DNA of 64,000 bases from Anaerolineae bacterium. Its GTDB lineage: Bacteria > Chloroflexota > Anaerolineae > Aggregatilineales > Phototrophicaceae. Below, in pieces: positions 1-64,000 of the stretch. The notes under the pieces were generated by a model that saw only the letters and a program-made list of their open reading frames with translations, did no database searches and was not told the DNA's origin. Both the position numbers and the translations under genes were made by a program. Where the stretch lies: contig JAHDWN010000030.1 of assembly GCA_023382675.1 (NCBI GenBank), positions 1 through 64,000 of the forward strand, written 5' to 3'. Each line of letters starts with the position of its first letter. Position 1 is the stretch's first letter.

Positions 1-384
1 CTGCTGCTGCAAATCACCGACGTTCACTGTCGGCAGGAACTTGATTTCCGAACGCCCGTAACGCCAATCTGCCGTGAGCGAGGACGCGTGTTCGACGACG
101 GCATCCAGCATCGCTCGTTCATTGCGAAGGGCATCGCGCCGAGCCAGCGCGTCCGTTATTGTGTCGCCTTGGCTCATGCTGGTGGCCGAATTGGTTCGAT
201 TGATGCGCTGTACCAGCTCGGTGAATTCGCCGAGCACGCGCCGGTATTCATTCAGCAGCATTTCCGGCGGCTCGGCAGGTGTATCACCTTCCTGGACCCG
301 TGCATTGCGCACCAGTCGCTCGCGGAGTTGGAGCAGTCGCTTTTGTGTATCCGCCCGCAAGATGAGCGCTTCAGCCAACTTCAT
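1..384 (-). CDS. DIP1984 family protein (septicolysin-like), 3' end cut off by window
   Basis: An open frame on the minus strand starts at ATG 384 and stays open to base 1, giving 128 codons without a stop. The protein begins MKLAEALILRADTQKR and continues with a charged, helical pattern (LQLRERLVRNARVQEG, then ELVQRINRTN), which I recognise as the DIP1984/septicolysin family of small, probably coiled-coil cytoplasmic proteins. Family members are about 150 residues long, so most of the gene is here and only the C-terminus is missing. The biochemical role of the family is not established. The start is preceded by a purine-rich GCGAGGTGCGACG. The next gene upstream on this strand is the M1 peptidase, more than 100 bases away. 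Confidence 0.8.
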   Translation of the reverse strand, partial: MKLAEALILRADTQKRLLQLRERLVRNARVQEGDTPAEPPEMLLNEYRRVLGEFTELVQRINRTNSATSMSQGDTITDALARRDALRNERAMLDAVVEHASSLTADWRYGRSEIKFLPTVNVGDLQQQ

Positions 385-499
385 CGTCGCACCTCGCAAT
401 TCCAATAAACCTCTTGCAGGATCATTCTACAAGAGGCTTTAAGGGTTCACAAGGGTTCATACTTGTGTGCAATGTGGCGATTTTCGCGCCGGATCATCG

Positions 500-1885
500 T
501 TAGCGCAGGCCAATTGCCTCTGGCGGCGGGACGGTTTCGCCGAGCAGCCACACGTAGAACAAGGCGTCGAGCGGCATCCCGCTCACTTCTTGTGCGAGGG
601 CGATGAAATCGGTTGTGGCCGCGTTGCTGTAGCGGAAGCGTTCGGCATACGTGCGCAGAATCTCGAAGAACAACTCATCGCCCACTTCCAGCCGCAGCGC
701 ATGGAGTGTCAACGCGCCGCGATCATAGACTGCCCCGCTGAACAGGGTGTTGACGGTTGGGTTTCCGGGCAGGACACTGCTCGAAGTCGCCGTCATGTAC
801 AGCCTGCGCAGATAGCCAAGCATCGCCGCGCGTCCCTGCGTGTGCTCCAGCCACAACACCTCGGCGTAGCGAGCAAAGCCTTCGTTGAGCCAGATGTCAC
901 GCCAACTGTGCACACTGACGCTGTCACCGAACCACTGATGGGCAAGCTCATGCGCCACCACCAATTCGCGCCCAGACTGCAAGATGTTGGTGCTGAAGGT
1001 TGACCGTGACTGTGTTTCCAGCGCGTAATGAAACTGCGGATCGGCAACGACAAGCGAGCCAAAACTGTCAAATGGGTATGGGCCGAAGCGTTCACTATAG
1101 AAGGCGATCATGTCCGGCTGGTTTTCGAATATGCGGCTGAGCGCATCGGCCAGGGGTGTCGGGAAATAGTTACTGATCGGCAAGTCATCCGGCCCGACCT
1201 GTTCGTAGAGCGAGTAGCGTCCGACACTGAGGGTCAAAAGGTAGCTGGCCATCGGCTGCGCCATTTGCCACGTATAAGTCGTCGTGTCATCATGCTCATC
1301 GGTCGAAAGGAGCACGCCATTGCTGACTGCAACGTAGGGTTTTGGCACGGTGATCGCGATTTCATAAGTGGCTTTGTCGCGTGGATGATCGTTGATGGGA
1401 ATGAAGCTGGTGGCGCTCAGTGGTTCACCGGCGACATAGATGCCGCCAGCAAAGGTTTGCCATCCGGCGCTGCCGAGCATTGGATTCGAGATTGGTTCGG
1501 GCGTCCCGGCATAGCGGATGATCACGGTCACAGGCTGCTCTGCACGCAGTGGCTGTTGGGGCACGATTTCCAGTTCTCCCGCCAGGTGATGAAAAACGGC
1601 GGGCTGGGCATCGACTGTGATCGATGCGATGGGCAGCATCTCGAAGTCGAGAAAGAACTGCGCCACGTCTCGCGTTGGGGTGAGTCCAATCGTCATCACC
1701 GCTTCGATATTGCCTGCCTCGACGGAAGTGACAGTCAGGTCAAGATCATAGTGTTGCACATCGTAATTGCGGTTTCCGGCGAGCGGCAGCAGCAGATCGC
1801 CTATCCCTTCCCCGAACGGCTGCGCATAGGCCGGAAGCAGCCCACACACCATCATGATCGCCAGCAACACCAGAAACCTACGCAT
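500..1885 (-). CDS. Secreted M1-family zinc metallopeptidase (aminopeptidase N-like)
   Basis: The protein (about 461 aa) has an N-terminal signal peptide (MRRFLVLLAIMMVCGLLPAYA) followed by an M1 beta-saddle domain and a thermolysin-like catalytic domain. The zinc motif HELAHQWFGD lies near residues 310-319, with the third zinc ligand in NEGFARYAE about 18 residues later. The exopeptidase loop that is usually GxMEN is not clearly conserved (ALETQSRS occupies that region). Substrates would be peptide N-termini outside the membrane. At about 460 residues it has the minimal M1 core without the large C-terminal HEAT domain of PepN. I chose ATG 1885 over the upstream candidate at 1909 because GGAGAT sits 7-8 bases before it and the signal peptide begins there. 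It is divergent from lspA. Confidence 0.85.
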   Translation of the reverse strand: MRRFLVLLAIMMVCGLLPAYAQPFGEGIGDLLLPLAGNRNYDVQHYDLDLTVTSVEAGNIEAVMTIGLTPTRDVAQFFLDFEMLPIASITVDAQPAVFHHLAGELEIVPQQPLRAEQPVTVIIRYAGTPEPISNPMLGSAGWQTFAGGIYVAGEPLSATSFIPINDHPRDKATYEIAITVPKPYVAVSNGVLLSTDEHDDTTTYTWQMAQPMASYLLTLSVGRYSLYEQVGPDDLPISNYFPTPLADALSRIFENQPDMIAFYSERFGPYPFDSFGSLVVADPQFHYALETQSRSTFSTNILQSGRELVVAHELAHQWFGDSVSVHSWRDIWLNEGFARYAEVLWLEHTQGRAAMLGYLRRLYMTATSSSVLPGNPTVNTLFSGAVYDRGALTLHALRLEVGDELFFEILRTYAERFRYSNAATTDFIALAQEVSGMPLDALFYVWLLGETVPPPEAIGLR

Positions 1886-1920
1886 TGGCTTTATCTCCGA
1901 GCAGTTCAACCATCTGCATA

Positions 1921-1929
1921 TGATACAAT
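1921..1929 (+). promoter_or_regulatory. Putative extended -10 promoter for lspA
   Basis: TGATACAAT matches an extended -10 element (TGn followed by TACAAT) 35 bases before the lspA start. No good -35 box is visible, as is usual for extended -10 promoters. It lies in the short divergent region between the M1 peptidase and lspA. Confidence 0.4.
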
Positions 1930-1963
1930 CTCCGCAGAATAACCGTTCAGAGAAGGCACTGCC

Positions 1964-2512
1964 ATGCCCCTGATAACCAGACGTTGGCTGAACTTGTTCG
2001 GCGTCATCGCCGTTGTCTTCGCCCTTGACCAGATCGCCAAGCGCCTCGTGCTCGATTCACTGGCGCTGTACGAAACCAGCCGACCCATCCCGGCGCTGGC
2101 GCCGTTCTTCCAACTCACTCGCAGCGAAAATCGCGGGTCGGCGTTCGGTTTTTTGCCTCAGGCGGGTGACTTCTTCCTCATTCTGGCGGTCATCATCGTC
2201 ATCGCGATGATCTTCATCTTCCCGCGGCTGCCGGATAACGCTCAGCTATCGCGCATCGCTTTCGGGCTGGTCTGCGGCGGTGCGATGGGCAATGCGGCGG
2301 ATCGCGTGTTTTATGGCATGGTTATCGATTTCATTCATTACACCATTCCCGGCCTGATCTCGAACGTCTCCAACATCGCCGATCACGCGATTGTGCTGGG
2401 TGTTTTGCTGCTGCTGATCGAAAGCTGGCGCGGCGAGCGGGAACATGCAGCGGGTATTGTGCCGCCCGCCGAGCACTCGGATGAAAACCCGATTCACATC
2501 GATTCGCGCTGA
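1964..2512 (+). CDS. lspA: Lipoprotein signal peptidase (signal peptidase II)
   Basis: LspA is an inner-membrane aspartyl protease that cleaves prolipoproteins just before the lipidated cysteine. The 182-residue protein has four predicted membrane segments and the family motifs ENRGSAFGF, GNAADRVFYGMVIDF and SNIADHAIV. The two catalytic aspartates are those of NAADR and NIADH. Length and topology are normal, with a charged C-terminal tail of about 25 residues that most LspA proteins lack. ATG 1964 is preceded by GAGAAGG. The many lipobox proteins in this window (for example at 2628, 26906 and 61951) would be its substrates, after lipidation by Lgt, which is not in the window. Confidence 0.95.
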   Translation: MPLITRRWLNLFGVIAVVFALDQIAKRLVLDSLALYETSRPIPALAPFFQLTRSENRGSAFGFLPQAGDFFLILAVIIVIAMIFIFPRLPDNAQLSRIAFGLVCGGAMGNAADRVFYGMVIDFIHYTIPGLISNVSNIADHAIVLGVLLLLIESWRGEREHAAGIVPPAEHSDENPIHIDSR

Positions 2513-2569
2513 GTGATCCCTACCGGATAATCCGAGTACGCATGCCTGCCCCCTCTGCTTTGGGGGAGT

Positions 2570-2596
2570 TTGAGTTACCCGGTCTGCCATTATAAT
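2570..2596 (+). promoter_or_regulatory. Sigma-70-type promoter for the lipoprotein gene at 2628
   Basis: A perfect TATAAT at 2591-2596 is preceded by TTGAGT at 2570-2575 with a 15-base spacer. The predicted start point is near 2603, leaving a leader of about 25 bases with GAGGAG (2615-2620) as ribosome binding site. Confidence 0.55.
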
Positions 2597-2627
2597 GAGC
2601 GTAGGGTTTCTTTCGAGGAGAAAACAA

Positions 2628-3200
2628 ATGCGGTTTCGCATCTTTGCCATTTTGGCGCTTGTGGTCACGCTTGTAGGGTGCAGTGCTGTCGGTGACATTG
2701 TGGGTGGCGCTGTACCGACGACTGGCGATACGGCGGCAGACGCATCTTCTGCGCAGCGCTTCCTGCCCAACCTTTCCAACTACGGCTACACGTCAACCGA
2801 GGCGAGCAGCATTTCCAGTGCCATTGCTTCCGTCGGTGGGAGCGCATCTTTGCTAACGGGCAATCCGGCTGCCGCCGCATTGATAGCCCAGATCGACAGT
2901 ATGATTCAGTGCTATCAGGGCGTTGGCGCTGTGGCGGCACGCATCTACACGGAGAACAACATCGCCAATGTACTCCAGGGTGAAGTCCCCAAGGTGGGCG
3001 CGCTGGCGGTCATCAATCAAGATCGCCTGGTGAACAATTTCATGCAGTGCGTCGTGCCATCAGCCTTTTCGGCGCAGGCTATAGAACCTTGCTTTGGCAG
3101 TGGCTCATTCTCTCGCGATGGTGAGACTCTGCACTATCTCTATGCCGCGACCAACCCTGAACTATGTACCTTGTTCGCAGCGGCTATGCCTGCACAGTAA
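2628..3200 (+). CDS. Small predicted lipoprotein of unknown function
   Basis: This is a 190-residue exported lipoprotein. A short signal peptide ends in the lipobox LVGC around residue 20, so the mature protein would be anchored through that cysteine. The rest is Ala/Ser-rich with predicted helices, two further cysteine pairs (around IQCYQG and MQCVVP, then EPCFGSG and ELCTLF) and no motif I recognise. An in-frame ATG at 2595 lies inside the likely promoter, so I chose ATG 2628, which has GAGGAG seven bases upstream. Two disulfides are possible in an exported protein, but this is inference. It sits between lspA and a methyltransferase without obvious operon linkage. Confidence 0.75.
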   Translation: MRFRIFAILALVVTLVGCSAVGDIVGGAVPTTGDTAADASSAQRFLPNLSNYGYTSTEASSISSAIASVGGSASLLTGNPAAAALIAQIDSMIQCYQGVGAVAARIYTENNIANVLQGEVPKVGALAVINQDRLVNNFMQCVVPSAFSAQAIEPCFGSGSFSRDGETLHYLYAATNPELCTLFAAAMPAQ

Positions 3201-3287
3201 GGCCATACGCGAATGGGCGCGGGCTTGCGCTCTGGGTGAATGATGCTGTCTCCGCCTTGTGCTCGCGCTCCATAACTTTGTGCCAGG

Positions 3288-4046
3288 ATGCTGGTGATGA
3301 CTGCACGCGAACGCGCGAACCAACACTCCCAGGATGATTTCATCTGTTGTCAGAGCGAAGACCCGGCGCGTGTGCTGGCGCTGGTGCAGCCGCGCCCCGA
3401 TGCGCTCATCTTGCATCTGGCAGTGGGCGACTCTCCCGCGTTACCTGCTCTGGCGCTTCCCGGACGGCACCTGTGTGTGAACGATTCTTCATTTGGCCGA
3501 TTGCAAATAGCGCGTGCCCGCTATCCTGGCAGAATTGAGCCGGATGTCTCCTATATCTGCTCCGGTGCAGATAGACTCCCTTTCGCTGCCAGCAGGTTCG
3601 ATCTTGTGACCTGTTTCGTGGCTGCGCACCGATTGCCTCAGGTGGATTATTTCCTGGACGAGGCGGCGCGTGTGCTCAAGCCAGGGGGCAGCCTGCTCAT
3701 CACCGATTACGTCGCGCCGGAAGATGACCGCGCTGCTCGCTACGTCAATGCATTTTATCGCCTTCACGATCCTCGACACGTGCGTGCTTTCGCCGAATAT
3801 GAATGGCAGGGCATGTTCTTGAATGCGGGTCTGGAAGTGATTCGCTCGGAGATCTGCCAGCGACGCGTTCGATTGCTTTCCTGGGCAGAACGGCAGGCTT
3901 GCCCTCCTGAGGTGATCGAGCACTTACAGATTTTGCTGGTTCAGACTCCACAAGCTGTCTCCGCCTTCCTGCGTCCCATATGCGCCGGTACACGCGACGC
4001 GGAATTCGATCGGCATTGCATTCTGATGTTGGGCAGCAAATCATGA
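3288..4046 (+). CDS. Class I SAM-dependent methyltransferase (Methyltransf_11-like)
   Basis: The 252-residue protein has the Rossmann-like methyltransferase order: a motif I region (LHLAVGDSPA), an acidic turn, motif II with SGADRLPFAASRFDLVTC and post-motif ARVLKPGGSLLITDY, typical of the UbiE/Methyltransf_11 group. Motif I is degenerate, lacking the usual DxGxGxG glycines, so SAM binding should not be taken for granted. After the core comes a C-terminal helical part (EYEWQGMFLNAGLEV) resembling small-molecule methyltransferases that act on quinones or sugars. The substrate is unknown. ATG 3297 is an alternative start. Confidence 0.75.
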   Translation: MLVMTARERANQHSQDDFICCQSEDPARVLALVQPRPDALILHLAVGDSPALPALALPGRHLCVNDSSFGRLQIARARYPGRIEPDVSYICSGADRLPFAASRFDLVTCFVAAHRLPQVDYFLDEAARVLKPGGSLLITDYVAPEDDRAARYVNAFYRLHDPRHVRAFAEYEWQGMFLNAGLEVIRSEICQRRVRLLSWAERQACPPEVIEHLQILLVQTPQAVSAFLRPICAGTRDAEFDRHCILMLGSKS

Positions 4047-4171
4047 GCTATTGGTCTGAACTGCGAGTCAATGTGGCTTCACGAGGTGGAAAACGGGATT
4101 CATAAACAGAATCAGGTCTGGATTTAGCACAAATTTTCTGTATGATAGATCTCAATTATCTGAGGTGTGTG

Positions 4172-5296
4172 ATGCGGCGAGTCGGCTCGATTATCATCAT
4201 CTTCCTTGTGCTGTGGGCAAATCGGGTGGTCGTGGCTCAGGACGAACAGCCCCTGGTCTTTTGGGCCAGTGGCGATCTCTGGCTCTGGTCGCCCTCTGCG
4301 CCTGCAATCACTGCTCTGACGACCGACGGTACCATCTCATCCCCCTCTCTTGCTCCATCTGGCGGGCAGATTGCCTATCGCGCGCTGCCATCCGTCAGCC
4401 GTGAGGCGCTGGGCCGGTTGCAAACCAGCGGCTTGATCGCCGAGTATGACTTGCCTGCGGATCTTTTCCTGGTCGATCTGAATACACGCCAGTCGATCTT
4501 GATTGCAGCACAACCCGCCGCTGCATCGCTATTCGTCGAGGGCGTCGCAGATAATGCGCTGGTTCGTTCGGAACCTGCCTGGTCGCCTGCCGGAGATGCA
4601 CTCGCCTGGGTGGAATTTCCATTCGGCGCTGCTGAGGGTTCGCTATTCGCCTATTCGCTTTCGAGCGCGTCACCACAAGTAATTGCGACAGACATTCCTA
4701 TCACCAGTGGACGCGCGCCGGAGCTGCGCTGGGGCAGCCCAGGCATTGTGCTGCGTTCAGCGGGCGATGATACGGGTGCGCAGGTGTTCCAACTCTATGC
4801 GCTGGACACCTCCGGATGGATTACACTTCAGACTAATGTGCCGGAGGACACCTATGTGCAGTTGTTTGATTGGGTTGCCAGCCCACAGGGGGAACTCCTG
4901 GGTATTCTCTTATCCAATGGACGCTGGCAGCTTCTCGATCCACGAACGGGGGCAGAAGGGAGCGCCGGCACACCGGCTCTCTACAGCCGATTTGATGCTG
5001 CGAGCAGTCTGGCGCTTCGATTCGACGTTGCGCCCGAAACAGGCTTCTTCTGGGAGACTGTCGTGCAGAGTGCTCAAACAGCCTCGGCAGCATTTTCTGG
5101 CGCACCCGGGCAAGTGGCGGTTGCACCTGATAGCCGGACGCTGGCGTTCATCGGCTACCCGGAGTTTGGCGCGCTGGCGCTTTGGCAGGAGGGAGTCATT
5201 ATAAACATCGCCGGTACCGGCAGCAGCGATCCAGCTTTTCAACTGGCGGCAATTGTCTTCTGGAGTCCTCTGGAATGGCGTCTAGCCCATGAATAA
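4172..5296 (+). CDS. Secreted TolB-like beta-propeller protein
   Basis: This is an exported protein of about 374 residues. The signal peptide (RRVGSIIIIFLVLWANRVVVAQ) is followed by blade-like repeats such as WASGDLWLWSP, TDGTISSPSLAPSGGQIAYRA, SEPAWSPAGDALAWVEFP and AVAPDSRTLAFIGYP. These are PD40/TolB propeller patterns (xxPSGxxIAYxx). It has no catalytic motif and probably acts as a binding or scaffold protein outside the membrane. I chose ATG 4172 over ATG 4142 because GAGGTG lies just before it and a possible -10 box (TATGAT, 4141-4146) overlaps the upstream candidate. It resembles the giant propeller encoded at 50282-54196. Confidence 0.75.
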   Translation: MRRVGSIIIIFLVLWANRVVVAQDEQPLVFWASGDLWLWSPSAPAITALTTDGTISSPSLAPSGGQIAYRALPSVSREALGRLQTSGLIAEYDLPADLFLVDLNTRQSILIAAQPAAASLFVEGVADNALVRSEPAWSPAGDALAWVEFPFGAAEGSLFAYSLSSASPQVIATDIPITSGRAPELRWGSPGIVLRSAGDDTGAQVFQLYALDTSGWITLQTNVPEDTYVQLFDWVASPQGELLGILLSNGRWQLLDPRTGAEGSAGTPALYSRFDAASSLALRFDVAPETGFFWETVVQSAQTASAAFSGAPGQVAVAPDSRTLAFIGYPEFGALALWQEGVIINIAGTGSSDPAFQLAAIVFWSPLEWRLAHE

Positions 5297-5447
5297 TTAA
5301 TTTATAGTTTCCGTAATGGCTCTAAAGTTAAATTCATTAATCTTTCACCAATGGTTTGTGTTTGTCGTAAGTGAAAGATTTTACAATAGACGTATCGTCA
5401 AGATTGACGGAGAACAAGGTTGTCAGAGAAGGGCAACCTCAACAGAC

Positions 5448-5819
5448 ATGACTTTGCACATTGTTCACCTCGAGGATGAGAAAGACTTACTGGAAGGCAT
5501 GAAGTTCGTTCTGGAAGAACTTGAGCCAGATGCGTATGTCATCCAGTTTGCCAAGGCAGATTCAATTCTCGACTATATTGACGCACACGCGGATGAGATC
5601 TCGCTTTTCATTCTCGACATTCGTGTTCCTGGTCCGTTGAATGGGTTTGATGTCGCGCGGCATATTCGCAAGATTGGCTGCACGGCAGCCATTATTGTTA
5701 CCTCCGCTTATGAACCGCCGTCACCACAACTGATACAAGAGCTTGACATCCACTATTTCCGCAAGCCGTGGGATTTGCCGGAAACGGTATTGAAGATGCT
5801 GGCGTACGTGAAAAACTAA
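5448..5819 (+). CDS. Single-domain response regulator (CheY-like receiver)
   Basis: The 123-residue protein is a complete receiver domain without an output domain. The acidic pocket is LEDE near residues 8-11, the phospho-acceptor is Asp57 in LDIRVPG, the switch residue is the Ser/Thr of VTSAYEP, and the conserved lysine is in FRKPWD. The open frame extends upstream to 5316, but the added residues do not fit the fold, so I place the start at ATG 5448. The ribosome site is weak (AGAAGGG, somewhat distant). No kinase is adjacent. Its partner could be one of the kinases at 9765 or 18118. Confidence 0.85.
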   Translation: MTLHIVHLEDEKDLLEGMKFVLEELEPDAYVIQFAKADSILDYIDAHADEISLFILDIRVPGPLNGFDVARHIRKIGCTAAIIVTSAYEPPSPQLIQELDIHYFRKPWDLPETVLKMLAYVKN

Positions 5820-5892
5820 CCTCACCAACCCTGCGTTTCAAGCGCATTGTGGTTACAATGACATCTTGCCGAAACGCGGGAAATTTCATCTT

Positions 5893-7038
5893 ATGCACAT
5901 CGCGATCAATGGTTGGTTCTGGGATCAGCCGCATACCGGCAGTGGTCAATACCTGCACAAGCTGCTCACGAGCTTGCGCCGTATCACGCCTGAACTTCGC
6001 CTGACGCTCGTACTGCCTCGTCACATCCGTGAACCCGGCGCTCTGCCAGCCGATGTTGCCGTCGTCCATGCAGATGCGCCACGGGGTAATCTCGGAAAGA
6101 TCTGGTTCGAGCAGCGTGCTTATCCGTCGGCGGTGGCACGCGTCGGGGCAGACATCGCGCACGTTCCCTATTGGGGGCCGCCACTGGCAGTTCAGGCGCG
6201 TCTCGTCGTCAGCGTACTCGACGTTATTCCGCTGGTGATCCCGGATTATGCAGCTTCCACCGGCGCGCGATTGTATACGTCACTGGTGACTGCCGCGACT
6301 CGCGGGGCTGCTCATGTGATTACCCTGAGCAATGCCTCCAAGAAAGACATCGTAGATCACATCGGCTACCCACCGAAGAACATCACTGTCACCTACCTGG
6401 CGAGCGACGAAACCTATCATCCGCGCCTGGGTGCTGAAATCGATGCCCAGGTGAAAGCCAAATACGATTTGCCGGATAATTTTGTCTTGTATCTCTCCGG
6501 GTTCGACATCCGCAAACAATTGAATCGCCTGCTGCTGGCGTATACGTATGTCGGGCCGTCACAGGGAGAAGCCGCGCCGCTGGTGATCGGCGGGCGCGAG
6601 CCTGCCTGGGGCAGCCGCATGTTTCCCGATATGCGTCAATACGCCCACGATCTGAATATCGAAGATTATGTGCGCTGGATCGGCTACGTTGATGAGGCGG
6701 ATAAGCCCTCGCTCTACCGCCTGGCGAGTGTGTTCGTGTATCCGAGTATCTATGAAGGGTTCGGTCTACCCCCGCTCGAAGCGATGGCGAGTGGTACGCC
6801 CGTCGTCGCCTGTGATATTCCGGTTGTGCGTGAAGTCGTCGGTGACGCCGCTTACCTGGTCGAGCAGGACAATGAGCGCCAGATGGGAGCCGCGATTCTA
6901 TCGCTCTTGCTTCAGCAGCCCCTGCAAGAGCAACTCGTCCAGCGCGGGCTTTCGCAGGCTACCCGCTTCAGCTATCGCAAGACTGCCCGCGAGACCCTGT
7001 CTGTGTATGAACGCGTGATGCGCGAGACGGCTGTTTGA
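5893..7038 (+). CDS. GT4-type glycosyltransferase (GT-B fold)
   Basis: The 381-residue protein is a retaining glycosyltransferase of the GT4 kind that transfers a sugar from a nucleotide-sugar donor, probably in envelope polysaccharide synthesis. The N-terminal domain contains the loop HTGSGQYLHKLL. The C-terminal donor domain has FVLYLSGFDIRKQLNRLL and the E-x7-E motif in YEGFGLPPLEAMASGTPVV, typical of group 1 transferases. I place the start at ATG 5893; the longer frame begins with TTG at 5866. The stop codon is 28 bases before the patatin start, suggesting co-transcription. The sugar and acceptor cannot be told from sequence. Confidence 0.9.
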   Translation: MHIAINGWFWDQPHTGSGQYLHKLLTSLRRITPELRLTLVLPRHIREPGALPADVAVVHADAPRGNLGKIWFEQRAYPSAVARVGADIAHVPYWGPPLAVQARLVVSVLDVIPLVIPDYAASTGARLYTSLVTAATRGAAHVITLSNASKKDIVDHIGYPPKNITVTYLASDETYHPRLGAEIDAQVKAKYDLPDNFVLYLSGFDIRKQLNRLLLAYTYVGPSQGEAAPLVIGGREPAWGSRMFPDMRQYAHDLNIEDYVRWIGYVDEADKPSLYRLASVFVYPSIYEGFGLPPLEAMASGTPVVACDIPVVREVVGDAAYLVEQDNERQMGAAILSLLLQQPLQEQLVQRGLSQATRFSYRKTARETLSVYERVMRETAV

Positions 7039-7066
7039 GCCTTTGCCCGATCGGAACCTGAAGCTC

Positions 7067-8152
7067 ATGCTCGATTTCAATCCCTCCGGCAAGAAAACCA
7101 TTCTCTCAGTCGATGGCGGAGGTATGCGCGGCCTCATCCCGGTTGCGATGCTCGCGGAGCTTGAGGCCATGACCGGCAAGCCTGCCTACGAGCTGTTCGA
7201 TATGGTCGGTGGTACGAGCACGGGCGCAATCATTGCCGGTGGATTGGCGCTCCATCTCAGCGCCCATGAGATCCTTGAGCAAATCTACAAGAGCCGGCTG
7301 CCCGGCGCATTTCCCCCAGATACCCTCCTGGGTAATCTCGCCACCTACATCCGGTTCATTTTCAATGGGCTGCGTTATCTTTACGATCTGGAGCCGTTCA
7401 GACAGGCGCTTCAACCACTGGCGCTGGGCCGCTCCTTGGGCGATCTTCAGCAGCCAATCTTCTTCGCCACAACCAAAGATGTGCGCAGCGGCGATACCTA
7501 TTACATGGTCAGCGCAGGGCCAGGTCGCGCGGCCTTCGCTGATTGGCCTCTCTCCGGCGCGGTGGCGGCCAGCGGTGCTGCGCCCATCTATTTCCCGCCG
7601 GTTGCCGGCAACCTGATCGATGGCGGCGTTGGGGTCTATGCCAACCCGTGCCTGGCAGTCGCCACCGAGGCCATGGAATACATCGGTTCAGCCGAGGAGT
7701 TTGTCGATGACAATGTCATTCTCATTTCCATCGGCACAGGCTTCGCCCCGCGCGAGCGGGATGATGGCGTCGCCAGCAGATATTCACTTTTCGATTGGGT
7801 CAATTATGTGATTCTGTCAGGCATTGATGACGCCGCTTTGCAGCAAGTCTTTGTCACGCGCGCCATCTACAGCGGTCGCCTGGATTTTCGCCGCTACAAC
7901 CCGCTGCTTTCTCGTGCCTCGATTGAGCGTGACCTGGATGTACCGACAGGCGGACTTCCAGACCCGGCGCAGCTCACGCTGTCTTCACGGCGCCCGGAGC
8001 AAATCGCGCTGATGGAAGCGATTGGGCGCGCGTATGCCCGTAAGCTCGATTGGACACGCGAACACGTCATGCCCTGGGATACGCCGGGTGGACAGCCCAG
8101 ACAAGATATGTCTACCTTCCCGGTCGATTGGGCCAAAACGCCGTTCCGTTAA
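7067..8152 (+). CDS. Patatin-like phospholipase
   Basis: The 361-residue protein is a Ser-Asp dyad lipid acyl hydrolase. The oxyanion hole is GGGMRGLIP near residues 16-24, the nucleophile serine lies in GTSTG (around residues 50-54), and the catalytic aspartate is in the DGG of LIDGGVGVYANP. These match the patatin family in order and spacing. There is no signal peptide, so it is probably cytoplasmic or peripheral. The frame begins at TTG 7043, but ATG 7067 directly precedes the conserved fold. It follows the glycosyltransferase at 5893 closely. The substrate (phospholipid or storage lipid) is not determined. Confidence 0.9.
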   Translation: MLDFNPSGKKTILSVDGGGMRGLIPVAMLAELEAMTGKPAYELFDMVGGTSTGAIIAGGLALHLSAHEILEQIYKSRLPGAFPPDTLLGNLATYIRFIFNGLRYLYDLEPFRQALQPLALGRSLGDLQQPIFFATTKDVRSGDTYYMVSAGPGRAAFADWPLSGAVAASGAAPIYFPPVAGNLIDGGVGVYANPCLAVATEAMEYIGSAEEFVDDNVILISIGTGFAPRERDDGVASRYSLFDWVNYVILSGIDDAALQQVFVTRAIYSGRLDFRRYNPLLSRASIERDLDVPTGGLPDPAQLTLSSRRPEQIALMEAIGRAYARKLDWTREHVMPWDTPGGQPRQDMSTFPVDWAKTPFR

Positions 8153-8179
8153 CACCAGCAATTCTGGATGTGACGAAGA

Positions 8180-8239
8180 CGTGACGAACGTCACAAAGTT
8201 GCCAAAATTAAGTTCTCACAGCCACGAACCTGCTATACT
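8180..8239 (+). promoter_or_regulatory. CRP/FNR-type operator and -10 box upstream of the ferredoxin reductase
   Basis: Bases 8180-8195 read CGTGA-CGAACG-TCACA, matching the CRP consensus TGTGA-N6-TCACA at nine of ten defined positions; GTGACG and CGTCAC are perfect inverted arms. A second half-site TGTGA lies at 8169-8173. A -10-like TATACT is at 8234-8239, which puts the operator centre about 58 bases before the likely start point, close to the class I activator position. The -35 region is weak, as expected for an activated promoter. Confidence 0.5.
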
Positions 8240-8279
8240 GAATCGAGAGTCCGTGAAAAGAAGCACAAAGAGTTGCGCT

Positions 8280-9713
8280 ATGAATTCGACCAATGGAGCT
8301 GCTATACCTGAGGTTTTGCGTGTTGCCATCATCGGTTCGGGACCTTCCGCATTTTATGCCGCGGAACGGCTGCTCAAAGCGCCCGATCTGAACGTTGAAA
8401 TCGACATCTTCGAACGCCTGCCCACTCCCTTCGGCCTCGTGCGCGGGGGTGTCGCGCCGGATCACGCAAAAATTAAATCCGTTACCAAGGTGTATGACAA
8501 AATCGCGAGCGATCCTCGCGTAAGATTTTATGGCAATGTTACCTTCGGCAAAGATGTCACCCGTGCCGATCTGGCGGAGTTCTACCATGCTGTCATCTTC
8601 GCGGTCGGTGCGCAAACTGATCGACAAATGGGTATCCCAGGCGAAGACCTGTCCGGCAGCTATGCTGCGACAGAATTCGTTGGTTGGTACAATGCCCATC
8701 CCGATTACCGCGATTTCCAGTTCGATCTCTCGCAGACAAGCGCTGCCGTGATTGGCAATGGCAATGTCGCGATGGATGTCGCCCGTATTCTTGCGCGCAC
8801 GCCTGAAGAACTTCTTGCAACCGACATCGCAGACTACGCAATTGACGCGCTCCGCAACAGCAACCTACGCGATATCTATGTTCTGGGGCGGCGCGGGCCG
8901 GCGCAAGCAGCCTTCACCAACCCGGAAATCAAAGAGCTTGGCGAGATGGCTGGCGCAGATGTCATCGTCGCACCTGAAGAAGTCGCCCTCGACGCTCTGA
9001 GCAAGGCGTCACTGGCGGCTAATGGCGATCGCAGCGCCGAACGCAACGTGGAGATCCTGACCCGCTACAGTGAACAGTCCCCCCAGGGCAAGAAACGCCG
9101 CATCATTTTCCGCTTTCTCGTCTCTCCGGTGGAACTCATCGGCAACGACCACGTCGAGGCTATCCGCATCGTCCACAACGATCTGTACCAGACAGAGGAT
9201 GGGACTTTGCGTCCGCGTCCAAATGACCGCGAGGAAGTCATCCCGGTTGGGCTGGTCTTCCGGTCTATCGGTTACAAGGGCGTCTCCCTGCCGGGTGTGC
9301 CGTTTAACGAAAAAGCCGGGGTCATTCCTAATCGTCAAGGGCGCGTCATCGATCCAAAAACTGATGCGGTTGTCCCCGGCGATTACGTCGTTGGCTGGAT
9401 CAAACGTGGGCCGAGCGGCATCATCGGCACGAACAAGCCCGACTCAGTTGAGACGGTCGAGCGCCTCCTGGAAGACGTGACTGCCCACAACCTGCCGCAA
9501 CCGGCGAAGCCATCACGTGCGAGCATGGAGTCGCTGCTGAATACGCGAGGTATTCACTTCGTCACCTATCAGGATTGGCAGACTCTGGATTCGCTGGAAC
9601 AGAAGAACGGCCAGGCTCAGGGACGCCCGCGTATCAAGTTCAGCCGTGTCGAAGATATGCTGGAAGCGCTTGATCTGGCAGATGCCGATCAGCTTTTGCC
9701 GTCATTGGATTAG
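8280..9713 (+). CDS. fprA: Ferredoxin-NADP+ reductase, adrenodoxin-reductase (FprA) type
   Basis: The 478-residue flavoprotein passes electrons between NADPH and ferredoxin. The FAD site VAIIGSGPSAFYAAERLL lies near residues 15-32, followed by FERLPTPFGLVRGGVAPDH, a signature of the adrenodoxin reductase/glutamate synthase small-subunit group. The NADP site is AVIGNGNVAMDVARIL, and the C-terminal GWIKRGPSGIIGTNK is diagnostic of FprA enzymes. Length agrees with the family (about 450-480). The frame is open from 8022, but ATG 8280 is the start that fits the fold, and the promoter region lies before it. The CRP-like operator suggests control by a cyclic nucleotide- or redox-type regulator. A hairpin terminator follows. 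Confidence 0.92.
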   Translation: MNSTNGAAIPEVLRVAIIGSGPSAFYAAERLLKAPDLNVEIDIFERLPTPFGLVRGGVAPDHAKIKSVTKVYDKIASDPRVRFYGNVTFGKDVTRADLAEFYHAVIFAVGAQTDRQMGIPGEDLSGSYAATEFVGWYNAHPDYRDFQFDLSQTSAAVIGNGNVAMDVARILARTPEELLATDIADYAIDALRNSNLRDIYVLGRRGPAQAAFTNPEIKELGEMAGADVIVAPEEVALDALSKASLAANGDRSAERNVEILTRYSEQSPQGKKRRIIFRFLVSPVELIGNDHVEAIRIVHNDLYQTEDGTLRPRPNDREEVIPVGLVFRSIGYKGVSLPGVPFNEKAGVIPNRQGRVIDPKTDAVVPGDYVVGWIKRGPSGIIGTNKPDSVETVERLLEDVTAHNLPQPAKPSRASMESLLNTRGIHFVTYQDWQTLDSLEQKNGQAQGRPRIKFSRVEDMLEALDLADADQLLPSLD

Positions 9714-9728
9714 ATAAAACGATCTTTC

Positions 9729-9762
9729 CAGGGGTACGCACAGATGGCGTGCCCCTGCTTTT
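9729..9762 (+). terminator. Hairpin terminator after the ferredoxin reductase gene
   Basis: CAGGGGTACGC (9729-9739) pairs with GCGTGCCCCTG (9747-9757) with one G-T pair, a 7-base loop and CTTTT following. It lies between the converging reductase and histidine kinase genes and is oriented for the plus strand. Confidence 0.6.
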
Positions 9763-9764
9763 GC

Positions 9765-10991
9765 TCACCCTGCGGCTGGAAGTACGATCGTGAACAGGCT
9801 GCCTTGCCCGGCGTGACTCTGGGCGTTCACGTAGCCACCGTGCGCTTCGGCAACCATCCGCGCGATAAACAGCCCCTGCCCCAGTCCTCGCGGGTCCAAC
9901 AGCTTTCCGGCGCTCGTGCGCGGCTCGCCGCGATAGAAGCGGTCAAAAATGTGCGGCAGATCTTTTTCGGCGATGCCAACGCCAGTATCGACTATCTGTA
10001 TCGCGATCTGGTCGTCGCTCGTCCGGCGCGCCGTGAGCACAATGTGACCGCCGGTTTCGGTGTAACGAATGCTGTTTTGGAGCAAGTGCCCCAATGCCCA
10101 ACGCAGCCGTGGATCATCGCCTTCGACAGTCAGCTTCTCATTTGGGCGCAGCATGACGGAGACAGAATGGCCGGCGCGCTTGATCTCCGGCTGCAGGCCG
10201 CGCACGACATTCCAGATCAGCGGCTCCAGCGGCAGATTTTCACGCCGGATGCTGAAGTTGCCCGTCGTCAGCTCAGAAATATCCAGTAGTTCGACGATCA
10301 TGCGGTCGAGGATGTCAACGTTGCGGCTCAAGGTCTCGAGCAGCTTACGATTGGGCGGGCCTTCTTCCCCCTGCGCCATGATGACTTCACTCATGCCCTT
10401 AATGACCGCCATTGGCGTGCGCAGCTCGTGTGAAATCGCCGTGATGAATTGATCTTTGAGGCGGTCGGTGAGCGCGTCGCGTGTCACGTCGCGCAAGACG
10501 ATCATCGTGCCGAGGCGATTGCCTTCACCATCGGCGACGGCGGCGACCTGTGCGCCAAGAATGCGATTGTTGAGTTGGACACGCTTCGGTTCACCAAGCG
10601 GCACCAGTTCGCTGTCAAGGTGAGTCATGTCGCTGTACTGGCTGAAAAGCGCGCCTAATTCGCTCTGCCAGAAACTCTTCATGCTGCCCATCAGTTCGCG
10701 AGCGGCATCATTGACAAGCACGAGGCGACCCTCGTTATCTTGCATGATGATGCCTTCGCTGATCGCGGCCAGGATACCGTGAAGCTGCTCGATCTCATGA
10801 TCGCGCTGCCGCAGGGCGAGGGTAAGCTGCCGGCTCTGGTCTAGCAGATAACGGGCGCGGTCAGCTTCTTTCTGTTTTCGACCGATACTCTTGTAAAGAC
10901 GGCTGAAGAAGGTTTCTGTGGCTTCACCAAGCTCGTTTACGCGGCTAAGTGCGTCGGTAATCTCGACAGGATCGGATTGTGGCTGCTTCAC
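9765..10991 (-). CDS. Cytoplasmic PAS-domain sensor histidine kinase
   Basis: This 408-residue kinase has no membrane segment. It has an N-terminal coiled-coil stretch (residues about 15-70), a PAS domain (ILAAISEGIIMQDNEGR to IVLRDVTR, about 72-170), and the dimerisation/phospho-acceptor helix with His188 in ISHELRTPMAVIKG. The ATPase domain follows, with the N-box around LGHLLQNSIRYT, DTGVGIAEKDL, an F-box FDRFYRG and the G2 loop GLGQGLFIA. It autophosphorylates on His188 and should pass the phosphate to a receiver. The receiver gene at 11009-11419 lies 17 bases upstream on the same strand and is the obvious partner. The input is probably a cytoplasmic or redox signal sensed by PAS, but the ligand is unknown. 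Confidence 0.9.
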   Translation of the reverse strand: MKQPQSDPVEITDALSRVNELGEATETFFSRLYKSIGRKQKEADRARYLLDQSRQLTLALRQRDHEIEQLHGILAAISEGIIMQDNEGRLVLVNDAARELMGSMKSFWQSELGALFSQYSDMTHLDSELVPLGEPKRVQLNNRILGAQVAAVADGEGNRLGTMIVLRDVTRDALTDRLKDQFITAISHELRTPMAVIKGMSEVIMAQGEEGPPNRKLLETLSRNVDILDRMIVELLDISELTTGNFSIRRENLPLEPLIWNVVRGLQPEIKRAGHSVSVMLRPNEKLTVEGDDPRLRWALGHLLQNSIRYTETGGHIVLTARRTSDDQIAIQIVDTGVGIAEKDLPHIFDRFYRGEPRTSAGKLLDPRGLGQGLFIARMVAEAHGGYVNAQSHAGQGSLFTIVLPAAG

Positions 10992-11008
10992 AATGCATAC
11001 ATCTTCAA

Positions 11009-11419
11009 CTAGGTTGCACTAAGTTTATTATCCACGATTCTGTGCAAAATGCTGCGCAGTTGTTCAAAATCAGGCAGCGGTTTGTTGAGGATGTGATCGA
11101 CGCCGTTCTCGCTCATCATTTCAGTTCGTTCGCGTTCAGTCAGCGCGAAGGCGGTCATAAGCACAATCGGCGTTTTGCTGAATTTGTCGACCTGGCGCAT
11201 ACGGGTGGCAATTTCATTGCCTTTTTTGCCCGGCATTCGGATGTCCATCAAGACCAGCTCTGGCACCTGGGGTTCCGCAGCTTCCTCAACTTTGTCAAGC
11301 CAATCCCAAACCTTTTGCCCATTCTCGAAGGTCATGGTTTGATGACCCCATACCTGGCACATCATATCGAGCAGATTTCGAATATCTGCTTCATCTTCCG
11401 CAATCAGCCACGTCAACAT
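11009..11419 (-). CDS. Single-domain response regulator, partner of kinase at 9765
   Basis: The 136-residue receiver domain has the acidic pair AEDE, the phospho-acceptor Asp59 in VLMDIRMPG, the switch threonine in LMTAFALT and the lysine in LNKPLPDF. It has no output domain. GGAGG lies four bases before the ATG. It is the first gene of a two-gene operon with the PAS kinase. It is clearly paralogous to the divergent regulator at 11587: both begin with a hydrophobic residue pair and Trp before the acidic loop (MLTWLIAEDE versus MSAWMVVEDE) and both end with KPLP(D/G)F plus an (L/K)SIL helix. Confidence 0.88.
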   Translation of the reverse strand: MLTWLIAEDEADIRNLLDMMCQVWGHQTMTFENGQKVWDWLDKVEEAAEPQVPELVLMDIRMPGKKGNEIATRMRQVDKFSKTPIVLMTAFALTERERTEMMSENGVDHILNKPLPDFEQLRSILHRIVDNKLSAT

Positions 11420-11495
11420 TGATCCTCCGCCGGTGTGCGCTGCTTCCGTATTATTTTGAGTATAGAGGTATTATCATGGTGAAATTCCTACAGGT

Positions 11496-11524
11496 TTGCT
11501 GAAATCGCGTAAGGAATTTATCAT
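11496..11524 (+). promoter_or_regulatory. Promoter for the response-regulator/nuclease operon
   Basis: TTGCTG (11496-11501) and TATCAT (11519-11524) are separated by 17 bases. The predicted start near 11531 leaves a leader of about 55 bases that ends with AAGGAG before the TTG start codon at 11587. Confidence 0.5.
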
Positions 11525-11586
11525 TAATGGGTAGCAAAATGGTTAAACTGTAGAAGTGCCGGTCGAGCGAGCTAAGGAGCGCCTAC

Positions 11587-12021
11587 TTGTCTGCGTGGAT
11601 GGTCGTCGAAGATGAACCCGACATTTATGAGTTGCTGCTCGCCATGTTCGAGATGTGGGGCATTGAGGGCGTCGCCTTTGTTGACGGCGAAGAAGCCGTT
11701 GCCTGGATCAAAGACGTGGAGAGCGGGCGTGTCAAAGGGGAACTGCCAGAGTTAGCGCTTCTGGACATTCGCCTGCCCGGCAGCATCAGCGGCCCAGAGG
11801 TGGGTGAACGCCTGCGTCAGACCCGGCAATTGGCGCAAATTGCCGTCGTGTTGACGACAGCGTATCGCCTGACTGCTGACGAGGAGAAAGCCGTGATCGA
11901 ACAGGCAGGAGCAGATCGCCTTATCTACAAACCTTTGCCTGGTTTTACCGATCTCAAATCCATTCTTGAAGACGTAATCCAAAAACGGCGTATCCAGGTG
12001 GCACAGCCCGGTAACATCTAA
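11587..12021 (+). CDS. Single-domain response regulator with TTG start
   Basis: This 144-residue receiver domain has VEDE, phospho-acceptor Asp60 in LLDIRLPG, the switch threonine in LTTAYRLT and the lysine in IYKPLPGF. The start is TTG 11587: AAGGAG (11574-11579) lies seven bases before it, and the resulting N-terminus aligns residue for residue with the paralogue at 11009. The next ATG (11599) would remove the first beta strand. It heads a probable operon with the NERD-like membrane protein (6 bases downstream), the AddB-like nuclease (11 bases further) and an overlapping acetyltransferase. A receiver-only gene leading a DNA-repair operon is unusual. Confidence 0.85.
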   Translation: MSAWMVVEDEPDIYELLLAMFEMWGIEGVAFVDGEEAVAWIKDVESGRVKGELPELALLDIRLPGSISGPEVGERLRQTRQLAQIAVVLTTAYRLTADEEKAVIEQAGADRLIYKPLPGFTDLKSILEDVIQKRRIQVAQPGNI

Positions 12022-12027
12022 CGAGGT

Positions 12028-12783
12028 ATGGCTGCTATGCACAACGTTGCTCCCTCGCGCGCATTAGCCCGGCGTAGCCGTCAACTACTGGCGCTAGCGC
12101 TGGTAATTGGCGCGCTCGGCGCTTTTATCGTTGCGCTCGGCATACTGATGATCATGATCCCGCTGGTGGCGGAAGGCAGCGGCAGTTTCACGATCTATAA
12201 TCTCCTACGCGACGGGTTGGTGATATTTGGCGTACTCTTGTTTCTGGTCGCTCTAGGACTCGCCATCCGTGCGGCCACATGGCGGACCGACAACGATCTG
12301 GCACAAGCCGTCGGCAAGTATCTCGGTCAAACGCTCGACGCTCGCTACACATTCATACGCAACGTCAGCCGCCGCGATCTGGGCTATATCGATGCGATTC
12401 TGGTTGGGCCTCCCGGTGCGCTGGCTTTTCGCCTGATTCCGGATAAAGGAATCTTTGCCAACGAAGGCGCAAACTGGATGCGCCAGAATCGTAAGGGCGA
12501 ATGGCTGCCCTGGCGCATTAGCCCGACGCGCGAAATCGTGGTCGATATTCAAAAGCTCCGCAGCTACTTATCGCGGGTCAACCTGAGTGACGTACCGGTG
12601 TACGGGGTGATCGTTTTTATGAAGGAGCAACCTGCGGTACAACTGATGGCAAAAGAGCCGGTCGTGCCGCTGACGCATCTCAACACCCTCATCCCAAACA
12701 CGCAGGAGAATTATTTCGCCCGGGATCGCATTGATGCGAGAAAAGTTACTGACACGATTCGTTCGCTCTATACACGTGAATAG
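12028..12783 (+). CDS. Membrane protein with a degenerate NERD-like domain
   Basis: The 251-residue protein has two membrane segments (about residues 18-45 and 60-85), then a soluble C-terminal domain. That domain resembles NERD (nuclease-related) proteins: the stretch YIDAILVGPPGALAFRLIPDKG occupies the place of the usual IDHVLVGPxGVFVIExK core. The acidic and lysine residues expected of an active site are replaced (FRL, IPD), so it is probably not catalytic. The rest (VYGVIVFMKEQPAVQLM, LNTLIPN) fits the later strands of the same fold. It lies between a response regulator and an AddB-like nuclease with very short spacings. A link to DNA processing at the membrane is inference. ATG 12037 is an alternative start. 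Confidence 0.6.
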   Translation: MAAMHNVAPSRALARRSRQLLALALVIGALGAFIVALGILMIMIPLVAEGSGSFTIYNLLRDGLVIFGVLLFLVALGLAIRAATWRTDNDLAQAVGKYLGQTLDARYTFIRNVSRRDLGYIDAILVGPPGALAFRLIPDKGIFANEGANWMRQNRKGEWLPWRISPTREIVVDIQKLRSYLSRVNLSDVPVYGVIVFMKEQPAVQLMAKEPVVPLTHLNTLIPNTQENYFARDRIDARKVTDTIRSLYTRE

Positions 12784-12794
12784 TTTCGGCAGCC

Positions 12795-15700
12795 ATGCCA
12801 ACTGAATTTCTGCTCGCCAGTGTCGGCGCAGGCAAAACCGAAATCGTGCAGTCACGCTTGCTGGCGTACAAGAAACGACACCCCCTGGAGAAAGCCTGGT
12901 GTTTGCTCGCAACCGAGCGGCAGACCTTTGCCTTTCGCCAACGGCTGATCCAGCGCCCGGATGCGCTAGGCATTTATTTCAACGTCGAGTTTTTCAATTT
13001 TTATCCCCTCTATCGCCACATTCTAGAACTCGCCGGTAAACCTCAGCGTGTGCTGGATACTGCCGCGCGCTATCGCCTATTGCGCCTGATCCTCGTGGAA
13101 CTCGAAAGTGACGGCGAGCTAGAACTCTTTGGTCAGATCGCCAGTACGCCGGGTCTCATCCGCATCCTGGCCGATTTCATCTATGAGCTAAAACAGAACC
13201 TCATCGATCATCGCAGATTCGGCGACGCAGCGCGAACAGCGAAAGATCGAGATATCGCCCGCATCTACACACGCTATCAGGAATTGTTGATGCGTTATGA
13301 CCTCGTTGACCGCGAGGGCGAAGGTTGGCGCGCGCTCGACGAACTAGAAGACAATCACTATCTGGCGCGTGACGTTGGCTTTCTGGCGGTCGATGGCTAC
13401 GACCAGTTCAATAAGCTTCAGGGGCAGTTTCTCACGCTGCTGGCGGGGCGCGCAGGCGAAACCCTCATCACGCTAACGACCGTGCCTGAGCGTGAAGATA
13501 CGGTCGGCAAACGTTTCCAGCGCGCCTTCGACCGGCTGATTGAATATCATCGGGAAGAGTCGGTCGTCTATCGCGTCAACCGCCAGTTGGAAGTCGGTGG
13601 GAACCGGCCACTACCCCTGCGCAGCCTCATCGATCACGTTTTTCAATCTGGCGCGCCGCACGTACACGCAGGCCAGAACGCCCTGTTGTTAGAAGCACCG
13701 GATGCTGCGGGCGAGGTGGGCGCTGTGCTGCGACACGTCAAGTCTCTGATCCTGGAGGGGACTGCGCCGGATGATATCCTGATCGCCGTGCGTGACTGGC
13801 CGCGCTATGCCGCTTACGTGGAAGCGCAAGCCCGTGCTTATGGCGTGCCCATTGCGCTGGATACTAGCAGTTCGCTCGCAGAGAACTCGGCTATTCAGGC
13901 ATTGCTGAAGGTGCTCGATCTGCACCGTCAAGACTTTCGCCGGCGCGAACTGCTCGACGCGCTCCGGTCAGCGTATATTGCTGTGCCCGGCCTCGCCGAC
14001 ACGGATGTAGATCTGCTGGAGCGCCTCAGCCAGTCAAAACTGGTCTTAGGTGGACGTCACGAATGGCTCGCGGCGCTGGCCCATCCGCAAACCCCGGCGC
14101 TCGAAGATGAGGACGACGGTCCAGACCAGACTGACTTGCTCTCCGATCCGGCGACACTCGATAGACTGCGCGCGGCGCTCACAGCCTTCTTTGACGCGGT
14201 GACGCCACCGAAACACAAAACGATGACGGCTTATACCGCCTGGCTCGAAGATTTGATCGGCGTCGATCCGGTCGCCGACACCGACGATGAGGAGAGTGAC
14301 GAACACCGCGTTGCCTACAGCCTGAATATGGTCGCCTGTATTCGCAGTCCTGCGCTTGAGACAGGGCACGACCGCATCGTCTCCCGCGACCTGAGTGCGA
14401 TGCAAGCGTTCAAACGACTGTTGAGCGCGATGCTCTCGGCGCAACGTCTGTTCGCAGCGCTGGAATTGAGCAGTGCGCCCGGCTGGGATTCTTTTTACGG
14501 CGATCTGCTCAATACTGTCAAAAGCGTAGATACTGCGCAGCACGTGAGCAGAGATGGCCGTGTTCTTGTCACAACGGTTGCCAATGCGCGCGGCCTGCCG
14601 CACAAACATGTCATCTTGCTCGGCCTCTCCGAAGGGATCTTCCCGGCGCGCATAGCCGAAGATCTGCTTTATCTCGATAGTGAGCGGCGCGCATTCCAGA
14701 CGCTCGGCATCGATCTCCCCACCCAGGCCGAGCGCGCAGATGACGACGGCCTTTTCTACGAGATGATCAGTCTGGCGACCGAATCTGTCACACTGACGCG
14801 CGCAACCGTCGACAACGGCGCGCCGCTGCCGCCCAGCCATCTCTGGCGCGCCTTTGAGGCTGTCTATGATGGCCTTCCAGTTCAGACAATGCGTGTCGGG
14901 GCAGTTGTATCGCTCGATCAAGCGGCTTCTCCGCGTGAGCTGGCGCTGGCCGTCGCTGCTTCCCCCAATCCGAGCACGCAACCTGACGCTGCTTTTGCCG
15001 CCTGGTATGCGGATGTATTCCACAACCAGTGGGATCAACTGCGTCATGTACACGCCGTCGAGCGGCACCGCATGTCCGCCATGCCACACGACCGTTTCAG
15101 CGGGCGCCTACAATCCGCAGGTTTGATCGCGCAGGTCGAAGCGCTGCTCGACGATCGTATCTGGAGCGCAAGCCAGTTGAATGAATATGGTATGTGCGGC
15201 TTTCGCTTTTTTGCCAAGCGCCTGCTCAAACTCGAACCGCTGCTTGAGCCTGAAGATGGCATGGACGCCACCCAGTTAGGCACACTCTATCACGAGATTC
15301 TCGAAAACACGTATCGTCAACTGGCGCGGGAGTCCGTCGCTATCATCCCCGCAAACCTGCGACGGGCGCTGGATCTACTGGAAGAGAATGCCACTCGCCT
15401 GCTGGCGGATGCTCCTGATCGCATCGGTTTCCGCGCACCCACGCTCTGGGATTCCGAACGCGAAATCCTCATACGGCGATTGCGCGATCTCGTCCACGAC
15501 GACTTCGACGCAGAGAGCCAGTTGAATAAACAGGTCGCCAAGCTTGCCCCAGGTGAGCGTCGCCCCTATCGCCAGGAGATGCCGTTCGGCAGCGACGGCG
15601 TCTTCACATTGGATCTCGGCGGGGATCAAGTGCGTCTGCGTGGCGTGATCGACCGCATCGATCTGGTGGGTGATCGTGCCATCATCATGGACTACAAAAG

Positions 15701-16040
15701 CGGCAGCAGCGAAATCCCCATCAGTGAAATTGCGCGCGGGCGCAATTTTCAGATGATGATCTATTTGCTTGCTGCACAAGCGGCGCTTCAAGACAGCGCC
15801 GATATTGCCGGTGGGCTTTTCTGGCATATCGCTTCACGCAAGACCAGCGGCACGCTCACATCGGATGACGAGGCGATTGAGTCGGGCAAAGCTCACTTGC
15901 GACGCTACCTGACACGAGGACGAGCCGGTAACTTCGCCAGCGAACCCAACAAAATCGAAGAAGGCAAATGTAGTCGCTACTGTGATTACAGCCAGTTGTG
16001 CCGCTTCAACATCATGCGCCGGAGAAAGCCTGATGCGTGA
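12795..16040 (+). CDS. addB: AddB-like helicase/PD-(D/E)XK nuclease with iron-sulfur staple
   Basis: This 1081-residue protein resembles the AddB/RexB subunit of double-strand-break-processing enzymes. A Walker A-like loop lies at residues 11-15 (GAGKT). UvrD-like helicase regions follow, including FLAVDGYDQF and a C-terminal segment LVTTVANARGLPHKHVILLGLSEGIFP. The RecB-type nuclease is at the end: VIDRIDLV and MDYKSG with Asp966 and Lys968. Four cysteines of the family's 4Fe-4S staple are present: one near residue 800 (MCGFRFF) and three at about 1059, 1063 and 1069 (CSRYCDYSQLC). The AddA partner is not in the window. The gene sits in an operon with a receiver protein, a NERD-like protein and an acetyltransferase. 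Confidence 0.85.
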   Translation: MPTEFLLASVGAGKTEIVQSRLLAYKKRHPLEKAWCLLATERQTFAFRQRLIQRPDALGIYFNVEFFNFYPLYRHILELAGKPQRVLDTAARYRLLRLILVELESDGELELFGQIASTPGLIRILADFIYELKQNLIDHRRFGDAARTAKDRDIARIYTRYQELLMRYDLVDREGEGWRALDELEDNHYLARDVGFLAVDGYDQFNKLQGQFLTLLAGRAGETLITLTTVPEREDTVGKRFQRAFDRLIEYHREESVVYRVNRQLEVGGNRPLPLRSLIDHVFQSGAPHVHAGQNALLLEAPDAAGEVGAVLRHVKSLILEGTAPDDILIAVRDWPRYAAYVEAQARAYGVPIALDTSSSLAENSAIQALLKVLDLHRQDFRRRELLDALRSAYIAVPGLADTDVDLLERLSQSKLVLGGRHEWLAALAHPQTPALEDEDDGPDQTDLLSDPATLDRLRAALTAFFDAVTPPKHKTMTAYTAWLEDLIGVDPVADTDDEESDEHRVAYSLNMVACIRSPALETGHDRIVSRDLSAMQAFKRLLSAMLSAQRLFAALELSSAPGWDSFYGDLLNTVKSVDTAQHVSRDGRVLVTTVANARGLPHKHVILLGLSEGIFPARIAEDLLYLDSERRAFQTLGIDLPTQAERADDDGLFYEMISLATESVTLTRATVDNGAPLPPSHLWRAFEAVYDGLPVQTMRVGAVVSLDQAASPRELALAVAASPNPSTQPDAAFAAWYADVFHNQWDQLRHVHAVERHRMSAMPHDRFSGRLQSAGLIAQVEALLDDRIWSASQLNEYGMCGFRFFAKRLLKLEPLLEPEDGMDATQLGTLYHEILENTYRQLARESVAIIPANLRRALDLLEENATRLLADAPDRIGFRAPTLWDSEREILIRRLRDLVHDDFDAESQLNKQVAKLAPGERRPYRQEMPFGSDGVFTLDLGGDQVRLRGVIDRIDLVGDRAIIMDYKSGSSEIPISEIARGRNFQMMIYLLAAQAALQDSADIAGGLFWHIASRKTSGTLTSDDEAIESGKAHLRRYLTRGRAGNFASEPNKIEEGKCSRYCDYSQLCRFNIMRRRKPDA

Positions 16041-16473
16041 GCCGTCTCCCTACAGCATCCGGCGCGCGGTTGAAAGCGACCAGCCAGTTATCCGGCGTCT
16101 CGTTCGATCAGAATGTCTCAACCCGCGCGACGTACATTGGCAAAACTTCCTCGTGGTCGAAGACGAGTCTCGCATTATCGGCATTGGGCAGATACGGCTC
16201 CATGGAACCGTCAAGGAGTTGGGCAGCCTGGTGGTTCTGCCGGAATATCGCGGTCAGGGCGTGGGTGGTGCGCTGATTTCGGCGTTAGAGATGCAGGCAG
16301 GCTATCCGCTTTATCTGATGTGCAGAAACGACAGGGTGAGTTACTACCAACGCTTCGGCTATGTCGTCCTGAGTGATGCACATATTCCCCCGGCCATGAT
16401 CCCCCGACGCGTACTCTGGATTGCCCGTCATCTTCTGAGAGGTCAGTTTGCGGTGATGCTCAAGGTCGCTTGA
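16033..16473 (+). CDS. GNAT family N-acetyltransferase
   Basis: The 146-residue protein has the GNAT acetyl-CoA fold: IRRAVESDQPVIRRLV at the N-terminus, the beta4 strand ELGSLVVLPEYRGQGVGGALI with the Q/RxxGxG/A pyrophosphate loop (RGQGVGG), and a C-terminal YYQRFGYVVL. ATG 16033 overlaps the last codons of the AddB-like gene by eight bases and has GGAG eight bases upstream, so translation is probably coupled. The frame is open further upstream inside the previous gene, but without a ribosome site. The acyl acceptor is unknown. The composition resembles ArgA/YhbS-type small acetyltransferases. Confidence 0.85.
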   Translation: MREPSPYSIRRAVESDQPVIRRLVRSECLNPRDVHWQNFLVVEDESRIIGIGQIRLHGTVKELGSLVVLPEYRGQGVGGALISALEMQAGYPLYLMCRNDRVSYYQRFGYVVLSDAHIPPAMIPRRVLWIARHLLRGQFAVMLKVA

Positions 16474-16503
16474 AGGCGGCCATCTCGCAGCGCTCGATAT
16501 CAC

Positions 16504-16866
16504 TCAGCCGACACCAACGCTCTTCAGTTTCTCTTTCAAGATGGCCAGACTGATCGGTTTTGCCAGATACTCGCTTGCGCCGGCTTGCTTCGCCTCTGCG
16601 ATCAAGGGCGGCGCGGCGGCTGAAATGATAATGACCGGTAAATTGGCGAATTCAGGCTTCTGGCGCAGCTTCTGGCACACTTCCAGTCCGCTCTGGTCGG
16701 GCAGCATAATGTCCAGCAGGACTGCATCCGGCATCTTCAATTCAAGCTGATCCCATGCCTGGCGTGCGGTCAGGGCTTCGGTCGTATCATGTCCGATCAG
16801 TCGGAGAAATGTCGCCAGCATTTCGACCGTCATATACTCGTCATCGACGATAAGAATGTTTGCCAT
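16504..16866 (-). CDS. Single-domain response regulator
   Basis: This is a 120-residue CheY-like receiver with VDDE at residues 7-10, phospho-acceptor Asp52 in LLDIMLPDQSG, the switch serine in IIISAAAPP and the lysine in LAKPISL. It has no output domain. Its start is three bases after the stop of the acetyltransferase gene upstream, and the large kinase gene precedes that, so kinase, acetyltransferase and receiver are probably one transcription unit. It is the likely phosphate acceptor of the kinase at 18118. Confidence 0.88.
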   Translation of the reverse strand: MANILIVDDEYMTVEMLATFLRLIGHDTTEALTARQAWDQLELKMPDAVLLDIMLPDQSGLEVCQKLRQKPEFANLPVIIISAAAPPLIAEAKQAGASEYLAKPISLAILKEKLKSVGVG

Positions 16867-16869
16867 TCT

Positions 16870-18018
16870 CTAGAGTGCCTTCTCGTACAAGCGATATGTC
16901 TTATAGATTTGACTGCCGAAGTTCTGGGCAATGCTGACCATTGCCTCGTTAGTCGCTAGTATCCAACCAGAATCCGAATTCTTATAGCCACAATTGATGA
17001 CTGACTCCAGAATGTGTGAATACATCACTGCATCTACACCACGCCCGCGATACTTGGTCTTGACGCCCATCAAGGGGACGCGTACACCGTCGATCACATG
17101 GCGGACTTTCCAATGCCAGACGACTTGTAGCAAGCTCAGGATTTCAGGAACCCCCGGATGTGGACGAACGCGTTGGAATGCCTGATTCATGTCCGGCACG
17201 GCCAGGATAAACCCTGCCGGATCGTCCTCGACGGAAGCGAAGAACAACATTCGTGGATCGACAATCATGCCCAGTGCTTCGACGACCATGTCCAGTTCAC
17301 GCTCGGTCAGGGGGACAAAGCCCCAGTTCTTTTCCCAGGCGCTGTTGTAGATGTCTTTGATAAGCTCAAATTCTGACCGCATGTTCCTGGGATTAGCCTG
17401 CCGGATCGTGATCTTGTTGCGTTTCATGATGCTCTGCGCAATCCGCATCAGCCGCCCGTTCAAGCCACCCTCAGCAGCCTGGTCACTACTCAGGAAGAAG
17501 CTGTACATGTCCATCGATTTATGGAAATCCGCGCTTTCAATAAAGCCACGATAGTAGGGCGGATTGTAAACCATCTGCAAGACTGGCGGCGTAAAACCGT
17601 CGATGAGCAGCCCAACTTCCTCATGCGTCGTCAGTGTTTGTGGGCCGCGAATGGCAGCGTAGCCCTTGGCTCGCACCCAATCTGTCGCCGTATCCAGCAG
17701 CTTATGCGCGATGTGTTCGTCCTCAATCGTTTCGAATGCGCCGAACCAGCCGATGTGCTCGTTGTGATATTCATTGTGACGCTGGTTGATGAACGCCGCC
17801 ACTGTGCCCACAAGCTGCCCGTTGCGCCAGGCGCAAAAGTAATCCCCGTCAAGATAATCCCAGGCGGGATTGCGTTTCTTATCCAGCACGTCGCGGCGCA
17901 TCGAGACCAGCGGCGGAATCCAGTTTGGATCGTTCTTGTAGAGTGTCCATGGAAACTCGATGAACGAGCGCAAATCTTGCGCGGTCTCGACTTTGCGTAT
18001 TTCGATGTCTGTTGCCAT
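16870..18018 (-). CDS. Large GNAT-like acetyltransferase family protein (about 380 aa)
   Basis: The 382-residue protein begins with a region containing FPWTLYKNDPNWIPPLV, then a first acetyltransferase-like half (GQLVGTVAAFINQRHN, IGWFGAFE, AAIRGPQT) and a second half with FFASVEDDPAGFILAVPDMNQ and KTKYRGRGVDAVMYSHIL. This is a recognisable family of about 370-390 residue proteins annotated as GNAT N-acetyltransferases; the function is not established. GGGAGATG lies just before the start. It is placed between a sensor kinase gene (99 bases upstream) and a receiver gene (3 bases downstream), so it may act in, or be controlled with, that signalling pathway. Confidence 0.75.
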   Translation of the reverse strand: MATDIEIRKVETAQDLRSFIEFPWTLYKNDPNWIPPLVSMRRDVLDKKRNPAWDYLDGDYFCAWRNGQLVGTVAAFINQRHNEYHNEHIGWFGAFETIEDEHIAHKLLDTATDWVRAKGYAAIRGPQTLTTHEEVGLLIDGFTPPVLQMVYNPPYYRGFIESADFHKSMDMYSFFLSSDQAAEGGLNGRLMRIAQSIMKRNKITIRQANPRNMRSEFELIKDIYNSAWEKNWGFVPLTERELDMVVEALGMIVDPRMLFFASVEDDPAGFILAVPDMNQAFQRVRPHPGVPEILSLLQVVWHWKVRHVIDGVRVPLMGVKTKYRGRGVDAVMYSHILESVINCGYKNSDSGWILATNEAMVSIAQNFGSQIYKTYRLYEKAL

Positions 18019-18117
18019 CTCATCTCCCTAGCGTAACAAAGTCTTTCACGCCCAGGTGTGAAGGCCGTAATCTTACCCGCTTTTCATGTCACCGTGGAGT
18101 CCGGGCATTTTGGGAAG

Positions 18118-20454
18118 CTAGGTTTCGTCGCGCTCAGAATGTACGAGCGTCATTTCGGTCGCCATGGGTTCAGAGAGGTCGCTCGGTGTCAATGCGCTGC
18201 CAAAGGTCATGACGTGCCGGGCAGCATCTGACGGTTTCAGGGGCAGTTCGATGTAAAACGTCGATCCAGGGCATTTTTCCATGTCGTGACCAGGGCTTTC
18301 GACCCAGATTTTACCGCCATGGCCTTCGACCACGCCCTTAGCAATGGTCAGGCCTAAGCCTGGCCCTGCCCCCATAAACTTGTACGTCCCGGTCGAATGT
18401 AAATTGGGATCGGAAACGCGATAGAATTTGCGGAAGATGAGTTCAAGATCGTTCTTGTCGATGCCTACGCCTGTGTCGGCGATTTTGACCAGGATACGGT
18501 CATTGTTGCTGCCATTCTCGCCAGAGAGTGTCTCGGCAGTAATGTCGATGCGCCCGCCATCCGGCGTGAATTTGATCGCGTTGACGATCACATTCCGAAA
18601 TGCCTGAACCAGACGCTGCATATCCGCTTCGATCACCGGCAGCCCGCGCAGCCCGCGCGCGGATAGCGATAATTTGCGTTGGCGGGCGGCGTCTGCCAGC
18701 GGCTCAATTGCCATACGCAAAATGCTCTCGACCGACGCTTGCGTAAAGCGCAAGTCCATCGCTTTCACGTCGAGCTGGCTAACGTCGAGCATGGCCGTGA
18801 TCAATTCTTCCATGCGCTGCGTTGCCTTGCGGATGTTGTCAACCATGCCGCTGACATGATCGGGATCGATCATGCCTTGCTCGTTCAGGGTATCGACGAG
18901 GTCAGAGTAACCCCGAATCTGCGCCAGGGGCGTACGTAATTCGTGACTGGCGATGGTGATGAAATCGGTCTTGACGTCGTCGAGCTTCTCCATTTGCTCT
19001 TTGGTCGCTTCAAGCCCACGATTGAGCACTTGCATTTCTGTGTTGAGTTGCCGCAAATCGGCGACCAGCCGCGCATTTCTCAGCGCAATGCCTGTCTGAT
19101 CCGCCATCGTCGCCAGCAAATCCAGGTCGCCCGGGTAGAACGGTGTGCCGTCGCGTTTCGAGCCGCAAGCAAGCACGCCGATCAACACATCATCGACCAT
19201 GATCGGCGCGAAGGCGCTCATATCCAGGGCGCGCAGCACATCCAGTTCGATAGTATCGGTGGCTTTGAAAGCAGGGTTGAACTCCATGTCGAACTGCGTC
19301 ACCGGCGTGCGTTCAACCAGCCAGCGGCGCAAGATCGGGCTGTTCCGCCCCAGTTGGAAGCGCATTTCACGCCCATTATCGCCGGGATCATTGGGCAAAC
19401 GCAGCGTGACGACCTCGTCGCCCTTCTCGAACTTGTTCACCAGCAGCAGACGCGAGCGGCGTACCTTCATCGCATCTTCCAGTGTCTGGCTCACCGTGTC
19501 GGCCAGTTGTTTGAGTTCGAGTGTTTTGGAGATTTGCTGACTGTACTTCCTGGCAGCGGCGGTGGGGTCGACAATGGTGCTGCCGAGGATTCGTTGCAGA
19601 AGCCCATCCAGCGCCTGCCGTATCGGCATGTAGAGCGTGGCCGCCAACAAGGAGAGCACCAACACCAGCGCGACGGACTGTGGTTCTCTCAGCAGGCCGA
19701 GATCTTCTGCGATCATGACGGCGGCGAAGATCACGGCTGCCGTGACTGCGACCAACAACAACGTTCGCAAGAAACCATGCAGGCTGGCACGCAGATCAAA
19801 TGCCCGGTGTGTCGTTTGCGCGTGAACCGCGCCGCTGACACTGAGGAGGAGCGCCAGCAGCCCTGCCGGCATCATCAGCGTCTGACCGCTAATGATGAGC
19901 ACTGCGCCACACAGCGCTATCACTGCCAGTGCCAGCCAGAGCAACGCGCGGTTGGTGATTTCCGGCAGTTTCGAATGATAGTAACCGTAGAATGCCGCGC
20001 CCGGCAGCATAATCCCGGCGACTAAAATGCCCGCAAAGGCCACCAGACCTGCGGCGTCAGGGGCCGATTGCAGTCGCAACAACCAGTTTGCTTCGCCAAT
20101 GTGGATCTCTGGTGACGCCAAAGCAGCAACAATGAGAATGACGAGCCAGGTCAAACCCGCTCCAAGCCAGAGGCGCGGTGTTCGCCCGATCACATCGCGG
20201 ATGAGCACTGTGCCAAACGCAATCAGCAGGACGGCCAAGCCCAATGTGATCGCAAATCCACGCCCTATCCGGTCGGCCAACAGCATATTCTGTGGCATCA
20301 GAAACGCGGCTGCGGTCACGCAGGTGGCAACAAGCGTGAAAACCAACCAGGGTCGCCCCATACGTCGTCGTTCATCGCGCACGAAAATGACGACAAACAG
20401 GGCGAGGCAAATCAGAATCACAATCAGCGGGAGCACACCCACTGCATTTACCAT
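18118..20454 (-). CDS. Membrane sensor histidine kinase with GAF domain
   Basis: This 778-residue kinase has an N-terminal membrane part of about eight hydrophobic segments (residues 1-270). A GAF domain follows (about 300-450; MKVRRSRLLLVNKF to YPGDLDLLATMADQTGIALRNA). Next come a coiled coil and the phospho-acceptor helix with histidine near 503 in ASHELRTPLAQIRG. The ATPase domain has VIVNAIKFTPDGG, DTGVGIDKNDLELIF, FRKFYRV and GPGLGLTIAKGVVEGHGG. The first codon in the open frame is TTG 20457, immediately followed by ATG 20454, which I prefer because AAGG precedes it at good spacing. It probably signals to the receiver encoded two genes downstream. Confidence 0.9.
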   Translation of the reverse strand: MVNAVGVLPLIVILICLALFVVIFVRDERRRMGRPWLVFTLVATCVTAAAFLMPQNMLLADRIGRGFAITLGLAVLLIAFGTVLIRDVIGRTPRLWLGAGLTWLVILIVAALASPEIHIGEANWLLRLQSAPDAAGLVAFAGILVAGIMLPGAAFYGYYHSKLPEITNRALLWLALAVIALCGAVLIISGQTLMMPAGLLALLLSVSGAVHAQTTHRAFDLRASLHGFLRTLLLVAVTAAVIFAAVMIAEDLGLLREPQSVALVLVLSLLAATLYMPIRQALDGLLQRILGSTIVDPTAAARKYSQQISKTLELKQLADTVSQTLEDAMKVRRSRLLLVNKFEKGDEVVTLRLPNDPGDNGREMRFQLGRNSPILRRWLVERTPVTQFDMEFNPAFKATDTIELDVLRALDMSAFAPIMVDDVLIGVLACGSKRDGTPFYPGDLDLLATMADQTGIALRNARLVADLRQLNTEMQVLNRGLEATKEQMEKLDDVKTDFITIASHELRTPLAQIRGYSDLVDTLNEQGMIDPDHVSGMVDNIRKATQRMEELITAMLDVSQLDVKAMDLRFTQASVESILRMAIEPLADAARQRKLSLSARGLRGLPVIEADMQRLVQAFRNVIVNAIKFTPDGGRIDITAETLSGENGSNNDRILVKIADTGVGIDKNDLELIFRKFYRVSDPNLHSTGTYKFMGAGPGLGLTIAKGVVEGHGGKIWVESPGHDMEKCPGSTFYIELPLKPSDAARHVMTFGSALTPSDLSEPMATEMTLVHSERDET

Positions 20455-20602
20455 CAAAGTACCTTCTTATCTATCCTTAATGGCACTTCAGCATGGCGCG
20501 CCGGCCACATCCCCAGAGACATACGTAAGCCGCGATAGGCCAGACACTCGCCTTAATCCTCATCATAGTGTCTGTCCTAACACTATCACAAAATTGAAAC
20601 GT

Positions 20603-21973
20603 TTATTTGAGAATATAGTATGTACCTTTTTTCGAGCCGACCTTGAGCAGAATTCCGCGCTCGACCATATCGACCAGATCGAGCCGCAAGGTTTCGGCAG
20701 AAACACCCTGGCACAACGTCCGGTATTCTCGATTGGTGATAGAACCATTTTCGCGGATGTACTGGAGTGCCCGTGCCTGCCGGTGATTGGTGTTGCGCGC
20801 CCAATCAGGTGCAGATGTCTGTTCCCGTGCGTTGCGCAGCGTGACGGCAAAGCTGTAGGGACGCGCATCGAAAACCGGCGGCGCATGACCCGCGTCCTGC
20901 ATCACTTCCAGCATTCTATCGATGCCCAGGCCCAATTCTTCGATGTAGCCCCATTGGAACAGGCCGTTGACGATCCGTGGATTGCGACTGAAATGCTCGT
21001 CAACGATGTTTTCGATGGTGATGAACCCTGGCAGGCCGCCCGGAGAGATGACTTCGAGGCGGTCGGAATACATACGGATTTCGATGCGCCGCCCTTTGAT
21101 CCGATAATCCCGGTGGCAGATGGCGTTGACGATGGCCTCGCGCACAGCGAACTGCGGGTACTCATACTTCTCTTCGCGCTCGAGCCCTTTGACGACTGCG
21201 CTCACCGCCATCTCGCTCCAGACGAGATTCCAGGCGGCTTCAACCAGGCGCGGCAAAGGCCCGGTCAATTCCTCACGCCGGGTATAACCGGCCAGGTTGT
21301 TTTCGCCACGCGGCGTTTTGCCGACGAACTTGGCGAATACAATGCCGGACTGCGGCAGCCAGTGCTGCGGATATTCACTGAGAAGCAGGATTCCGCTGAC
21401 GGTCGCGCGCCCGGCGTTATCAACCGCGCCAATTTCACGCAGCAGGTCGTCGATCTTGCCGTTATAGGGGCGCTTGGTGCGTTCAGCGCGTTTCGCCAGG
21501 TACTCATCCAGCATCTTCTTGCTGAAGTCGTCTTTGGTCGCGCCCGGCACGTGCTGCGATTCGTAATCGCCTGTCGATTTTGCGCTCGCCAGTTTGAGGA
21601 TTTCTTGCCCACCCAGTGGCCGGTTGTTGATGCTGTCGCGCAGCAGCACGCGCCCATCACTCAGCGCGTGCAGCTCGATGCTGCGCGGCACGCGGATGGC
21701 GTAGACGATGCCTTTTTCAAGCTCCACGTCTTCCCACGATCCCGTTGTCACGACCGGGCTGCAAAGCGCTTCCGCGTCTTTGAGCGCCTTGGTCAGCACG
21801 TCACGTTCGATGGTCGCCTCATAAGTTCCATCGCTTTTCAGGCCGATGACAATCATGCCGCCATCCGTGTTGGCAAAGGCCACCAGTAGTTCTGCCAGCT
21901 TGTCGGCAGAAGCTGATTCCATGAAGGCGAGGCGCGGCCCCTGACCGGATTTCAGGAAGTCGGGATTGAGCAT
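20603..21973 (-). CDS. AlbA_2/Schlafen-type ATP-binding transcriptional regulator
   Basis: The 456-residue protein has an N-terminal AlbA_2 (Schlafen-like) nucleic-acid-binding domain (residues 15-130; VAFANTDGGMIVIGLKSDG and GRVLLRDSINNRP). A RecG-related middle/C-terminal ATP-binding domain follows, with AVREAIVNAICHRDYRIKG, SPGGLPGFITIENI and FQWGYIEELGLGIDRMLEVM. It ends in a winged-helix region (ARALQYIRENGSITNREYRTLC). Proteins of this kind are widespread stand-alone regulators, often autoregulated, and some belong to stress or defence islands. No partner gene is adjacent. Upstream lies a dyad that could be its own operator. Confidence 0.85.
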   Translation of the reverse strand: MLNPDFLKSGQGPRLAFMESASADKLAELLVAFANTDGGMIVIGLKSDGTYEATIERDVLTKALKDAEALCSPVVTTGSWEDVELEKGIVYAIRVPRSIELHALSDGRVLLRDSINNRPLGGQEILKLASAKSTGDYESQHVPGATKDDFSKKMLDEYLAKRAERTKRPYNGKIDDLLREIGAVDNAGRATVSGILLLSEYPQHWLPQSGIVFAKFVGKTPRGENNLAGYTRREELTGPLPRLVEAAWNLVWSEMAVSAVVKGLEREEKYEYPQFAVREAIVNAICHRDYRIKGRRIEIRMYSDRLEVISPGGLPGFITIENIVDEHFSRNPRIVNGLFQWGYIEELGLGIDRMLEVMQDAGHAPPVFDARPYSFAVTLRNAREQTSAPDWARNTNHRQARALQYIRENGSITNREYRTLCQGVSAETLRLDLVDMVERGILLKVGSKKGTYYILK

Positions 21974-21994
21974 GTGATACTACATGTGAATTTG

Positions 21995-22018
21995 TTGGAC
22001 AATATATCCCAAATTATA
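21995..22018 (-). promoter_or_regulatory. Possible promoter/operator of the AlbA_2 regulator
   Basis: On the minus strand TATAAT (22013-22018) lies 40 bases before the start codon. Between it and the gene is a dyad TTGG-N10-CCAA (21995-22012), placed where a repressor would block initiation. The -35 region is poor. Confidence 0.35.
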
Positions 22019-22089
22019 TCGCAACCTAGCGAATTAATCCGCAAGTATAAGATCGATGTGATTGCATCGCTGGCACATACATCCGTCGA

Positions 22090-23385
22090 TCAAGGTCGAG
22101 CGGCAGTTGCGACGCATCCCCACCAGAGGGCAATGAACGGCAGTTGCGAATAGGGATAATGATCGAACAACCCGATCACAGCGAAGGCAATCACCGCCGC
22201 CAGCAATGCCGCGCGGTCATGACGATCTTGGCCCAGTCTGCGTAGACCGGCCATGATGCCGGATAACAGCCCTGTGGCAAACAACGCCAGGCCGACGAAT
22301 CCCAATTCTGCCCAGACGGCCATAAAGACCTGGTGGACCTGGTCGCCGAGCAGATCATAAAACGTCTCGCTGATGTAGACGGCAGAGCGCCAGGGAAAGG
22401 CGCCTGCACCCTGCCCGATCAGCGGTTGTTCCGCAATGGCGCGCAGAGCTAAATCTGTGAATACGATCCGGTCGGCGACCGACCGCAGTTCGATGGACTC
22501 TTCGCCCACGCCCGCCCGCGCGGCGATCAACGGCCAGTACGACGCCAGGAAGACGGCTGCGACGAGTGCGCCGGTCAGGAGCACCGGCAACCATCTATGC
22601 CAGGGCACACGCATCATCAGCAACAGACTCAGCCCTGCCACAGCCAGCGCCAGCCAGGCAGATCGCGAAAATGTGACCAGAAGCGCGAGAAAAATCAGCG
22701 CCAGCAAGCCCAGATAGATAATCCGTACACGGACATGTACCTGGGCAGCTCTTGCTGTTGCCAGCAGTGTACACACGGTCAGCAGACCGCCGAGCATGTT
22801 GGGATGCGGGCTGAAGCCGGATGGGCGCAAGAAGCGCCAATCGCCCGCCTGCAAGATGCTGCCGCCGTTGGCTGTCAATGAACGTTGAAACTCCCCCAGG
22901 AAGCCCAATCCGAGCGTGCTCTGACGCGCGACCTGCACCAGCGTGACGATCGCAACGAGGCTGCCCGCCGCGATCATCAAGGTGATCAGAAGGCGACGCT
23001 GCCCGGCAGCGGTTACTACCAGAATGAAAATGGCGACCACGCACCAGATCAGCCCCGCGCTGGTCGTCACGTTCGGATCGCTCTCCCGGGTGAAGGCCCA
23101 CGCTTGCGAGGCATAGGCCCAGATGCTTAGCAGCAGCAGTGCCAGCGTCGAGAACGCACGCAGCGGCTCACGGCATAGTGTGGCGAAACCTGGCGCGCCC
23201 ATCGCCGCCCAGATCGCGGTCGTCGCCAGCATCACCCAGAGAAGCGCAAAGCGCGTCGCATTCAGATCGGGCGCGCCGAAGGGCGGCGGTACGAGTCGCA
23301 CCCACCCCATCATCAAGATGAAAGCCAGGGCGATGCCAAACTGTAAGGGCAAGTGGCGCAGGTTGAGCTTAAGAGCGTAAGGCAT
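22090..23385 (-). CDS. O-antigen ligase family membrane protein
   Basis: This is a polytopic membrane protein of about 431 residues with roughly ten to twelve hydrophobic segments. The periplasmic loop before the last segments contains the Wzy/WaaL-type pattern (ALRAIAEQPLIGQGAGAFPW, then GDQVHQVFMAVWAELGFVGLALF), typical of O-antigen ligase/polymerase proteins that join or polymerise lipid-linked glycans. I place the start at ATG 23385 because the hydrophobic protein begins there. The frame is open to 23556, but that extension would overlap the divergent cupin gene. The glycan is unknown; the glycosyltransferase at 5893 is not close enough to imply one pathway. Confidence 0.8.
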   Translation of the reverse strand: MPYALKLNLRHLPLQFGIALAFILMMGWVRLVPPPFGAPDLNATRFALLWVMLATTAIWAAMGAPGFATLCREPLRAFSTLALLLLSIWAYASQAWAFTRESDPNVTTSAGLIWCVVAIFILVVTAAGQRRLLITLMIAAGSLVAIVTLVQVARQSTLGLGFLGEFQRSLTANGGSILQAGDWRFLRPSGFSPHPNMLGGLLTVCTLLATARAAQVHVRVRIIYLGLLALIFLALLVTFSRSAWLALAVAGLSLLLMMRVPWHRWLPVLLTGALVAAVFLASYWPLIAARAGVGEESIELRSVADRIVFTDLALRAIAEQPLIGQGAGAFPWRSAVYISETFYDLLGDQVHQVFMAVWAELGFVGLALFATGLLSGIMAGLRRLGQDRHDRAALLAAVIAFAVIGLFDHYPYSQLPFIALWWGCVATAARP

Positions 23386-23440
23386 AGCGATCCGAAATCG
23401 TCCATCAAATAGCACGTCCGTCGATCCGCCGGGGGCGAGC

Positions 23441-23797
23441 ATGAAACTGTATCGCTTCGATGCGTCTCTAGCCAGGCCGATTGAACAGTACGGCAGCCTG
23501 GGGGCCAGTTTCGTCCCCCTGATGCGAACAACTATGGCACTCACGATCGTCTGCATTCGCCTGGATGCTGGTGGCGTGTTAGGCAGGCATCCTGCGACGC
23601 AAAATCAGCTTTTCCTCGTGGTCGATGGCACGGGCGAGGTCAGCGGCGAAGATGCGCGTTCGCACATCATCGCTGCCGGGCAGGCGGCATTCTGGATCGC
23701 GGGGGAGATGCACGAGACCCGTACACAGCATGGCTTGACCGCTATCGTGATCGAAGGTGAGGCGATTCAGCCCGCGGACTGGATGGCAGCTCTATAA
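23441..23797 (+). CDS. Small cupin-fold protein
   Basis: The 118-residue protein fits a single cupin beta-barrel: hydrophobic strands around ALTIVCIRLDAGGVLGRHPATQNQLFLVVDGTGEVSG, followed by IAAGQAAFWIAGEMHETRT. It keeps a His in GRHPAT and one in EMHE, but the usual HxH pair and the Gln/Glu metal ligand are only partly conserved, so metal binding is uncertain. It is divergent from the O-antigen ligase and ends about 90 bases before the merR gene. No enzyme activity can be assigned. Confidence 0.7.
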   Translation: MKLYRFDASLARPIEQYGSLGASFVPLMRTTMALTIVCIRLDAGGVLGRHPATQNQLFLVVDGTGEVSGEDARSHIIAAGQAAFWIAGEMHETRTQHGLTAIVIEGEAIQPADWMAAL

Positions 23798-23838
23798 TTT
23801 GACGAGCGATCCGGCTTTCATGCCGGAAAAATTGGCTC

Positions 23839-23870
23839 TTGACCTTGTAGTAAGGTACAGGGTTTAGACT
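23839..23870 (+). promoter_or_regulatory. MerR-type promoter with long spacer and operator dyad
   Basis: The -35 box TTGACC (23839-23844) is followed after 19 bases by TTAGAC (or 20 bases by TAGACT, 23865-23870). Between them lies the dyad ACCTTGTA-N6-TACAGGGT (23842-23863), with seven of eight arm positions symmetric. Over-long spacers containing a dyad are the hallmark of promoters that MerR-family proteins activate by DNA distortion. GGAGGTGA follows before the merR start codon. Confidence 0.85.
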
Positions 23871-23887
23871 CGCACTGGAGGTGACAC

Positions 23888-24319
23888 ATGGACGGTATGA
23901 CTCGCGGAGAACTGGCGAAGAACTGCGACATTCACCCGGAGACCGTGCGCTATTACGAGCAGCAAGGACTGGTCGCAGCGGTGAAGCGAACCGAAGCCGG
24001 CTACCGGCTCTTCGACGACGAATCGGTGCGCCGTATTCGCTTCGTCAAGCGGGCGCAGGCTGCCGGTTTCACGCTGGAGGAGATCAAGGAACTGCTCGCC
24101 ATCCAGCACGATCCTCAGGGCACATCTGGCTCGGTCTGGCACATCGTCGACGCCAAAATCACCGACATCGACGCGCGCATTCGGGCTTTGCAGTCGATGC
24201 GTCAAACGCTTGTCAGTCTGTTGGACGATTGCCCTGGCGGGCTGGTTCCGGCCACCTGCTGCCCGATCCTCGAACACTTCGACGCTGTCGATACTGAGCT
24301 GAGTGCGGAAGCAGGTTAG
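23888..24319 (+). CDS. MerR-family heavy-metal-responsive regulator
   Basis: The 143-residue protein has the N-terminal winged helix (MTRGELAKNCDIHPETVRYYEQQGL, then RTEAGYRLFDDESVRRI) and dimerisation helix of MerR proteins. It also has the effector-binding cysteines: one in DDCPGG and a CC pair in ATCCPILEHF near the C-terminus. The cysteine in DDC and the late CC pair match the metal-sensing MerR/ZntR-like branch rather than the short CxxxxxxxxC loop of CueR, so the metal cannot be called from sequence alone. It is the first gene of the efflux operon and is preceded by its own classic promoter, so it should regulate itself and the genes below. Confidence 0.9.
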   Translation: MDGMTRGELAKNCDIHPETVRYYEQQGLVAAVKRTEAGYRLFDDESVRRIRFVKRAQAAGFTLEEIKELLAIQHDPQGTSGSVWHIVDAKITDIDARIRALQSMRQTLVSLLDDCPGGLVPATCCPILEHFDAVDTELSAEAG

Positions 24320-24417
24320 CTATGGCGCCTCCGCATGGATGGCCGCGCGCATCCACTCGTCTTGAGCGATGCCGTTCACTATCTCTTGTTCGTTTCAAGC
24401 CTTGAAGGAGTATCAAC

Positions 24418-24624
24418 ATGGAACAGAAGACATTCAAAGTCCCCAACATCGGCTGCAATGGCTGCGTCAACACGATTAAGAGTGAGGTTGGCGCGCTCAG
24501 CGGTGTCCAGCGCGTGGAAGGCGATGTCGCCAGCAAAATGGTCACCGTCGAGTGGGGTGATCCGGCCAACTGGGCGACGATCAAGTCTAAATTAGAAGAG
24601 ATCGAATACGCCCCCGAAGCGTAG
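24418..24624 (+). CDS. copZ: CopZ-like HMA metallochaperone
   Basis: The 68-residue protein is a single heavy-metal-associated domain that binds Cu(I) between two cysteines and hands it to P-type ATPases. The metal loop is NIGCNGC (cysteines near residues 13 and 16) instead of the common GMTCxxC. The rest follows the beta-alpha-beta-beta-alpha-beta pattern (TIKSEVGALSGVQRVEGDV, KMVTVEWGDP). AAGGAG lies seven bases before the start. It follows merR by about 100 bases and precedes the copB-type ATPase. Confidence 0.88.
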   Translation: MEQKTFKVPNIGCNGCVNTIKSEVGALSGVQRVEGDVASKMVTVEWGDPANWATIKSKLEEIEYAPEA

Positions 24625-24683
24625 CCAAGCATCTCAAACACAGCATACAGCGCGTGTGAGCATTCTGAATCCGTAGCGAATCA

Positions 24684-24706
24684 GGGTGGCAGGCCAAATG
24701 CCACCC
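24684..24706 (+). other. Intercistronic hairpin between copZ and copB
   Basis: GGGTGGCA (24684-24691) pairs perfectly with TGCCACCC (24699-24706) around a 7-base loop. No T-run follows, so it is more likely an RNA-processing or stabilising hairpin, or a partial attenuator, than a terminator. Confidence 0.45.
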
Positions 24707-24794
24707 CAGCTTACGCCAATGACGCAACCTACCTCATATTGGCAATACTGACTGTTCTGCTCGAAATTGCAGGTTTCAAGAGAGGGAGCGCCCT

Positions 24795-26909
24795 ATGGAT
24801 GTCTCGACACAACACGCGGACAGTCACAAGCAGCATCCACACAGCCACGTTGTCCAGCAGCACAATCAGGATCAACATACACACAGTGGTCATGGTGTGA
24901 TGCATGAAGGCCACGCCGACATGATGCGCAGGCGCTTCTGGGTTTGCCTGCCATTGACGCTCATTATCGTCGCTTTTTCGCCGATGGTGCAGCGCTGGCT
25001 CGGCTTTCAAATGCCGCAGTTTCCGGGCAATGATTGGGTCGCGCCCATCTTGAGCACAATCGTCTTCGTCTATGGCGGCCTGCCCTTTTTGAGCATGGCG
25101 CGCCAGGAATTGGCCTCGCGCCAACCGGGGATGATGACACTGATCTCGGTCGCAATCACGACGGCGTATGTCTACAGCCTGGGCATCTTCCTGTTCCCAC
25201 CCGCGGACGCCATGAACGAGCCGATGGATTTCTTCTGGGAACTGGCGACGCTGATCACCGTTATGCTGCTTGGCCACTGGATCGAGCTGCGCAGCGTCGG
25301 CCAGGCACAGGGCGCGCTGCGTGAACTGGCGAAACTGCTGCCGGATACCGCGGAACGCATTTTGCCTTCCGGCGAGACGGAAACGATCAGTATTCAGCAG
25401 CTCGAGCCTGGTGACCGTGTGCTTGTGCGCCCCGGCGCGAGCATCCCGGCGGATGGCATCGTCCACGAAGGCGAAAGCAGCGTCAACGAGTCGATGATCA
25501 CGGGCGAAAGCCGTCCCGTGGACAAAGCGTCCGGCGATCGCGTCGTTGGTGGCACGGTCAACGGCTCTGGCTCGCTGCGCGTCGAAATCCAGCAGGTTGG
25601 CGATCAAACGGCGCTGGCCGGGATCATGCGGCTGGTCGAGGAAGCACAGAAGAGCCAATCGCGCGCACAGACGCTCGCCCAGCGCGCCGCTTTCTACCTG
25701 ACGATTGTCGCCATTGGCGCGGGTCTACTGACCTTCATCGGCTGGATGATCTTCACCGGCAGGCTGCCGGACGCAGTACGCAATACCGTTACCGTGCTCG
25801 TGATCGCCTGCCCGCACGCGCTTGGGTTGGCTGTCCCGCTGGTCATCTCGATTTCGACCACGCTCTCGGCGCAGAACGGGCTGCTTGTGCGCAAGCGGAT
25901 CGCGCTTGAGAAGGCGCGCGAGTTGAACTACATCGTCTTCGACAAGACCGGCACGCTGACCAGGGGCGAGCAGGGCGTCGTCAACGTCGCGACCGCTGGG
26001 ATCAGCCGTGACGAGGCGCTTGCCATCGCCGCCGGAATCGAGGGCGATAGCGAGCATCTGATCGCACAGGCGATCCGTCGCCACGCGGAAGATCACGGTA
26101 TCCAGCCCAGCGCTGTGACCGACTTTCAGAGTCTGGCCGGGCGTGGCGTGCAGGCGAGGATCGGCGGCGTCACCTATTACGTCGGTGGCCCGCGCCTGTT
26201 GGAGCGGCAAGGTTGGTCGCTGCCGGCGTCGCTTCAGGCGGCGCAAAAGGACGCCGAATCTGCCGGGCAGGCGGCAATCTATCTTGGCAAAGATGGTGAA
26301 GTCGTCGCCCTGTTCGCCATCGCCGACGTGATCCGCGAGGAAAGCTACGCAGCGGTCGATAAGCTCCACGAGCTGGGGCTGAAGGTGGCGATGCTGACCG
26401 GTGATAGTGAAGCGGTAGCGCGTTCAGTCGCCGATCAGCTTAGGATCGACACCTTTTTCGCCGAGGTGCTGCCGGAGAATAAGTCCGACAAGATCCGCGA
26501 ACTGCAGCATAACGGCAGCAAGGTTGCCATGGTCGGCGACGGGGTCAACGACGCCCCGGCGCTTGCAACTGCCGATGTCGGTATCGCGATTGGCGCGGGC
26601 ACCGATGTCGCCATCGAAAGCGCAGGCATCATCCTGGCGAAGTCGAATCCGTTCGACATCGTCAAGATCATCGAACTCAGCCGCGCCACCTATCGCAAAA
26701 CGATTCAGAATCTGGTCTGGGCGACCGGCTACAATCTGATCGCGATCCCGGTCGCCATGGGTATTTTTGCGCCGCTCGGCCTGACGCTCGATCCGGCGAT
26801 CGGCGCGGCGGTCATGTCGCTGAGCACAATCATCGTGGCTCTCAATGCCCAGTTGCTGCGCCGCTTGGATTTATCGGCGCAGTCTGCCCTGCACGGAGCG
26901 GCTGCATGA
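24795..26909 (+). CDS. copB: CopB-like P1B-type copper ATPase (CPH motif)
   Basis: This 704-residue P-type ATPase exports metal from the cytoplasm. It has a His-rich N-terminal tail (residues 5-40) instead of an HMA domain. The actuator loop is TGESRP, the membrane metal site is CPH at about 338-340 ([14 protein letters not shown]), the phosphorylated Asp is about 383 in DKTGTLT, and the hinge is [13 protein letters not shown] and a His-rich N-terminus define the P1B-3/CopB group, usually associated with Cu(I)/Cu(II) or Ag. The nucleotide-domain motif that is normally SEHP reads SEHL. The next gene starts inside its stop codon (ATGA). Confidence 0.92.
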
Positions 26910-27307
26910 AAACGTGGTCGCTGTTCCTGACGCTGTTGGGGATACTCGTGCTTGCGACGGGCTGCGGCGTGCGATCAGACGCTCCCGCCGCGTCGATAGA
27001 AACGGCTGGTGTTCCCACCCTGTTGTATTTCTACACGGAGGGTTGACCACCTTGAGCGCAGATGGCGCCCATCGTGAATGGGCTGGAAGCAGAAATGGGC
27101 GATCGCATCGAGTTTCGCTCTCTGAACGCGCTGGACGGCGCAGATGGACAGCAGCTATTCGAGGCGCTGGCGCTGCCCGGACATCCGGGTTACGTCATCT
27201 TTGACATGAATGGGCGGGAGACTTTTCGGGCATTCGGGGTCATCACAGTCGACACATTACGCGCCGCCATCGAGGCGACGTTGCAGGAAGAAGGTAATCA
27301 TGGCTGA
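26906..27307 (+). CDS. Thioredoxin-like lipoprotein, predicted selenoprotein with U-P-P-U active site
   Basis: From ATG 26906 (overlapping the copB stop as ATGA) one frame runs to TGA 27307, 133 codons, interrupted only by two UGA codons at 27044-27046 and 27053-27055. The N-terminus is a lipoprotein signal with lipobox LATGC. The thioredoxin strand reads TLLYFYTEG, then UGA-Pro-Pro-UGA, then [11 protein letters not shown], so both UGAs occupy exactly the two cysteine positions of a CPPC redox motif (codons 47 and 50). The rest is a normal thioredoxin fold with a cis-Pro-like loop ([11 protein letters not shown]). A 17-nt hairpin starts 11 nt after the second UGA. Read with selenocysteine, this is an envelope thiol/selenol oxidoreductase in a copper operon. 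The alternatives are a pseudogene or a start at ATG 27062, which would remove the active site. It overlaps copA by eight bases. Confidence 0.75.
27067..27083 (+). promoter_or_regulatory. Candidate bacterial SECIS hairpin
   Basis: GCCCAT (27067-27072) pairs perfectly with ATGGGC (27078-27083) around the loop CGTGA. The stem starts 11 nt after the second UGA. The loop lies 17 nt from the second UGA and 26 nt from the first, so one element could serve both. From general knowledge, bacterial SECIS elements have a loop within roughly 16-37 nt of the UGA and a G among the first two loop bases; both hold. The Escherichia coli fdhF mini-helix also begins 11 nt after its UGA. No bulged U is present. 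Confidence 0.55.
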
Positions 27308-29843
27308 AACAACGGTAAAACAGATCGAGCTGCCGATCACGGGCATGACCTGTGCCAACTGCGCGCGCACGGTCGAGCGCACGTTGAGCAAGACCGACGG
27401 CGTCGAGAGCGCGGTCGTCAACTTCGCCAGCGAAAAGGCGAGCGTCAGTTACGACCCGGATCATATCTCCACCGGTGATCTCATCGGGCGCGTCAAGAAC
27501 GCCGGTTATGACGTGGCGACGGCGACACTCGAACTGCCGATCACGGGCATGACCTGCGCCAGCTGCGTCCGCAACGTCGAGCGCGCGCTGAGCAAACCTG
27601 AAGGCATACTTGAGGTCAACGTCAACCTGGCGACGGAGAAGGCGCTGGTCACTTATGTGCCCGGTCTCGCCCGCCGTCCCGACATGATCAAAGCTGTCGA
27701 GGCCGCCGGATATGGTGTGGTCGATCTGTCACAGGCGGCTCAGCCAGAAGACGCCGAGCGCGCCGCCCGCGAGGCCGAAATTCAGCGCCAGGAGCGCCTG
27801 CTGCGCCTCGGTATCCTGTTTTCGCTGCCGCTGTTCCTCATGAGTATGGGGCGCGACCTCGTCATGGTGAGCCTCGGCGGGCACGCGATGGCGGGCATGG
27901 CCCAGCCGGAGACGCCGTTCGCGTGGCTGCTCTGGCAGGGCTGGCCGTTCATCTTCGGCCTGCTGGCGACGCCGGTGCAGTTCATCGTCGGCAGGCAGTA
28001 CATGGTTGGCACGTGGAAGGCCCTCAAGAACGGTACCGCCAACATGGACACGCTGATCGCGCTGGGGTCGTCCGCCGCCTACTTCTACAGCATCGCTGTC
28101 TTGATCGGCATCGTGCTCGGCGCGCAGGCGGTCATCGGCGATCACGTCTATTTCGAGACATCAGCGGTCATCATCACTCTGATCACCCTCGGCAAGCTGC
28201 TCGAAGCCCGCGCGAAAGGCCGCGCCAGCGAAGCGATCAAGAAGCTGATGGGGCTGGCTCCACGCACGGCGACCTTGCTGCGTGATGGGCAGGAACAGGA
28301 CGTTGCGGTCGACTCGCTGACGCCCGGCGACGTACTGGTCGTCAAGCCCGGCGAGCGTATCCCGACCGATGGTGTCGTCATCGAAGGCCGCTCGGCTGTG
28401 GACGAATCAATGCTCACTGGCGAGAGCCTGCCCGTCAACAAGAGCGCCGGTAGCAACGTCATCGGCGCGACGGTCAACAAGCAGGGCCGACTCGTCGTCG
28501 AAGCCACGCACGTCGGCGCGGAGACCGCCCTGGCACAGATCATCCGTCTGGTCGAGCAGGCACAGGGAAGCAAGGCCCCGATCCAGCGTCTGGCCGATCA
28601 GGTATCCGGAGTTTTTGTGCCGGTCGTGCTCGGCTTGGCGGCGCTCACTTTCCTGGGCTGGCTGCTCATCGGTCAGGTCGGCTTTGTGCAGTCGATGGTA
28701 CACGCCATCGCCGTGCTCGTCATCGCCTGCCCATGCGCGCTCGGTCTGGCGACGCCGACAGCGATCATGGTCGGCACCGGGCGCGGCGCGGAGATGGGTA
28801 TCCTGTTCAAAAACAGTGAGTCGCTCGAAAATGCGCATCGCATCGAAGTCATCGCGCTCGACAAGACCGGCACGATCACACGCGGTGAGCCTGCCGTGAC
28901 ACGGATCGTCGCCGTCAACGGTACAGATGAAAAGGATCTGCTGCGTCTGACCGCCAGCGCCGAGCGCGCCAGCGAACATCCGTTGGCGAGCGCTATCGTC
29001 GCCGAAGCACAGGCGCGCGGACTCTCACTCAGCCAGCCGACCGACTTTGAGGCGGACAGCGGGCGCGGCGTTCGCGCTGAGATCGACGGCAAGCAGTTGA
29101 TCATCGGCAGCCCGCGTCACGCGCGTGAACAGCAGATCGATTTGAGCGCCGTCGAGCCGCAGATCGACTCGCTGCAAGCCGCCGGGCAGACGGTCGTTAT
29201 CACCGCCGTTAACGGCGTGGCTGCGGGCATCCTCGGCATCGCCGATACCGTCAAGGAAGGCTCGGCGCAGGCGGTCGCGGATCTGCGCGCGGCAGGCGTT
29301 GAGGTCGTCATGATCACCGGCGACAACGCGCGCACGGCACAGGCTATCGCTCAGGAAGTCGGCATCGAGCGCACCATGGCCGATGTGCTGCCGGATCAAA
29401 AGGCTGATGCGGTGCGCAAGCTGCAAGCCGAGGGTAAACGCACGGCCATGGTCGGCGACGGCATCAATGATGCGCCCGCGCTGGCTCAGGCGGATGTCGG
29501 TATTGCCATCGGCACAGGGACAGACATCGCCATGGAAGCCTCGGACGTGACGCTCGTCAGCGGTGATCTGCGCGGGGTTGCGCGCGCGGTCGCGCTCAGC
29601 CGGGCGACGATGCGTACGATCCGCCAGAATCTGTTCTGGGCGCTGATCTACAACGTCATCCTCATCCCGGTCGCGATGCTCGGCCTGCTCGTGCCGATGC
29701 TCGCCGCGGGCGCGATGGCCTTCAGCAGCGTGTTCGTGGTGACGAATTCGCTGAGATTGCGCGGGAAGTCTATCGGTGGAGCAAAATTCGCGGTCAAGGA
29801 CGAATCTCAGAAGACCACAACTTCTGTTCCACAATCAGCCTAG
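27300..29843 (+). CDS. copA: CopA-type Cu(I)-exporting P1B-1 ATPase
   Basis: This 847-residue ATPase has two N-terminal HMA domains (GMTCANC near residue 17 and GMTCASC near 84) and eight membrane segments. The metal site is CPC at 477-479 ([12 protein letters not shown]), the phosphorylated Asp is 521 in DKTGTIT, the nucleotide motif is SEHPL and the hinge is [10 protein letters not shown]. All diagnostic features of Cu(I) P1B-1 ATPases are intact. The start at ATG 27300 overlaps the end of the thioredoxin-like gene and has GAAGG upstream; the frame is open further upstream without support. It is the last gene of the merR-copZ-copB-trx-copA operon and pairs with the CPH-type pump to clear the cytoplasm. 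Confidence 0.95.
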
Positions 29844-29912
29844 CCAGTTCGAAATGTAGAATTGAGCGGAGAGGTAGGTGTTGTGCCTCTCCGCTCGATT
29901 CTCTGAGGGTGT

Positions 29913-30383
29913 ATGAACTACTTGTCTTTGTTTTCGCCCCATAACCTGGCTTTGTTGAGTGATTGGCTTTGTGAAACTGGGGAACTTTATGTTGACATAT
30001 ATTTGCCCCACAGTGGAGGGGGCAGCAGCGCGTACTTTGTTCGGTCTATGAATGACCTAAAATCCCTCATTGCACAACAGACTCACCCTGAAATCGAGAT
30101 TGCTGTATTTCACAATTTGCAATACCCCATTCGAGGTGTTGCCGACGAAACGCTTTTGAAGCGGGCTTTACAACAGATTGCTGATGGCGATTGGTACACC
30201 ATTGTGTCTTTGGAAAATGTCTACCCTTTCTCAGTCGCGTGGTGGGGAAATGGTAGGAGTCATCAAGAACTTGAGCGTGACTTCGCTGATGTATTGGGCG
30301 AGAAAGTGGGCATAGGCATCAACCCTGATGACGCTTATAACGGAGACTGGCGTAAACTTCATCACGGGGAAGTTTTCACATAA
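29913..30383 (+). CDS. Uncharacterised protein, probably truncated by a nonsense codon
   Basis: The 156-residue product has no motif I recognise; it reads as a soluble alpha/beta protein (LYVDIYLPHSGGGSSAYFVRS, IEIAVFHNLQYPIRG, VSLENVYPFSVAWWGNG). The base composition is AT-richer than the neighbouring copA, suggesting a separate origin. The stop TAA at 30381 may be secondary: the same frame continues after it with clearly protein-like sequence (YYERYAREPENYAWIIDLW) to TAG at 30468. The gene was therefore probably about 185 codons long before a nonsense mutation. Function unknown. Confidence 0.55.
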   Translation: MNYLSLFSPHNLALLSDWLCETGELYVDIYLPHSGGGSSAYFVRSMNDLKSLIAQQTHPEIEIAVFHNLQYPIRGVADETLLKRALQQIADGDWYTIVSLENVYPFSVAWWGNGRSHQELERDFADVLGEKVGIGINPDDAYNGDWRKLHHGEVFT

Positions 30384-30470
30384 TCCGATTCAAGGAATCA
30401 AAACTACTACGAGCGCTATGCTAGAGAACCTGAAAATTACGCTTGGATTATCGATCTATGGCAAGCGTAG
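30384..30470 (+). pseudogene. Detached 3' end of the preceding gene after an in-frame TAA
   Basis: Directly after the TAA of the gene at 29913 the same frame gives SDSRNQN followed by YYERYAREPENYAWIIDLWQA and TAG. The aromatic, well-mixed composition looks like coding sequence. It has no start codon or ribosome site of its own. Confidence 0.5.
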
Positions 30471-30494
30471 TGTAGTGGTTTGTCGTTTCAAGAC

Positions 30495-30611
30495 GTCGCG
30501 GGTGCGATGGCCTTCAGCAGTGTGTTCGTGGTGACGAATTCGCTCCGCCTAAAAGGTGCGATGCATCAAGCAAAATTGACTTCGTTGACGTCTCAACCTA
30601 AAAGCTTTTAA
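30495..30611 (+). pseudogene. Remnant of the 3' end of a second copA
   Basis: The frame reads [20 protein letters not shown] and then a different tail ending at TAA 30611. It matches the last membrane helix of the intact copA ([20 protein letters not shown] at about 29703-29760) almost exactly, but the tail after it diverges. It is therefore the end of a paralogous copper ATPase gene, not a simple tandem copy. The rest of that ATPase is absent: a different gene lies immediately upstream. Confidence 0.8.
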
Positions 30612-30670
30612 CGCGCCTGCGCTACCCTTGCCCATATCGACATCATTTCCATTCCAATTAGGGAGAAACA

Positions 30671-30702
30671 GACAGCGCCTCAGAAATGCATGAGGCGCTG
30701 TC
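30671..30702 (-). terminator. Terminator of the NTF2-like protein gene
   Basis: A perfect 12-bp stem, GACAGCGCCTCA (30671-30682) with TGAGGCGCTGTC (30691-30702), has an 8-base loop. On the minus strand it is followed by TGTTTCT. It lies 37 bases beyond the stop of the gene at 30739. Confidence 0.75.
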
Positions 30703-30738
30703 ATGTTCAGTCGAGATGCACTGTCGAGTTCTGGCAAA

Positions 30739-31680
30739 CTACGTTTCAGGCGGCAGGAACGCCCACAGCGCGGCGTTATCGTAATTCCACCATTCTTCGA
30801 CGATCTGCCCATCGACAAAACGATGTACCGCCATCCACAGAATGTTGACATGCCCGTCTTCGTCCGCGGGATCGGTCGCCGTTACTGATGTGACCACGCC
30901 TGTCAGGCACAGGTCGCCTTCGCAGATGATGCGCGTATCTACAAGGCTGAAACCGTCCAACCCGGCGAGCGCGTCGTACATGGCGACGGTCGCCTCCGCG
31001 CCGCTGCGATCTGCGAGATAATCATGAGTCACCACGCCGGCAGCATAGGCGTTCGCATTCGCTGCCGATCCGCCGCTGCTGAGGGCATCCCACAGCGATT
31101 GCAGAGTCGCGTGATGCTGCGCCGGGGTGGTGCTGGTCGTGCCAAGCCGCACATCCCATGGCTGCGATGCAAACGCATAATCGGCGGGTGCCCAGCCCAT
31201 GAACTGATAGAAGTTAATCGGATTGAATACTTCAATGTCGCTGAGTGCCATCCCGGTTTCATCAAATTCGGTGGCGAACAGGATATGGTCTCCGTAATGC
31301 TGTCCGTTTGGCGGCGTATCAAAGATTTCGCCTGTGAAGTCGGCTTCCTGATAACCGATGAGCCCGACGTAATTCCCATCCGCTAGGATGATATAGCCGG
31401 TGAAGTCGAGATCGAAGGCGGCGTTCATGTCATTTTCGCCGGGGATGGCGTCGGTCGGATTGCTCGGTGCGCCATCCGGTGAAAACGGTGTGTACGCCAT
31501 GTAGTCCGCCGAATTGATCGCCGGGAGCAGATCGGTCATGTTACGATTACGGAAATACTCGACGAACAAATAGATATTGGCGCGATTCGGCGCGATGGGA
31601 TCGGTTTCCTGAGCGAACACCGGCGCGGCGAAGGTGACAAACAATACCAACAAGAGCAAGCACAGCGGCAGCTTACGCAT
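30739..31680 (-). CDS. Secreted protein with SnoaL/NTF2-like domains
   Basis: This is an exported protein of 313 residues with a signal peptide (KLPLCLLLLVLFVTFAAPVFAQ). The mature part appears to hold two cone-shaped NTF2/SnoaL-like folds: RANIYLFVEYFRNRNMTDLLPAINSADYMAYTPF in the first half and QHHATLQSLWDALSSGG to VHRFVDGQIVEEWWNYDN in the second. The phrase FVDGQIVEEWWNYD is typical of SnoaL-like proteins. Catalytic residues cannot be identified. The start at ATG 31680 has AAAGGAG at ideal spacing; the frame is open upstream to 31770. It is divergent from the large SARP-type regulator, which may control it. Confidence 0.7.
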   Translation of the reverse strand: MRKLPLCLLLLVLFVTFAAPVFAQETDPIAPNRANIYLFVEYFRNRNMTDLLPAINSADYMAYTPFSPDGAPSNPTDAIPGENDMNAAFDLDFTGYIILADGNYVGLIGYQEADFTGEIFDTPPNGQHYGDHILFATEFDETGMALSDIEVFNPINFYQFMGWAPADYAFASQPWDVRLGTTSTTPAQHHATLQSLWDALSSGGSAANANAYAAGVVTHDYLADRSGAEATVAMYDALAGLDGFSLVDTRIICEGDLCLTGVVTSVTATDPADEDGHVNILWMAVHRFVDGQIVEEWWNYDNAALWAFLPPET

Positions 31681-31872
31681 AACAATCTCCTTTGAAGAAC
31701 AGAATTCGTGATAACTGACACTTGCGCGACGAGAACGAGTTTTCGTACTGTGGAAGATGAGCGACCTCACGCGCGACGCCAGCCGGGGTGATGTGTTTCA
31801 TCTTCCTGACTCTCAGTGTGATGCGCGCCCGTCAATCCATCGTCAAAGGAGATTAGAAGGAAACGGCGGACG

Positions 31873-34800
31873 ATGGGAACACTGCCAGTCCTATCGATCA
31901 TGTCCCTCGGCAAAGTCCGCATCAGCCGGGGAGAACTACCCGCCGAACCCTTGAGCGCGCAAAAGACGGCGGCGCTGTTGGTCTATCTTGCTTATACCAG
32001 TCAGCCGCAGTCGCGCGAACACCTGGCCGATCTGCTGTGGCATGATCGCGACCCTGCGCAGTCATCCGGCAGTTTGCGCATGGCAGTCATGACCCTGCGC
32101 AAGTCGTTCGAGCCTTACCTGCAAGTCTCCCGGCAGACGGTGGGCTTCGTGCCCAATAGTTATCGACTGGATGCGCATGCACTGATCACGGCGCTGAATG
32201 ATTTCGAGAAAGCGAACGGGCAGCGCTTGCGCACGCACGAACGCCAACTATCACAGGCGCTTGACCTGTATCACGGGGATTTTCTGCGCGATTTCTTTGG
32301 CGGCAGCCCGGAATTTGAGGCGTGGATCGAGTCGGTTCGCCACCACCTGCTGTCGGTTTATATTCAGGGAGTGGCAGCGCTCGCGCAGTTCTGGTCACAG
32401 GAAGGCAAAGCGGGTCAGGCGCTCCCACTTTTGCAGCGTGCGCTGCAATTCGATCCCCTCAATGAGAGTCTCAACAATGCGCTTATCCTGCTGACTGCAC
32501 GCAGGCAGGGAACCGCCGCTGCGATTGCGCATTTCCATGCCTATCAGGATCGACTGGAGCGCGAACTTGAGGCTGAGCCATCGGTGCGCACGCTGACCGC
32601 GATCCACTTGATCGGCGCTGTGCCGAATGCACCTGCCTTGTCTCCGCAGAACGGCGGCATTTCCGGCGCGGTTTTCCACATCGTACCATTGATTGGTCGT
32701 GACCATCTGCTGATGGAGATCGTCGGTTGGGCGGAAGATTCCGCTCATCCCCTGCTGACGCTGGTGGGTCCCGGCGGAATCGGCAAGACACGCGCTGCGC
32801 TTGCTGCCGCCGATGTGTTCAAGGAAACCGGGCTTTTCCCGGATGGGGTGTTTTTCGTGCCACTGAACCACTTTCACAGTGCGTCACAGATCGCCCCGGC
32901 GGTTGCTCATGCTTTAGGCTATCGTCCGCTGTCAGATGGTCGCTCTGTGCGTCGACAGGTGATTGATTACGTGCGGACAAAGCGTATTCTGCTCGTATTG
33001 GATAACTTCGAGCATCTGCTCGATGGCGCGGATTTCGCGGCGGAACTGGCGCAGTCTCGCTATGTGCGTGTCCTCGTCACGTCACGCGAGCCGCTTACCG
33101 TGCCGGAAGAAACCCTGCTCACCGTGCCGGGATTATTCTACCCGTCACCTAATACCCAATTAACCGATTATGACGCGGCGCGGCTGTTCGTCGCGGCAGT
33201 GCGGCGTGCCTTCCCCGATTACGCCCCTGCCGCAGCCGATCACGATGCGATTACGAACATCTGCCGCCTCGTGGACGGATCGCCGTTGGGGCTGCTGTTG
33301 TCTGCCGCCTGGATCGATGTTCTCACACCGACAGAGATCGCCGCGTTGATCCGCGAGAGTATTCAGGCGCTTGAAAATGATCTGCCCGGTCAACCGGAGC
33401 GACATCACAGCATCCACGCGGTATTTGCCATCACGCTCGAACGTCTGCCACTGCCGCTTCACTCAATGCTGATGCAGTTGGCGGTGTTCAGAGGCGGAAG
33501 CACCCGTCACGCGGCGGAAGCTATATCAGGTGCGGGAATCCGCGACTTGCAGAGTCTCGTCAGCCGGACGCTGCTCACACGCCACGCGGATGGGCGCTTT
33601 ACGATCCATGAACTGCTGCGGCGCTACCTGGAAGATCAGCTTCACCAGACTGAGCGGTACGCCAATGCACGAGACGCGCACAGCGCCTACTTTCTATACT
33701 TTCTGAGCCAGCGTGAACCGGACATCAAAGGGCAACGCCAGCAGGAGGCACTTCGAGAAATTGACGAAGATTTTGAAAATGTTCGCTCCGCGTGGGAATG
33801 GGCGTGCGAGAACCAAGCCATTGATCGGCTGGATGCTGCACTCGACGCGCTCTACTGGTACTGCGATATGCAGCGACGGCAGGGGGATCGCCTCGAACTG
33901 CTGCGATTGACACTGAACGCCGTTCAGCACAGCGGACATGATTTACTCTATGCGCGTGTGCTGGCGCGCTGCTGGCAAACTCCAGCGGAAGGACGAAAGA
34001 ACCTGCGGCAGGCTCTCAGGATCGCGCTGCGACACGAATCCGAGCGCGATATCGCGGAGTGCGTTTATCTGCGCGGGCGCGCCGCCCTGCTGGATAACCG
34101 CGACGCAGCGCCTAAGCTGTTCGCACGTGCCTACGATCTGATCGACGATCCTTTTTATCATGAGGTAGTCTGTTCGGATTGGGCAGTATCGCTCATTTAT
34201 GCCGGACACGCCGACGAAGCGGAGATCGTTAGCAGGCGCGAACTGGCGGCGGTGCGCCGTTCCGGAAACCGCATCTATCTGGCGAACCTGCTCTACAATC
34301 AGGCATCATCACTGGCGACGCGCGGCGCAAACGCCGAGGCGAACCGTTTTCACGAAGAAGCGCGGGCGGTGTTGACCGAATTGGGGCAATTTCTCAACGC
34401 CGCCGACATCGGCGCGTGGGGTATGGGTGTGACAGCGCTGCGCGAAGGCAATTTCGATCTGGCGCGCCGCCGCGCTCAGGAACTTTTGGAACTCTCGCAG
34501 GAAGTTCATGCGCGGGTGAGTCATGCACGGGCATTGTGCATCCTCAGCGCGGTTACATTGATCGACGGTGATCCGATTCACAGCCGCGAATTGGCACAGG
34601 AAGCGACGGACATGCTCGGTACACATGCCAACGCGACCTATGCCGATAGTTTTCTGGCGGCGGCGGCTGCCGCCCTCGGTGACTTCGACACGGCGCGGAT
34701 CATTTGCCATCGTTGGCTGCCGCTGGCGGTGCGCGTCAAGGAGCGCGTACTCACTTCGCTGCTGTTGATCCCGGCGGCAGCAGTGCTCGCAGCGTCAAGG

Positions 34801-34995
34801 CAGGACGAACGCGCAGTCGAGTGTCTATCCCTTGCGCTAAATGCTCCCGCGAGCATGGGGTGTTGGGCAGAAGCGGTGTGTGCTCTGTATGCCTTGCCCG
34901 AACAGCTTCAAAGCATACTACCACCAGAAAAGTATCGCGGTGCGTGGGAACGCGGACGGTCTTTGAATCCGCAGTTGGTAGCGACTGATCTCTAG
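31873..34995 (+). CDS. SARP/BTAD-type transcriptional regulator with STAND ATPase and TPR region
   Basis: This 1040-residue regulator starts with an OmpR-like winged helix (KTAALLVYLAYTSQPQSREHLADLLW, residues 25-110) and a BTAD helical domain (130-245; YHGDFLRDFFGGSPEFEAWIESVR). A STAND/NB-ARC NTPase follows (about 270-560): Walker A GPGGIGKTR, Walker B ILLVLDNFEHLL, and LVTSREPL. The C-terminal half is TPR-like helices (about 600-1040). Such proteins activate transcription after ligand binding and ATP-driven assembly. It is divergent from the secreted NTF2-like gene at 30739, the most likely target. A strong hairpin terminator follows at 35195. Confidence 0.88.
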   Translation: MGTLPVLSIMSLGKVRISRGELPAEPLSAQKTAALLVYLAYTSQPQSREHLADLLWHDRDPAQSSGSLRMAVMTLRKSFEPYLQVSRQTVGFVPNSYRLDAHALITALNDFEKANGQRLRTHERQLSQALDLYHGDFLRDFFGGSPEFEAWIESVRHHLLSVYIQGVAALAQFWSQEGKAGQALPLLQRALQFDPLNESLNNALILLTARRQGTAAAIAHFHAYQDRLERELEAEPSVRTLTAIHLIGAVPNAPALSPQNGGISGAVFHIVPLIGRDHLLMEIVGWAEDSAHPLLTLVGPGGIGKTRAALAAADVFKETGLFPDGVFFVPLNHFHSASQIAPAVAHALGYRPLSDGRSVRRQVIDYVRTKRILLVLDNFEHLLDGADFAAELAQSRYVRVLVTSREPLTVPEETLLTVPGLFYPSPNTQLTDYDAARLFVAAVRRAFPDYAPAAADHDAITNICRLVDGSPLGLLLSAAWIDVLTPTEIAALIRESIQALENDLPGQPERHHSIHAVFAITLERLPLPLHSMLMQLAVFRGGSTRHAAEAISGAGIRDLQSLVSRTLLTRHADGRFTIHELLRRYLEDQLHQTERYANARDAHSAYFLYFLSQREPDIKGQRQQEALREIDEDFENVRSAWEWACENQAIDRLDAALDALYWYCDMQRRQGDRLELLRLTLNAVQHSGHDLLYARVLARCWQTPAEGRKNLRQALRIALRHESERDIAECVYLRGRAALLDNRDAAPKLFARAYDLIDDPFYHEVVCSDWAVSLIYAGHADEAEIVSRRELAAVRRSGNRIYLANLLYNQASSLATRGANAEANRFHEEARAVLTELGQFLNAADIGAWGMGVTALREGNFDLARRRAQELLELSQEVHARVSHARALCILSAVTLIDGDPIHSRELAQEATDMLGTHANATYADSFLAAAAAALGDFDTARIICHRWLPLAVRVKERVLTSLLLIPAAAVLAASRQDERAVECLSLALNAPASMGCWAEAVCALYALPEQLQSILPPEKYRGAWERGRSLNPQLVATDL

Positions 34996-35194
34996 GCGAG
35001 CGATCGTGAGCTTAATCGGATCGGAGTGACGGTGAGTAAACCACGCTGTGGCAGTGCACATTCTGGGGTTTCAATGGTGACGAATTCTTTTGAGGTTGCG
35101 TGGAACACGGATAAGCAGTGCGTCCAGCGAGCACCAGGAAACGAACTCACTCACCACTGCGAGAGCGGTCTAAGCCAAATCTGAAGACGATTAG

Positions 35195-35221
35195 AGCCGT
35201 TGGGACACCCCAACGGCTTTT
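35195..35221 (+). terminator. Intrinsic terminator after the SARP regulator
   Basis: A perfect 10-bp stem, AGCCGTTGGG (35195-35204) with CCCAACGGCT (35209-35218), has the loop ACAC and is followed by TTTT. It lies about 200 bases after the regulator stop codon and is part of a dispersed repeat (35197-35228). Confidence 0.75.
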
Positions 35222-35228
35222 ATGTCGG
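35197..35228 (+). repeat. Dispersed hairpin repeat, copy 1
   Basis: This 32-base unit matches 43982-44013 at 26 of 32 positions. All six differences are transitions and the hairpin is preserved in both copies. Weaker similarity continues downstream (GGTGTGAAACGTTGAA here, GCGGTGAAATGTGAAG there). Confidence 0.65.
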
Positions 35229-35325
35229 TTATGGTGTGAAACGTTGAAACCGATGTTCGCGGCTAGGCAAAGCGGCTTTCAGCAGCGTGTTCCTAGTCTG
35301 TTATTTGTTAAGGCGACGGAGGAAA

Positions 35326-36210
35326 TCATTTTAATGTCGGTTTGAGGAACGTCAATATCCGGGTGTTGGTCGCATCGGCCTGGTCTACCGGGAACAGGTG
35401 TCCACCATTAGCGATCAACTCAGCTTCGAGATGGGGAATGAGACGGCGTGCGCGCTCCAGTTCGACACGCGGCCTACATGTCCCATCGCGATCGCCAATC
35501 AACAGAAGCGTTGGCATTGCGAGTCGCTGCAAAGCTTCATCACTGAAACGGGACACAACGCCGATGCTCAATTCCTGCGGCTTGTAAGACTGTGCGCCGA
35601 TCATAAACTGTTCGGCCAGAGAGTGATGTTCGCCGAGCGGGGCTGTGGTCATCCATTGGAATGCCCGATAAAAGCTGCGTTTGGTCGGTCTGATGAAGAC
35701 TGGCAGCATATGTAACAAAAACTGCCAGCGCATGCGTCCAATACTGCCAGATGGACTGAGCAGCACCAGACGTTCTATGCGCTCTGGTCGAGTAGTGGCC
35801 AAGTTGAGTGCGAGCCAGCCGCCCTGCGAGTGCCCAATCAGGGTAATGCGATCCAGGTGGAGTTCATCCAGCAGTTCGATAAGCCAATTTGCACAGTCCT
35901 GAGGTGTCTTAAGCCGACGGGTTGGCACGCTTCGCCCCATCTGATCAACCACGTCAGGCGCATACACATGAAAATGGCTGCTCAGTGGCTTTATGTTGGG
36001 ATACCACACCGGTGAACTGATCTGGGCACCGTGCAGGAGCACAAGGGGAGGCAGACCCGGCGATCCCGCAACATTGACATGAGTCACACCGAAGGATGTT
36101 GTGATTTCAAGCGGCCGGTGCTCGACATTCCAAAGCGAGAGTGTCGCATCATACGCGGCCATGAATCGGGCTTCGTCCTGTGATGTTCTGAATCTCGACT
36201 TGTCAAACAT
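35326..36210 (-). CDS. Alpha/beta hydrolase
   Basis: The 294-residue protein has the alpha/beta-hydrolase order. The oxyanion motif is LLHG in PPLVLLHGAQIS, the nucleophile elbow is GHSQGG near residue 150, the acidic residue lies in LLIGDRDGTCRP, and the catalytic histidine in ANGGHLFPVD near residue 278. A helical cap (residues 185-235) lies between strands 6 and 7. No signal peptide is visible, so it is cytoplasmic. AAAGGGGTGAGG precedes the start. The substrate is unknown; the family includes esterases, C-C hydrolases and haloperoxidase-like proteins. It stands alone between two intergenic stretches. Confidence 0.88.
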   Translation of the reverse strand: MFDKSRFRTSQDEARFMAAYDATLSLWNVEHRPLEITTSFGVTHVNVAGSPGLPPLVLLHGAQISSPVWYPNIKPLSSHFHVYAPDVVDQMGRSVPTRRLKTPQDCANWLIELLDELHLDRITLIGHSQGGWLALNLATTRPERIERLVLLSPSGSIGRMRWQFLLHMLPVFIRPTKRSFYRAFQWMTTAPLGEHHSLAEQFMIGAQSYKPQELSIGVVSRFSDEALQRLAMPTLLLIGDRDGTCRPRVELERARRLIPHLEAELIANGGHLFPVDQADATNTRILTFLKPTLK

Positions 36211-36700
36211 CGATTTGACCTCACCCCTTTAGTCGTTGCCTTGACGGCAATGCCTGATGGACAGTTGCGAAATCCAAAGATCGCTGCACCCATTTTAATT
36301 TGGGACGAGATATGTGCCAGAGCGTTTGCGCCCCACCAATAACCTCGACGGAACCGCTCACCCTGGCCGCCTATCGCTCACGAAATCAAGATCATTGTAA
36401 ATCAGTACCGCTTGTTGAAAGCGGTAGGAATATCTGGACAGCCTTTTTTCTGAGGACTGGGGAACTGATATGGTGTCTGGATGTCGGCGAGAAATCCAGG
36501 TGGTCGTGGTTTCTACTGCTTGAGGCTCTTGAGCAAAGGCAGTTCATGTTGGTTCGGGAGAGTTAGTGGAGCTGGTAATTCGACCGGCATATTTCCAGAA
36601 GTGAGGTCGTATTCAGTGCACCTATCGCTTCAGCCAGTCATTTCGGTGGGCAGGTCTGTTACAGCTAGACCTGCCCTTTGACGTGATCCTTCTGTGTTAG
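36211..36700. other. Intergenic region, no supported gene; one strong hairpin
   Basis: Open frames here (36300-36566 and 36481-36681) lack ribosome sites and recognisable protein patterns. The one clear structure is a perfect 10-bp hairpin, GGGCAGGTCT (36648-36657) with AGACCTGCCC (36667-36676). It is followed by TTTG on the plus strand and lies 24 bases beyond the stop of the minus-strand DUF4242 gene, so it may terminate that operon. Confidence 0.5.
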
Positions 36701-36952
36701 CTACGAACCTTCTTTGACCTCGATGAGTTCGTCGGCAACTAGCCCATGGGCTTCCCGATGAACGGCATTCGCGGCTTCTTTGTTCGGCGCTTCGACCAGA
36801 CAAAAAACCTTGCCCGTTTGTTCATCAAACCAGTAACGCAGGTACTTGACACCGTATTTGCCCTGCGTTTTCAGGTCCTCCTCGTGGGCATGAGCGACGG
36901 CGTCCGCGGTCAGCCCTTCAATGTGTTGATGTATGTCCATATACAGTGGCAT
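36701..36952 (-). CDS. DUF4242 protein (SCO4226-like nickel-binding family)
   Basis: The 83-residue protein fits DUF4242, a ferredoxin-like alpha/beta fold: MDIHQHIEGLTADAVAHAHEEDLKTQGKYGVKYLRYWFDEQTGKVFCLVEAPNKE, which keeps the family's HAH motif and GKVFCLVEAP strand. The Streptomyces member SCO4226 was reported to bind nickel; metal binding here is inference. AGGAGATG lies before the start. It follows the exported protein gene at 36976 by 23 bases and both are probably co-transcribed. Confidence 0.85.
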   Translation of the reverse strand: MPLYMDIHQHIEGLTADAVAHAHEEDLKTQGKYGVKYLRYWFDEQTGKVFCLVEAPNKEAANAVHREAHGLVADELIEVKEGS

Positions 36953-36975
36953 GGTTCATCTCCTCTGGGAATGGA

Positions 36976-37578
36976 TTAGCTGGCAGGTGTGAAGTCGGTG
37001 ACCGGTTGATTGGTGGGACAGAAGACAACCGGGTTGAAATCCGAGAACATCCCATGGGGGTTATCTGTCCACAGCCAGATGTGCAATGCCCAGACTGGGG
37101 GTGTATTCGGGATATTAGTCTTGAGGTGAAATTCCTGCCCAAACAGGACAGGCGCTTGTCCTCGTGCTGCGCTGTAATCCCAGGCATCAGCAAACACGAG
37201 ATACTCGTATGCGACCAGGATCATGTCCCCGTCCTCAGTCGGCTCGTACACCAGCGCCTCAGGCCGCATGGGATCCAGGACATCATCACCGACCAGATCA
37301 CCGTTGACGTAGTGTTGCCCCATGCCGCCGATGTCCTGGTTGACGAAGCAGTCCAAGAACTTGCCGTAGCCCGCTTCTTCGACCTCGTCAAAATCGCGGA
37401 AATTGGCGGTCGCTTCCCGGACATCTGAGATCAGTTGGCGGGTCTCAAGAGGCAGCGGCTCAGCCGGCGACACATTGTGGTCTTGGCCGTCGTGTGCCCA
37501 CGACGTTCCAGCGCTTGCCAGCAACGTAACCAGACTGAACAGAGCAAAAAGCGACATCAGCGAACGTTTTGCTTTCAT
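36976..37578 (-). CDS. Exported protein of unknown function with conserved Cys/His residues
   Basis: The 200-residue protein has a signal peptide ending at SWA-HDGQDH. The mature part has a helix (LISDVREATANFRDFDEVEEAGYGKF), then CFVNQDIGGMGQHYVNGDLVGD, a strand-rich region (EALVYEPTEDGDMILVAYEYLVF) and HIWLWTDNPHGMFSDFNPVVFC. The two cysteines could pair in the envelope, and the His-rich mature N-terminus (HDGQDH) plus WALHIWLW and NPHG could bind metal. I recognise similar uncharacterised proteins but no function. AAGGAG precedes the ATG. It is transcribed with the DUF4242 gene, which may mean a shared metal-related role (inference). Confidence 0.65.
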   Translation of the reverse strand: MKAKRSLMSLFALFSLVTLLASAGTSWAHDGQDHNVSPAEPLPLETRQLISDVREATANFRDFDEVEEAGYGKFLDCFVNQDIGGMGQHYVNGDLVGDDVLDPMRPEALVYEPTEDGDMILVAYEYLVFADAWDYSAARGQAPVLFGQEFHLKTNIPNTPPVWALHIWLWTDNPHGMFSDFNPVVFCPTNQPVTDFTPAS

Positions 37579-37680
37579 CGAACACTCCTTATGTGTTGAT
37601 TTCGGATGTGTTCAGAATAGTCGTTCGCTAGTGCAACGTATATCTCCCAAATGGTAGATTCAATGGTAGAAATTAGATGG

Positions 37681-40473
37681 TCAGATATCCAGTACGCCGA
37701 GTTCCTGGGCGCGAACTGTCGCCTGAGTCCGGTTAGTAACCTCAAGTTTGCGGTAGATGTTGAGGGTATGAGTTTTCACCGTACCCACTCCGATCACAAG
37801 CGCAGCCGCGATCTGTGGATTGGTCATCCCGGCAGCTATGAGGTGGAGAATTTCACTTTCACGAGCTGTAAGCAGCTTCTGATCGAGTCCTTCAATCACA
37901 ACGCCATTTGATGTGTGAAACTCGTTTTGGATGAAGAGGTCCATTGCCTCAAAGCTGACTGTCTTGCCTATGTCCCAGTGCGTCTGAAAAGACTGCGTAT
38001 CCAATGATGCCTGGAGTTGTGATTGAAGTCGATCAAACAGCGGCCATTGGCGTGCCCAGTCTAATGAAGTCTCAGGATAGGCATGCACCCAGGAAATCAA
38101 CTCAACAGCTTTTTCAGGACGTGTATCCGCCAGAACATAAGCAGTACAGGGTACCATCCCAAAGATAAGTGCAGAGTATTCTTCAGCGTCGGAGAGATCT
38201 ATCATCTTTTGTAGATAGATTCGAGCTTCTTTTGGATCACCTAGCCCACACTCGAGCACTGCGAATGCCCAATAGCTGAGCTGGAATCCCAGCAGGTTGG
38301 GCGGGTGCTGGTTTCCCAATTCGGTGAGCCGGACGGCTTCGTCATAGTCTTCTCGAAGACACGCCAACAAGACGAGTAATGAAAGGCTGTAAGGCTCGAT
38401 GATGAGCGGCAGAACATCTCTAACGACCGACCGTGAGCGCTCTGCTGACGCTAGACAGGTGCTGTAATCACCCTCATAGAAAGCGCATAAGGCAATCAAG
38501 CCCTCTGCGTGAGCAATTTGGCATTGGTGTCCTGTTGCGACAGCGAAATCGAGCGCTTCCGTTCCGTAGCGCTTGCCTTTCATAAAGTTGCCTCTCAAGA
38601 AATGGTCAGCGCCCAGGTAAAAGAGGCAGATGAAGAGCGCAAATCGATTATGAGTCTGCCGCGCCAGCATCAGGCTTTGTTCCGTGTAGGCGACCTCTTT
38701 CTCACGCTCGTTCAGAAAACCGTAAGCCACCCCTAAACGATGCAAAACCCAGCAAACGTAATACGGTTCATCAAGCTGCTCGAACAGCGCTTGGCCAGTT
38801 TCCAGATGGGAGACAGCTTCGGTGAATCGGCTTTTCCCTATCAATGCATAAGCGGCAATCAGATGACAAAAGGCAATCTCAAACGGGTTATCCTCTGCCT
38901 GTGCTATCGTCATAGCTTGCTCGATATTTGCGAGCGCTTCGTCGAAATCCTGTCGCCACCACCAGTGCAAAAAGCCCCAACGTCTTACAAGCATTCGACC
39001 ATAGAGGGGACGGTCGAAAGCGATTTGTTCAAGGTGTTGCTGAAACATCAGCAGCACTTCAACATTGCGGCCACCTAGAAGACCAAAGAGATACAAGCTG
39101 TTCAGCATTGTATGTAGGTGATTCCCTAGTTGTTTCTCGATGGCCCATTCCCATGCGAGACGGACATTATCGAAATCTCGTTCTATAGACCGCATGATTT
39201 CCATTTGGTCAAGTTCTTTGAGTGCTGCTTCTTGCTGAGCCATGCGCTGCGAAAAGTAACCGCTGAAGTGGGTATAGGTAGCTTCGGTTTCGCCAAATGC
39301 TGCTAGTTTTTCCAGCCCAAATTGGCGCAGCATTTCGTGGATAGCAAACCGATCGGACGATACTACCTGCACCATCGACTTTTCGGCCAAACCGGCCAAA
39401 ACTGAAAATGGGGCTTCGGCCACTTGATTGGCGGCGGCGCTATCAAATCCACCGAGAAAAATAGACAGTCGGGCAAAAACCCGTTGCTCATCTTCTGATA
39501 GTAATTTCCAGGATTGCTCAAATACAGCCCGCATACTGCGATGGCGTTCTTCTGTATTGCGTGCTGTAGTTGATAGGAAATCGAGGTTGTTTTGCATCGC
39601 CGCCGCAACTTGGGTGCCCGTCAAGCCTTTCAGCCACGATGCTGCTAATTCAATTGCTAGAGGTAGGCCTGCTGTCATCGCACAGATGCGACTGATCGAG
39701 TCGTGCTCCTGATCAGGATCGAAGGCTGGCTGAACTCGGCGAGCGTGGTAGAGGAGAAGTTGTACAGCATCGTAATCCTGCCAAGATGTCGCATAAGTGC
39801 TCAAAGGTATGTTCATGCCTTTGAGCGGATAGAGCCATTCTTCTTGAACGTTTAGGGCTTCTCTTGAAGTGACGAGAATCTTGACCATTGGGGCGTAGGC
39901 AAGAATTTCGCTGAGGATTGGCGCACTTGCTAGCAAATGTTCAAAATTGTCGAGCAGCAGTAGCATGGATTTGTCGCTGAGATATTTGAAGAGTTGTGTT
40001 TCAGTCTCGTCTTCACCGTAGAAGGTTAAACTCAGTGCTTGGGCAATCGTTTGGACGAGGAGATCACTCCTTGAGAGCTGCTGTAGGCCGACCAACACGA
40101 TACCGTCTTGAAAATGGTTCGCCAGATCACGGGCGGCTTCTACCGCCAGGCGCGTTTTCCCGCTTCCGCCCAACCCGATCACAGTCAGAAGCTGACATTC
40201 AGGGCTTAACAAGCGTTTCCTAACCTCTTCCAGTTCAGCCTTTCGACCAACGAAGACATCCGGTCGCTTAGAGGATAGGTTTGCTGTCATCATCGCTCTA
40301 TGGGATAAGACATGTGATTGAACATTTGGATTATACTCTTTTCCATCCAACTCATCATGACGCTTCAAACGGCCCCTCATGACAACGACACTTTCAAAAG
40401 TCTCGAGAGATCCATAGGTATCATTGCTCCAAGGGATGTCACCGCCATGAGTGAAAGGTAGCGGCATTCTCAT
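37681..40473 (-). CDS. LuxR-family STAND ATPase regulator (MalT-like)
   Basis: This protein of about 930 residues has a STAND NTPase core at residues 60-350: FVGRKAELEEV, Walker A GLGGSGKTR, Walker B LLLLDNFEHLL, and LVTSREAL. A long TPR-like helical region follows, and the C-terminus is a LuxR helix-turn-helix (LTARESEILHLIAAGMTNPQIAAAL, then VGTVKTHTLNIYRKL). It is a signal-controlled activator with an unknown inducer. The start is uncertain: AAGGAG lies ten bases before ATG 40473, and ATG 40467 and a frame open to 40515 are alternatives. The genes at 36976 and 36701 lie about 100 bases downstream on the same strand. It is divergent from the DUF6062 gene. Confidence 0.85.
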   Translation of the reverse strand: MRMPLPFTHGGDIPWSNDTYGSLETFESVVVMRGRLKRHDELDGKEYNPNVQSHVLSHRAMMTANLSSKRPDVFVGRKAELEEVRKRLLSPECQLLTVIGLGGSGKTRLAVEAARDLANHFQDGIVLVGLQQLSRSDLLVQTIAQALSLTFYGEDETETQLFKYLSDKSMLLLLDNFEHLLASAPILSEILAYAPMVKILVTSREALNVQEEWLYPLKGMNIPLSTYATSWQDYDAVQLLLYHARRVQPAFDPDQEHDSISRICAMTAGLPLAIELAASWLKGLTGTQVAAAMQNNLDFLSTTARNTEERHRSMRAVFEQSWKLLSEDEQRVFARLSIFLGGFDSAAANQVAEAPFSVLAGLAEKSMVQVVSSDRFAIHEMLRQFGLEKLAAFGETEATYTHFSGYFSQRMAQQEAALKELDQMEIMRSIERDFDNVRLAWEWAIEKQLGNHLHTMLNSLYLFGLLGGRNVEVLLMFQQHLEQIAFDRPLYGRMLVRRWGFLHWWWRQDFDEALANIEQAMTIAQAEDNPFEIAFCHLIAAYALIGKSRFTEAVSHLETGQALFEQLDEPYYVCWVLHRLGVAYGFLNEREKEVAYTEQSLMLARQTHNRFALFICLFYLGADHFLRGNFMKGKRYGTEALDFAVATGHQCQIAHAEGLIALCAFYEGDYSTCLASAERSRSVVRDVLPLIIEPYSLSLLVLLACLREDYDEAVRLTELGNQHPPNLLGFQLSYWAFAVLECGLGDPKEARIYLQKMIDLSDAEEYSALIFGMVPCTAYVLADTRPEKAVELISWVHAYPETSLDWARQWPLFDRLQSQLQASLDTQSFQTHWDIGKTVSFEAMDLFIQNEFHTSNGVVIEGLDQKLLTARESEILHLIAAGMTNPQIAAALVIGVGTVKTHTLNIYRKLEVTNRTQATVRAQELGVLDI

Positions 40474-40710
40474 GCTGTGCTGTCTCCTTCGCCAAAAGTT
40501 CCTCCAGCACTTCAACTATGATGACTTTCCCGCGATCTTCCACGGGCGAGAAGGTGACATTTGACACGGCAGATTGTGCACCGCCAGCGTTACTGTATAG
40601 ACAGGGCGTAAGTCGGGATCGCCATTCTCAAGAATCGATTACGCAAAGCGCTTCCTGAGTGAATCTGGCAGATCAGATATCGCCGTGTTTTGATTCATAA
40701 GGCTAATCAC

Positions 40711-41442
40711 ATGGCTTATTCGAAGACGTATGTTGATCTACTTGAGCGGTTTAGCCGGCGAGGTTGTGCGATCTGTGGGCTGCTCCTGCATGACGAAAAC
40801 CGTTACATCGACTCTCTGCTTTATGAATTTGCAAACGATGCAGGCATTCATAAGGTGTTCCGGCGCGGGCGCGGATTCTGCAACCATCACAGTTGGTTGC
40901 TCGCACATCAATACGGTTACTCTTTGGGTGTGTCGATTTTGTTCGAGGCGGCCTTAGATGCAGTGCTCGAAATTCTCGAATCTGAGAATTCGCCCTTTCA
41001 ACTCTCGAGGCTGGAAACAGTCGTCAGCGGCTGGTTCGGCGCTAAAGGCGACACCAGACTGGCGGGCAAGTTAGAGCCTGAGATCCCGTGTCCCGCCTGT
41101 GTCAGCCTCTGCAAATCAGAGGCTCTGTATATCGAAACGTTCGCGGAGTACTGGAGCGATACCACGTTTCAAAGCGCGTACGAGCAGTCCCAGGGCCTGT
41201 GTCTACCGCACTTTCGGGATGTTCTGCGACTGATGTCTGCGCCAAAAGAGCGGGCACAATTGGCTAAGATCCAACGCGCGAAATGGGAGGCATTGAAAGG
41301 TGAACTCGAGCTGTTCCAAGCGAAGAGTGTGCTTAATTATGTAGGCGAGCCTTTCGGCGCCGAAGTGGACTCTTGGAGGCGTGTGGTCGCAAGTATGACG
41401 GGTGGAGAACACGCGCTTTTGAACCTTACCCGTCCACGATAG
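40711..41442 (+). CDS. DUF6062 family cysteine-rich protein
   Basis: The 243-residue protein is rich in paired cysteines and histidines: CAICGLLL near the N-terminus, then FCNHHSWLL, CPACVSLC in the middle, and GLCLPHFRDVL. This pattern, with two similar halves, matches DUF6062 proteins, which are thought to bind metal but have no proven function. The longer frame starts at TTG 40690. I prefer ATG 40711, which has AAGG nine bases upstream. It is divergent from the LuxR regulator, which could control it. Confidence 0.8.
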   Translation: MAYSKTYVDLLERFSRRGCAICGLLLHDENRYIDSLLYEFANDAGIHKVFRRGRGFCNHHSWLLAHQYGYSLGVSILFEAALDAVLEILESENSPFQLSRLETVVSGWFGAKGDTRLAGKLEPEIPCPACVSLCKSEALYIETFAEYWSDTTFQSAYEQSQGLCLPHFRDVLRLMSAPKERAQLAKIQRAKWEALKGELELFQAKSVLNYVGEPFGAEVDSWRRVVASMTGGEHALLNLTRPR

Positions 41443-41504
41443 TCGAAGCAGCGCATTTGCTGGCATGCCAAATATTGAGTCAGCATGATCTTCAGGTCGA
41501 GAGC

Positions 41505-41544
41505 GTGCGGTGAAAGGTGAAGACAAGGTGCAACAAGATCACCG
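41505..41544 (+). repeat. Dispersed 40-base repeat, copy 1
   Basis: GTGCGGTGAAAGGTGAAGAC and the 20 following bases match 44016-44055 at 35 of 40 positions. It lies in the noncoding gap between the DUF6062 gene and the CDF gene. The hairpin unit next to the other copy is missing here. Confidence 0.65.
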
Positions 41545-41654
41545 CCGATCATGCCAGAGCACGGGATTTACAAAGTGCGATTGCGCAACGCAGACTGATA
41601 TTTCCACTGCATTGCCTCATTGGCGGCGTGTCACATTTGCCGCGAGGCGCGACG

Positions 41655-42335
41655 TCAGCGGAACGCCGGATGATCGCGTAAGCGGTGAAACAAGTGCCTG
41701 ACATCGCCCAGATGTGATTGCGCCATCCGCAGCCCGCTCCACAACAGGTAGCCTGCGACGATGATCGAGCCAAGAATATCCACATACCGGGTTGCCGGAT
41801 GCGTGGGAGCTATGGCGACGGCGGTTAGCGCGGCAACCACACACAGATCCACGGACGCTTTGGCGCGATATAGTTTCTGCTGTGAAGCAATGACCGAACT
41901 GTATTGTTCGCGCGTCAGGATTGTGTAGCGCCGCCAAAACCAGGTATTGGTCAAAAACCCAAGCGCCGCAATGATGAGGCCCAGCGTAACTCGGCCACCA
42001 GGCTCGAATACAGACAGTCGAGACATAGCCACAATCAGCATGACGACACCGGAACAGATCATAGTGCCAGCGACGCTTAGCCCTGCCATTCGTTCCAGTC
42101 CAACCCGATCCGCCTCGCTCAGCGCCAAGTTTCGTTGAAGCCGGCGGAAGACCCACCAGGAGAGAAACAAGGCTACCAGCTCCACAGTTCGCCGGATGAA
42201 ATCGGCGACCTGCGTTGTGGATTGGCTGGAAATGGCAGCCAGTCCGGTCACCAGCGGCCCGGGCAAGCTTAACAACAATGCTATCAACAGCGTCTTTTCA
42301 CGACTCGCCGCCTGTTGTTGGGAAAGATCGGTCAT
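41655..42335 (-). CDS. Divergent CDF-superfamily membrane protein
   Basis: The 226-residue protein has six hydrophobic segments in the arrangement of cation diffusion facilitators, including a RAKASVDLCVVAALTAVAI segment (helix 5 equivalent) and RYVDILGSIIVAGYLLWSGLRM (helix 6). The metal-binding HxxxD/DxxxD pairs of helices 2 and 5 are only partly kept (the helix-5 Asp is present, the His is not; helix 2 reads RRTVEL). The cytoplasmic C-terminal domain is absent. It may transport something other than zinc, or not transport. It starts one base after the stop of the polyprenol kinase gene, in a marR-kinase-CDF operon. Confidence 0.65.
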   Translation of the reverse strand: MTDLSQQQAASREKTLLIALLLSLPGPLVTGLAAISSQSTTQVADFIRRTVELVALFLSWWVFRRLQRNLALSEADRVGLERMAGLSVAGTMICSGVVMLIVAMSRLSVFEPGGRVTLGLIIAALGFLTNTWFWRRYTILTREQYSSVIASQQKLYRAKASVDLCVVAALTAVAIAPTHPATRYVDILGSIIVAGYLLWSGLRMAQSHLGDVRHLFHRLRDHPAFR

Positions 42336-42336
42336 G

Positions 42337-43062
42337 TTACACGCTCAGCAAGGAGAAAAAGGACATCAGGGGAAGGATGGCGAAAGCCGTCGAGAGCGGG
42401 ACGGTCAGGGTATCCATTCCCCGGTGAGAAAATAGCTCAACGGCGGCACTCACAGGCGCAACGAGCGTCGCAACGGCAAGACTCACCTGCCAGGATTGGC
42501 CAGCATATATCAGGAGCGTAAGGAATATGGCCAACCAAGCGACGATGAACATCGCCAGCGTTCCCTCACACGTTTTGGTCCCTTCAATCCATGGATGTCG
42601 AATCCGGCGGCGGCCAATTGCTTTACCTACCAATGCGGCAGCAGCGTCGCCCAACCCCCAAGCCATGACCGCCACAACGACAACATACTTCCAATCGTCT
42701 CCCAGCAATCCCCAAAAGATGAAGACCAGAGAAGCTAGCGACAGTTGAACAATGAGCAGACTTCTTTTGAATTCACCGCCTTCACGCTCGACCGCAAATC
42801 GCTTGTACAGCGCGAAACGTTCTGCCTGGGCAAGCACCGGATATATCACCAGAGCCAGGGTCGATGCAGCCAGGACTGCCATGTACCAGGTACTGAATAA
42901 CGTCAGTAAGGGAAAAATCGAGAAGGGTATCACCATGTGGTACATCTTGCGGACGATCTCGAATGGTGGATTGAAGTACATTTTGAGCAGCAGCAGCGTC
43001 AGTCCTGCAACCAGAAAATAGCCTATGAACAGGCCTAATCCAATCAGATCACTCTCTAACAT
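42337..43062 (-). CDS. Diacylglycerol/polyprenol kinase family protein
   Basis: The 241-residue membrane protein has seven or so hydrophobic segments. Its signature matches the dolichol/phytol kinase and CDP-diglyceride synthetase-related group: WGLGDAAAALVGKAIGRRRI followed by WIEGTKTCEGTLAMF, where the GDxxAxxxGxxxG and KTxEG elements bind nucleotide. It would phosphorylate a membrane lipid alcohol (polyprenol, phytol or diacylglycerol), using CTP or ATP. The substrate cannot be told from sequence. It lies nine bases after the MarR gene and one base before the CDF-like gene. Confidence 0.8.
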   Translation of the reverse strand: MLESDLIGLGLFIGYFLVAGLTLLLLKMYFNPPFEIVRKMYHMVIPFSIFPLLTLFSTWYMAVLAASTLALVIYPVLAQAERFALYKRFAVEREGGEFKRSLLIVQLSLASLVFIFWGLLGDDWKYVVVVAVMAWGLGDAAAALVGKAIGRRRIRHPWIEGTKTCEGTLAMFIVAWLAIFLTLLIYAGQSWQVSLAVATLVAPVSAAVELFSHRGMDTLTVPLSTAFAILPLMSFFSLLSV

Positions 43063-43071
43063 CGTTGTCCT

Positions 43072-43515
43072 CTAGGTATTCATCGCCTGTTCGCGCGCGA
43101 AGTTCTCTGATATACGGCTGAACAGTCTCATAAAGAAGTCCAGTTCATCGTGAGAGATGCCCTGTACGGCCAGCGTAAATACACGGTTGTAGATTTGTTC
43201 AATCCTTGGCCCAATCTCTGCGGCAGTGCTCGTTAGCTGAATCCAGTGAGCGCGCTTATCCTCAGGACTAGGCTCCCGGGTGATATATCCTTTCCTCTCT
43301 AGTGAATCGAGGGCGCGTGATACGGCTGCCTTGCTGATATCAAGTTGGTCGACAAGCTGCTCCTGCCCCATCTCCTTACCCTGCGTCCACATATGGAGCA
43401 ATATGTTTCCCTCGGCGCTGCTGAGGCCGAGCGGATATAGATCACGATTAATGATCTGCCTGGCCGAGCGGATCATGTTGTGGGCATGCAGCCAAATATC
43501 TCTGATTTCTGACAT
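43072..43515 (-). CDS. MarR-family transcriptional regulator
   Basis: The 147-residue protein has the MarR winged helix: LGLSSAEGNILLHMWTQG, then QEQLVDQLDISKAAVSRALDSLERKGYITREPSPEDKRAHWIQLT, with the DKR wing, flanked by dimerisation helices. I place the start at ATG 43515; the frame is open to 43566 but the added residues do not fit the family. It leads the operon with the polyprenol kinase and CDF-like gene, so it probably represses itself and them through the palindromes upstream. The ligand is unknown. Confidence 0.88.
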   Translation of the reverse strand: MSEIRDIWLHAHNMIRSARQIINRDLYPLGLSSAEGNILLHMWTQGKEMGQEQLVDQLDISKAAVSRALDSLERKGYITREPSPEDKRAHWIQLTSTAAEIGPRIEQIYNRVFTLAVQGISHDELDFFMRLFSRISENFAREQAMNT

Positions 43516-43597
43516 ATGTCTACTCGATACCTTGACTAAATTGCTGAACTCCAAGCACGGAAACAACGTGTCGTCATAAGAAAACTAGACGCTCAAT

Positions 43598-43657
43598 TAG
43601 TTAACTTGTTAATCAATCCATCAACAAAATTATACGCCAACTTAATTAACACATCAA
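43598..43657 (-). promoter_or_regulatory. marR promoter with two candidate MarR operators
   Basis: On the minus strand TTGATG (43652-43657) and TATAAT (43629-43634) are exactly 17 bases apart, a strong promoter. A TTAATTAA palindrome (43642-43649) lies in the spacer. A longer dyad TT-NN-TTAAC-NN-GTTAA-NN-AA (43598-43617) lies just after the start point. Both positions would block initiation when bound, the usual MarR arrangement. Confidence 0.65.
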
Positions 43658-43981
43658 CTATTTTGATCTCATGTTAAGCAAGATCATTTGGGGCGGCACT
43701 TGCCATACCGTGGTCTTAGCCCACCATCAGACGGCGCGGCTCTTGGTGTCGCAGCCGCTTCTGAAACTGCAAGAGAGTCATTACTTCAGCGCCAGGGAAA
43801 AATCGGTCATCTTTGGTTTGAATCACTCAATGCTGAATTCAAGACTCAATTGGCAGGATTGGTCAGGAGAAGCACAGCCTGGGTTCTACGCGCTTGCTAA
43901 CCCGGACGAGGTTTGCGGCCTTATGCAAGATCTGATCGTGCCGGCAAAGTCGAAAAACGATTGGAGAAAGCGCAACAGATA

Positions 43982-44013
43982 CCGTCGGGGCACCCCGGCG
44001 GCTTCTGTGTCGG
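43982..44013 (+). repeat. Dispersed hairpin repeat, copy 2
   Basis: This copy matches 35197-35228 at 26 of 32 positions, with all differences being transitions. CCGTCGGGG (43982-43990) pairs with CCCCGGCGG (43993-44001) around CA. The T-run of copy 1 is CTTCTG here, so it is a weaker terminator. Confidence 0.65.
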
Positions 44014-44015
44014 AC

Positions 44016-44055
44016 GTGCGGTGAAATGTGAAGACAGGGCGCAGCAAGAACACCG
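44016..44055 (+). repeat. Dispersed 40-base repeat, copy 2
   Basis: This copy matches 41505-41544 at 35 of 40 positions. It directly follows the hairpin repeat, so the two may be parts of one larger element. Confidence 0.65.
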
Positions 44056-44151
44056 TTGGCAGCCGTCTGAAAGACGTGGGCTGAGCGTGGATTATCCATC
44101 GTCAACTTGGGTTACGATGAGATAAATCAAGTCATCAGACGGAGAGGTTCC

Positions 44152-44880
44152 ATGACGCGAAAAACACTGTTGCGCGGCCTGTTTATGCTGATGTTCCTGG
44201 CAGCAATCGCCATGATGCGAACTGAAACAATACAGGCGCAGGTGGATGCTATGTATGGCTTAATTTCAGTCGATAATGCTGAAGTGCGGATTGGCCCCGA
44301 TTTTGCCTACGACGCGATTGGACGCTTACCACGAGATACCTCAGTGACGATCATCGGGCGGGCTGGCGATTTCTACCAGCGTTGGGATGGGCGCCAGTGG
44401 GTCCAGATCGAGTTCGGCGCAACGCCCGCCTGGGTGTACGCCCGGCTGGTGCGTACCAGCGTCGCGTTCAACAGCATTCCACCGACAGGGCGGCTGTTGC
44501 CCCGTGATGCGAATGGGCGTGTGCCGGAAGGCTTCGATCTTTCGACCGATGTCTGTTCACAATGGGTTGGCGACTTCACTCGCAGCGGCGACTTCATGGC
44601 GGGCGACAATCGGCTGACAGTCACCTACCCCGGGCTGCAGGGCTCCAATGTCTATAGCGTGATCGTGATCTCGCCGTCGGGCGTGCGCCGCGCCTTTGAC
44701 AGCCAGACGACGACCTCGACCATCGACATCGGCTTTCTGCCCCAGGAAGCAGGGACTTACACCTGGCGTGTCGCTCCCTATTGGACAAACTCCAATTACC
44801 GTTACAACTGGCAGCAAGTCTGTTTGCTGCGAACGGGGGGCACTTTCGAGAAACCGTTCACGGGGCCACCATCATCATAG
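44152..44880 (+). CDS. Secreted SH3-domain protein
   Basis: The 242-residue exported protein has a signal peptide (RKTLLRGLFMLMFLAAIAMMRTETIQAQ) and a bacterial SH3 domain at about residues 35-105 (ISVDNAEVRIGPDFAYDAIGRLPRDTSVTIIG, then WVQIEFGATPAWVYARLVR). The C-terminal domain (CSQWVGDFTRSGDFMAGDNRLTVTYPGLQGSNVYSVIVISP to YTWRVAPYW) resembles an Ig-like fold. Bacterial SH3 domains bind cell-wall peptides or other ligands. GGAGAGG precedes the ATG. It converges on the six-gene secreted-protein operon and shares its SH3 theme, as does the gene at 54380. Confidence 0.75.
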   Translation: MTRKTLLRGLFMLMFLAAIAMMRTETIQAQVDAMYGLISVDNAEVRIGPDFAYDAIGRLPRDTSVTIIGRAGDFYQRWDGRQWVQIEFGATPAWVYARLVRTSVAFNSIPPTGRLLPRDANGRVPEGFDLSTDVCSQWVGDFTRSGDFMAGDNRLTVTYPGLQGSNVYSVIVISPSGVRRAFDSQTTTSTIDIGFLPQEAGTYTWRVAPYWTNSNYRYNWQQVCLLRTGGTFEKPFTGPPSS

Positions 44881-44913
44881 GGGTCTGGCGCACCAAACCC
44901 CGTAGATCATGGT

Positions 44914-45921
44914 TCAAAGGCGGGCCTGGACGACATTGTCTTCCAGGTCTTGCAGGCGTTCGAGCGTTGCGTCGAAGATGATCCGCGCATTTATACCGGC
45001 ATCACGCGCATCGCCGACGATGCTTGGCGAAACGATGCCACAGGTCAGCAGGGGTTCACGCGATAACTGCATGTAACTGATGGCTTCAGTCAGGCGGGGG
45101 ATATACCGCTCCAATTCTGGAAGCTGGCGGACATCATCGTCACCGTAGGGGTAAGTTGTGAACTCTGCCGGCGCATCGCAGGGCATGATTTCGCCGCGGA
45201 AGACACGCCACCAGAACTGCTCGAGTTGAACCGCATAGGCGCGGCGCTCGAAGACGAACGCACGCAGCCGGTCGATTTGCGCCTGTTGCAGCTCGACCGG
45301 GATGATGATGACAGGCACGCCTTCAAGCGGCGGCAGGTTGGATGCCTGTGGGATTTCGAGAACGCGGCTCAGCTCTCGCCCCGCAAACGCGACGATCCAG
45401 CCCTGATGGCCGCGATAGTTGATGAACAGCCATGAGCCATCCTGATTGCGCGCCAACACCGGTACCGTGATCGAGGCAGGCAGTTCGACGTAGGGCTGTA
45501 CCGATGGAGAACGTCGCGAAGGCTGCGTCCGCAAGGTGGGCGCTTCTGCGAGGAAGATCGCAAAGGGTGGCGCTTCCAGCAGCGGCGTGGGGCCGGTCAA
45601 ACCCGTCGCCAGATCGCCAAGCGGCAGCAGTTCGGGGTAGAAATCCCAATCGAGCGTCCCCTCGAAGATCCAGCCCAAGGTATTGAAACGCCCCGGACGC
45701 CGCACCTCGAACCAGGTGCCATCCAGATTGCGGCTGATTGCCTCCAGAATTTCGCCTTCGAAGACAGATGCCGTCGCTTCCGCCTCAAAATCTGGCAGGA
45801 CGCGCGCAAAGGCACTTTCCACCCGCACGCGCCCCCGGAAATCGGTTGCGCCACTATCCTGTGCCGCGACCGTCGTGACGCCGAGCACAAGTAACATCAG
45901 GGCAATCAAGATACGCTTCAT
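44914..45921 (-). CDS. Secreted protein with two SH3-like domains; last gene of exported-protein operon
   Basis: The 335-residue protein has a signal peptide (KRILIALMLLVLGVTTVAAQ), then an SH3-like unit (VRVESAFARVLPDFEAEATASVFEGEILEAI to WFEVRRPGRFNTLGWI, residues 30-95). A second unit follows (APTLRTQPSRRSPSVQPYVELPASITVPVLA to FINYRGHQGWIVA, about 125-190). The C-terminal half is a helical region with two cysteines (MPCDAP and LTCGIV) that may pair; the same C-terminal pattern occurs in the SH3 protein at 49278. The start codon overlaps the stop of the solute-binding protein gene (ATGA), so the two are translated together. Function unknown. Confidence 0.75.
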   Translation of the reverse strand: MKRILIALMLLVLGVTTVAAQDSGATDFRGRVRVESAFARVLPDFEAEATASVFEGEILEAISRNLDGTWFEVRRPGRFNTLGWIFEGTLDWDFYPELLPLGDLATGLTGPTPLLEAPPFAIFLAEAPTLRTQPSRRSPSVQPYVELPASITVPVLARNQDGSWLFINYRGHQGWIVAFAGRELSRVLEIPQASNLPPLEGVPVIIIPVELQQAQIDRLRAFVFERRAYAVQLEQFWWRVFRGEIMPCDAPAEFTTYPYGDDDVRQLPELERYIPRLTEAISYMQLSREPLLTCGIVSPSIVGDARDAGINARIIFDATLERLQDLEDNVVQARL

Positions 45922-47636
45922 CGTGTCACCACCCAGTCTGTGATGTTCCACAACGGCTCGCCCGGAAACGGCGAAAAGTTGACGATGCCGCGCGCACTGT
46001 AGAAGTCATTACGCGCGTAGAGCCACGTCGCGGGCAGTTCCTCATTCAGTAACCGTTGGACTTGCTGGTAGATGTCCGCGCGGGCCTGGATGCTGCAAGT
46101 CGGAACGCTGCGTGCCTGCTCAAGCAGACTTTCAAGCTCTGGATTCACATATGAACCCAGATTCCCGACGCGCACGCCGAGGACATCCATCGCTTGTGTA
46201 AACTGATAGGTCAGATCGGGTTCGCGCGCCCACAGAGATGCCCCGCTGGTTCCGGTCAGCAGCAGGTCGAAGTCCTGTCTTGAACCGTCGTCATAGTAGA
46301 TCTCGACTGCGATGCCGACGCGCCCAAGCTGTACCTGAATTATCTCTGCGACCTGTTGGCGCACCTCGTCGTTGTCAACCATCAGCCTCAATGACAACGA
46401 TGAACGCCGCTCAGGATACGTGCAGCCGACGCAGCGACGACTCTCGCTTCCGCGCCAACCCGCCTCATCCAACAGCCGTTCTGCCTCCACCGGATCGTAA
46501 TCCCAGGCAGTCAGGGAGGGATCATACGCCCAGGATGCTGGCGAATAAGCACCGTTCAAGGCTACGCCGCCACCATGCAGCGCGCCGTCGATCAGCGCCT
46601 GCGTGTCGATAGCCAGTCGGATCGCCCTGCGGACGCGAACATCCCACAAGATCGGATGCGGCAGTTGTTCCAGGGGGCCAGCGTCAATGAAGGCCGGACG
46701 GGGATAATTCGGGTCGGACAGATTAAAGACGAGTCGATCCGCCGCATAACCCGGCGCTTCGTAAAGCTGAATATCGCCCAGATTGCGCAGGTCGGCGCGC
46801 TCGGCAAAGGGCGGATCGAGCAGGAGATTGATGTCTTTTCCAGTGAGTGACTCGAAAGCGGGTGAATCGAAGCTGTTTTCGTCGATGACGAGGCCGCTGC
46901 TGGTGGTGATGACATAATTGGCTCCATCATTCGTCTGAATAAGAAACTGCCCGCCCCAGGGAATATCATCGATTGAACCCTGACTGGTAGCAGCGTCAGG
47001 TTGCCCCCATTCGACCCTGAATGCCTCGCGATAGGCTTTTTGCCAATCCGCTAATGAAGGTACGCCCGCGTGCTCTGCCTGGAATGACAGCGCGAACTGA
47101 CGAAACGATGCTGCAAAGCTCGTAACCGGCATGATGACGCTGTTAAGCCGGGCCTGCGCCGTGCAATCGGGCGAACGATAAGTCACTGTGAAGGTGCGCT
47201 CTCCATCGATGCGCAGCCCGTCGATGATGGTCAGGCTCGCCGGCGCTCGCAGCTCACGCCCAATGACGCTGAAGGCGACATCATAGGCGCTGATGGGGGT
47301 GCCGTCGCTCCAGAGCAGGTCTGCCTGGATGGTGTACTGCTGTTCGGCGCTGGGCAGTACCGGCGGATCGCCGATGAGGATGCGTTCTCCTGGCTCAGCC
47401 GCGCGGATGACGCCCGTTGCGGGGTCGGAGGCGAACAAGCCGGGAAGAAGCAACCGGGCGATGCGCAAACAGCTCACATCCGAGCAGTTAAACAGTTCAA
47501 AATCGCTGCGCTCGGTGAAACCGCGCCCCAGTTCCAGAATTTGAAGCACACCATGCCCCTCTTGTGCATATGAGGTGAGGGCGGCCATCAACATAACCAA
47601 CAACAGCAGCGGCATCCGCAGCGAGTGGCGTCTCAT
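45918..47636 (-). CDS. ABC-type solute-binding protein, family 5 (peptide/nickel type)
   Basis: The 572-residue exported protein has a signal peptide and the SBP_bac_5 fold. The entry motif is ADLLWSDGTPISAYDVAFSV, the middle contains WDVRVRRAIRLAIDTQALIDGALHGGG, and later come AYDPSLTAWDYDPVEAERLLDEAGW and VQLGRVGIAVEIYYDDGS. Homologues bind oligopeptides, nickel complexes or sugars for import. No lipobox is visible and no ABC permease or ATPase gene is nearby, so it may work as a free or complexed binding protein. A cysteine-rich loop (SRRCVGCTY) is unusual. The start overlaps the TPR gene upstream (ATGA), as does its stop with the SH3 gene. Confidence 0.85.
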   Translation of the reverse strand: MRRHSLRMPLLLLVMLMAALTSYAQEGHGVLQILELGRGFTERSDFELFNCSDVSCLRIARLLLPGLFASDPATGVIRAAEPGERILIGDPPVLPSAEQQYTIQADLLWSDGTPISAYDVAFSVIGRELRAPASLTIIDGLRIDGERTFTVTYRSPDCTAQARLNSVIMPVTSFAASFRQFALSFQAEHAGVPSLADWQKAYREAFRVEWGQPDAATSQGSIDDIPWGGQFLIQTNDGANYVITTSSGLVIDENSFDSPAFESLTGKDINLLLDPPFAERADLRNLGDIQLYEAPGYAADRLVFNLSDPNYPRPAFIDAGPLEQLPHPILWDVRVRRAIRLAIDTQALIDGALHGGGVALNGAYSPASWAYDPSLTAWDYDPVEAERLLDEAGWRGSESRRCVGCTYPERRSSLSLRLMVDNDEVRQQVAEIIQVQLGRVGIAVEIYYDDGSRQDFDLLLTGTSGASLWAREPDLTYQFTQAMDVLGVRVGNLGSYVNPELESLLEQARSVPTCSIQARADIYQQVQRLLNEELPATWLYARNDFYSARGIVNFSPFPGEPLWNITDWVVTR

Positions 47637-48367
47637 GGCGTCCCCCAGTCGGCGGGCCGCATCAACCCCAACCAGACGCTGTAGTTTCCGGTGCGCAGGC
47701 CATTGTCAATCGCCGAGAGCATTTGCGTTGGCGTGCCGGCGGGGAGCAGCGCTTCATCGGAGCCACTGACCTCCAGGTAGCGCTGGTAGTTCTGCACCGC
47801 CAGAGCGGAGTAGATGCTGCCGAGCGTAGCGTACGACACTGGATTGTCCGGATGTTGCGTGGTGGCGGTCTCCAAATCTGCCAGCGCCAGGTCGTAATTG
47901 CCTTCGATGGCATGAACGACCGCGCGGTTGTTGAGCGCGATGGCGTTGCCCGGCTCCAGGCTGAGCGCTAGGCTCAAATCTGCCAGCGCCAGCCCAAAGT
48001 TCCCGGCCTGAGCGTAAAACATGCCACGGTTGATGTAAACTTCGACCAGCGTCTCATCGATGGCGAGCGCTGCATCATAGTCCGCCAGCGCGGCATCGGC
48101 ATCGCCCAGCGCCGATTGGCTGACTGCGCGCCGCGCGTAGGCTGGCGCATAATTCGGGTCGGCTGCCAGCGCGCACGTGTAATCGACGATTGCTCGCGCG
48201 TGCTGCGCCGATGCTGCGTGAGCATCACCCTGCCCGACAAAGTAGACGGCTGGAGCTATACCCGGAGGTGCGCTGCATTCGTCGGCAGCGTCTTGAGCCG
48301 CAGCTGGGTGTACCAGCAGCAGACTCAGGATGATTGCGCTACCGAGAAGCGTGAACCATCTGTTCAT
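47633..48367 (-). CDS. Secreted TPR protein
   Basis: The 244-residue exported protein has a signal peptide (WFTLLGSAIILSLLLVHPAAAQ) and about four tetratricopeptide repeats between residues 50 and 190, for example ARAIVDYTCALAADPNYAPAYARRAVSQ, DADAALADYDAALAIDETLVEVYINRGM and NFGLALADLSLALSLEPGNAIALNNRAV. The C-terminal 50 residues (YQRYLEVSGSDEALLPAG) are not TPR. TPR proteins mediate protein contacts, so this is probably a scaffold. The stop overlaps the solute-binding gene (ATGA), and the TPR gene upstream ends nine bases earlier. Confidence 0.85.
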   Translation of the reverse strand: MNRWFTLLGSAIILSLLLVHPAAAQDAADECSAPPGIAPAVYFVGQGDAHAASAQHARAIVDYTCALAADPNYAPAYARRAVSQSALGDADAALADYDAALAIDETLVEVYINRGMFYAQAGNFGLALADLSLALSLEPGNAIALNNRAVVHAIEGNYDLALADLETATTQHPDNPVSYATLGSIYSALAVQNYQRYLEVSGSDEALLPAGTPTQMLSAIDNGLRTGNYSVWLGLMRPADWGTP

Positions 48368-48376
48368 CGCTGCCTC

Positions 48377-49222
48377 CTACAATCCGGCGTCGTCTGGGAA
48401 TCTGGACAGCAGCAGCCATGAGCCATCATCGAGACGCAGTTCAAACGTGAAACGTGACTCCAATGCCCCGGCTGCCGAGCCAACCCGGTCATCTACAAAC
48501 AGGCCTGCGCCGTTGTAGAGTTCGACATAGTTACGGAAGTTGGTGAGCGCCTGCCGCTCATAAACGATGCCGAGCAGGGCATACAGGCGCGCATGATCGG
48601 AGTTGAACAGAATAGGATCATCCGTGTTGCGGTTGGGATCGCGGTACTGGCTCAGGATGCCATCGATATTGGTCGTGTGGATCTTGTCTTCGAGCAGCGC
48701 GATGGCAGCATCGTATTCGCCCAGCACCGTGTGCAGCACCGCAAGATTGCTGTAGGCGGGGGCATAGTCGGCGTTGCTCTCCAACGCGCGGTTGAAGTCT
48801 GCCCGCGCGCGCGGGTAATCACGCCACTGCATGAACAGATAGCCCCGGTCATTGTAGGCCGCCGCCAGATCGGGCGCGAGCTGCACCGCACGATTCAAAT
48901 CCGCCAGTGCGCGTTCGTATTCCGCCAAGCGGGTATAAACGCGCGCACGACCGATCCAACCTGCCGTATAGTTGGCATCGATGACGCGGACAATGCAGGA
49001 GAAACTGATGCGCGCCGCGTCAAGCTGGTTGTTGTTCAGGTAGGCCAGCCCTTCGCCCATGTAGTAAGCCGTGCGTGACTCGCGGGGTTCGCCCGCAAAT
49101 GCTGGACAGTTGGGCAGCGGTTCTTCCGGCAGCGGCGTCGGCGTTGGGTCTTGCGCCCAGACGACACTCGCCATGACCATGAGAGCAATGAGCATTACGA
49201 CGCTGATGAGATTTTTCTTCAC
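48377..49222 (-). CDS. Secreted TPR protein
   Basis: The 281-residue exported protein has a signal peptide (KKNLISVVMLIALMVMASVVWAQ), a Pro/Thr linker (DPTPTPLPEEPLPNC) and TPR units from about residue 50: TAYYMGEGLAYLNNNQLDAARISFSCIV, TAGWIGRARVYTRLAEYERALADLNRAVQLAPD, YPRARADFNRALESNADYAPAYSNLA. The C-terminus contains a strand pair that reads RFTFELRLDDGSWLLLSRF. It is paralogous in layout to the TPR protein at 47633. Both precede the solute-binding protein gene, which suggests they assemble a complex with it. Confidence 0.85.
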   Translation of the reverse strand: MKKNLISVVMLIALMVMASVVWAQDPTPTPLPEEPLPNCPAFAGEPRESRTAYYMGEGLAYLNNNQLDAARISFSCIVRVIDANYTAGWIGRARVYTRLAEYERALADLNRAVQLAPDLAAAYNDRGYLFMQWRDYPRARADFNRALESNADYAPAYSNLAVLHTVLGEYDAAIALLEDKIHTTNIDGILSQYRDPNRNTDDPILFNSDHARLYALLGIVYERQALTNFRNYVELYNGAGLFVDDRVGSAAGALESRFTFELRLDDGSWLLLSRFPDDAGL

Positions 49223-49277
49223 GAGATTGTCCTTTCAAATACAAAGAATGATGATGTCATTGTCCGGGAAAGCTGCC

Positions 49278-50285
49278 TCAATATCCCCCGCCGGTGGAGG
49301 TATCGAGCAGCGGATTGCGCAGCGCCAGCGGTTCCAAAAATGAACCCGCTACCAGTAGCGCCCGTTCGGCTTCTGCAAGGCGCAGCGATTGCGCCTGAAC
49401 ATAATCGCGCGTCAGCACGAAGCCAGGCGCGCACGCATCTTCAAAGGCGCTGATCGCCGTGTTGATGTTGGCGGTCGCATCGTTAAGCGCGACCACCGCC
49501 GGCCCAAACAAAGGTTCGCGCAGAACATCCTCCTCAGTGAGTTCGTTGTCGATGCGGGGCGGGAGTGGCGCACAGGCAACCTGCTGCCCGCCGCTGAGGC
49601 GCGACCAAACGCCGTCGATCTGGCGAAAGCTGCCCAACGCCAGCGCGACATCCTGCTGTAGCCTGAGTATCAGCCGCCCGTAGGGATACAGATAAGCCAG
49701 ATCGAGCAAGCGCAGGTAATCGCCATCCACGATGCGGATGTTCCAGTTGCCGACCCAATAAAGCTGCCCCTGCCAGCGCACCTGAAATTGGAAGAAACCG
49801 CGCTCGCCCAGGCGTCCCGTCAACTCGACTTCGTAATCAATCGGGATTGTGCCGAGTGGCGTGCCCGTCAGGTCTGGGTTGGCAAAGAAGGGTGTTTCGC
49901 GCGTGGTCACGCCGACGGCTGCCGCGCGCCGGATAAACGGATAGGGATCAACGCCATCGACCGGCAGATCGATGATGTCGCCGCTCCAAACCAGGTAGCG
50001 TGAGGATAGCCAGCCGCGCTGCCCTTCATAGAGCACCTGTACCCACTGCGTATCTGATGAGCGGCCATATGCGGGCAGCGTCGTCGTCGCTGGAACCACG
50101 GCCAGGCGCTGAAAGGCGGTGCCTGGCCCCTGCCGCAGCGACAGGAAATCCTGGGTCGTGACGTAGACGCTGGTCGGCGGCACTTCGGTTGGTGTGTCCT
50201 GGGCATGAATGCGCCCGAACGCCAGAATCACTCCGAGGACGATGCCTACGCACGTTAGGAACGCCAAGCAGGAACGAGTCTTCAT
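49278..50285 (-). CDS. Secreted SH3-domain protein
   Basis: The 335-residue exported protein has a signal peptide (CLAFLTCVGIVLGVILAFGRIHAQ) and an SH3 domain at about residues 40-105 (VYVTTQDFLSLRQGPGTAFQRLAVVPATTTLPAYG to QVLYEGQRGWLSSRYLVW). A second SH3-like unit follows (VTTRETPFFANPDLTGTPLGTIPIDYEVEL), then a helical C-terminal region (LTEEDVLREPLFGPAVVALNDATANINTAISAFEDAC). The stretch LLDLAYLYPYGRLILRLQQD and the pair of cysteines resemble the C-terminal half of the SH3 protein at 44914. The start overlaps the stop of the giant propeller gene (ATGA). Confidence 0.78.
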   Translation of the reverse strand: MKTRSCLAFLTCVGIVLGVILAFGRIHAQDTPTEVPPTSVYVTTQDFLSLRQGPGTAFQRLAVVPATTTLPAYGRSSDTQWVQVLYEGQRGWLSSRYLVWSGDIIDLPVDGVDPYPFIRRAAAVGVTTRETPFFANPDLTGTPLGTIPIDYEVELTGRLGERGFFQFQVRWQGQLYWVGNWNIRIVDGDYLRLLDLAYLYPYGRLILRLQQDVALALGSFRQIDGVWSRLSGGQQVACAPLPPRIDNELTEEDVLREPLFGPAVVALNDATANINTAISAFEDACAPGFVLTRDYVQAQSLRLAEAERALLVAGSFLEPLALRNPLLDTSTGGGY

Positions 50286-53200
50286 CGTGTTCCTCCGTCG
50301 TCAGTCCATACGCTCAAGCCGGTTGCCTGAGTGCTGATCACGGTTGCATATCCCGTTTGCGTATCCAGGATGATGGTGCTGGGGAACTGCGCTTGATACT
50401 GCACTTCGAGCGGGACAGGTGTGGTGGTCGGCGCTGTGGTGTAGGGCACCAGCGTCGGGCCAGGGGTTGGGAAATTGTCGCCTTCAATCGGCAGTGTGGT
50501 TGTAAAGGCGATGTAGCGCCCGTCCGGTGACCACACGAAGGCGTCAGGGAGCAGTTGGAAACCGGTCTGCGGAACACAGTAGCGACGGATTGCACCAGTC
50601 TCGACGTCGGTGATTTGCAGTTTCAGCGGCAGTTCACCCCTCTGAAGACGATCACGTTGATCATCGCTGTTGTTGTAGCTGGAGGCTCGATAGCGACCGT
50701 CTGGCGACCAGATCCCTGAAGAGCGATGTGGAATCTGGTAATGTGTTCGCGTCGCCGCATCGAAACGGAAGTAATCGCCGCCGCTTGCGTAATCGAGGAA
50801 GCGACCGAGGGGATCCCATTCCGCATAATCCAGATTGCGGGCGAAGTACTCGGCGGTGTCTGTTTCCCGATCGTAAATGTAGTATTTGCTCGTGAACGAG
50901 TCGTAAGGTGTCGTCACCAGGGAGAGCAACCCGCCTGGCTGGAGATCATCTCGCTGGATGGGTAATTCGCCGATGCGCACCGGATCACTCACGGTGAGCG
51001 GCACAAACGGTTCGCTCAATCTGCCCGTCTGCGGGTCAAAATCCCGCTGCACATGGATTTGGCCGCGATATTCTTCCGGCAGATAGCCGCTGGAGCCGAT
51101 ACGCAAGATATTGCTGGGCAACCACTGCGCCTGGTAAGGTGCGCTGATGTTGTTGCCCGGCGGAATGACGGTTGTCGCTTGTGAGCCATCGACGCGCGAG
51201 ACCATCACGCCATCGCCGACCTGGGCAATCCACTGCCGGTCGAACGAAAATGCGCAACTTCCATTGCCCACACAGCGCGGAATCGCGGCATCGGCATACT
51301 GGTGACCCGTTCCAGGCTCTATCACCCAGGTCCCACTTGATACGACAGATGACTGCGCCAGCAAACGTCCATGCGCGGCATAGTCTGGCGGTGTGCTTTC
51401 GAGGCTAAACAACGTGCGCGCCGGGCAGAGCGTCGTCACCGATTCGTCCCAGGCAGGTGGCGTGGCTTCGGCGAGCACAGGCGCAGCAATAGTTGGCGTC
51501 GGGGTGAGCGTTGGCCGAATCGCACCAATCGCTTCGTAGGCGGCGGTCGCCGTCGGTGCCAGGCCAATACTGCGCACGCCATCCGCTTGTAGCGTTGCGC
51601 GGGCAAGCTGCCCTTCGCGGATGAATTCGTCGTAAGTTCGTGTGAGGCGATAGAGACGGACGAACCCATTTTGGTCGAACTCGGCTGCGAGTCGCCCATC
51701 GGGGCTGATCGTCAGTGTGTTTGGCGGTCGATTAAATTGGCGGGCAAAGGCGTCGATAAGCGGCGTCATCTCGCGCTGTAGCTGCGTCGGTGGTAGATAG
51801 TCTCCCTGTGACCGCTGGCCGGTTTCGACATCGAAGGCAATCACCATTGGGCGAAATTCTTGGCCGCCGCCGGTGGTTTGTGGCGCCGCGTCAATCGGTG
51901 TTGGTGTGGGCGGCACGGCAAGGTTGGGATTGATGGTCGGTGTCGGTTGGATGCTGTTGACTGAGCTAATCAAGCCCTCGCAGATCATCCCCTCTAACTC
52001 AGCGACTTGATCTTGAGTGAGACCGGCGGAAATCTCGCGCCAGAGCGTGGCATAGCGCGTAGCTTCGAACGGGAAATGTTCAGTCAAACACAGCGGCACG
52101 CCGGGGATGACATAGGGCAGCGGTGTGGGCTGACTGCGATAGATGAAAGGCGGTGTGGGCGTGAGTGCCGGGACAACGGCATCGGCTGTTTCGGGCAATG
52201 CAGCACACAAGCGCAAGGCGAGGCGATTGATGAATTCGCTGTCCTGGCGCAAGCGAATCGCTTCCCACACGATCTGCCAGTCGGCGGCTTGATCTGGGAA
52301 TGCGCGGACGAGGCAGGCGGGCAGCCCGGAGGGATCGTAGTCTACGCCGTAGACTCGCTCGGGCTGATCATAGTACGGGGTGCCCATCACATAGATTTTG
52401 TTGGTGTCGAGCCAGCCATACTGCCGATAATCTGGAGAAGGGAGATCATCGCCGGATGCCCAGAGTACTTGACCACGCCCGAAGGTATACACAGCAATAT
52501 CGCTTCCGCTGATGAAACCATCGTTGTAAACAACCAGGAGGCTTTCCCAGGTTTCATTCGGAATGATTTGCTCAATGAAAAGACCGGGCACAGATGGAAT
52601 TTCGAGAACACGCCGACTGTTCTGGCGAATGTCAATCAGATTGATGATGGCTGGATCGCCGTTTTCATCACTGCGGGTCAGATAACGTGCGGAGTCTGGC
52701 GATCGAGCGATGATCTGCTGTCCCTGCACCAGCGTCAGCGAGGCGCGCTCGTGGGGCTGCCCGGTGGAAATGTCCCATGATTGCCAATCGTCGCCCCGGA
52801 TAGTGATGAGATTCTGGCTGCTTTCATCGAAGGTGAAGCGTTCAAATCCGCGGGTGTATTCTGGCAGATAGGCTAGCATATCCCCGTTCTGGGCGTCGAA
52901 GCGCTGGAAGTCACTGATAATGACGCTGCCGTCGGCATTGAATGCCAGGACACGCTCACCCGCGCCATCCGGCTCCGCCGGCACGATACTCAGATCGAGC
53001 GTGCAGCTTTGCAGATCGTAGAGTTCGATGGCTTGCTCTCCTGATGCGCGCCGCACCATTAAGCGCGTTTGATCGGGGCTGAGCAGCATGTGTTGAACGT
53101 CCGGCGGGCGAATGAGTTCAATCGTTCCCCGCCCGCGTTCCTCGTTGAAGCTATAGAGGAGCAGCGCACCCCGTTCCTGCCCCATCGTCAGCGGTTGCAG

Positions 53201-54196
53201 AACGTCGAGCAGCATGACTGTGACCGGCTCATAATTCTGGTAGCTCAGATAGCCTTCGCCATGAAACAGGCGCAGTAGCGATGACTCGCCTGGATCTGCC
53301 AGGGGACACAGCACCCGCGCGCTCCTCGACAGGCGAAAATCGTTCATCTCGGCCAGATTGCGATAATTGAGATTGATGCCGAGACGCAGGTCAAACAACG
53401 CGCCGCTGTCGGTATCGATCTGTTCAATGGCAGCGTTGTTTCCAGGGTCGGCATACAGCATGTTGTCGAAGGCACTTCTCCAGACAGTGATCGGGTCACG
53501 TTCGAAGCGGTTGGCGGAGATTTCGCCGACGACCGGAAAGCCAGACCGTCCACCATCTAACACCATCAAGCGATTGGGAATGCCACCCACCAGATAAGTG
53601 TTTGCACCCACAACCAGGCCATTGCGATACTCGAAGAAGGGGTAGCCATCTTCCAGGCTGGCATAACGCGATGGCCGTTCGCCGCGTCCCGCTTCCAGAT
53701 CCCACAGCCAGGGAATAATGCTGGTGTCGTTTTCACTCCGGCGGAGTTCCTGGGGCGCGGGCACCACTGTATCGAGCAGCAGATAGCGGTCGTCCGGGGT
53801 GAAATGCAGCGGGCCTTGCACCAGATTTGCGCCCGCTGGCTCGAACATGGCGGTGCGCTGCCCGGTGGCTGTCTCCCATAGTTCCACCCGCCGGTCAATT
53901 GCCAGGGCTAACCACAGACCATCGTGACTGAAGCGATAGGCGTTGTATGCCCCGCTCTCGTAAAGGGTGTGCAGGAGTTGATAACTGGCGGCATCGACCA
54001 GAACGAGCCGTCCATCATCATCAACCCAGGCGAAACGGTCAAACTGAGGATCATATTGGATGCCCTGTGGTCGAGGCGCGCCAATCTGACCGATAGGCAC
54101 GAAGAGGGCGTTCTCCGGTGCAGGCTGTGCCATGACCACCGCGACACCGAACAACAAGGCGAGAACAGCAGTTTGCAGTAACAAGGCACGTTTCAT
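50282..54196 (-). CDS. Giant secreted beta-propeller protein; first gene of exported-protein operon
   Basis: This exported protein of 1304 residues has a signal peptide (KRALLLQTAVLALLFGVAVVMAQ) and two WD40/TolB-like propeller regions. The first (about 30-640) has blades such as FDRFAWVDDDGRLVLVDAASYQLLHTL and FSHDGLWLALAIDRRVELWETATGQ. The second (about 820-1300) includes NTLTISPDGRLAAEFDQNGFVRLYRL, GIWSPDGRYRASSYN and FVWSPDGRYIAFTTTL. Thr/Pro-rich linkers (around LTPTPPF, QPTPTINPNLAVPPTPTP and LTPTPTIA) separate them. It is probably a binding or scaffolding protein at the surface. I chose ATG 54196, where the signal peptide begins; the open frame extends to 54313. Confidence 0.8.
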   Translation of the reverse strand: MKRALLLQTAVLALLFGVAVVMAQPAPENALFVPIGQIGAPRPQGIQYDPQFDRFAWVDDDGRLVLVDAASYQLLHTLYESGAYNAYRFSHDGLWLALAIDRRVELWETATGQRTAMFEPAGANLVQGPLHFTPDDRYLLLDTVVPAPQELRRSENDTSIIPWLWDLEAGRGERPSRYASLEDGYPFFEYRNGLVVGANTYLVGGIPNRLMVLDGGRSGFPVVGEISANRFERDPITVWRSAFDNMLYADPGNNAAIEQIDTDSGALFDLRLGINLNYRNLAEMNDFRLSRSARVLCPLADPGESSLLRLFHGEGYLSYQNYEPVTVMLLDVLQPLTMGQERGALLLYSFNEERGRGTIELIRPPDVQHMLLSPDQTRLMVRRASGEQAIELYDLQSCTLDLSIVPAEPDGAGERVLAFNADGSVIISDFQRFDAQNGDMLAYLPEYTRGFERFTFDESSQNLITIRGDDWQSWDISTGQPHERASLTLVQGQQIIARSPDSARYLTRSDENGDPAIINLIDIRQNSRRVLEIPSVPGLFIEQIIPNETWESLLVVYNDGFISGSDIAVYTFGRGQVLWASGDDLPSPDYRQYGWLDTNKIYVMGTPYYDQPERVYGVDYDPSGLPACLVRAFPDQAADWQIVWEAIRLRQDSEFINRLALRLCAALPETADAVVPALTPTPPFIYRSQPTPLPYVIPGVPLCLTEHFPFEATRYATLWREISAGLTQDQVAELEGMICEGLISSVNSIQPTPTINPNLAVPPTPTPIDAAPQTTGGGQEFRPMVIAFDVETGQRSQGDYLPPTQLQREMTPLIDAFARQFNRPPNTLTISPDGRLAAEFDQNGFVRLYRLTRTYDEFIREGQLARATLQADGVRSIGLAPTATAAYEAIGAIRPTLTPTPTIAAPVLAEATPPAWDESVTTLCPARTLFSLESTPPDYAAHGRLLAQSSVVSSGTWVIEPGTGHQYADAAIPRCVGNGSCAFSFDRQWIAQVGDGVMVSRVDGSQATTVIPPGNNISAPYQAQWLPSNILRIGSSGYLPEEYRGQIHVQRDFDPQTGRLSEPFVPLTVSDPVRIGELPIQRDDLQPGGLLSLVTTPYDSFTSKYYIYDRETDTAEYFARNLDYAEWDPLGRFLDYASGGDYFRFDAATRTHYQIPHRSSGIWSPDGRYRASSYNNSDDQRDRLQRGELPLKLQITDVETGAIRRYCVPQTGFQLLPDAFVWSPDGRYIAFTTTLPIEGDNFPTPGPTLVPYTTAPTTTPVPLEVQYQAQFPSTIILDTQTGYATVISTQATGLSVWTDDGGTR

Positions 54197-54379
54197 CAAT
54201 TTTGTTTCCCACTTATGTCGGGCTATCTTTATCGTATGTGAAAACGCATCTGCGCAACCTGCATATTGCTCACCGTTCGCCCCACGCGAAAACAACGCCT
54301 GACCTACGGGCAAAAAACTGGCGCTAGGTTAAAGGAAAGACACAATGATCTGCGCGCACACGACCAAGGGAGCGCTGCC

Positions 54380-56050
54380 ATGAAGCGACATCAATTCGCC
54401 GTTTTTTTCTTACTCTTATGCGCTTGTACGTTTGGCTGGGCACCGTTGCCCAGGATGCTCCGGGCGCAATCCACGCCTGTTTGCCCGACATCGATATTGC
54501 TGGATGTTTCGCGCGCGGCCAGCACCTGTTTCCGCCTCGAACCCGGTGAAATCTGTGCTGGCAATGGCGCGATCTCGGCGTCCGGGTTTGCTGGTGAAGT
54601 GCTTATGGCTCAGGCGGGTGATCGCGCTGCCCTGAGCGCCGTCAATACACTCTCCGCCGCGGTGACGGATGACGACCTGGGCATCGTCACGCTCAGCTCA
54701 TACGACGGAGGTGAGCCTTTAGCAGGTGCGTTCACGCTGGTGGCATTGGGCGACGTAACACTGACGAACCAGGTCACGCCACTGCCCACACTGGACGCCA
54801 TTGCCATTGGCAGTGTCAACATCCGCAGCGCGCCGGGGCAAGACGCCGAGATCATTGCTCACGCGGGTGTCAACGATGGGTTGATCGTGAATGGACGCAG
54901 CAGCGACAACCGTTGGGCGCGGGTCGCTGTGCCGGGTGAGCACGTGTTTGGCTGGGCGTCGGTGGATGTACTCAACATTCGAGGCAATCTACTGACGCTA
55001 GCACTTGCGAGTCCGGGACAGCCAGTGCTGGATGCATTCCGCGTCTTTGATCTGGCCACGGGCGCGAATACGGCGTGTGAGGGAGGACTGCCGAGCGGCA
55101 TCCTGCTCCAGAGTGCCAACAACGAACAGAGCGCGTTCATGCAGATAGGCAGCACGCGCTTGCAGGTGCATGGCACTGCTTTCATCACGGCTCCAACTGC
55201 TGACAGTGACCCTAGCGTCTATGTGCTGGCTGGCTACGCCATCATCCATAGTGATGCGGGCGACCTCATCTTCATTCCTGCTGGCGGCGTTCACAGCGCG
55301 GCGAGTGCAGTGCCTTTCGAGCCAGCTTCGGTGGCGCTGCTGCCCGTTCAACTGCTGCCGGTCTCCATCCGCTTGCCGGCTGCGATCACCGAGACGGACA
55401 TCGCCCGCCTGACTGAAGCCTATCTCAACACGCTTGCTGCCGCGCAAGCGACGCCCACTCCTCAGCCGACGGCTGATCCAACCATTTGTCGCCGTGTGAC
55501 GCGGGGCACGACGACGCTCTACGCTGGCCCCGGCGAATTCTACGAAGCGATCAATTCCCTGCCAGCAGGAGCATCGGTCAGGCCCGTTATTGCTGCCAGC
55601 GATCCTGATGGGCGCATCTGGTGGCAGCTCACGACCAGTAACTGGCTCCTTACCAGCCAGGTTCGGGAAACTGGACTGTGCCCGGATGTGCCGCGTACGC
55701 AGAACATCACACCACCGCGCAATAACACCCTCTCACTCGAAACCTGTGAGACAACCAACGGCCCCCTGCGCGCTGGACAACAGGTAACGATTCAATTCAC
55801 GCCGCCTGCGTTCGATAACTGGGGTGAGGCACGCGACGCCGTTCGCATCGATCCAGGGCGCATTAGTGTCGGCGCGCGCACCTATCGCGCCCAGGCGACC
55901 TCACCGATCCGGCTGGGCACAACAGACGATGACGAGCGCTACCTGCGCACGTTCTACATCGTCTGGAATGCCGTCCCCGGTACGCACCGCATCGTAGGCG
56001 ATCGCCTGTCGTATGAGCCGATTTGTACTCTGGTTGTCCCTGTAGGCTAG
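54380..56050 (+). CDS. Secreted SH3-domain protein, divergent from the exported-protein operon
   Basis: The 556-residue exported protein has a signal peptide (KRHQFAVFFLLLCACTFGWAPL). It has a first SH3 domain around residues 165-230 (IAIGSVNIRSAPGQDAEIIAHAGVNDGLIVNG to VFGWASVDVLNIRG), a central FecR-like segment (QIGSTRLQVHGTAFITAP to FIPAGGVHSA), a Thr/Pro linker (ATPTPQPTADP), and a second SH3 unit (TTTLYAGPGEFYEAINSLPAGASVRPVI). A C-terminal Ig-like domain ends WNAVPGTHRIVGDRLSYEPIC. The final domain resembles that of the SH3 protein at 44152. Divergent placement suggests shared control with the operon. ATG 54380 is chosen because the signal peptide begins there and AAGGGAG precedes it. 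Confidence 0.75.
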   Translation: MKRHQFAVFFLLLCACTFGWAPLPRMLRAQSTPVCPTSILLDVSRAASTCFRLEPGEICAGNGAISASGFAGEVLMAQAGDRAALSAVNTLSAAVTDDDLGIVTLSSYDGGEPLAGAFTLVALGDVTLTNQVTPLPTLDAIAIGSVNIRSAPGQDAEIIAHAGVNDGLIVNGRSSDNRWARVAVPGEHVFGWASVDVLNIRGNLLTLALASPGQPVLDAFRVFDLATGANTACEGGLPSGILLQSANNEQSAFMQIGSTRLQVHGTAFITAPTADSDPSVYVLAGYAIIHSDAGDLIFIPAGGVHSAASAVPFEPASVALLPVQLLPVSIRLPAAITETDIARLTEAYLNTLAAAQATPTPQPTADPTICRRVTRGTTTLYAGPGEFYEAINSLPAGASVRPVIAASDPDGRIWWQLTTSNWLLTSQVRETGLCPDVPRTQNITPPRNNTLSLETCETTNGPLRAGQQVTIQFTPPAFDNWGEARDAVRIDPGRISVGARTYRAQATSPIRLGTTDDDERYLRTFYIVWNAVPGTHRIVGDRLSYEPICTLVVPVG

Positions 56051-56084
56051 CGGCGCGGACGCCAACCAGAAGGAAATCCTGTGC

Positions 56085-56113
56085 TGCGAGCCGCCTCAGC
56101 GAAGCGGCTCGCA
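56085..56113 (+). terminator. Hairpin after the SH3 protein gene
   Basis: A perfect 10-bp stem, TGCGAGCCGC (56085-56094) with GCGGCTCGCA (56104-56113), has a 9-base loop. Only TT follows, so termination may be inefficient. It lies 34 bases after the stop codon. Confidence 0.5.
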
Positions 56114-56201
56114 TTCACCCTGTGATCAACCTGCTTGACTAAAACGAACAAAAGTTCTATCCTTATGGCTACCTAATATACATCGCGAGGGAGATGCAAA
56201 C

Positions 56202-57317
56202 ATGAGCGAAGTTCGTGTTCTCGTCGGCACACGCAAAGGCGCATTCATTCTGCGGTCGGATGAACGGCGCAAAGACTGGACAGTGGAGGGGCCACTCTTC
56301 CCCGGTTGGGAGATCTATCACATCACCGGGACGCCGAGCGACCCCAACCGGCTCTACGTGTCGCAATCGGGCGGCTGGTTCGGGCAACTCATCCAGCGCT
56401 CTGACGATGGCGGGAAGACCTGGGAAACCGTCGGCAACGAATTTTTGTACGACGGCGTACCCGGCACCCACCAGTGGTACGATGGCTCGCAGCATCCCTG
56501 GGAATTCAAGCGCGTCTGGCATCTTGAACCTTCGCCGTCCAACCCGGACTCCGTCTATGCCGGAGTCGAGGATGCGGCCCTGTTTCATTCGGATGACGGC
56601 GGCAAAACGTGGCGTGAATTGCCAGGACTGCGCGACGTCAAGGGCAACCTCTGGCAGCCAGGCGCTGGCGGCATGTGCCTGCATACCATCGTCCTGAGTC
56701 CCGATGATCCCAACCGCATGTTCGTTGCCATCTCTGCCGCGGGTGCCTTCCGCACCGACGATGGCGGCGCGACCTGGCGGCCAGTCAATCAGGGGCTGAA
56801 GTCGGAATTTGAACTGCCGGACGCGACTGCCGAAGTCGGGCACTGCGTCCATAGCATCGCCATGCACCCGTCACGCCCAAATATACTGTTTATGCAAAAG
56901 CACTGGGATGTGATGCGCTCGGACAACGCCGGTGAATCCTGGCACGAAGTCAGCGGCAATCTGCCCAGTGATTTTGGCTTTCCAATCGCCGTTCATGCGC
57001 ATGATCCGAATACGATTTATGTCGTGCCAATCACGAGTGATTCCCACCATTTTCCGCCCGATGGCAAGCTGCGCGTCTATCGCAGTCGATCCGGTGGCGA
57101 GGAGTGGGAAGCGCTGACGAATGGGCTGCCGCAAGAGAATTGTTATGTCAACGTACTGCGCAACGCGCTGGCCGTCGACTCCCTGGAGTCGTGCGGCCTC
57201 TACTTCGGCACGACCGGCGGGCAGGTCTACGTGTCCGCCGATTCGGGCGACAACTGGATGCCCATCGTCCACGATCTCCCGGCGGTACTGTCGGTCGAGG
57301 TGCAGGTGCTGCTATGA
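56202..57317 (+). CDS. BNR/sialidase-like beta-propeller protein
   Basis: The 371-residue protein has BNR (Asp-box) repeats SxDxGx[50 protein letters not shown] and [11 protein letters not shown], spaced as blades of a propeller. The N-terminal strand is [14 protein letters not shown]. This is the WD40/YVTN/BNR-like family, which shares the fold with sialidases; the catalytic Arg triad cannot be identified, so hydrolase activity is doubtful. No signal peptide is present, which is unusual for a propeller of this type. GGGAG precedes the start. Its stop overlaps the start of the MoaD/ThiS gene, so the two proteins are made together. Confidence 0.82.
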
Positions 57318-57610
57318 TCCGGGTCACGCTGCCCACCCACCTGCGCACGCTGGCGGGAGTGACTGGCGCGGTTGAACTCCGGGTGGAGGAGCCAATCACG
57401 CAGGGGGCGATTCTGGAGGCGTTGGAGACGGCCTACCCAATGCTGCGCGGCACCATCCGCGACATCACCACCAAGGAACGCCGTCCCTTCGTTCGCTTTT
57501 TTGCCTGTGGCGAGGATCTCTCCCACGAACCAGCCGACGCATCCGTGCCCGCCGAAGTCGCCGCAGGAACTGAGCCGTTTCGCATCATCGGTGCGATGGC
57601 GGGCGGCTGA
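57314..57610 (+). CDS. MoaD/ThiS-family small protein
   Basis: The 98-residue protein has the beta-grasp fold of sulfur carriers: [15 protein letters not shown] at the start, [17 protein letters not shown] in the helix, and a C-terminal IIGAMAGG. The terminal Gly-Gly is the thiocarboxylation site in MoaD, ThiS and relatives, so this is a candidate sulfur carrier. Its partner activating enzyme is not in the window. ATG 57314 overlaps the stop of the BNR protein (ATGA). A strong terminator follows at 57657, so the two genes form a closed operon. Confidence 0.82.
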
Positions 57611-57656
57611 GCCGGACTGTCCGCACGTAGAATGCTCCGTGAAGCTGTTCCAGGTG

Positions 57657-57696
57657 AAACGAGTTGAATTGCTCTGATGCAGTTCAACTCGTTTTG
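57657..57696 (+). terminator. Strong intrinsic terminator of the BNR-MoaD operon
   Basis: AAACGAGTTGAATTGC (57657-57672) pairs with GCAGTTCAACTCGTTT (57679-57694) with a single G-T pair. The loop is TCTGAT, and the stem ends in TTTT, followed by GCTTTG. Confidence 0.85.
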
Positions 57697-57777
57697 CTTT
57701 GCGGTTCCTGTGGACTGATTGCTGTGGGATGCCAGCGCGGGTAGAATTCGGGCAATCACGTCGAAGACCAATAATCC

Positions 57778-59040
57778 ATGTTGACAAACCCGCTCAGAAC
57801 GAGACAGACCGGCAGCAGCTACCGTTGGGTGATGCTGGTCTTGTGTGCTTTGACACCGTTGAGTGTCATCACACTGCCGAATTTGTCTCTACCGCCGCTG
57901 TTCACCACTATCGCTCAGGATCTAGGGCTATCGCTCGTCGAGATCGGCATGATCTGGGGTACGGTCTCGTTTGCGGGCATCTTCTTCGCGCTAATCGGTG
58001 GGACGCTGGGAGATCGCTTCGGAACCCGCACCATGCTCTTCGTGACCTGCCTCCTGACCGGCGTCTTTGGGTTCATACGCAGCCTCACGGTTGATTTCAC
58101 CACGCTGCTCATGGCTGCGCTCTTGTTTGGTGTCTTTCAGGCGGCCATTCCGGTCTTGTTGTTCAAAGTCGTGCGCCAATGGTTTCCGGCCAGTCAGTAT
58201 GGCATGGCCAGCGGCGTGATTTCTGCGGGCTTTGCCGCCGGGCTGATGCTTGGCCCGCTCCTCAGTACAAGCGTGATCTTACCAGCGCTCGGCGGCTGGC
58301 GGCAGGTTCTGGTGTTCTATGGTGCTGTCGCTGTTGTGTTCAGCCTGATCTGGCTCGTCGTTCACCCGGTTGAGCAGCAGGCTGACGCCAGCCTCAAGCC
58401 GCGCGTCTCGCTCGGAGACAGCCTGCGTCACGTCGTCCGGCTGCGCAACGTATGGATTCTGGGCGTTGGTGGTCTGGGCATTAACGCCTGTTTTCAAGGC
58501 TTCACCGGCTATCTACCCACCTACTTGAAGACGATTGGCTGGGCAGATCTGGATGCTGACCGCGCGCTGGCGGCCTTCTTTGTGACGAGCCTGGCGGCGG
58601 TCGTGCCGCTGTCATTTCTCTCGGACAAACTACGACTCCGACGTGGTTTCTTGATCTTCGCCGCGCTCGTCCTGGCGACAGGCATTGGCTCATTGAGCGT
58701 CGTTGAAGCCGCGTTGATTGTGCCTGTGATCGCCGTGACGGGCTTCGTCTTCGATTCGTTCATGGCGATCCTCAACGCCAGCGTGCTCGAAGTAGAGGGT
58801 GTAAGTCATGTGTACGCCGGGACGGCAATTGGCTTTGCTACGATGATCCGCAATCTGGGCGGCACCTTTTCGCCACCGGTGGGCAACAGCCTGACAACGT
58901 TCGGATTCAGTGTTCCGTTCCTGTTCTGGGGTGGCATGGGGCTGTTTGCGGCGGCCATGTTTGCCTTCGCGCTCAAAGCGAAGAAGCAGACCGTGCCGGA
59001 AAGTCAAGCGGTCGATTTCCCCCTCGGCGCAGGCGGATAA
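57778..59040 (+). CDS. MFS transporter
   Basis: The 420-residue membrane protein has twelve hydrophobic segments and major-facilitator signatures: the loop 2-3 motif GGTLGDRFGTRTM (GxxxDRxGxR) and its weaker counterpart in the second half (LSDKLRLRRGF). The substrate cannot be inferred; overall it resembles the CynX/NarK-like and organic-anion groups. ATG 57778 directly follows a short leader with a weak ribosome site. It is convergent with the VOC protein gene and has no obvious operon partner. Confidence 0.88.
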   Translation: MLTNPLRTRQTGSSYRWVMLVLCALTPLSVITLPNLSLPPLFTTIAQDLGLSLVEIGMIWGTVSFAGIFFALIGGTLGDRFGTRTMLFVTCLLTGVFGFIRSLTVDFTTLLMAALLFGVFQAAIPVLLFKVVRQWFPASQYGMASGVISAGFAAGLMLGPLLSTSVILPALGGWRQVLVFYGAVAVVFSLIWLVVHPVEQQADASLKPRVSLGDSLRHVVRLRNVWILGVGGLGINACFQGFTGYLPTYLKTIGWADLDADRALAAFFVTSLAAVVPLSFLSDKLRLRRGFLIFAALVLATGIGSLSVVEAALIVPVIAVTGFVFDSFMAILNASVLEVEGVSHVYAGTAIGFATMIRNLGGTFSPPVGNSLTTFGFSVPFLFWGGMGLFAAAMFAFALKAKKQTVPESQAVDFPLGAGG

Positions 59041-59049
59041 GGGAGCCCA

Positions 59050-59448
59050 TCAGCCCTCGCGCTGGTATTTCATATAATCGTCAACAATCTGGGTGAACTC
59101 CACCAGATTGTTGAATGGGTCACGGCAGAAAAAACGAGGCCGCCCATGAATCGTCTCTGGCGACCACGGTTGATACCCGGCCTTTTGAAGCGCTTGCCGC
59201 ATCGCCTCAAGATCGCCCACGTTCAAACAGAAGTGCCCTCCGGACGGGCTGCTGGCGGTCGCTTCCCCAAAAACGTGCAGTTCCATCTCTCCGCCCAGGC
59301 TGAACCAGACCAGGTCAAGATGCACGATGCCGCTCGGCACGGGTTTCTCAGGCAATCCAACCAGGTCGCCGTAGAACTGGCGAGCAATCTGGGCGCTTTC
59401 CTCACCGGGCGGGCGCGGTATGCTGACGTGTTGTAACGCGATTTGCAT
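59050..59448 (-). CDS. VOC (glyoxalase/dioxygenase-like) family protein
   Basis: The 132-residue protein has two beta-alpha-beta-beta-beta modules of the vicinal-oxygen-chelate fold: LQHVSIPRPPGEESAQIARQFYGDLVGLPEK in the first and FCLNVGDLEAMRQALQKAGYQPW in the second, ending in RFFCRDPFNNLVEFTQI. Candidate metal ligands are His7, the His of ELHVFG or GGHFCLN, and the Glu of VEFTQ. Family members include glyoxalase I, dioxygenases and antibiotic-binding proteins; the substrate is unknown. Confidence 0.85.
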   Translation of the reverse strand: MQIALQHVSIPRPPGEESAQIARQFYGDLVGLPEKPVPSGIVHLDLVWFSLGGEMELHVFGEATASSPSGGHFCLNVGDLEAMRQALQKAGYQPWSPETIHGRPRFFCRDPFNNLVEFTQIVDDYMKYQREG

Positions 59449-59582
59449 CGGAATATCCTGATAGTCTAGCTGAAGGAAGGTGAATTATATGCGCTCGCCG
59501 TGCTGACGGCTATGTTGCCTGACCGGCTTGCAGCCCATGGGTGGCTCGCCCGCGGTATACTTAACCGTGGACAATGTGAGTG

Positions 59583-61973
59583 ATGCAGGAACAGCCTGTG
59601 GTGAACGTCGGCAAAGCGCGAACACTGGCAGGCATGGGAGCACTGTCTGCCGCCACACTCTTGCTCCAGGTGGCGTTAACGCGCGTCTTTTCGGTTGCGC
59701 AGTTCTATCACTTTGCGTTCCTGATCATCAGTCTGGCACTGCTCGGCTTTGGCGCGAGCGGGTCACTCCTCGCACTGTGGCCTCGTTTGAAAGCCCCCAC
59801 GTTGTACGCATGGTATGCGCAAGGCTTTGCGATCACGGTTATCGCCGCCTATCTCTTCCTCGACCATTTTGCGTTTGACTCTTACAGCATTGCCTGGGAC
59901 ATCAACCAGGTTTTTCTGCTCGTCGCCAATCTGCTCGCTCTGGCCGTGCCCTTTGTCTTTGCCGGAGCCTTGATCGGCAGTCTGCTGACGAATCAGCCGG
60001 AAAGCAGCGGGCTGGTCTATAGCGCGAACTTGCTCGGCTCGGCAGCTGGCTCCGTAGCCGCGCCTATGTTTCTCACCTTGTTAGGCGGTGCGCGCACGGT
60101 TTTGCTCTGTGCGCTCTTCGGCGCACTCGCAGGGCTGATCCTGTCATCGCGGCGGCGCGTCTCGCTTCTCGCGATTTTCGGCATTGGCGTTTCGGTGCTG
60201 CTGCTCGCGATCTTCCCGCCCGTATTCGAAATCATCCCGTCACCCTACAAGCTCCTGAGCCAGTACCGGCTCAACCCCGATGTCACGATTACTGCGACCT
60301 ACGAAAACGCCTACGAGCGGCTGGATCTTATCCAGAGTCCGACCATTCACTCCGCGCCAGGGCTGAGCCTGGCATATCTCGGTGAGCTACCGCCTGAGGC
60401 TGCCCTGCTGCTGGATGCTGACGCGCTGCTGCCCGTGGTTCAATCAGACCAGATGCCTGCCAGCTTTGCCCGGTCGCTGCCGGCGGCGGTCGCGTTGGGC
60501 ATTCGGCCTGATGGCGACGTGTTGATCCTGGGCACGAGCGGCGGTCTGGACGCATCCGTCGCTTTAGGAAATGACGCGCGGCACGTCACCATCGTCGAGT
60601 CAAGTCATCAGGTGTTCGACGTTTTGCACGACGATCTGCGGGCCTGGGCAGGGTTGGTCGACGACGCGCGGATCACACTGGTACGCGAGGATGTCCGCAC
60701 CTATGCTGAGCAATCCAGCGCAGACTACAGCATTGTCCAGCTTCCCCTGAGCGACAATTACCGCCCGATCTCCTCTGGCGCATTCACGCTGACTGAGAAC
60801 TACACGCTGACAGCGGAAGCGTTTCGCGCCTATTTCGAGTTGTGCGGCGAGGATGGCCTGCTCGTGGTGACGCGCTGGCTGCAATCACCACCGAGCGAAG
60901 ACCTGCGCACGCTGGCATTGATTCTGGAGATGCTGGGCGATCGCGACCCGCTGCAACACATTGTTGCTTTCCGCAGCTTTCAGACCGTGACCTTCGTCGT
61001 CAAGCCCACACCGTTCACCGCAGAGGAGACCGAGCGCCTGCTCGAAGCGATCGATCGGCTGCGCTACGATCTCGTCCTGGCGCCGGTGATGCCAGAAGAC
61101 ATGATCAATCGTTATGCCCGGCTGGAAACGCCGGTTTACCACGATCGCTATCTCACTCTGGCGACCACGTCTGATCGCCAGGCATTCTACGAAAACTACG
61201 AATTTGAGGTGTCGCCGCCGACGGATAATCACCCCTTCTTCTTTCACTTCTTCCGCTGGGCGCAAACCCCCGCCATCGTCGAGAATCTGGGCCGCCGCTG
61301 GCAGCCATTCGGCGGCAGTGGCTATCTGGTGCTGGTCGCGCTGCTGATGTTCGTCGTGTTGGCGGCGGCAGTCTTCATCCTTGCGCCGGTCGCGCTGCGC
61401 CGCGCTTTCCGTTCTGCGCTGCGGCAGAGGGGCACATTGCGTATGATGCGCACGCTCGTCTATTTCGCCGCTATCGGCCTCGCCTATCTGTTCGTAGAGA
61501 TCGCCCTGAACCAGCGCTACATGCTGATTCTCGGACAGCCCACGCTGACACTCAGCACGGTCATTGGCTCGCTGCTGCTATTCTCCGGGCTGGGGAGTCT
61601 GGCCTCGGCGCGGCTGGCACGACGGCGCTATTCCATCGTCATCCTTGCCGCACTGCTCGTTATTCTGCCCGCAGTCATCGACGCGATGTCACCGCCGATC
61701 TTGAGCACGCCGCTGCTGTCACGGCTGGGGTTCACTGTGCTGTCGATTGCGCCGGTCGGCTTTCTGATGGGGATGCCGTTCGCGCGCGGTGTCAACGCCC
61801 TGTCGGATGCGTCCGCTCTGATCCCCTGGGCATGGGCAGTGAACGGCAGCGCCTCGGTGATTAGCGCTGTGCTGGCCGCGACCCTGGCGCTCTCGCTCGG
61901 TTTCCCGGCGCTGCTGCTCCTCGGCGGCGGCCTCTATCTCCTGGCAGCGATCATGAGTCCTGCTCGCGTGTGA
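59583..61973 (+). CDS. Membrane-embedded spermidine-synthase-like protein
   Basis: The 796-residue protein has an N-terminal block of about seven membrane segments (residues 15-210). A Rossmann methyltransferase-like domain follows (about 310-530; VLILGTSGGLDASVALGNDARHVTIVESS, then DDARITLVREDVRTYAE), and a second membrane block (about 570-796). This matches membrane proteins annotated as fused MFS/spermidine synthase. The catalytic acid usually found after the strand (DVIIxDxxD) is replaced by YSIVQLPLSDNY, so aminopropyl transfer is doubtful. The frame begins at GTG 59580 with ATG 59583 directly after it. A -10-like TATACT lies at 59556-59561. Its 3' end overlaps the convergent methyltransferase gene by 23 bases. 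Confidence 0.75.
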   Translation: MQEQPVVNVGKARTLAGMGALSAATLLLQVALTRVFSVAQFYHFAFLIISLALLGFGASGSLLALWPRLKAPTLYAWYAQGFAITVIAAYLFLDHFAFDSYSIAWDINQVFLLVANLLALAVPFVFAGALIGSLLTNQPESSGLVYSANLLGSAAGSVAAPMFLTLLGGARTVLLCALFGALAGLILSSRRRVSLLAIFGIGVSVLLLAIFPPVFEIIPSPYKLLSQYRLNPDVTITATYENAYERLDLIQSPTIHSAPGLSLAYLGELPPEAALLLDADALLPVVQSDQMPASFARSLPAAVALGIRPDGDVLILGTSGGLDASVALGNDARHVTIVESSHQVFDVLHDDLRAWAGLVDDARITLVREDVRTYAEQSSADYSIVQLPLSDNYRPISSGAFTLTENYTLTAEAFRAYFELCGEDGLLVVTRWLQSPPSEDLRTLALILEMLGDRDPLQHIVAFRSFQTVTFVVKPTPFTAEETERLLEAIDRLRYDLVLAPVMPEDMINRYARLETPVYHDRYLTLATTSDRQAFYENYEFEVSPPTDNHPFFFHFFRWAQTPAIVENLGRRWQPFGGSGYLVLVALLMFVVLAAAVFILAPVALRRAFRSALRQRGTLRMMRTLVYFAAIGLAYLFVEIALNQRYMLILGQPTLTLSTVIGSLLLFSGLGSLASARLARRRYSIVILAALLVILPAVIDAMSPPILSTPLLSRLGFTVLSIAPVGFLMGMPFARGVNALSDASALIPWAWAVNGSASVISAVLAATLALSLGFPALLLLGGGLYLLAAIMSPARV

Positions 61974-62769
61974 ACGGCACGAACACGACGCTCATGATGC
62001 GCTCCATCTGCACTTCGTCCTGCTGCCGAATCACCAGCCAGAGTGTTTGCACGTTCCCCACCGGCCCGATCGGGATGACCATGCGCCCGCCCTCCGGGCT
62101 GAGCTGCTCGACCAGCGGCGTGGGCAGGTGATCCGGCGCTGCTGTGACGATGATGGCGTCATAGGGGGCGTATTCAGGCCAGCCGTTGTAGCCATCGGCG
62201 CGCAGCAAATGGATGTCGCCGTAGTCCAGGGCATCGAGCACCTCGCGGGCAATATCAAGCAGTTGCGGGATGATCTCGATCGAGTACACCTCGTCGGTGA
62301 GTTCGCGCAGGATCGCTGCCTGATAGCCGGAGCCGGTGCCGATCTCTAGCACGCGGTCGCCGTCTTCCAATTCGAGCAGCTCCGTCATCGTCGCCACGAG
62401 CGATGGCTGCGAAATCGTCTGGCCGTAGCCGATCGGCAGTGCGTGATCGTAATAGGCGTAATCGAGACTCTCGGTTGGGATGAAGCAGTGGCGCGGGACG
62501 GCCTGGGAAGCGGCAACGACACGCGCATCGCTCACTACCGGGGCGATGTAGTTATCGACCAGCCGCTGGCGCTGTTCCCGCGTGTCTTCGCTGTCCTGCA
62601 ATTGGCGATTTAGAACGCGGGTCGCTGAAGGCTCGTCTGGAGCCACCGGAGTGCTTATCGCCCCGGTTTCAGCGCCGCTGCAGCCGCTGGCTATCAAGCA
62701 GATCAGCAGTGTTGCCAGGAGCATGAATCTGAGGGCGAGGTTCGTGGATCTGAAGGGGTTGTCTTGCAT
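61951..62769 (-). CDS. pcm: Lipoprotein-type protein-L-isoaspartate O-methyltransferase
   Basis: The 272-residue protein has the PCMT fold: DHALPIGYGQTISQPSLVATMTELL, then VLEIGTGSGYQAAIL (SAM motif I), VYSIEIIPQLLDIAREVL and YDAIIVTAAPDHLP. The enzyme methylates damaged isoaspartyl residues for repair. Unlike the usual cytoplasmic enzyme it begins with a lipoprotein signal, a hydrophobic stretch ending in IASGC (lipobox), which would place it outside the membrane. SAM is not normally available there, so either the signal is not processed or the role is different. I prefer ATG 62769 because GGAGG lies seven bases before it; ATG 62775 would be too close. Confidence 0.85.
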   Translation of the reverse strand: MQDNPFRSTNLALRFMLLATLLICLIASGCSGAETGAISTPVAPDEPSATRVLNRQLQDSEDTREQRQRLVDNYIAPVVSDARVVAASQAVPRHCFIPTESLDYAYYDHALPIGYGQTISQPSLVATMTELLELEDGDRVLEIGTGSGYQAAILRELTDEVYSIEIIPQLLDIAREVLDALDYGDIHLLRADGYNGWPEYAPYDAIIVTAAPDHLPTPLVEQLSPEGGRMVIPIGPVGNVQTLWLVIRQQDEVQMERIMSVVFVPFTREQDS

Positions 62770-63016
62770 CGCCATTCCTCCGTACTCTGCACGAGGCGGC
62801 GTGTGTCCATATCAATCATAACGCTTCAGGACGCGTGCGTGAATATCGACACGCTGGCGACAAATCGTGGGATGGTGGACGTTGGTATCGCCATTGGTGA
62901 CTGCGTACGGCAGGCAGGTGTGTGTGTTCGACAACCTTTGTCTTCGCCATTGCGGCGCTGATTTCCCGTTCAGGTGTATTCTCGCGCACAGTATTAGACG
63001 AGTAGTAGAAAAAATT

Positions 63017-63133
63017 ATGAGTTCCGCCAAAATTGAGGTTATTTTTGAGCTTGATGCTACTATGGGTGAGTCAAATGCTATTCAAGTTAGCTGCTTAGGT
63101 GGGGTGAAATTGACTATCGATGTCTCCAACTGA
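63017..63133 (+). CDS. Short ORF (38 aa) preceding the terminal gene
   Basis: The product reads MSSAKIEVIFELDATMGESN then AIQVSCLGGVKLTIDVSN: a strand-rich, hydrophilic mini-protein without a known motif. The frame is open upstream to 62867, but this ATG is the first that lies after the AT-rich leader and keeps the same composition. No clear ribosome site is visible. Its last 14 bases overlap the start of the next gene (ATG 63120), as in translationally coupled small partners of large effector proteins. Function unknown. Confidence 0.45.
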   Translation: MSSAKIEVIFELDATMGESNAIQVSCLGGVKLTIDVSN

Positions 63134-64000
63134 TCTTAAAAAGGGCGGCTCTGATCTTGAAAAGATCTTGCCCTCAGACGTGCCAACTGCTAATCGGCAA
63201 GACACTTTGATGAGGGTTCTTGATTATTTCAAAGCCAGGTTAAGAACTTTGAAGGATGCTGATATAACAATGAATTTGGCAAACCAATATGTTTTGGGTT
63301 CGCAGGCGTTCCACAAAGCGTCGGCAATTCCAGCCGCAATCACTTTATTACTTCATGGCTGGGAAAACCTGGGGTGCTGGCAGCGTGAAAGTAAGAGCTA
63401 TACCTATAGAGCGGCTATCTCCAATGAACTTTCGGCGATTTATTTCTATTATCTCCATGACGTGGGCGCGGCAACGTGGTGGGCACTTCATACTCAAGCA
63501 AACGATCTCCTCCGAGACCATTCTTCTGGAGGCGGAAGAGATATGCTACAAACCGTTTTGAGTGTGCCAGATGAAGCACTCAAAGAGTTAAAAGCGATAG
63601 CGTTAGAAAACCTTTCCAACCTGAAATCCACTGGTGGTTGGGCGGGTATAAATGGATTTGCTGAAGAAGTAATCAGACAATTTGCGGCAAAATCGCTGCA
63701 ATATAGTCACATATTGGCTCAGAATACGCTGACGACAGAATTCCCTCTCTCAAAGGGCTATTATCAGAGTTTGTTAGACGACGTAGCAAATGCAGAGAGC
63801 GAGGGAAGAGATCATACGTCCAAGAAAAATTCTCTTGAACGTTTGGCGTCATACCTCTTTCTTCTTCTTCCCGGGTGTATTCCCAGATTAAACGTCCGTA
63901 ATCAGTCATCTGAAACAGATGTCGTCATTCGAAATCTCATCTCAAATAGCAATTTGCTGGCTGAAATATTCGGACGCTATTTCATCGCTGAATGTAAGAA
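63120..64000 (+). CDS. Large protein of accessory locus, truncated by window; ends in a nuclease-like motif
   Basis: An open frame starts at ATG 63120 and runs without a stop to the window end (293 codons). It begins MSPTDLKKGGSDLEKILPSD. The middle is helical with a recognisable pattern (LLLHGWENLGCWQRESKSY, VGAATWWALHTQANDLLRDHSSGGG, RDMLQTVLSVPDEALKEL). The last residues, IFGRYFIAECKN, resemble the start of a restriction-endonuclease-like domain where E-C-K would be part of the catalytic ExK. The region is clearly AT-richer than the rest of the window. A defence-related effector is a reasonable inference, but the C-terminal half is needed to decide. Confidence 0.55.
   Translation, partial: MSPTDLKKGGSDLEKILPSDVPTANRQDTLMRVLDYFKARLRTLKDADITMNLANQYVLGSQAFHKASAIPAAITLLLHGWENLGCWQRESKSYTYRAAISNELSAIYFYYLHDVGAATWWALHTQANDLLRDHSSGGGRDMLQTVLSVPDEALKELKAIALENLSNLKSTGGWAGINGFAEEVIRQFAAKSLQYSHILAQNTLTTEFPLSKGYYQSLLDDVANAESEGRDHTSKKNSLERLASYLFLLLPGCIPRLNVRNQSSETDVVIRNLISNSNLLAEIFGRYFIAECK

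Follow-up and report, generated by a model that had tools for sequence, protein, structure and literature searches.

Solute-binding proteins are usually labelled as transporter parts. Two described systems depart from this scheme: GlnH (PMC6069109, PMC9769921) is reported to signal through partners other than a transporter of its own, and CuaD (PMC10384115) likewise signals through non-transporter partners. In the GlnH-GlnX-PknG system of Actinobacteria (PMC6069109, PMC9769921, PMC8546545), the binding protein is described as encoded in a conserved set of genes together with partners that do not act in transport, its ligand is an amino acid, and a TPR element is found in PknG; GlnH itself is a lipoprotein that works with a four-transmembrane (four-TM) partner and a cytoplasmic kinase. 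In the CuaD-CuaSR three-component system of Ruminiclostridium (PMC10384115), a second, non-transport binding protein serves signal detection and adjoins a two-component system.

Here, we analyzed a cluster of eight genes in a 64,000-nucleotide stretch of an Anaerolineae genome (hereafter the window). Like the GlnH set, it joins a binding protein to non-transport partners, includes TPR elements and may concern a ligand of the amino acid type. Unlike it, the cluster encodes no membrane protein and no kinase (domain search, 0 of 8 products), and its TPR proteins are exported; a transmembrane partner and a cytoplasmic effector of the GlnX and PknG kind are absent among the eight products. It also differs from the CuaD locus in that no two-component system lies at the cluster. 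Searches of the open-licence literature for such a cluster or for orphan binding proteins, run partly with strict all-term queries, listed no paper that dealt with it by title and abstract opening. A known or candidate anti-phage defence system was rejected, as none of the eight proteins matched a PADLOC family at E values up to 0.001.

Organization of the cluster

All eight open reading frames are present at positions 44152-56050, and six of them (G-F-E-D-C-B) form a single minus-strand run (Table 1). Four-base overlaps occur at three junctions (G/F, D/C and C/B), while the F/E and E/D junctions are gaps of 55 and 9 bases. Every product carries a single hydrophobic N-terminal stretch and no second strongly hydrophobic segment, the maximal 19-residue Kyte-Doolittle mean elsewhere lying between 0.97 and 1.71 across the eight products. 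The domain search of these products returned no permease, ATPase (PF00005, 0/8) or enzyme, and neither a wall hydrolase nor a transporter. These results agree with the first-pass annotation, which had described eight exported genes, six of them tightly joined, without permease, ATPase or enzyme; its signal peptides are assigned here from the hydrophobicity scan and inspection of the N termini.

Table 1. Genes of the cluster (positions in the window)
Gene	Position	Strand	Product	Type	Basis
A	44152-44880	+	exported, 242 aa; SH3b and a C-terminal domain	both	ORF, SH3_3, alignment
B	44914-45921	-	exported; F-like architecture, C-terminal helical-type domain, two conserved Cys	both	
C	45918-47636	-	exported family-5 solute-binding protein; no linked permease	I	
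D	47633-48367	-	exported TPR protein, 244 aa	I	
E	48377-49222	-	exported TPR protein, 281 aa	I	
F	49278-50285	-	exported; two SH3b-like domains + three long C-terminal helices	both	
G	50282-54196	-	exported propeller protein, 1304 aa	both	
H	54380-56050	+	exported SH3 protein of 556 aa, transcribed divergently from G	I	

Propeller and SH3-type proteins

Sequence matches of G to WD40/PD40 repeats are weak. Its AlphaFold model, covering 1196 of 1304 residues (pLDDT 79, pTM 0.52), contains abundant propeller-like strands, and a fold search of the PDB with this model returned general WD40 proteins as top matches. Together, these matches favor the earlier assignment of G as a 1304-residue propeller at the level of the predicted fold. 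The protein is laid out as an N-terminal strand-rich half, a helical segment with conserved cysteines (about residues 625 to 745), a Pro/Thr-rich linker and a second strand-rich half.

Among the four proteins annotated as SH3 proteins, A, F and H passed the Pfam SH3_3 cut-off. B remained below it (top SH3 match at E 0.04), yet its family pairs with that of F over 280 columns in hhalign (99.3%). Common C-terminal domains, which had been proposed for F with B and for A with H, were thus recovered clearly for the former pair and more weakly for the latter (76.6% probability, E 2e-5), where the alignment covers an SH3 and a C-terminal region. In the AlphaFold model of F (pLDDT 86, pTM 0.56), SH3b-like domains at residues 41-101 and 123-187 are followed by long C-terminal helices at 201-231, 258-284 and 293-322. 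The SH3 region of this model resembles an S-layer anchoring domain and the SH3b domains of an endolysin and of NlpC/P60 enzymes, with whole-model TM-scores of at most 0.20 by query length. For the helical part, no assignable fold match was present among the best 50 of 884 PDB matches.

Conservation within the order

Across 154 genomes of the order Aggregatilineales (Chloroflexota, Anaerolineae), G and A were each found in 33, and 32 genomes contain both (hypergeometric P of 9e-31, a value that ignores shared ancestry). A is the best-kept member of the cluster, with 41-74% BLAST identity among the relatives compared. On 27 contigs of the window's type, referred to as type I, every visible neighboring core pair agrees with the order H< >G-F-E-D-C-B (H-G, 20 pairs; G-F, F-E, E-D and D-C, 17 each; C-B, 18); one locus, L048, has a type I neighborhood without B. 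Four-base overlaps at the nearest in-frame start recur at 12 of 17 G/F and 14 of 18 C/B junctions of type I, counts that come from a script taking the start closest to the junction and therefore favoring overlaps. A cluster unique to its source genome, which the first-pass annotation had named as speaking against its proposal, is ruled out by this distribution and by the recurrent order; as the order returns in other genomes, it exceeds chance level.

The binding protein differs between two types

Type I clusters, including that of the window, combine TPR proteins (TPRs were found in D and E by domain search) with a family-5 binding protein (PF00496). In a second version, type II, the genes A, B, F and G are retained, whereas H is missing and so are the TPR proteins, possibly except for L040 with its long TPR gene. 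The four genes common to both types thus appear to be the core of the system. The binding protein of type II, P, belongs to Peripla_BP_6, a Pfam family and fold class other than that of C, and is present at 13 of 18 assessable loci; by inspection, the other five (L136, L139, L049, L056 and L147) have no binding protein beside the cluster. The two types are separated by one branch in the G tree (100/100), and also in quick trees that include the window (G, 100; F, 97; B, 95). The first-pass interpretation is supported in part: the genes are inherited together as an exported unit that has no transporter partners, and the stoichiometric complex and the sensing or delivery of a ligand by C are putative. 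The family-5 identity of the binding protein is not fixed: family 5 is found in type I and is replaced by Peripla_BP_6 in type II.

C carries SBP_bac_5 (PF00496) above cut-off (E 3e-33), with the best stretch in its C-terminal half (residues 263-468), and the window's C shares just 26-39% identity with its relatives. Its profile resembles the binding proteins of Opp/Dpp/App importers, the best solved match being AppA (1xoc, E 1e-41), of the oligopeptide type, and it also matches the murein peptide-binding proteins 4toz and 3o9p. In contrast to these importers, the cluster has no permease or ATPase, and a single branch (100, quick tree) splits the cluster family-5 proteins from 10 transporter-type ones. 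Cysteines 158, 402, 405 and 514 of C are conserved in 19 of 19 aligned rows; the CxxC formed by 402 and 405 occurs in all 19 cluster family-5 proteins versus 0 of 8 transporter-type ones. A lipobox is lacking from the cluster family-5 proteins and equally from the 10 transporter-type proteins checked, so that a missing anchor does not distinguish the cluster, and the argument from a missing lipid anchor to a secreted complex was given up.

P matches Peripla_BP_6 and LivJ-like structures, as Liv-type amino acid binding proteins do, with a Leu/Ile/Val-type protein as nearest solved match; unlike them, it is linked to propeller and SH3 genes, and no Liv permease family is among those listed for the flanking ORFs, to which that search was confined. 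Thr or Ser is conserved in 12 of 12 rows at the LivJ-type Thr position, which we take to be a ligand contact, and the residue aligned to the conserved Ser of LivJ-type proteins, presumably also with a role in ligand binding, is variable. Peptides are the ligands predicted for PF00496, and mostly branched-chain amino acids those for Peripla_BP_6 (PMC9602780), two related classes of ligand.

Search for a transporter partner

A permease match (PF00528) lies within 2 kb of 17 of the 20 family-5 places in the window's genome; besides C, two further places lack one at this distance. The 83-kb contig that holds C has no PF00528 match among the 150 matches scored of 170 candidates. In relatives, BPD_transp_1 was found in 3 of 65 ORFs flanking type I clusters and is not among the best 25 of 68 families listed for 50 ORFs flanking type II clusters; the PF00005 ATPase appeared in 5/65 and 2/50, respectively. 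One relative, G035, carries a canonical family-5 gene and permease (an Opp-type unit) just beyond H, the sole such case among the matches listed. A hidden permease regularly linked to the binding protein, the finding named in the first-pass annotation as speaking against its proposal, is thus ruled out on the flanks and the contig examined.

Possible function

It is tempting to read the cluster as an envelope assembly with an exchangeable binding protein that senses or captures external peptides or amino acids, and not as an uptake operon, a reading that we favor tentatively and hold to be somewhat short of probable. Propeller G would act as the hub of this exported assembly, which would have no membrane subunits; the double-SH3/helical proteins F and B, together with A, may fix G to the envelope or to each other, and the solute-binding protein would be the swappable, ligand-reading part, of family 5 (peptide type) with TPR adaptors in type I and of Peripla_BP_6 (amino acid type) in type II. 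On closing around its ligand, the binding protein might alter its contacts with the scaffold, and the putative complex would thereby sense external peptides or amino acids, or capture them at the surface. Because the cluster holds no transmembrane or cytoplasmic partner, the output of such sensing, including any onward signal, is left unexplained.

In the main rival reading, C and P would serve as accessory binding proteins that pass their ligand to one of numerous unlinked ABC permeases in the genome, and the cluster would be a surface-capture device for uptake. The window's genome has 19 family-5 places besides C and 150 PF00528 matches that were scored, several binding proteins are described for one Dpp permease in P. 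aeruginosa (PMC12728205), and the unit beyond H in G035 would fit as well. However, we regard this reading as rather unlikely, given that the cluster family-5 proteins stand apart from the sampled transporter-type ones and that permease linkage is irregular, the constant linkage being to the scaffold genes. Reuse of the fold as a structural subunit of a surface-layer or adhesion complex, with ligand binding lost, appears improbable. The confinement of the best SBP_bac_5 stretch to one half of C, its low identity to relatives, its additional cysteines and its scaffold-type partners would suit such a role, but P keeps the Thr/Ser of the LivJ-type Thr position, and the recruitment of two different binding-protein families by sister systems is hard to explain by a mere need for a building block. 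A cell-wall surveillance module, with SH3b domains binding wall polymers and the binding protein gathering released wall peptides, seems very improbable: the cluster has neither wall hydrolase nor transporter, type II employs a LivJ-like protein, and the resemblance of F to wall-associated SH3b domains is general for the fold, even though this resemblance and the murein peptide-binding matches of C point in that direction.

Returning to the exchangeable-binding-protein assembly, we consider it possible, if doubtful, that it represents a kind of extracytoplasmic device not described before. In it, an exported propeller/SH3 scaffold would read or capture nutrients by way of a solute-binding protein that can be interchanged, types I and II having recruited two different families to the same end, with no transporter or receptor dedicated to either. 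If true, this would give a clear example from nature of a binding-protein fold at work outside transport, and Anaerolineae genomes would gain a defined, testable unit where they now carry scattered labels such as "SH3 domain protein" or "ABC substrate-binding protein".

The helical domain outside the cluster

The helical domain of F and B is not confined to the cluster, since 73 of the 154 genomes of the order carry it at E≤1e-5; in a sample of the phylum, it occurs in at least 2 of 400 genomes, with at most the 10 best candidates per genome scored. Weaker matches often lie in open frames of about 550-660 amino acids outside the cluster. One of these frames, viewed by eye, has a Cys-rich tail in addition to the helical domain and two SH3-like regions.

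Gene content of the cluster and its recurrence in other genomes

The eight open reading frames of the cluster (A to H) agree with the first-pass annotation in their strands, three 4-base overlaps and two short gaps. Every product carries one hydrophobic stretch at its N terminus and no strongly hydrophobic segment elsewhere. The Pfam and NCBIfam signals were SH3 (with the SH3 part of B scoring under Pfam's cutoff), TPR, a family-5 binding protein (C), and a weak propeller (G); as had been proposed, no permease, ATPase, sortase, or enzyme rose above the family cutoff among the eight products.

The suggested relatedness of the SH3 proteins F and B was borne out, their families being alignable over 280 columns. 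The structure model of F shows two SH3b-like domains followed by three long C-terminal helices (pLDDT 86, pTM 0.56), the second of which is flanked by the protein's two conserved cysteines. The SH3 portion is similar to SH3b domains found in an endolysin and in NlpC/P60 enzymes, with low TM-scores for the whole model. In the model of G, a helical segment separates two propeller-like halves rich in strands, and the fold matches of G are general WD40 proteins (pLDDT 79, pTM 0.52, a value at which blade counts and domain placement are unreliable). A solo exported protein, L158, appears by eye to combine two SH3-like regions, the F/B helical domain, and a Cys-rich tail, and similar solo-type matches, among the weaker places of the helical-domain search, occur in genomes of the order that lack the cluster. 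Such proteins may point to the origin of F and B.

Coordinates of the genes and loci discussed
Feature	Place	Description
Cluster A to H	window, 44152-56050	eight genes
B	window, 44914	SH3 protein
F	window, 49278	SH3 protein
L158	G029:C46, 811-2502	solo exported protein, 563 aa
L152	G029:C169:532-20531	normal-length A, B, D; short C, E, H
L040 ORF	L040, 2544-4022	492 aa, between P and A, type II locus
L132, L074	G484:C151	type I cluster
L039/L153	G035:C7	canonical family-5 gene and permease directly past H
Family-5 place	C17:75824	no PF00528 within 2 kb
Family-5 place	C6:38412	no PF00528 within 2 kb

Of 61 genomes searched, 14, counting the window's own, hold strong relatives of G (E below 1e-40). 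Neighborhoods of the fetched loci were annotated by BLAST and then by profiles of each family. Twenty-seven contigs with the window's version of the cluster (type I) were selected so that none entered the set more than once; they include paired halves of a cluster broken by the assembly, as well as contigs on which H and G alone are visible. Every visible neighboring core pair in this set agrees with the order H< >G-F-E-D-C-B, so that the gene order holds in other genomes. By our reading of the annotation, C is present in all 16 contigs that show G and extend beyond D, and H in all 20 that cover the far side of G. Gene A comes next after B, convergent with it in 15 contigs and co-oriented in one. 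Exceptions are L048 (G016), where C ends early and no B follows; L132, where A sits on the other side of H; and the genome of L051, where A lies about 40 kb off (L079). In L132 and L074 the type I cluster is followed, past H, by a further A gene and a portion of a second G-like gene, an arrangement that suggests neighboring clusters.

Among 400 genomes drawn from the phylum, with at most six candidates per genome scored, A exceeded 300 bits in two (G029 and the window's genome); matches in 62 further genomes were short, nearly all to the SH3 part. Within the order, G (E<=1e-60) and A (E<=1e-30) were each found in 33 of 154 genomes, 32 of them in common (hypergeometric P = 9e-31, which ignores shared ancestry). 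G034 has no A, and its G is a mere fragment next to a type II binding protein, at the edge of a 3.4-kb contig; G029 has A but no G, L152 being a decayed type I cluster with other ORFs in place of G. All named loci with A (36) bear titles of Chloroflexi or Anaerolineae groups (one of Aggregatilineales), except two records of a single MAG, titled Bacteroidetes and probably mislabeled. Loci with A and none of the remaining genes (L064, which lies at a contig end with A near its start, L079, and L082) or with A and B only (L084) were left out of the cluster counts.

A sister version with a different binding protein

Loci without C and H retain G, F, A, and B. In this version (type II) a gene between G and A, divergent from G, matches Peripla_BP_6 (product, P). 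Pfam matched this family in seven of eight candidates, the eighth being the L040 ORF, for which Pfam gave nothing at E up to 0.01; one TPR protein and one F were analyzed alongside them. By our reading of the annotation, of 19 type II contigs 13 have P next to the cluster (split in two in L133) and five do not (L136, L139, L049, L056, and L147); the tally excludes L052, whose G extends past the contig end. L052, L056, and L147 were assigned to type II by gene content. Counted from searches and annotation, 22 genomes hold type I and 17 type II, 6 of them both, for 33 together.

A single branch splits the types in the G tree (29 rows, 100/100) and the F quick tree (30 rows, 98) without the window, and again in quick trees with it for G (30 rows, 100), F (31, 97), and B (29, 95); the clade status of each side depends on the root. 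For G, F, and B alike, the window's three nearest relatives include G484 and G483, of another genus, whereas clusters of its own genus (G014, G001, and G005) lie elsewhere in the tree made without the window. The cluster is thus patchy and may have moved between genera or been anciently duplicated.

Binding proteins and the missing transporter

One branch (100, quick tree) separates 19 cluster C proteins, the window's included, from 10 transporter-type family-5 proteins. All 19 cluster rows retain CxxC and two further cysteines, while CxxC occurs in 0/8 transporter proteins of the window's genome. A simple lipobox pattern matched none of the 10 transporter-type proteins (L001-L008, L153, and L091), a surprising result if these bacteria are monoderm. 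In P, five cysteines are kept in 12/12 rows and a sixth in 11/12. The nearest solved match of C is AppA; those of P are branched-chain amino acid (Leu/Ile/Val-type) binding proteins. At two positions that we take to be ligand residues, P keeps Thr/Ser where LivJ-type proteins have Thr and is variable where they have a conserved Ser, so that its sequence offers mixed evidence for ligand binding. According to one survey, the predicted ligands are almost exclusively peptides for SBP_bac_5 and chiefly branched-chain amino acids for Peripla_BP_6 (PMC9602780); on these family predictions, the nutrients read by the two types may be related.

The window's genome has 20 family-5 places (21 rows, two of which, 0.4 kb apart on C1, were merged). 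For 17 of these a PF00528 match lies within 2 kb, leaving the cluster's C and two others (see the table). The 83-kb contig of the cluster's C gave no PF00528 match, with 150 of the genome's 170 candidates scored. Nor is a hidden permease regularly linked to the cluster in relatives: counting up to two ORFs per side and internal ones, and dropping out-of-frame ORFs that run off the contig, BPD_transp_1 matched only 3 of 65 flanking ORFs of type I contigs, and ABC_tran 5 (among the 25 of 83 families listed). In 50 type II flanking ORFs no family occurred more than twice, and PF00528 was absent from the 25 of 68 families listed.

The regular link between one scaffold set and a binding protein, together with the use of a different binding-protein family in the sister system, suggests that what this slot has to provide is ligand binding. 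The absence of a transporter and the relatedness of the predicted ligands speak for sensing or capture at the surface rather than dedicated uptake. The strongest rival is uptake via a distant permease, and the cluster itself offers no explanation for how a signal would cross the membrane. The literature searched describes neither a scaffold without membrane subunits nor a swap of binding-protein family. The principle of signaling binding proteins is already known, their action in signaling being established (PMC6069109, PMC10384115, PMC9769921, and PMC9602780).
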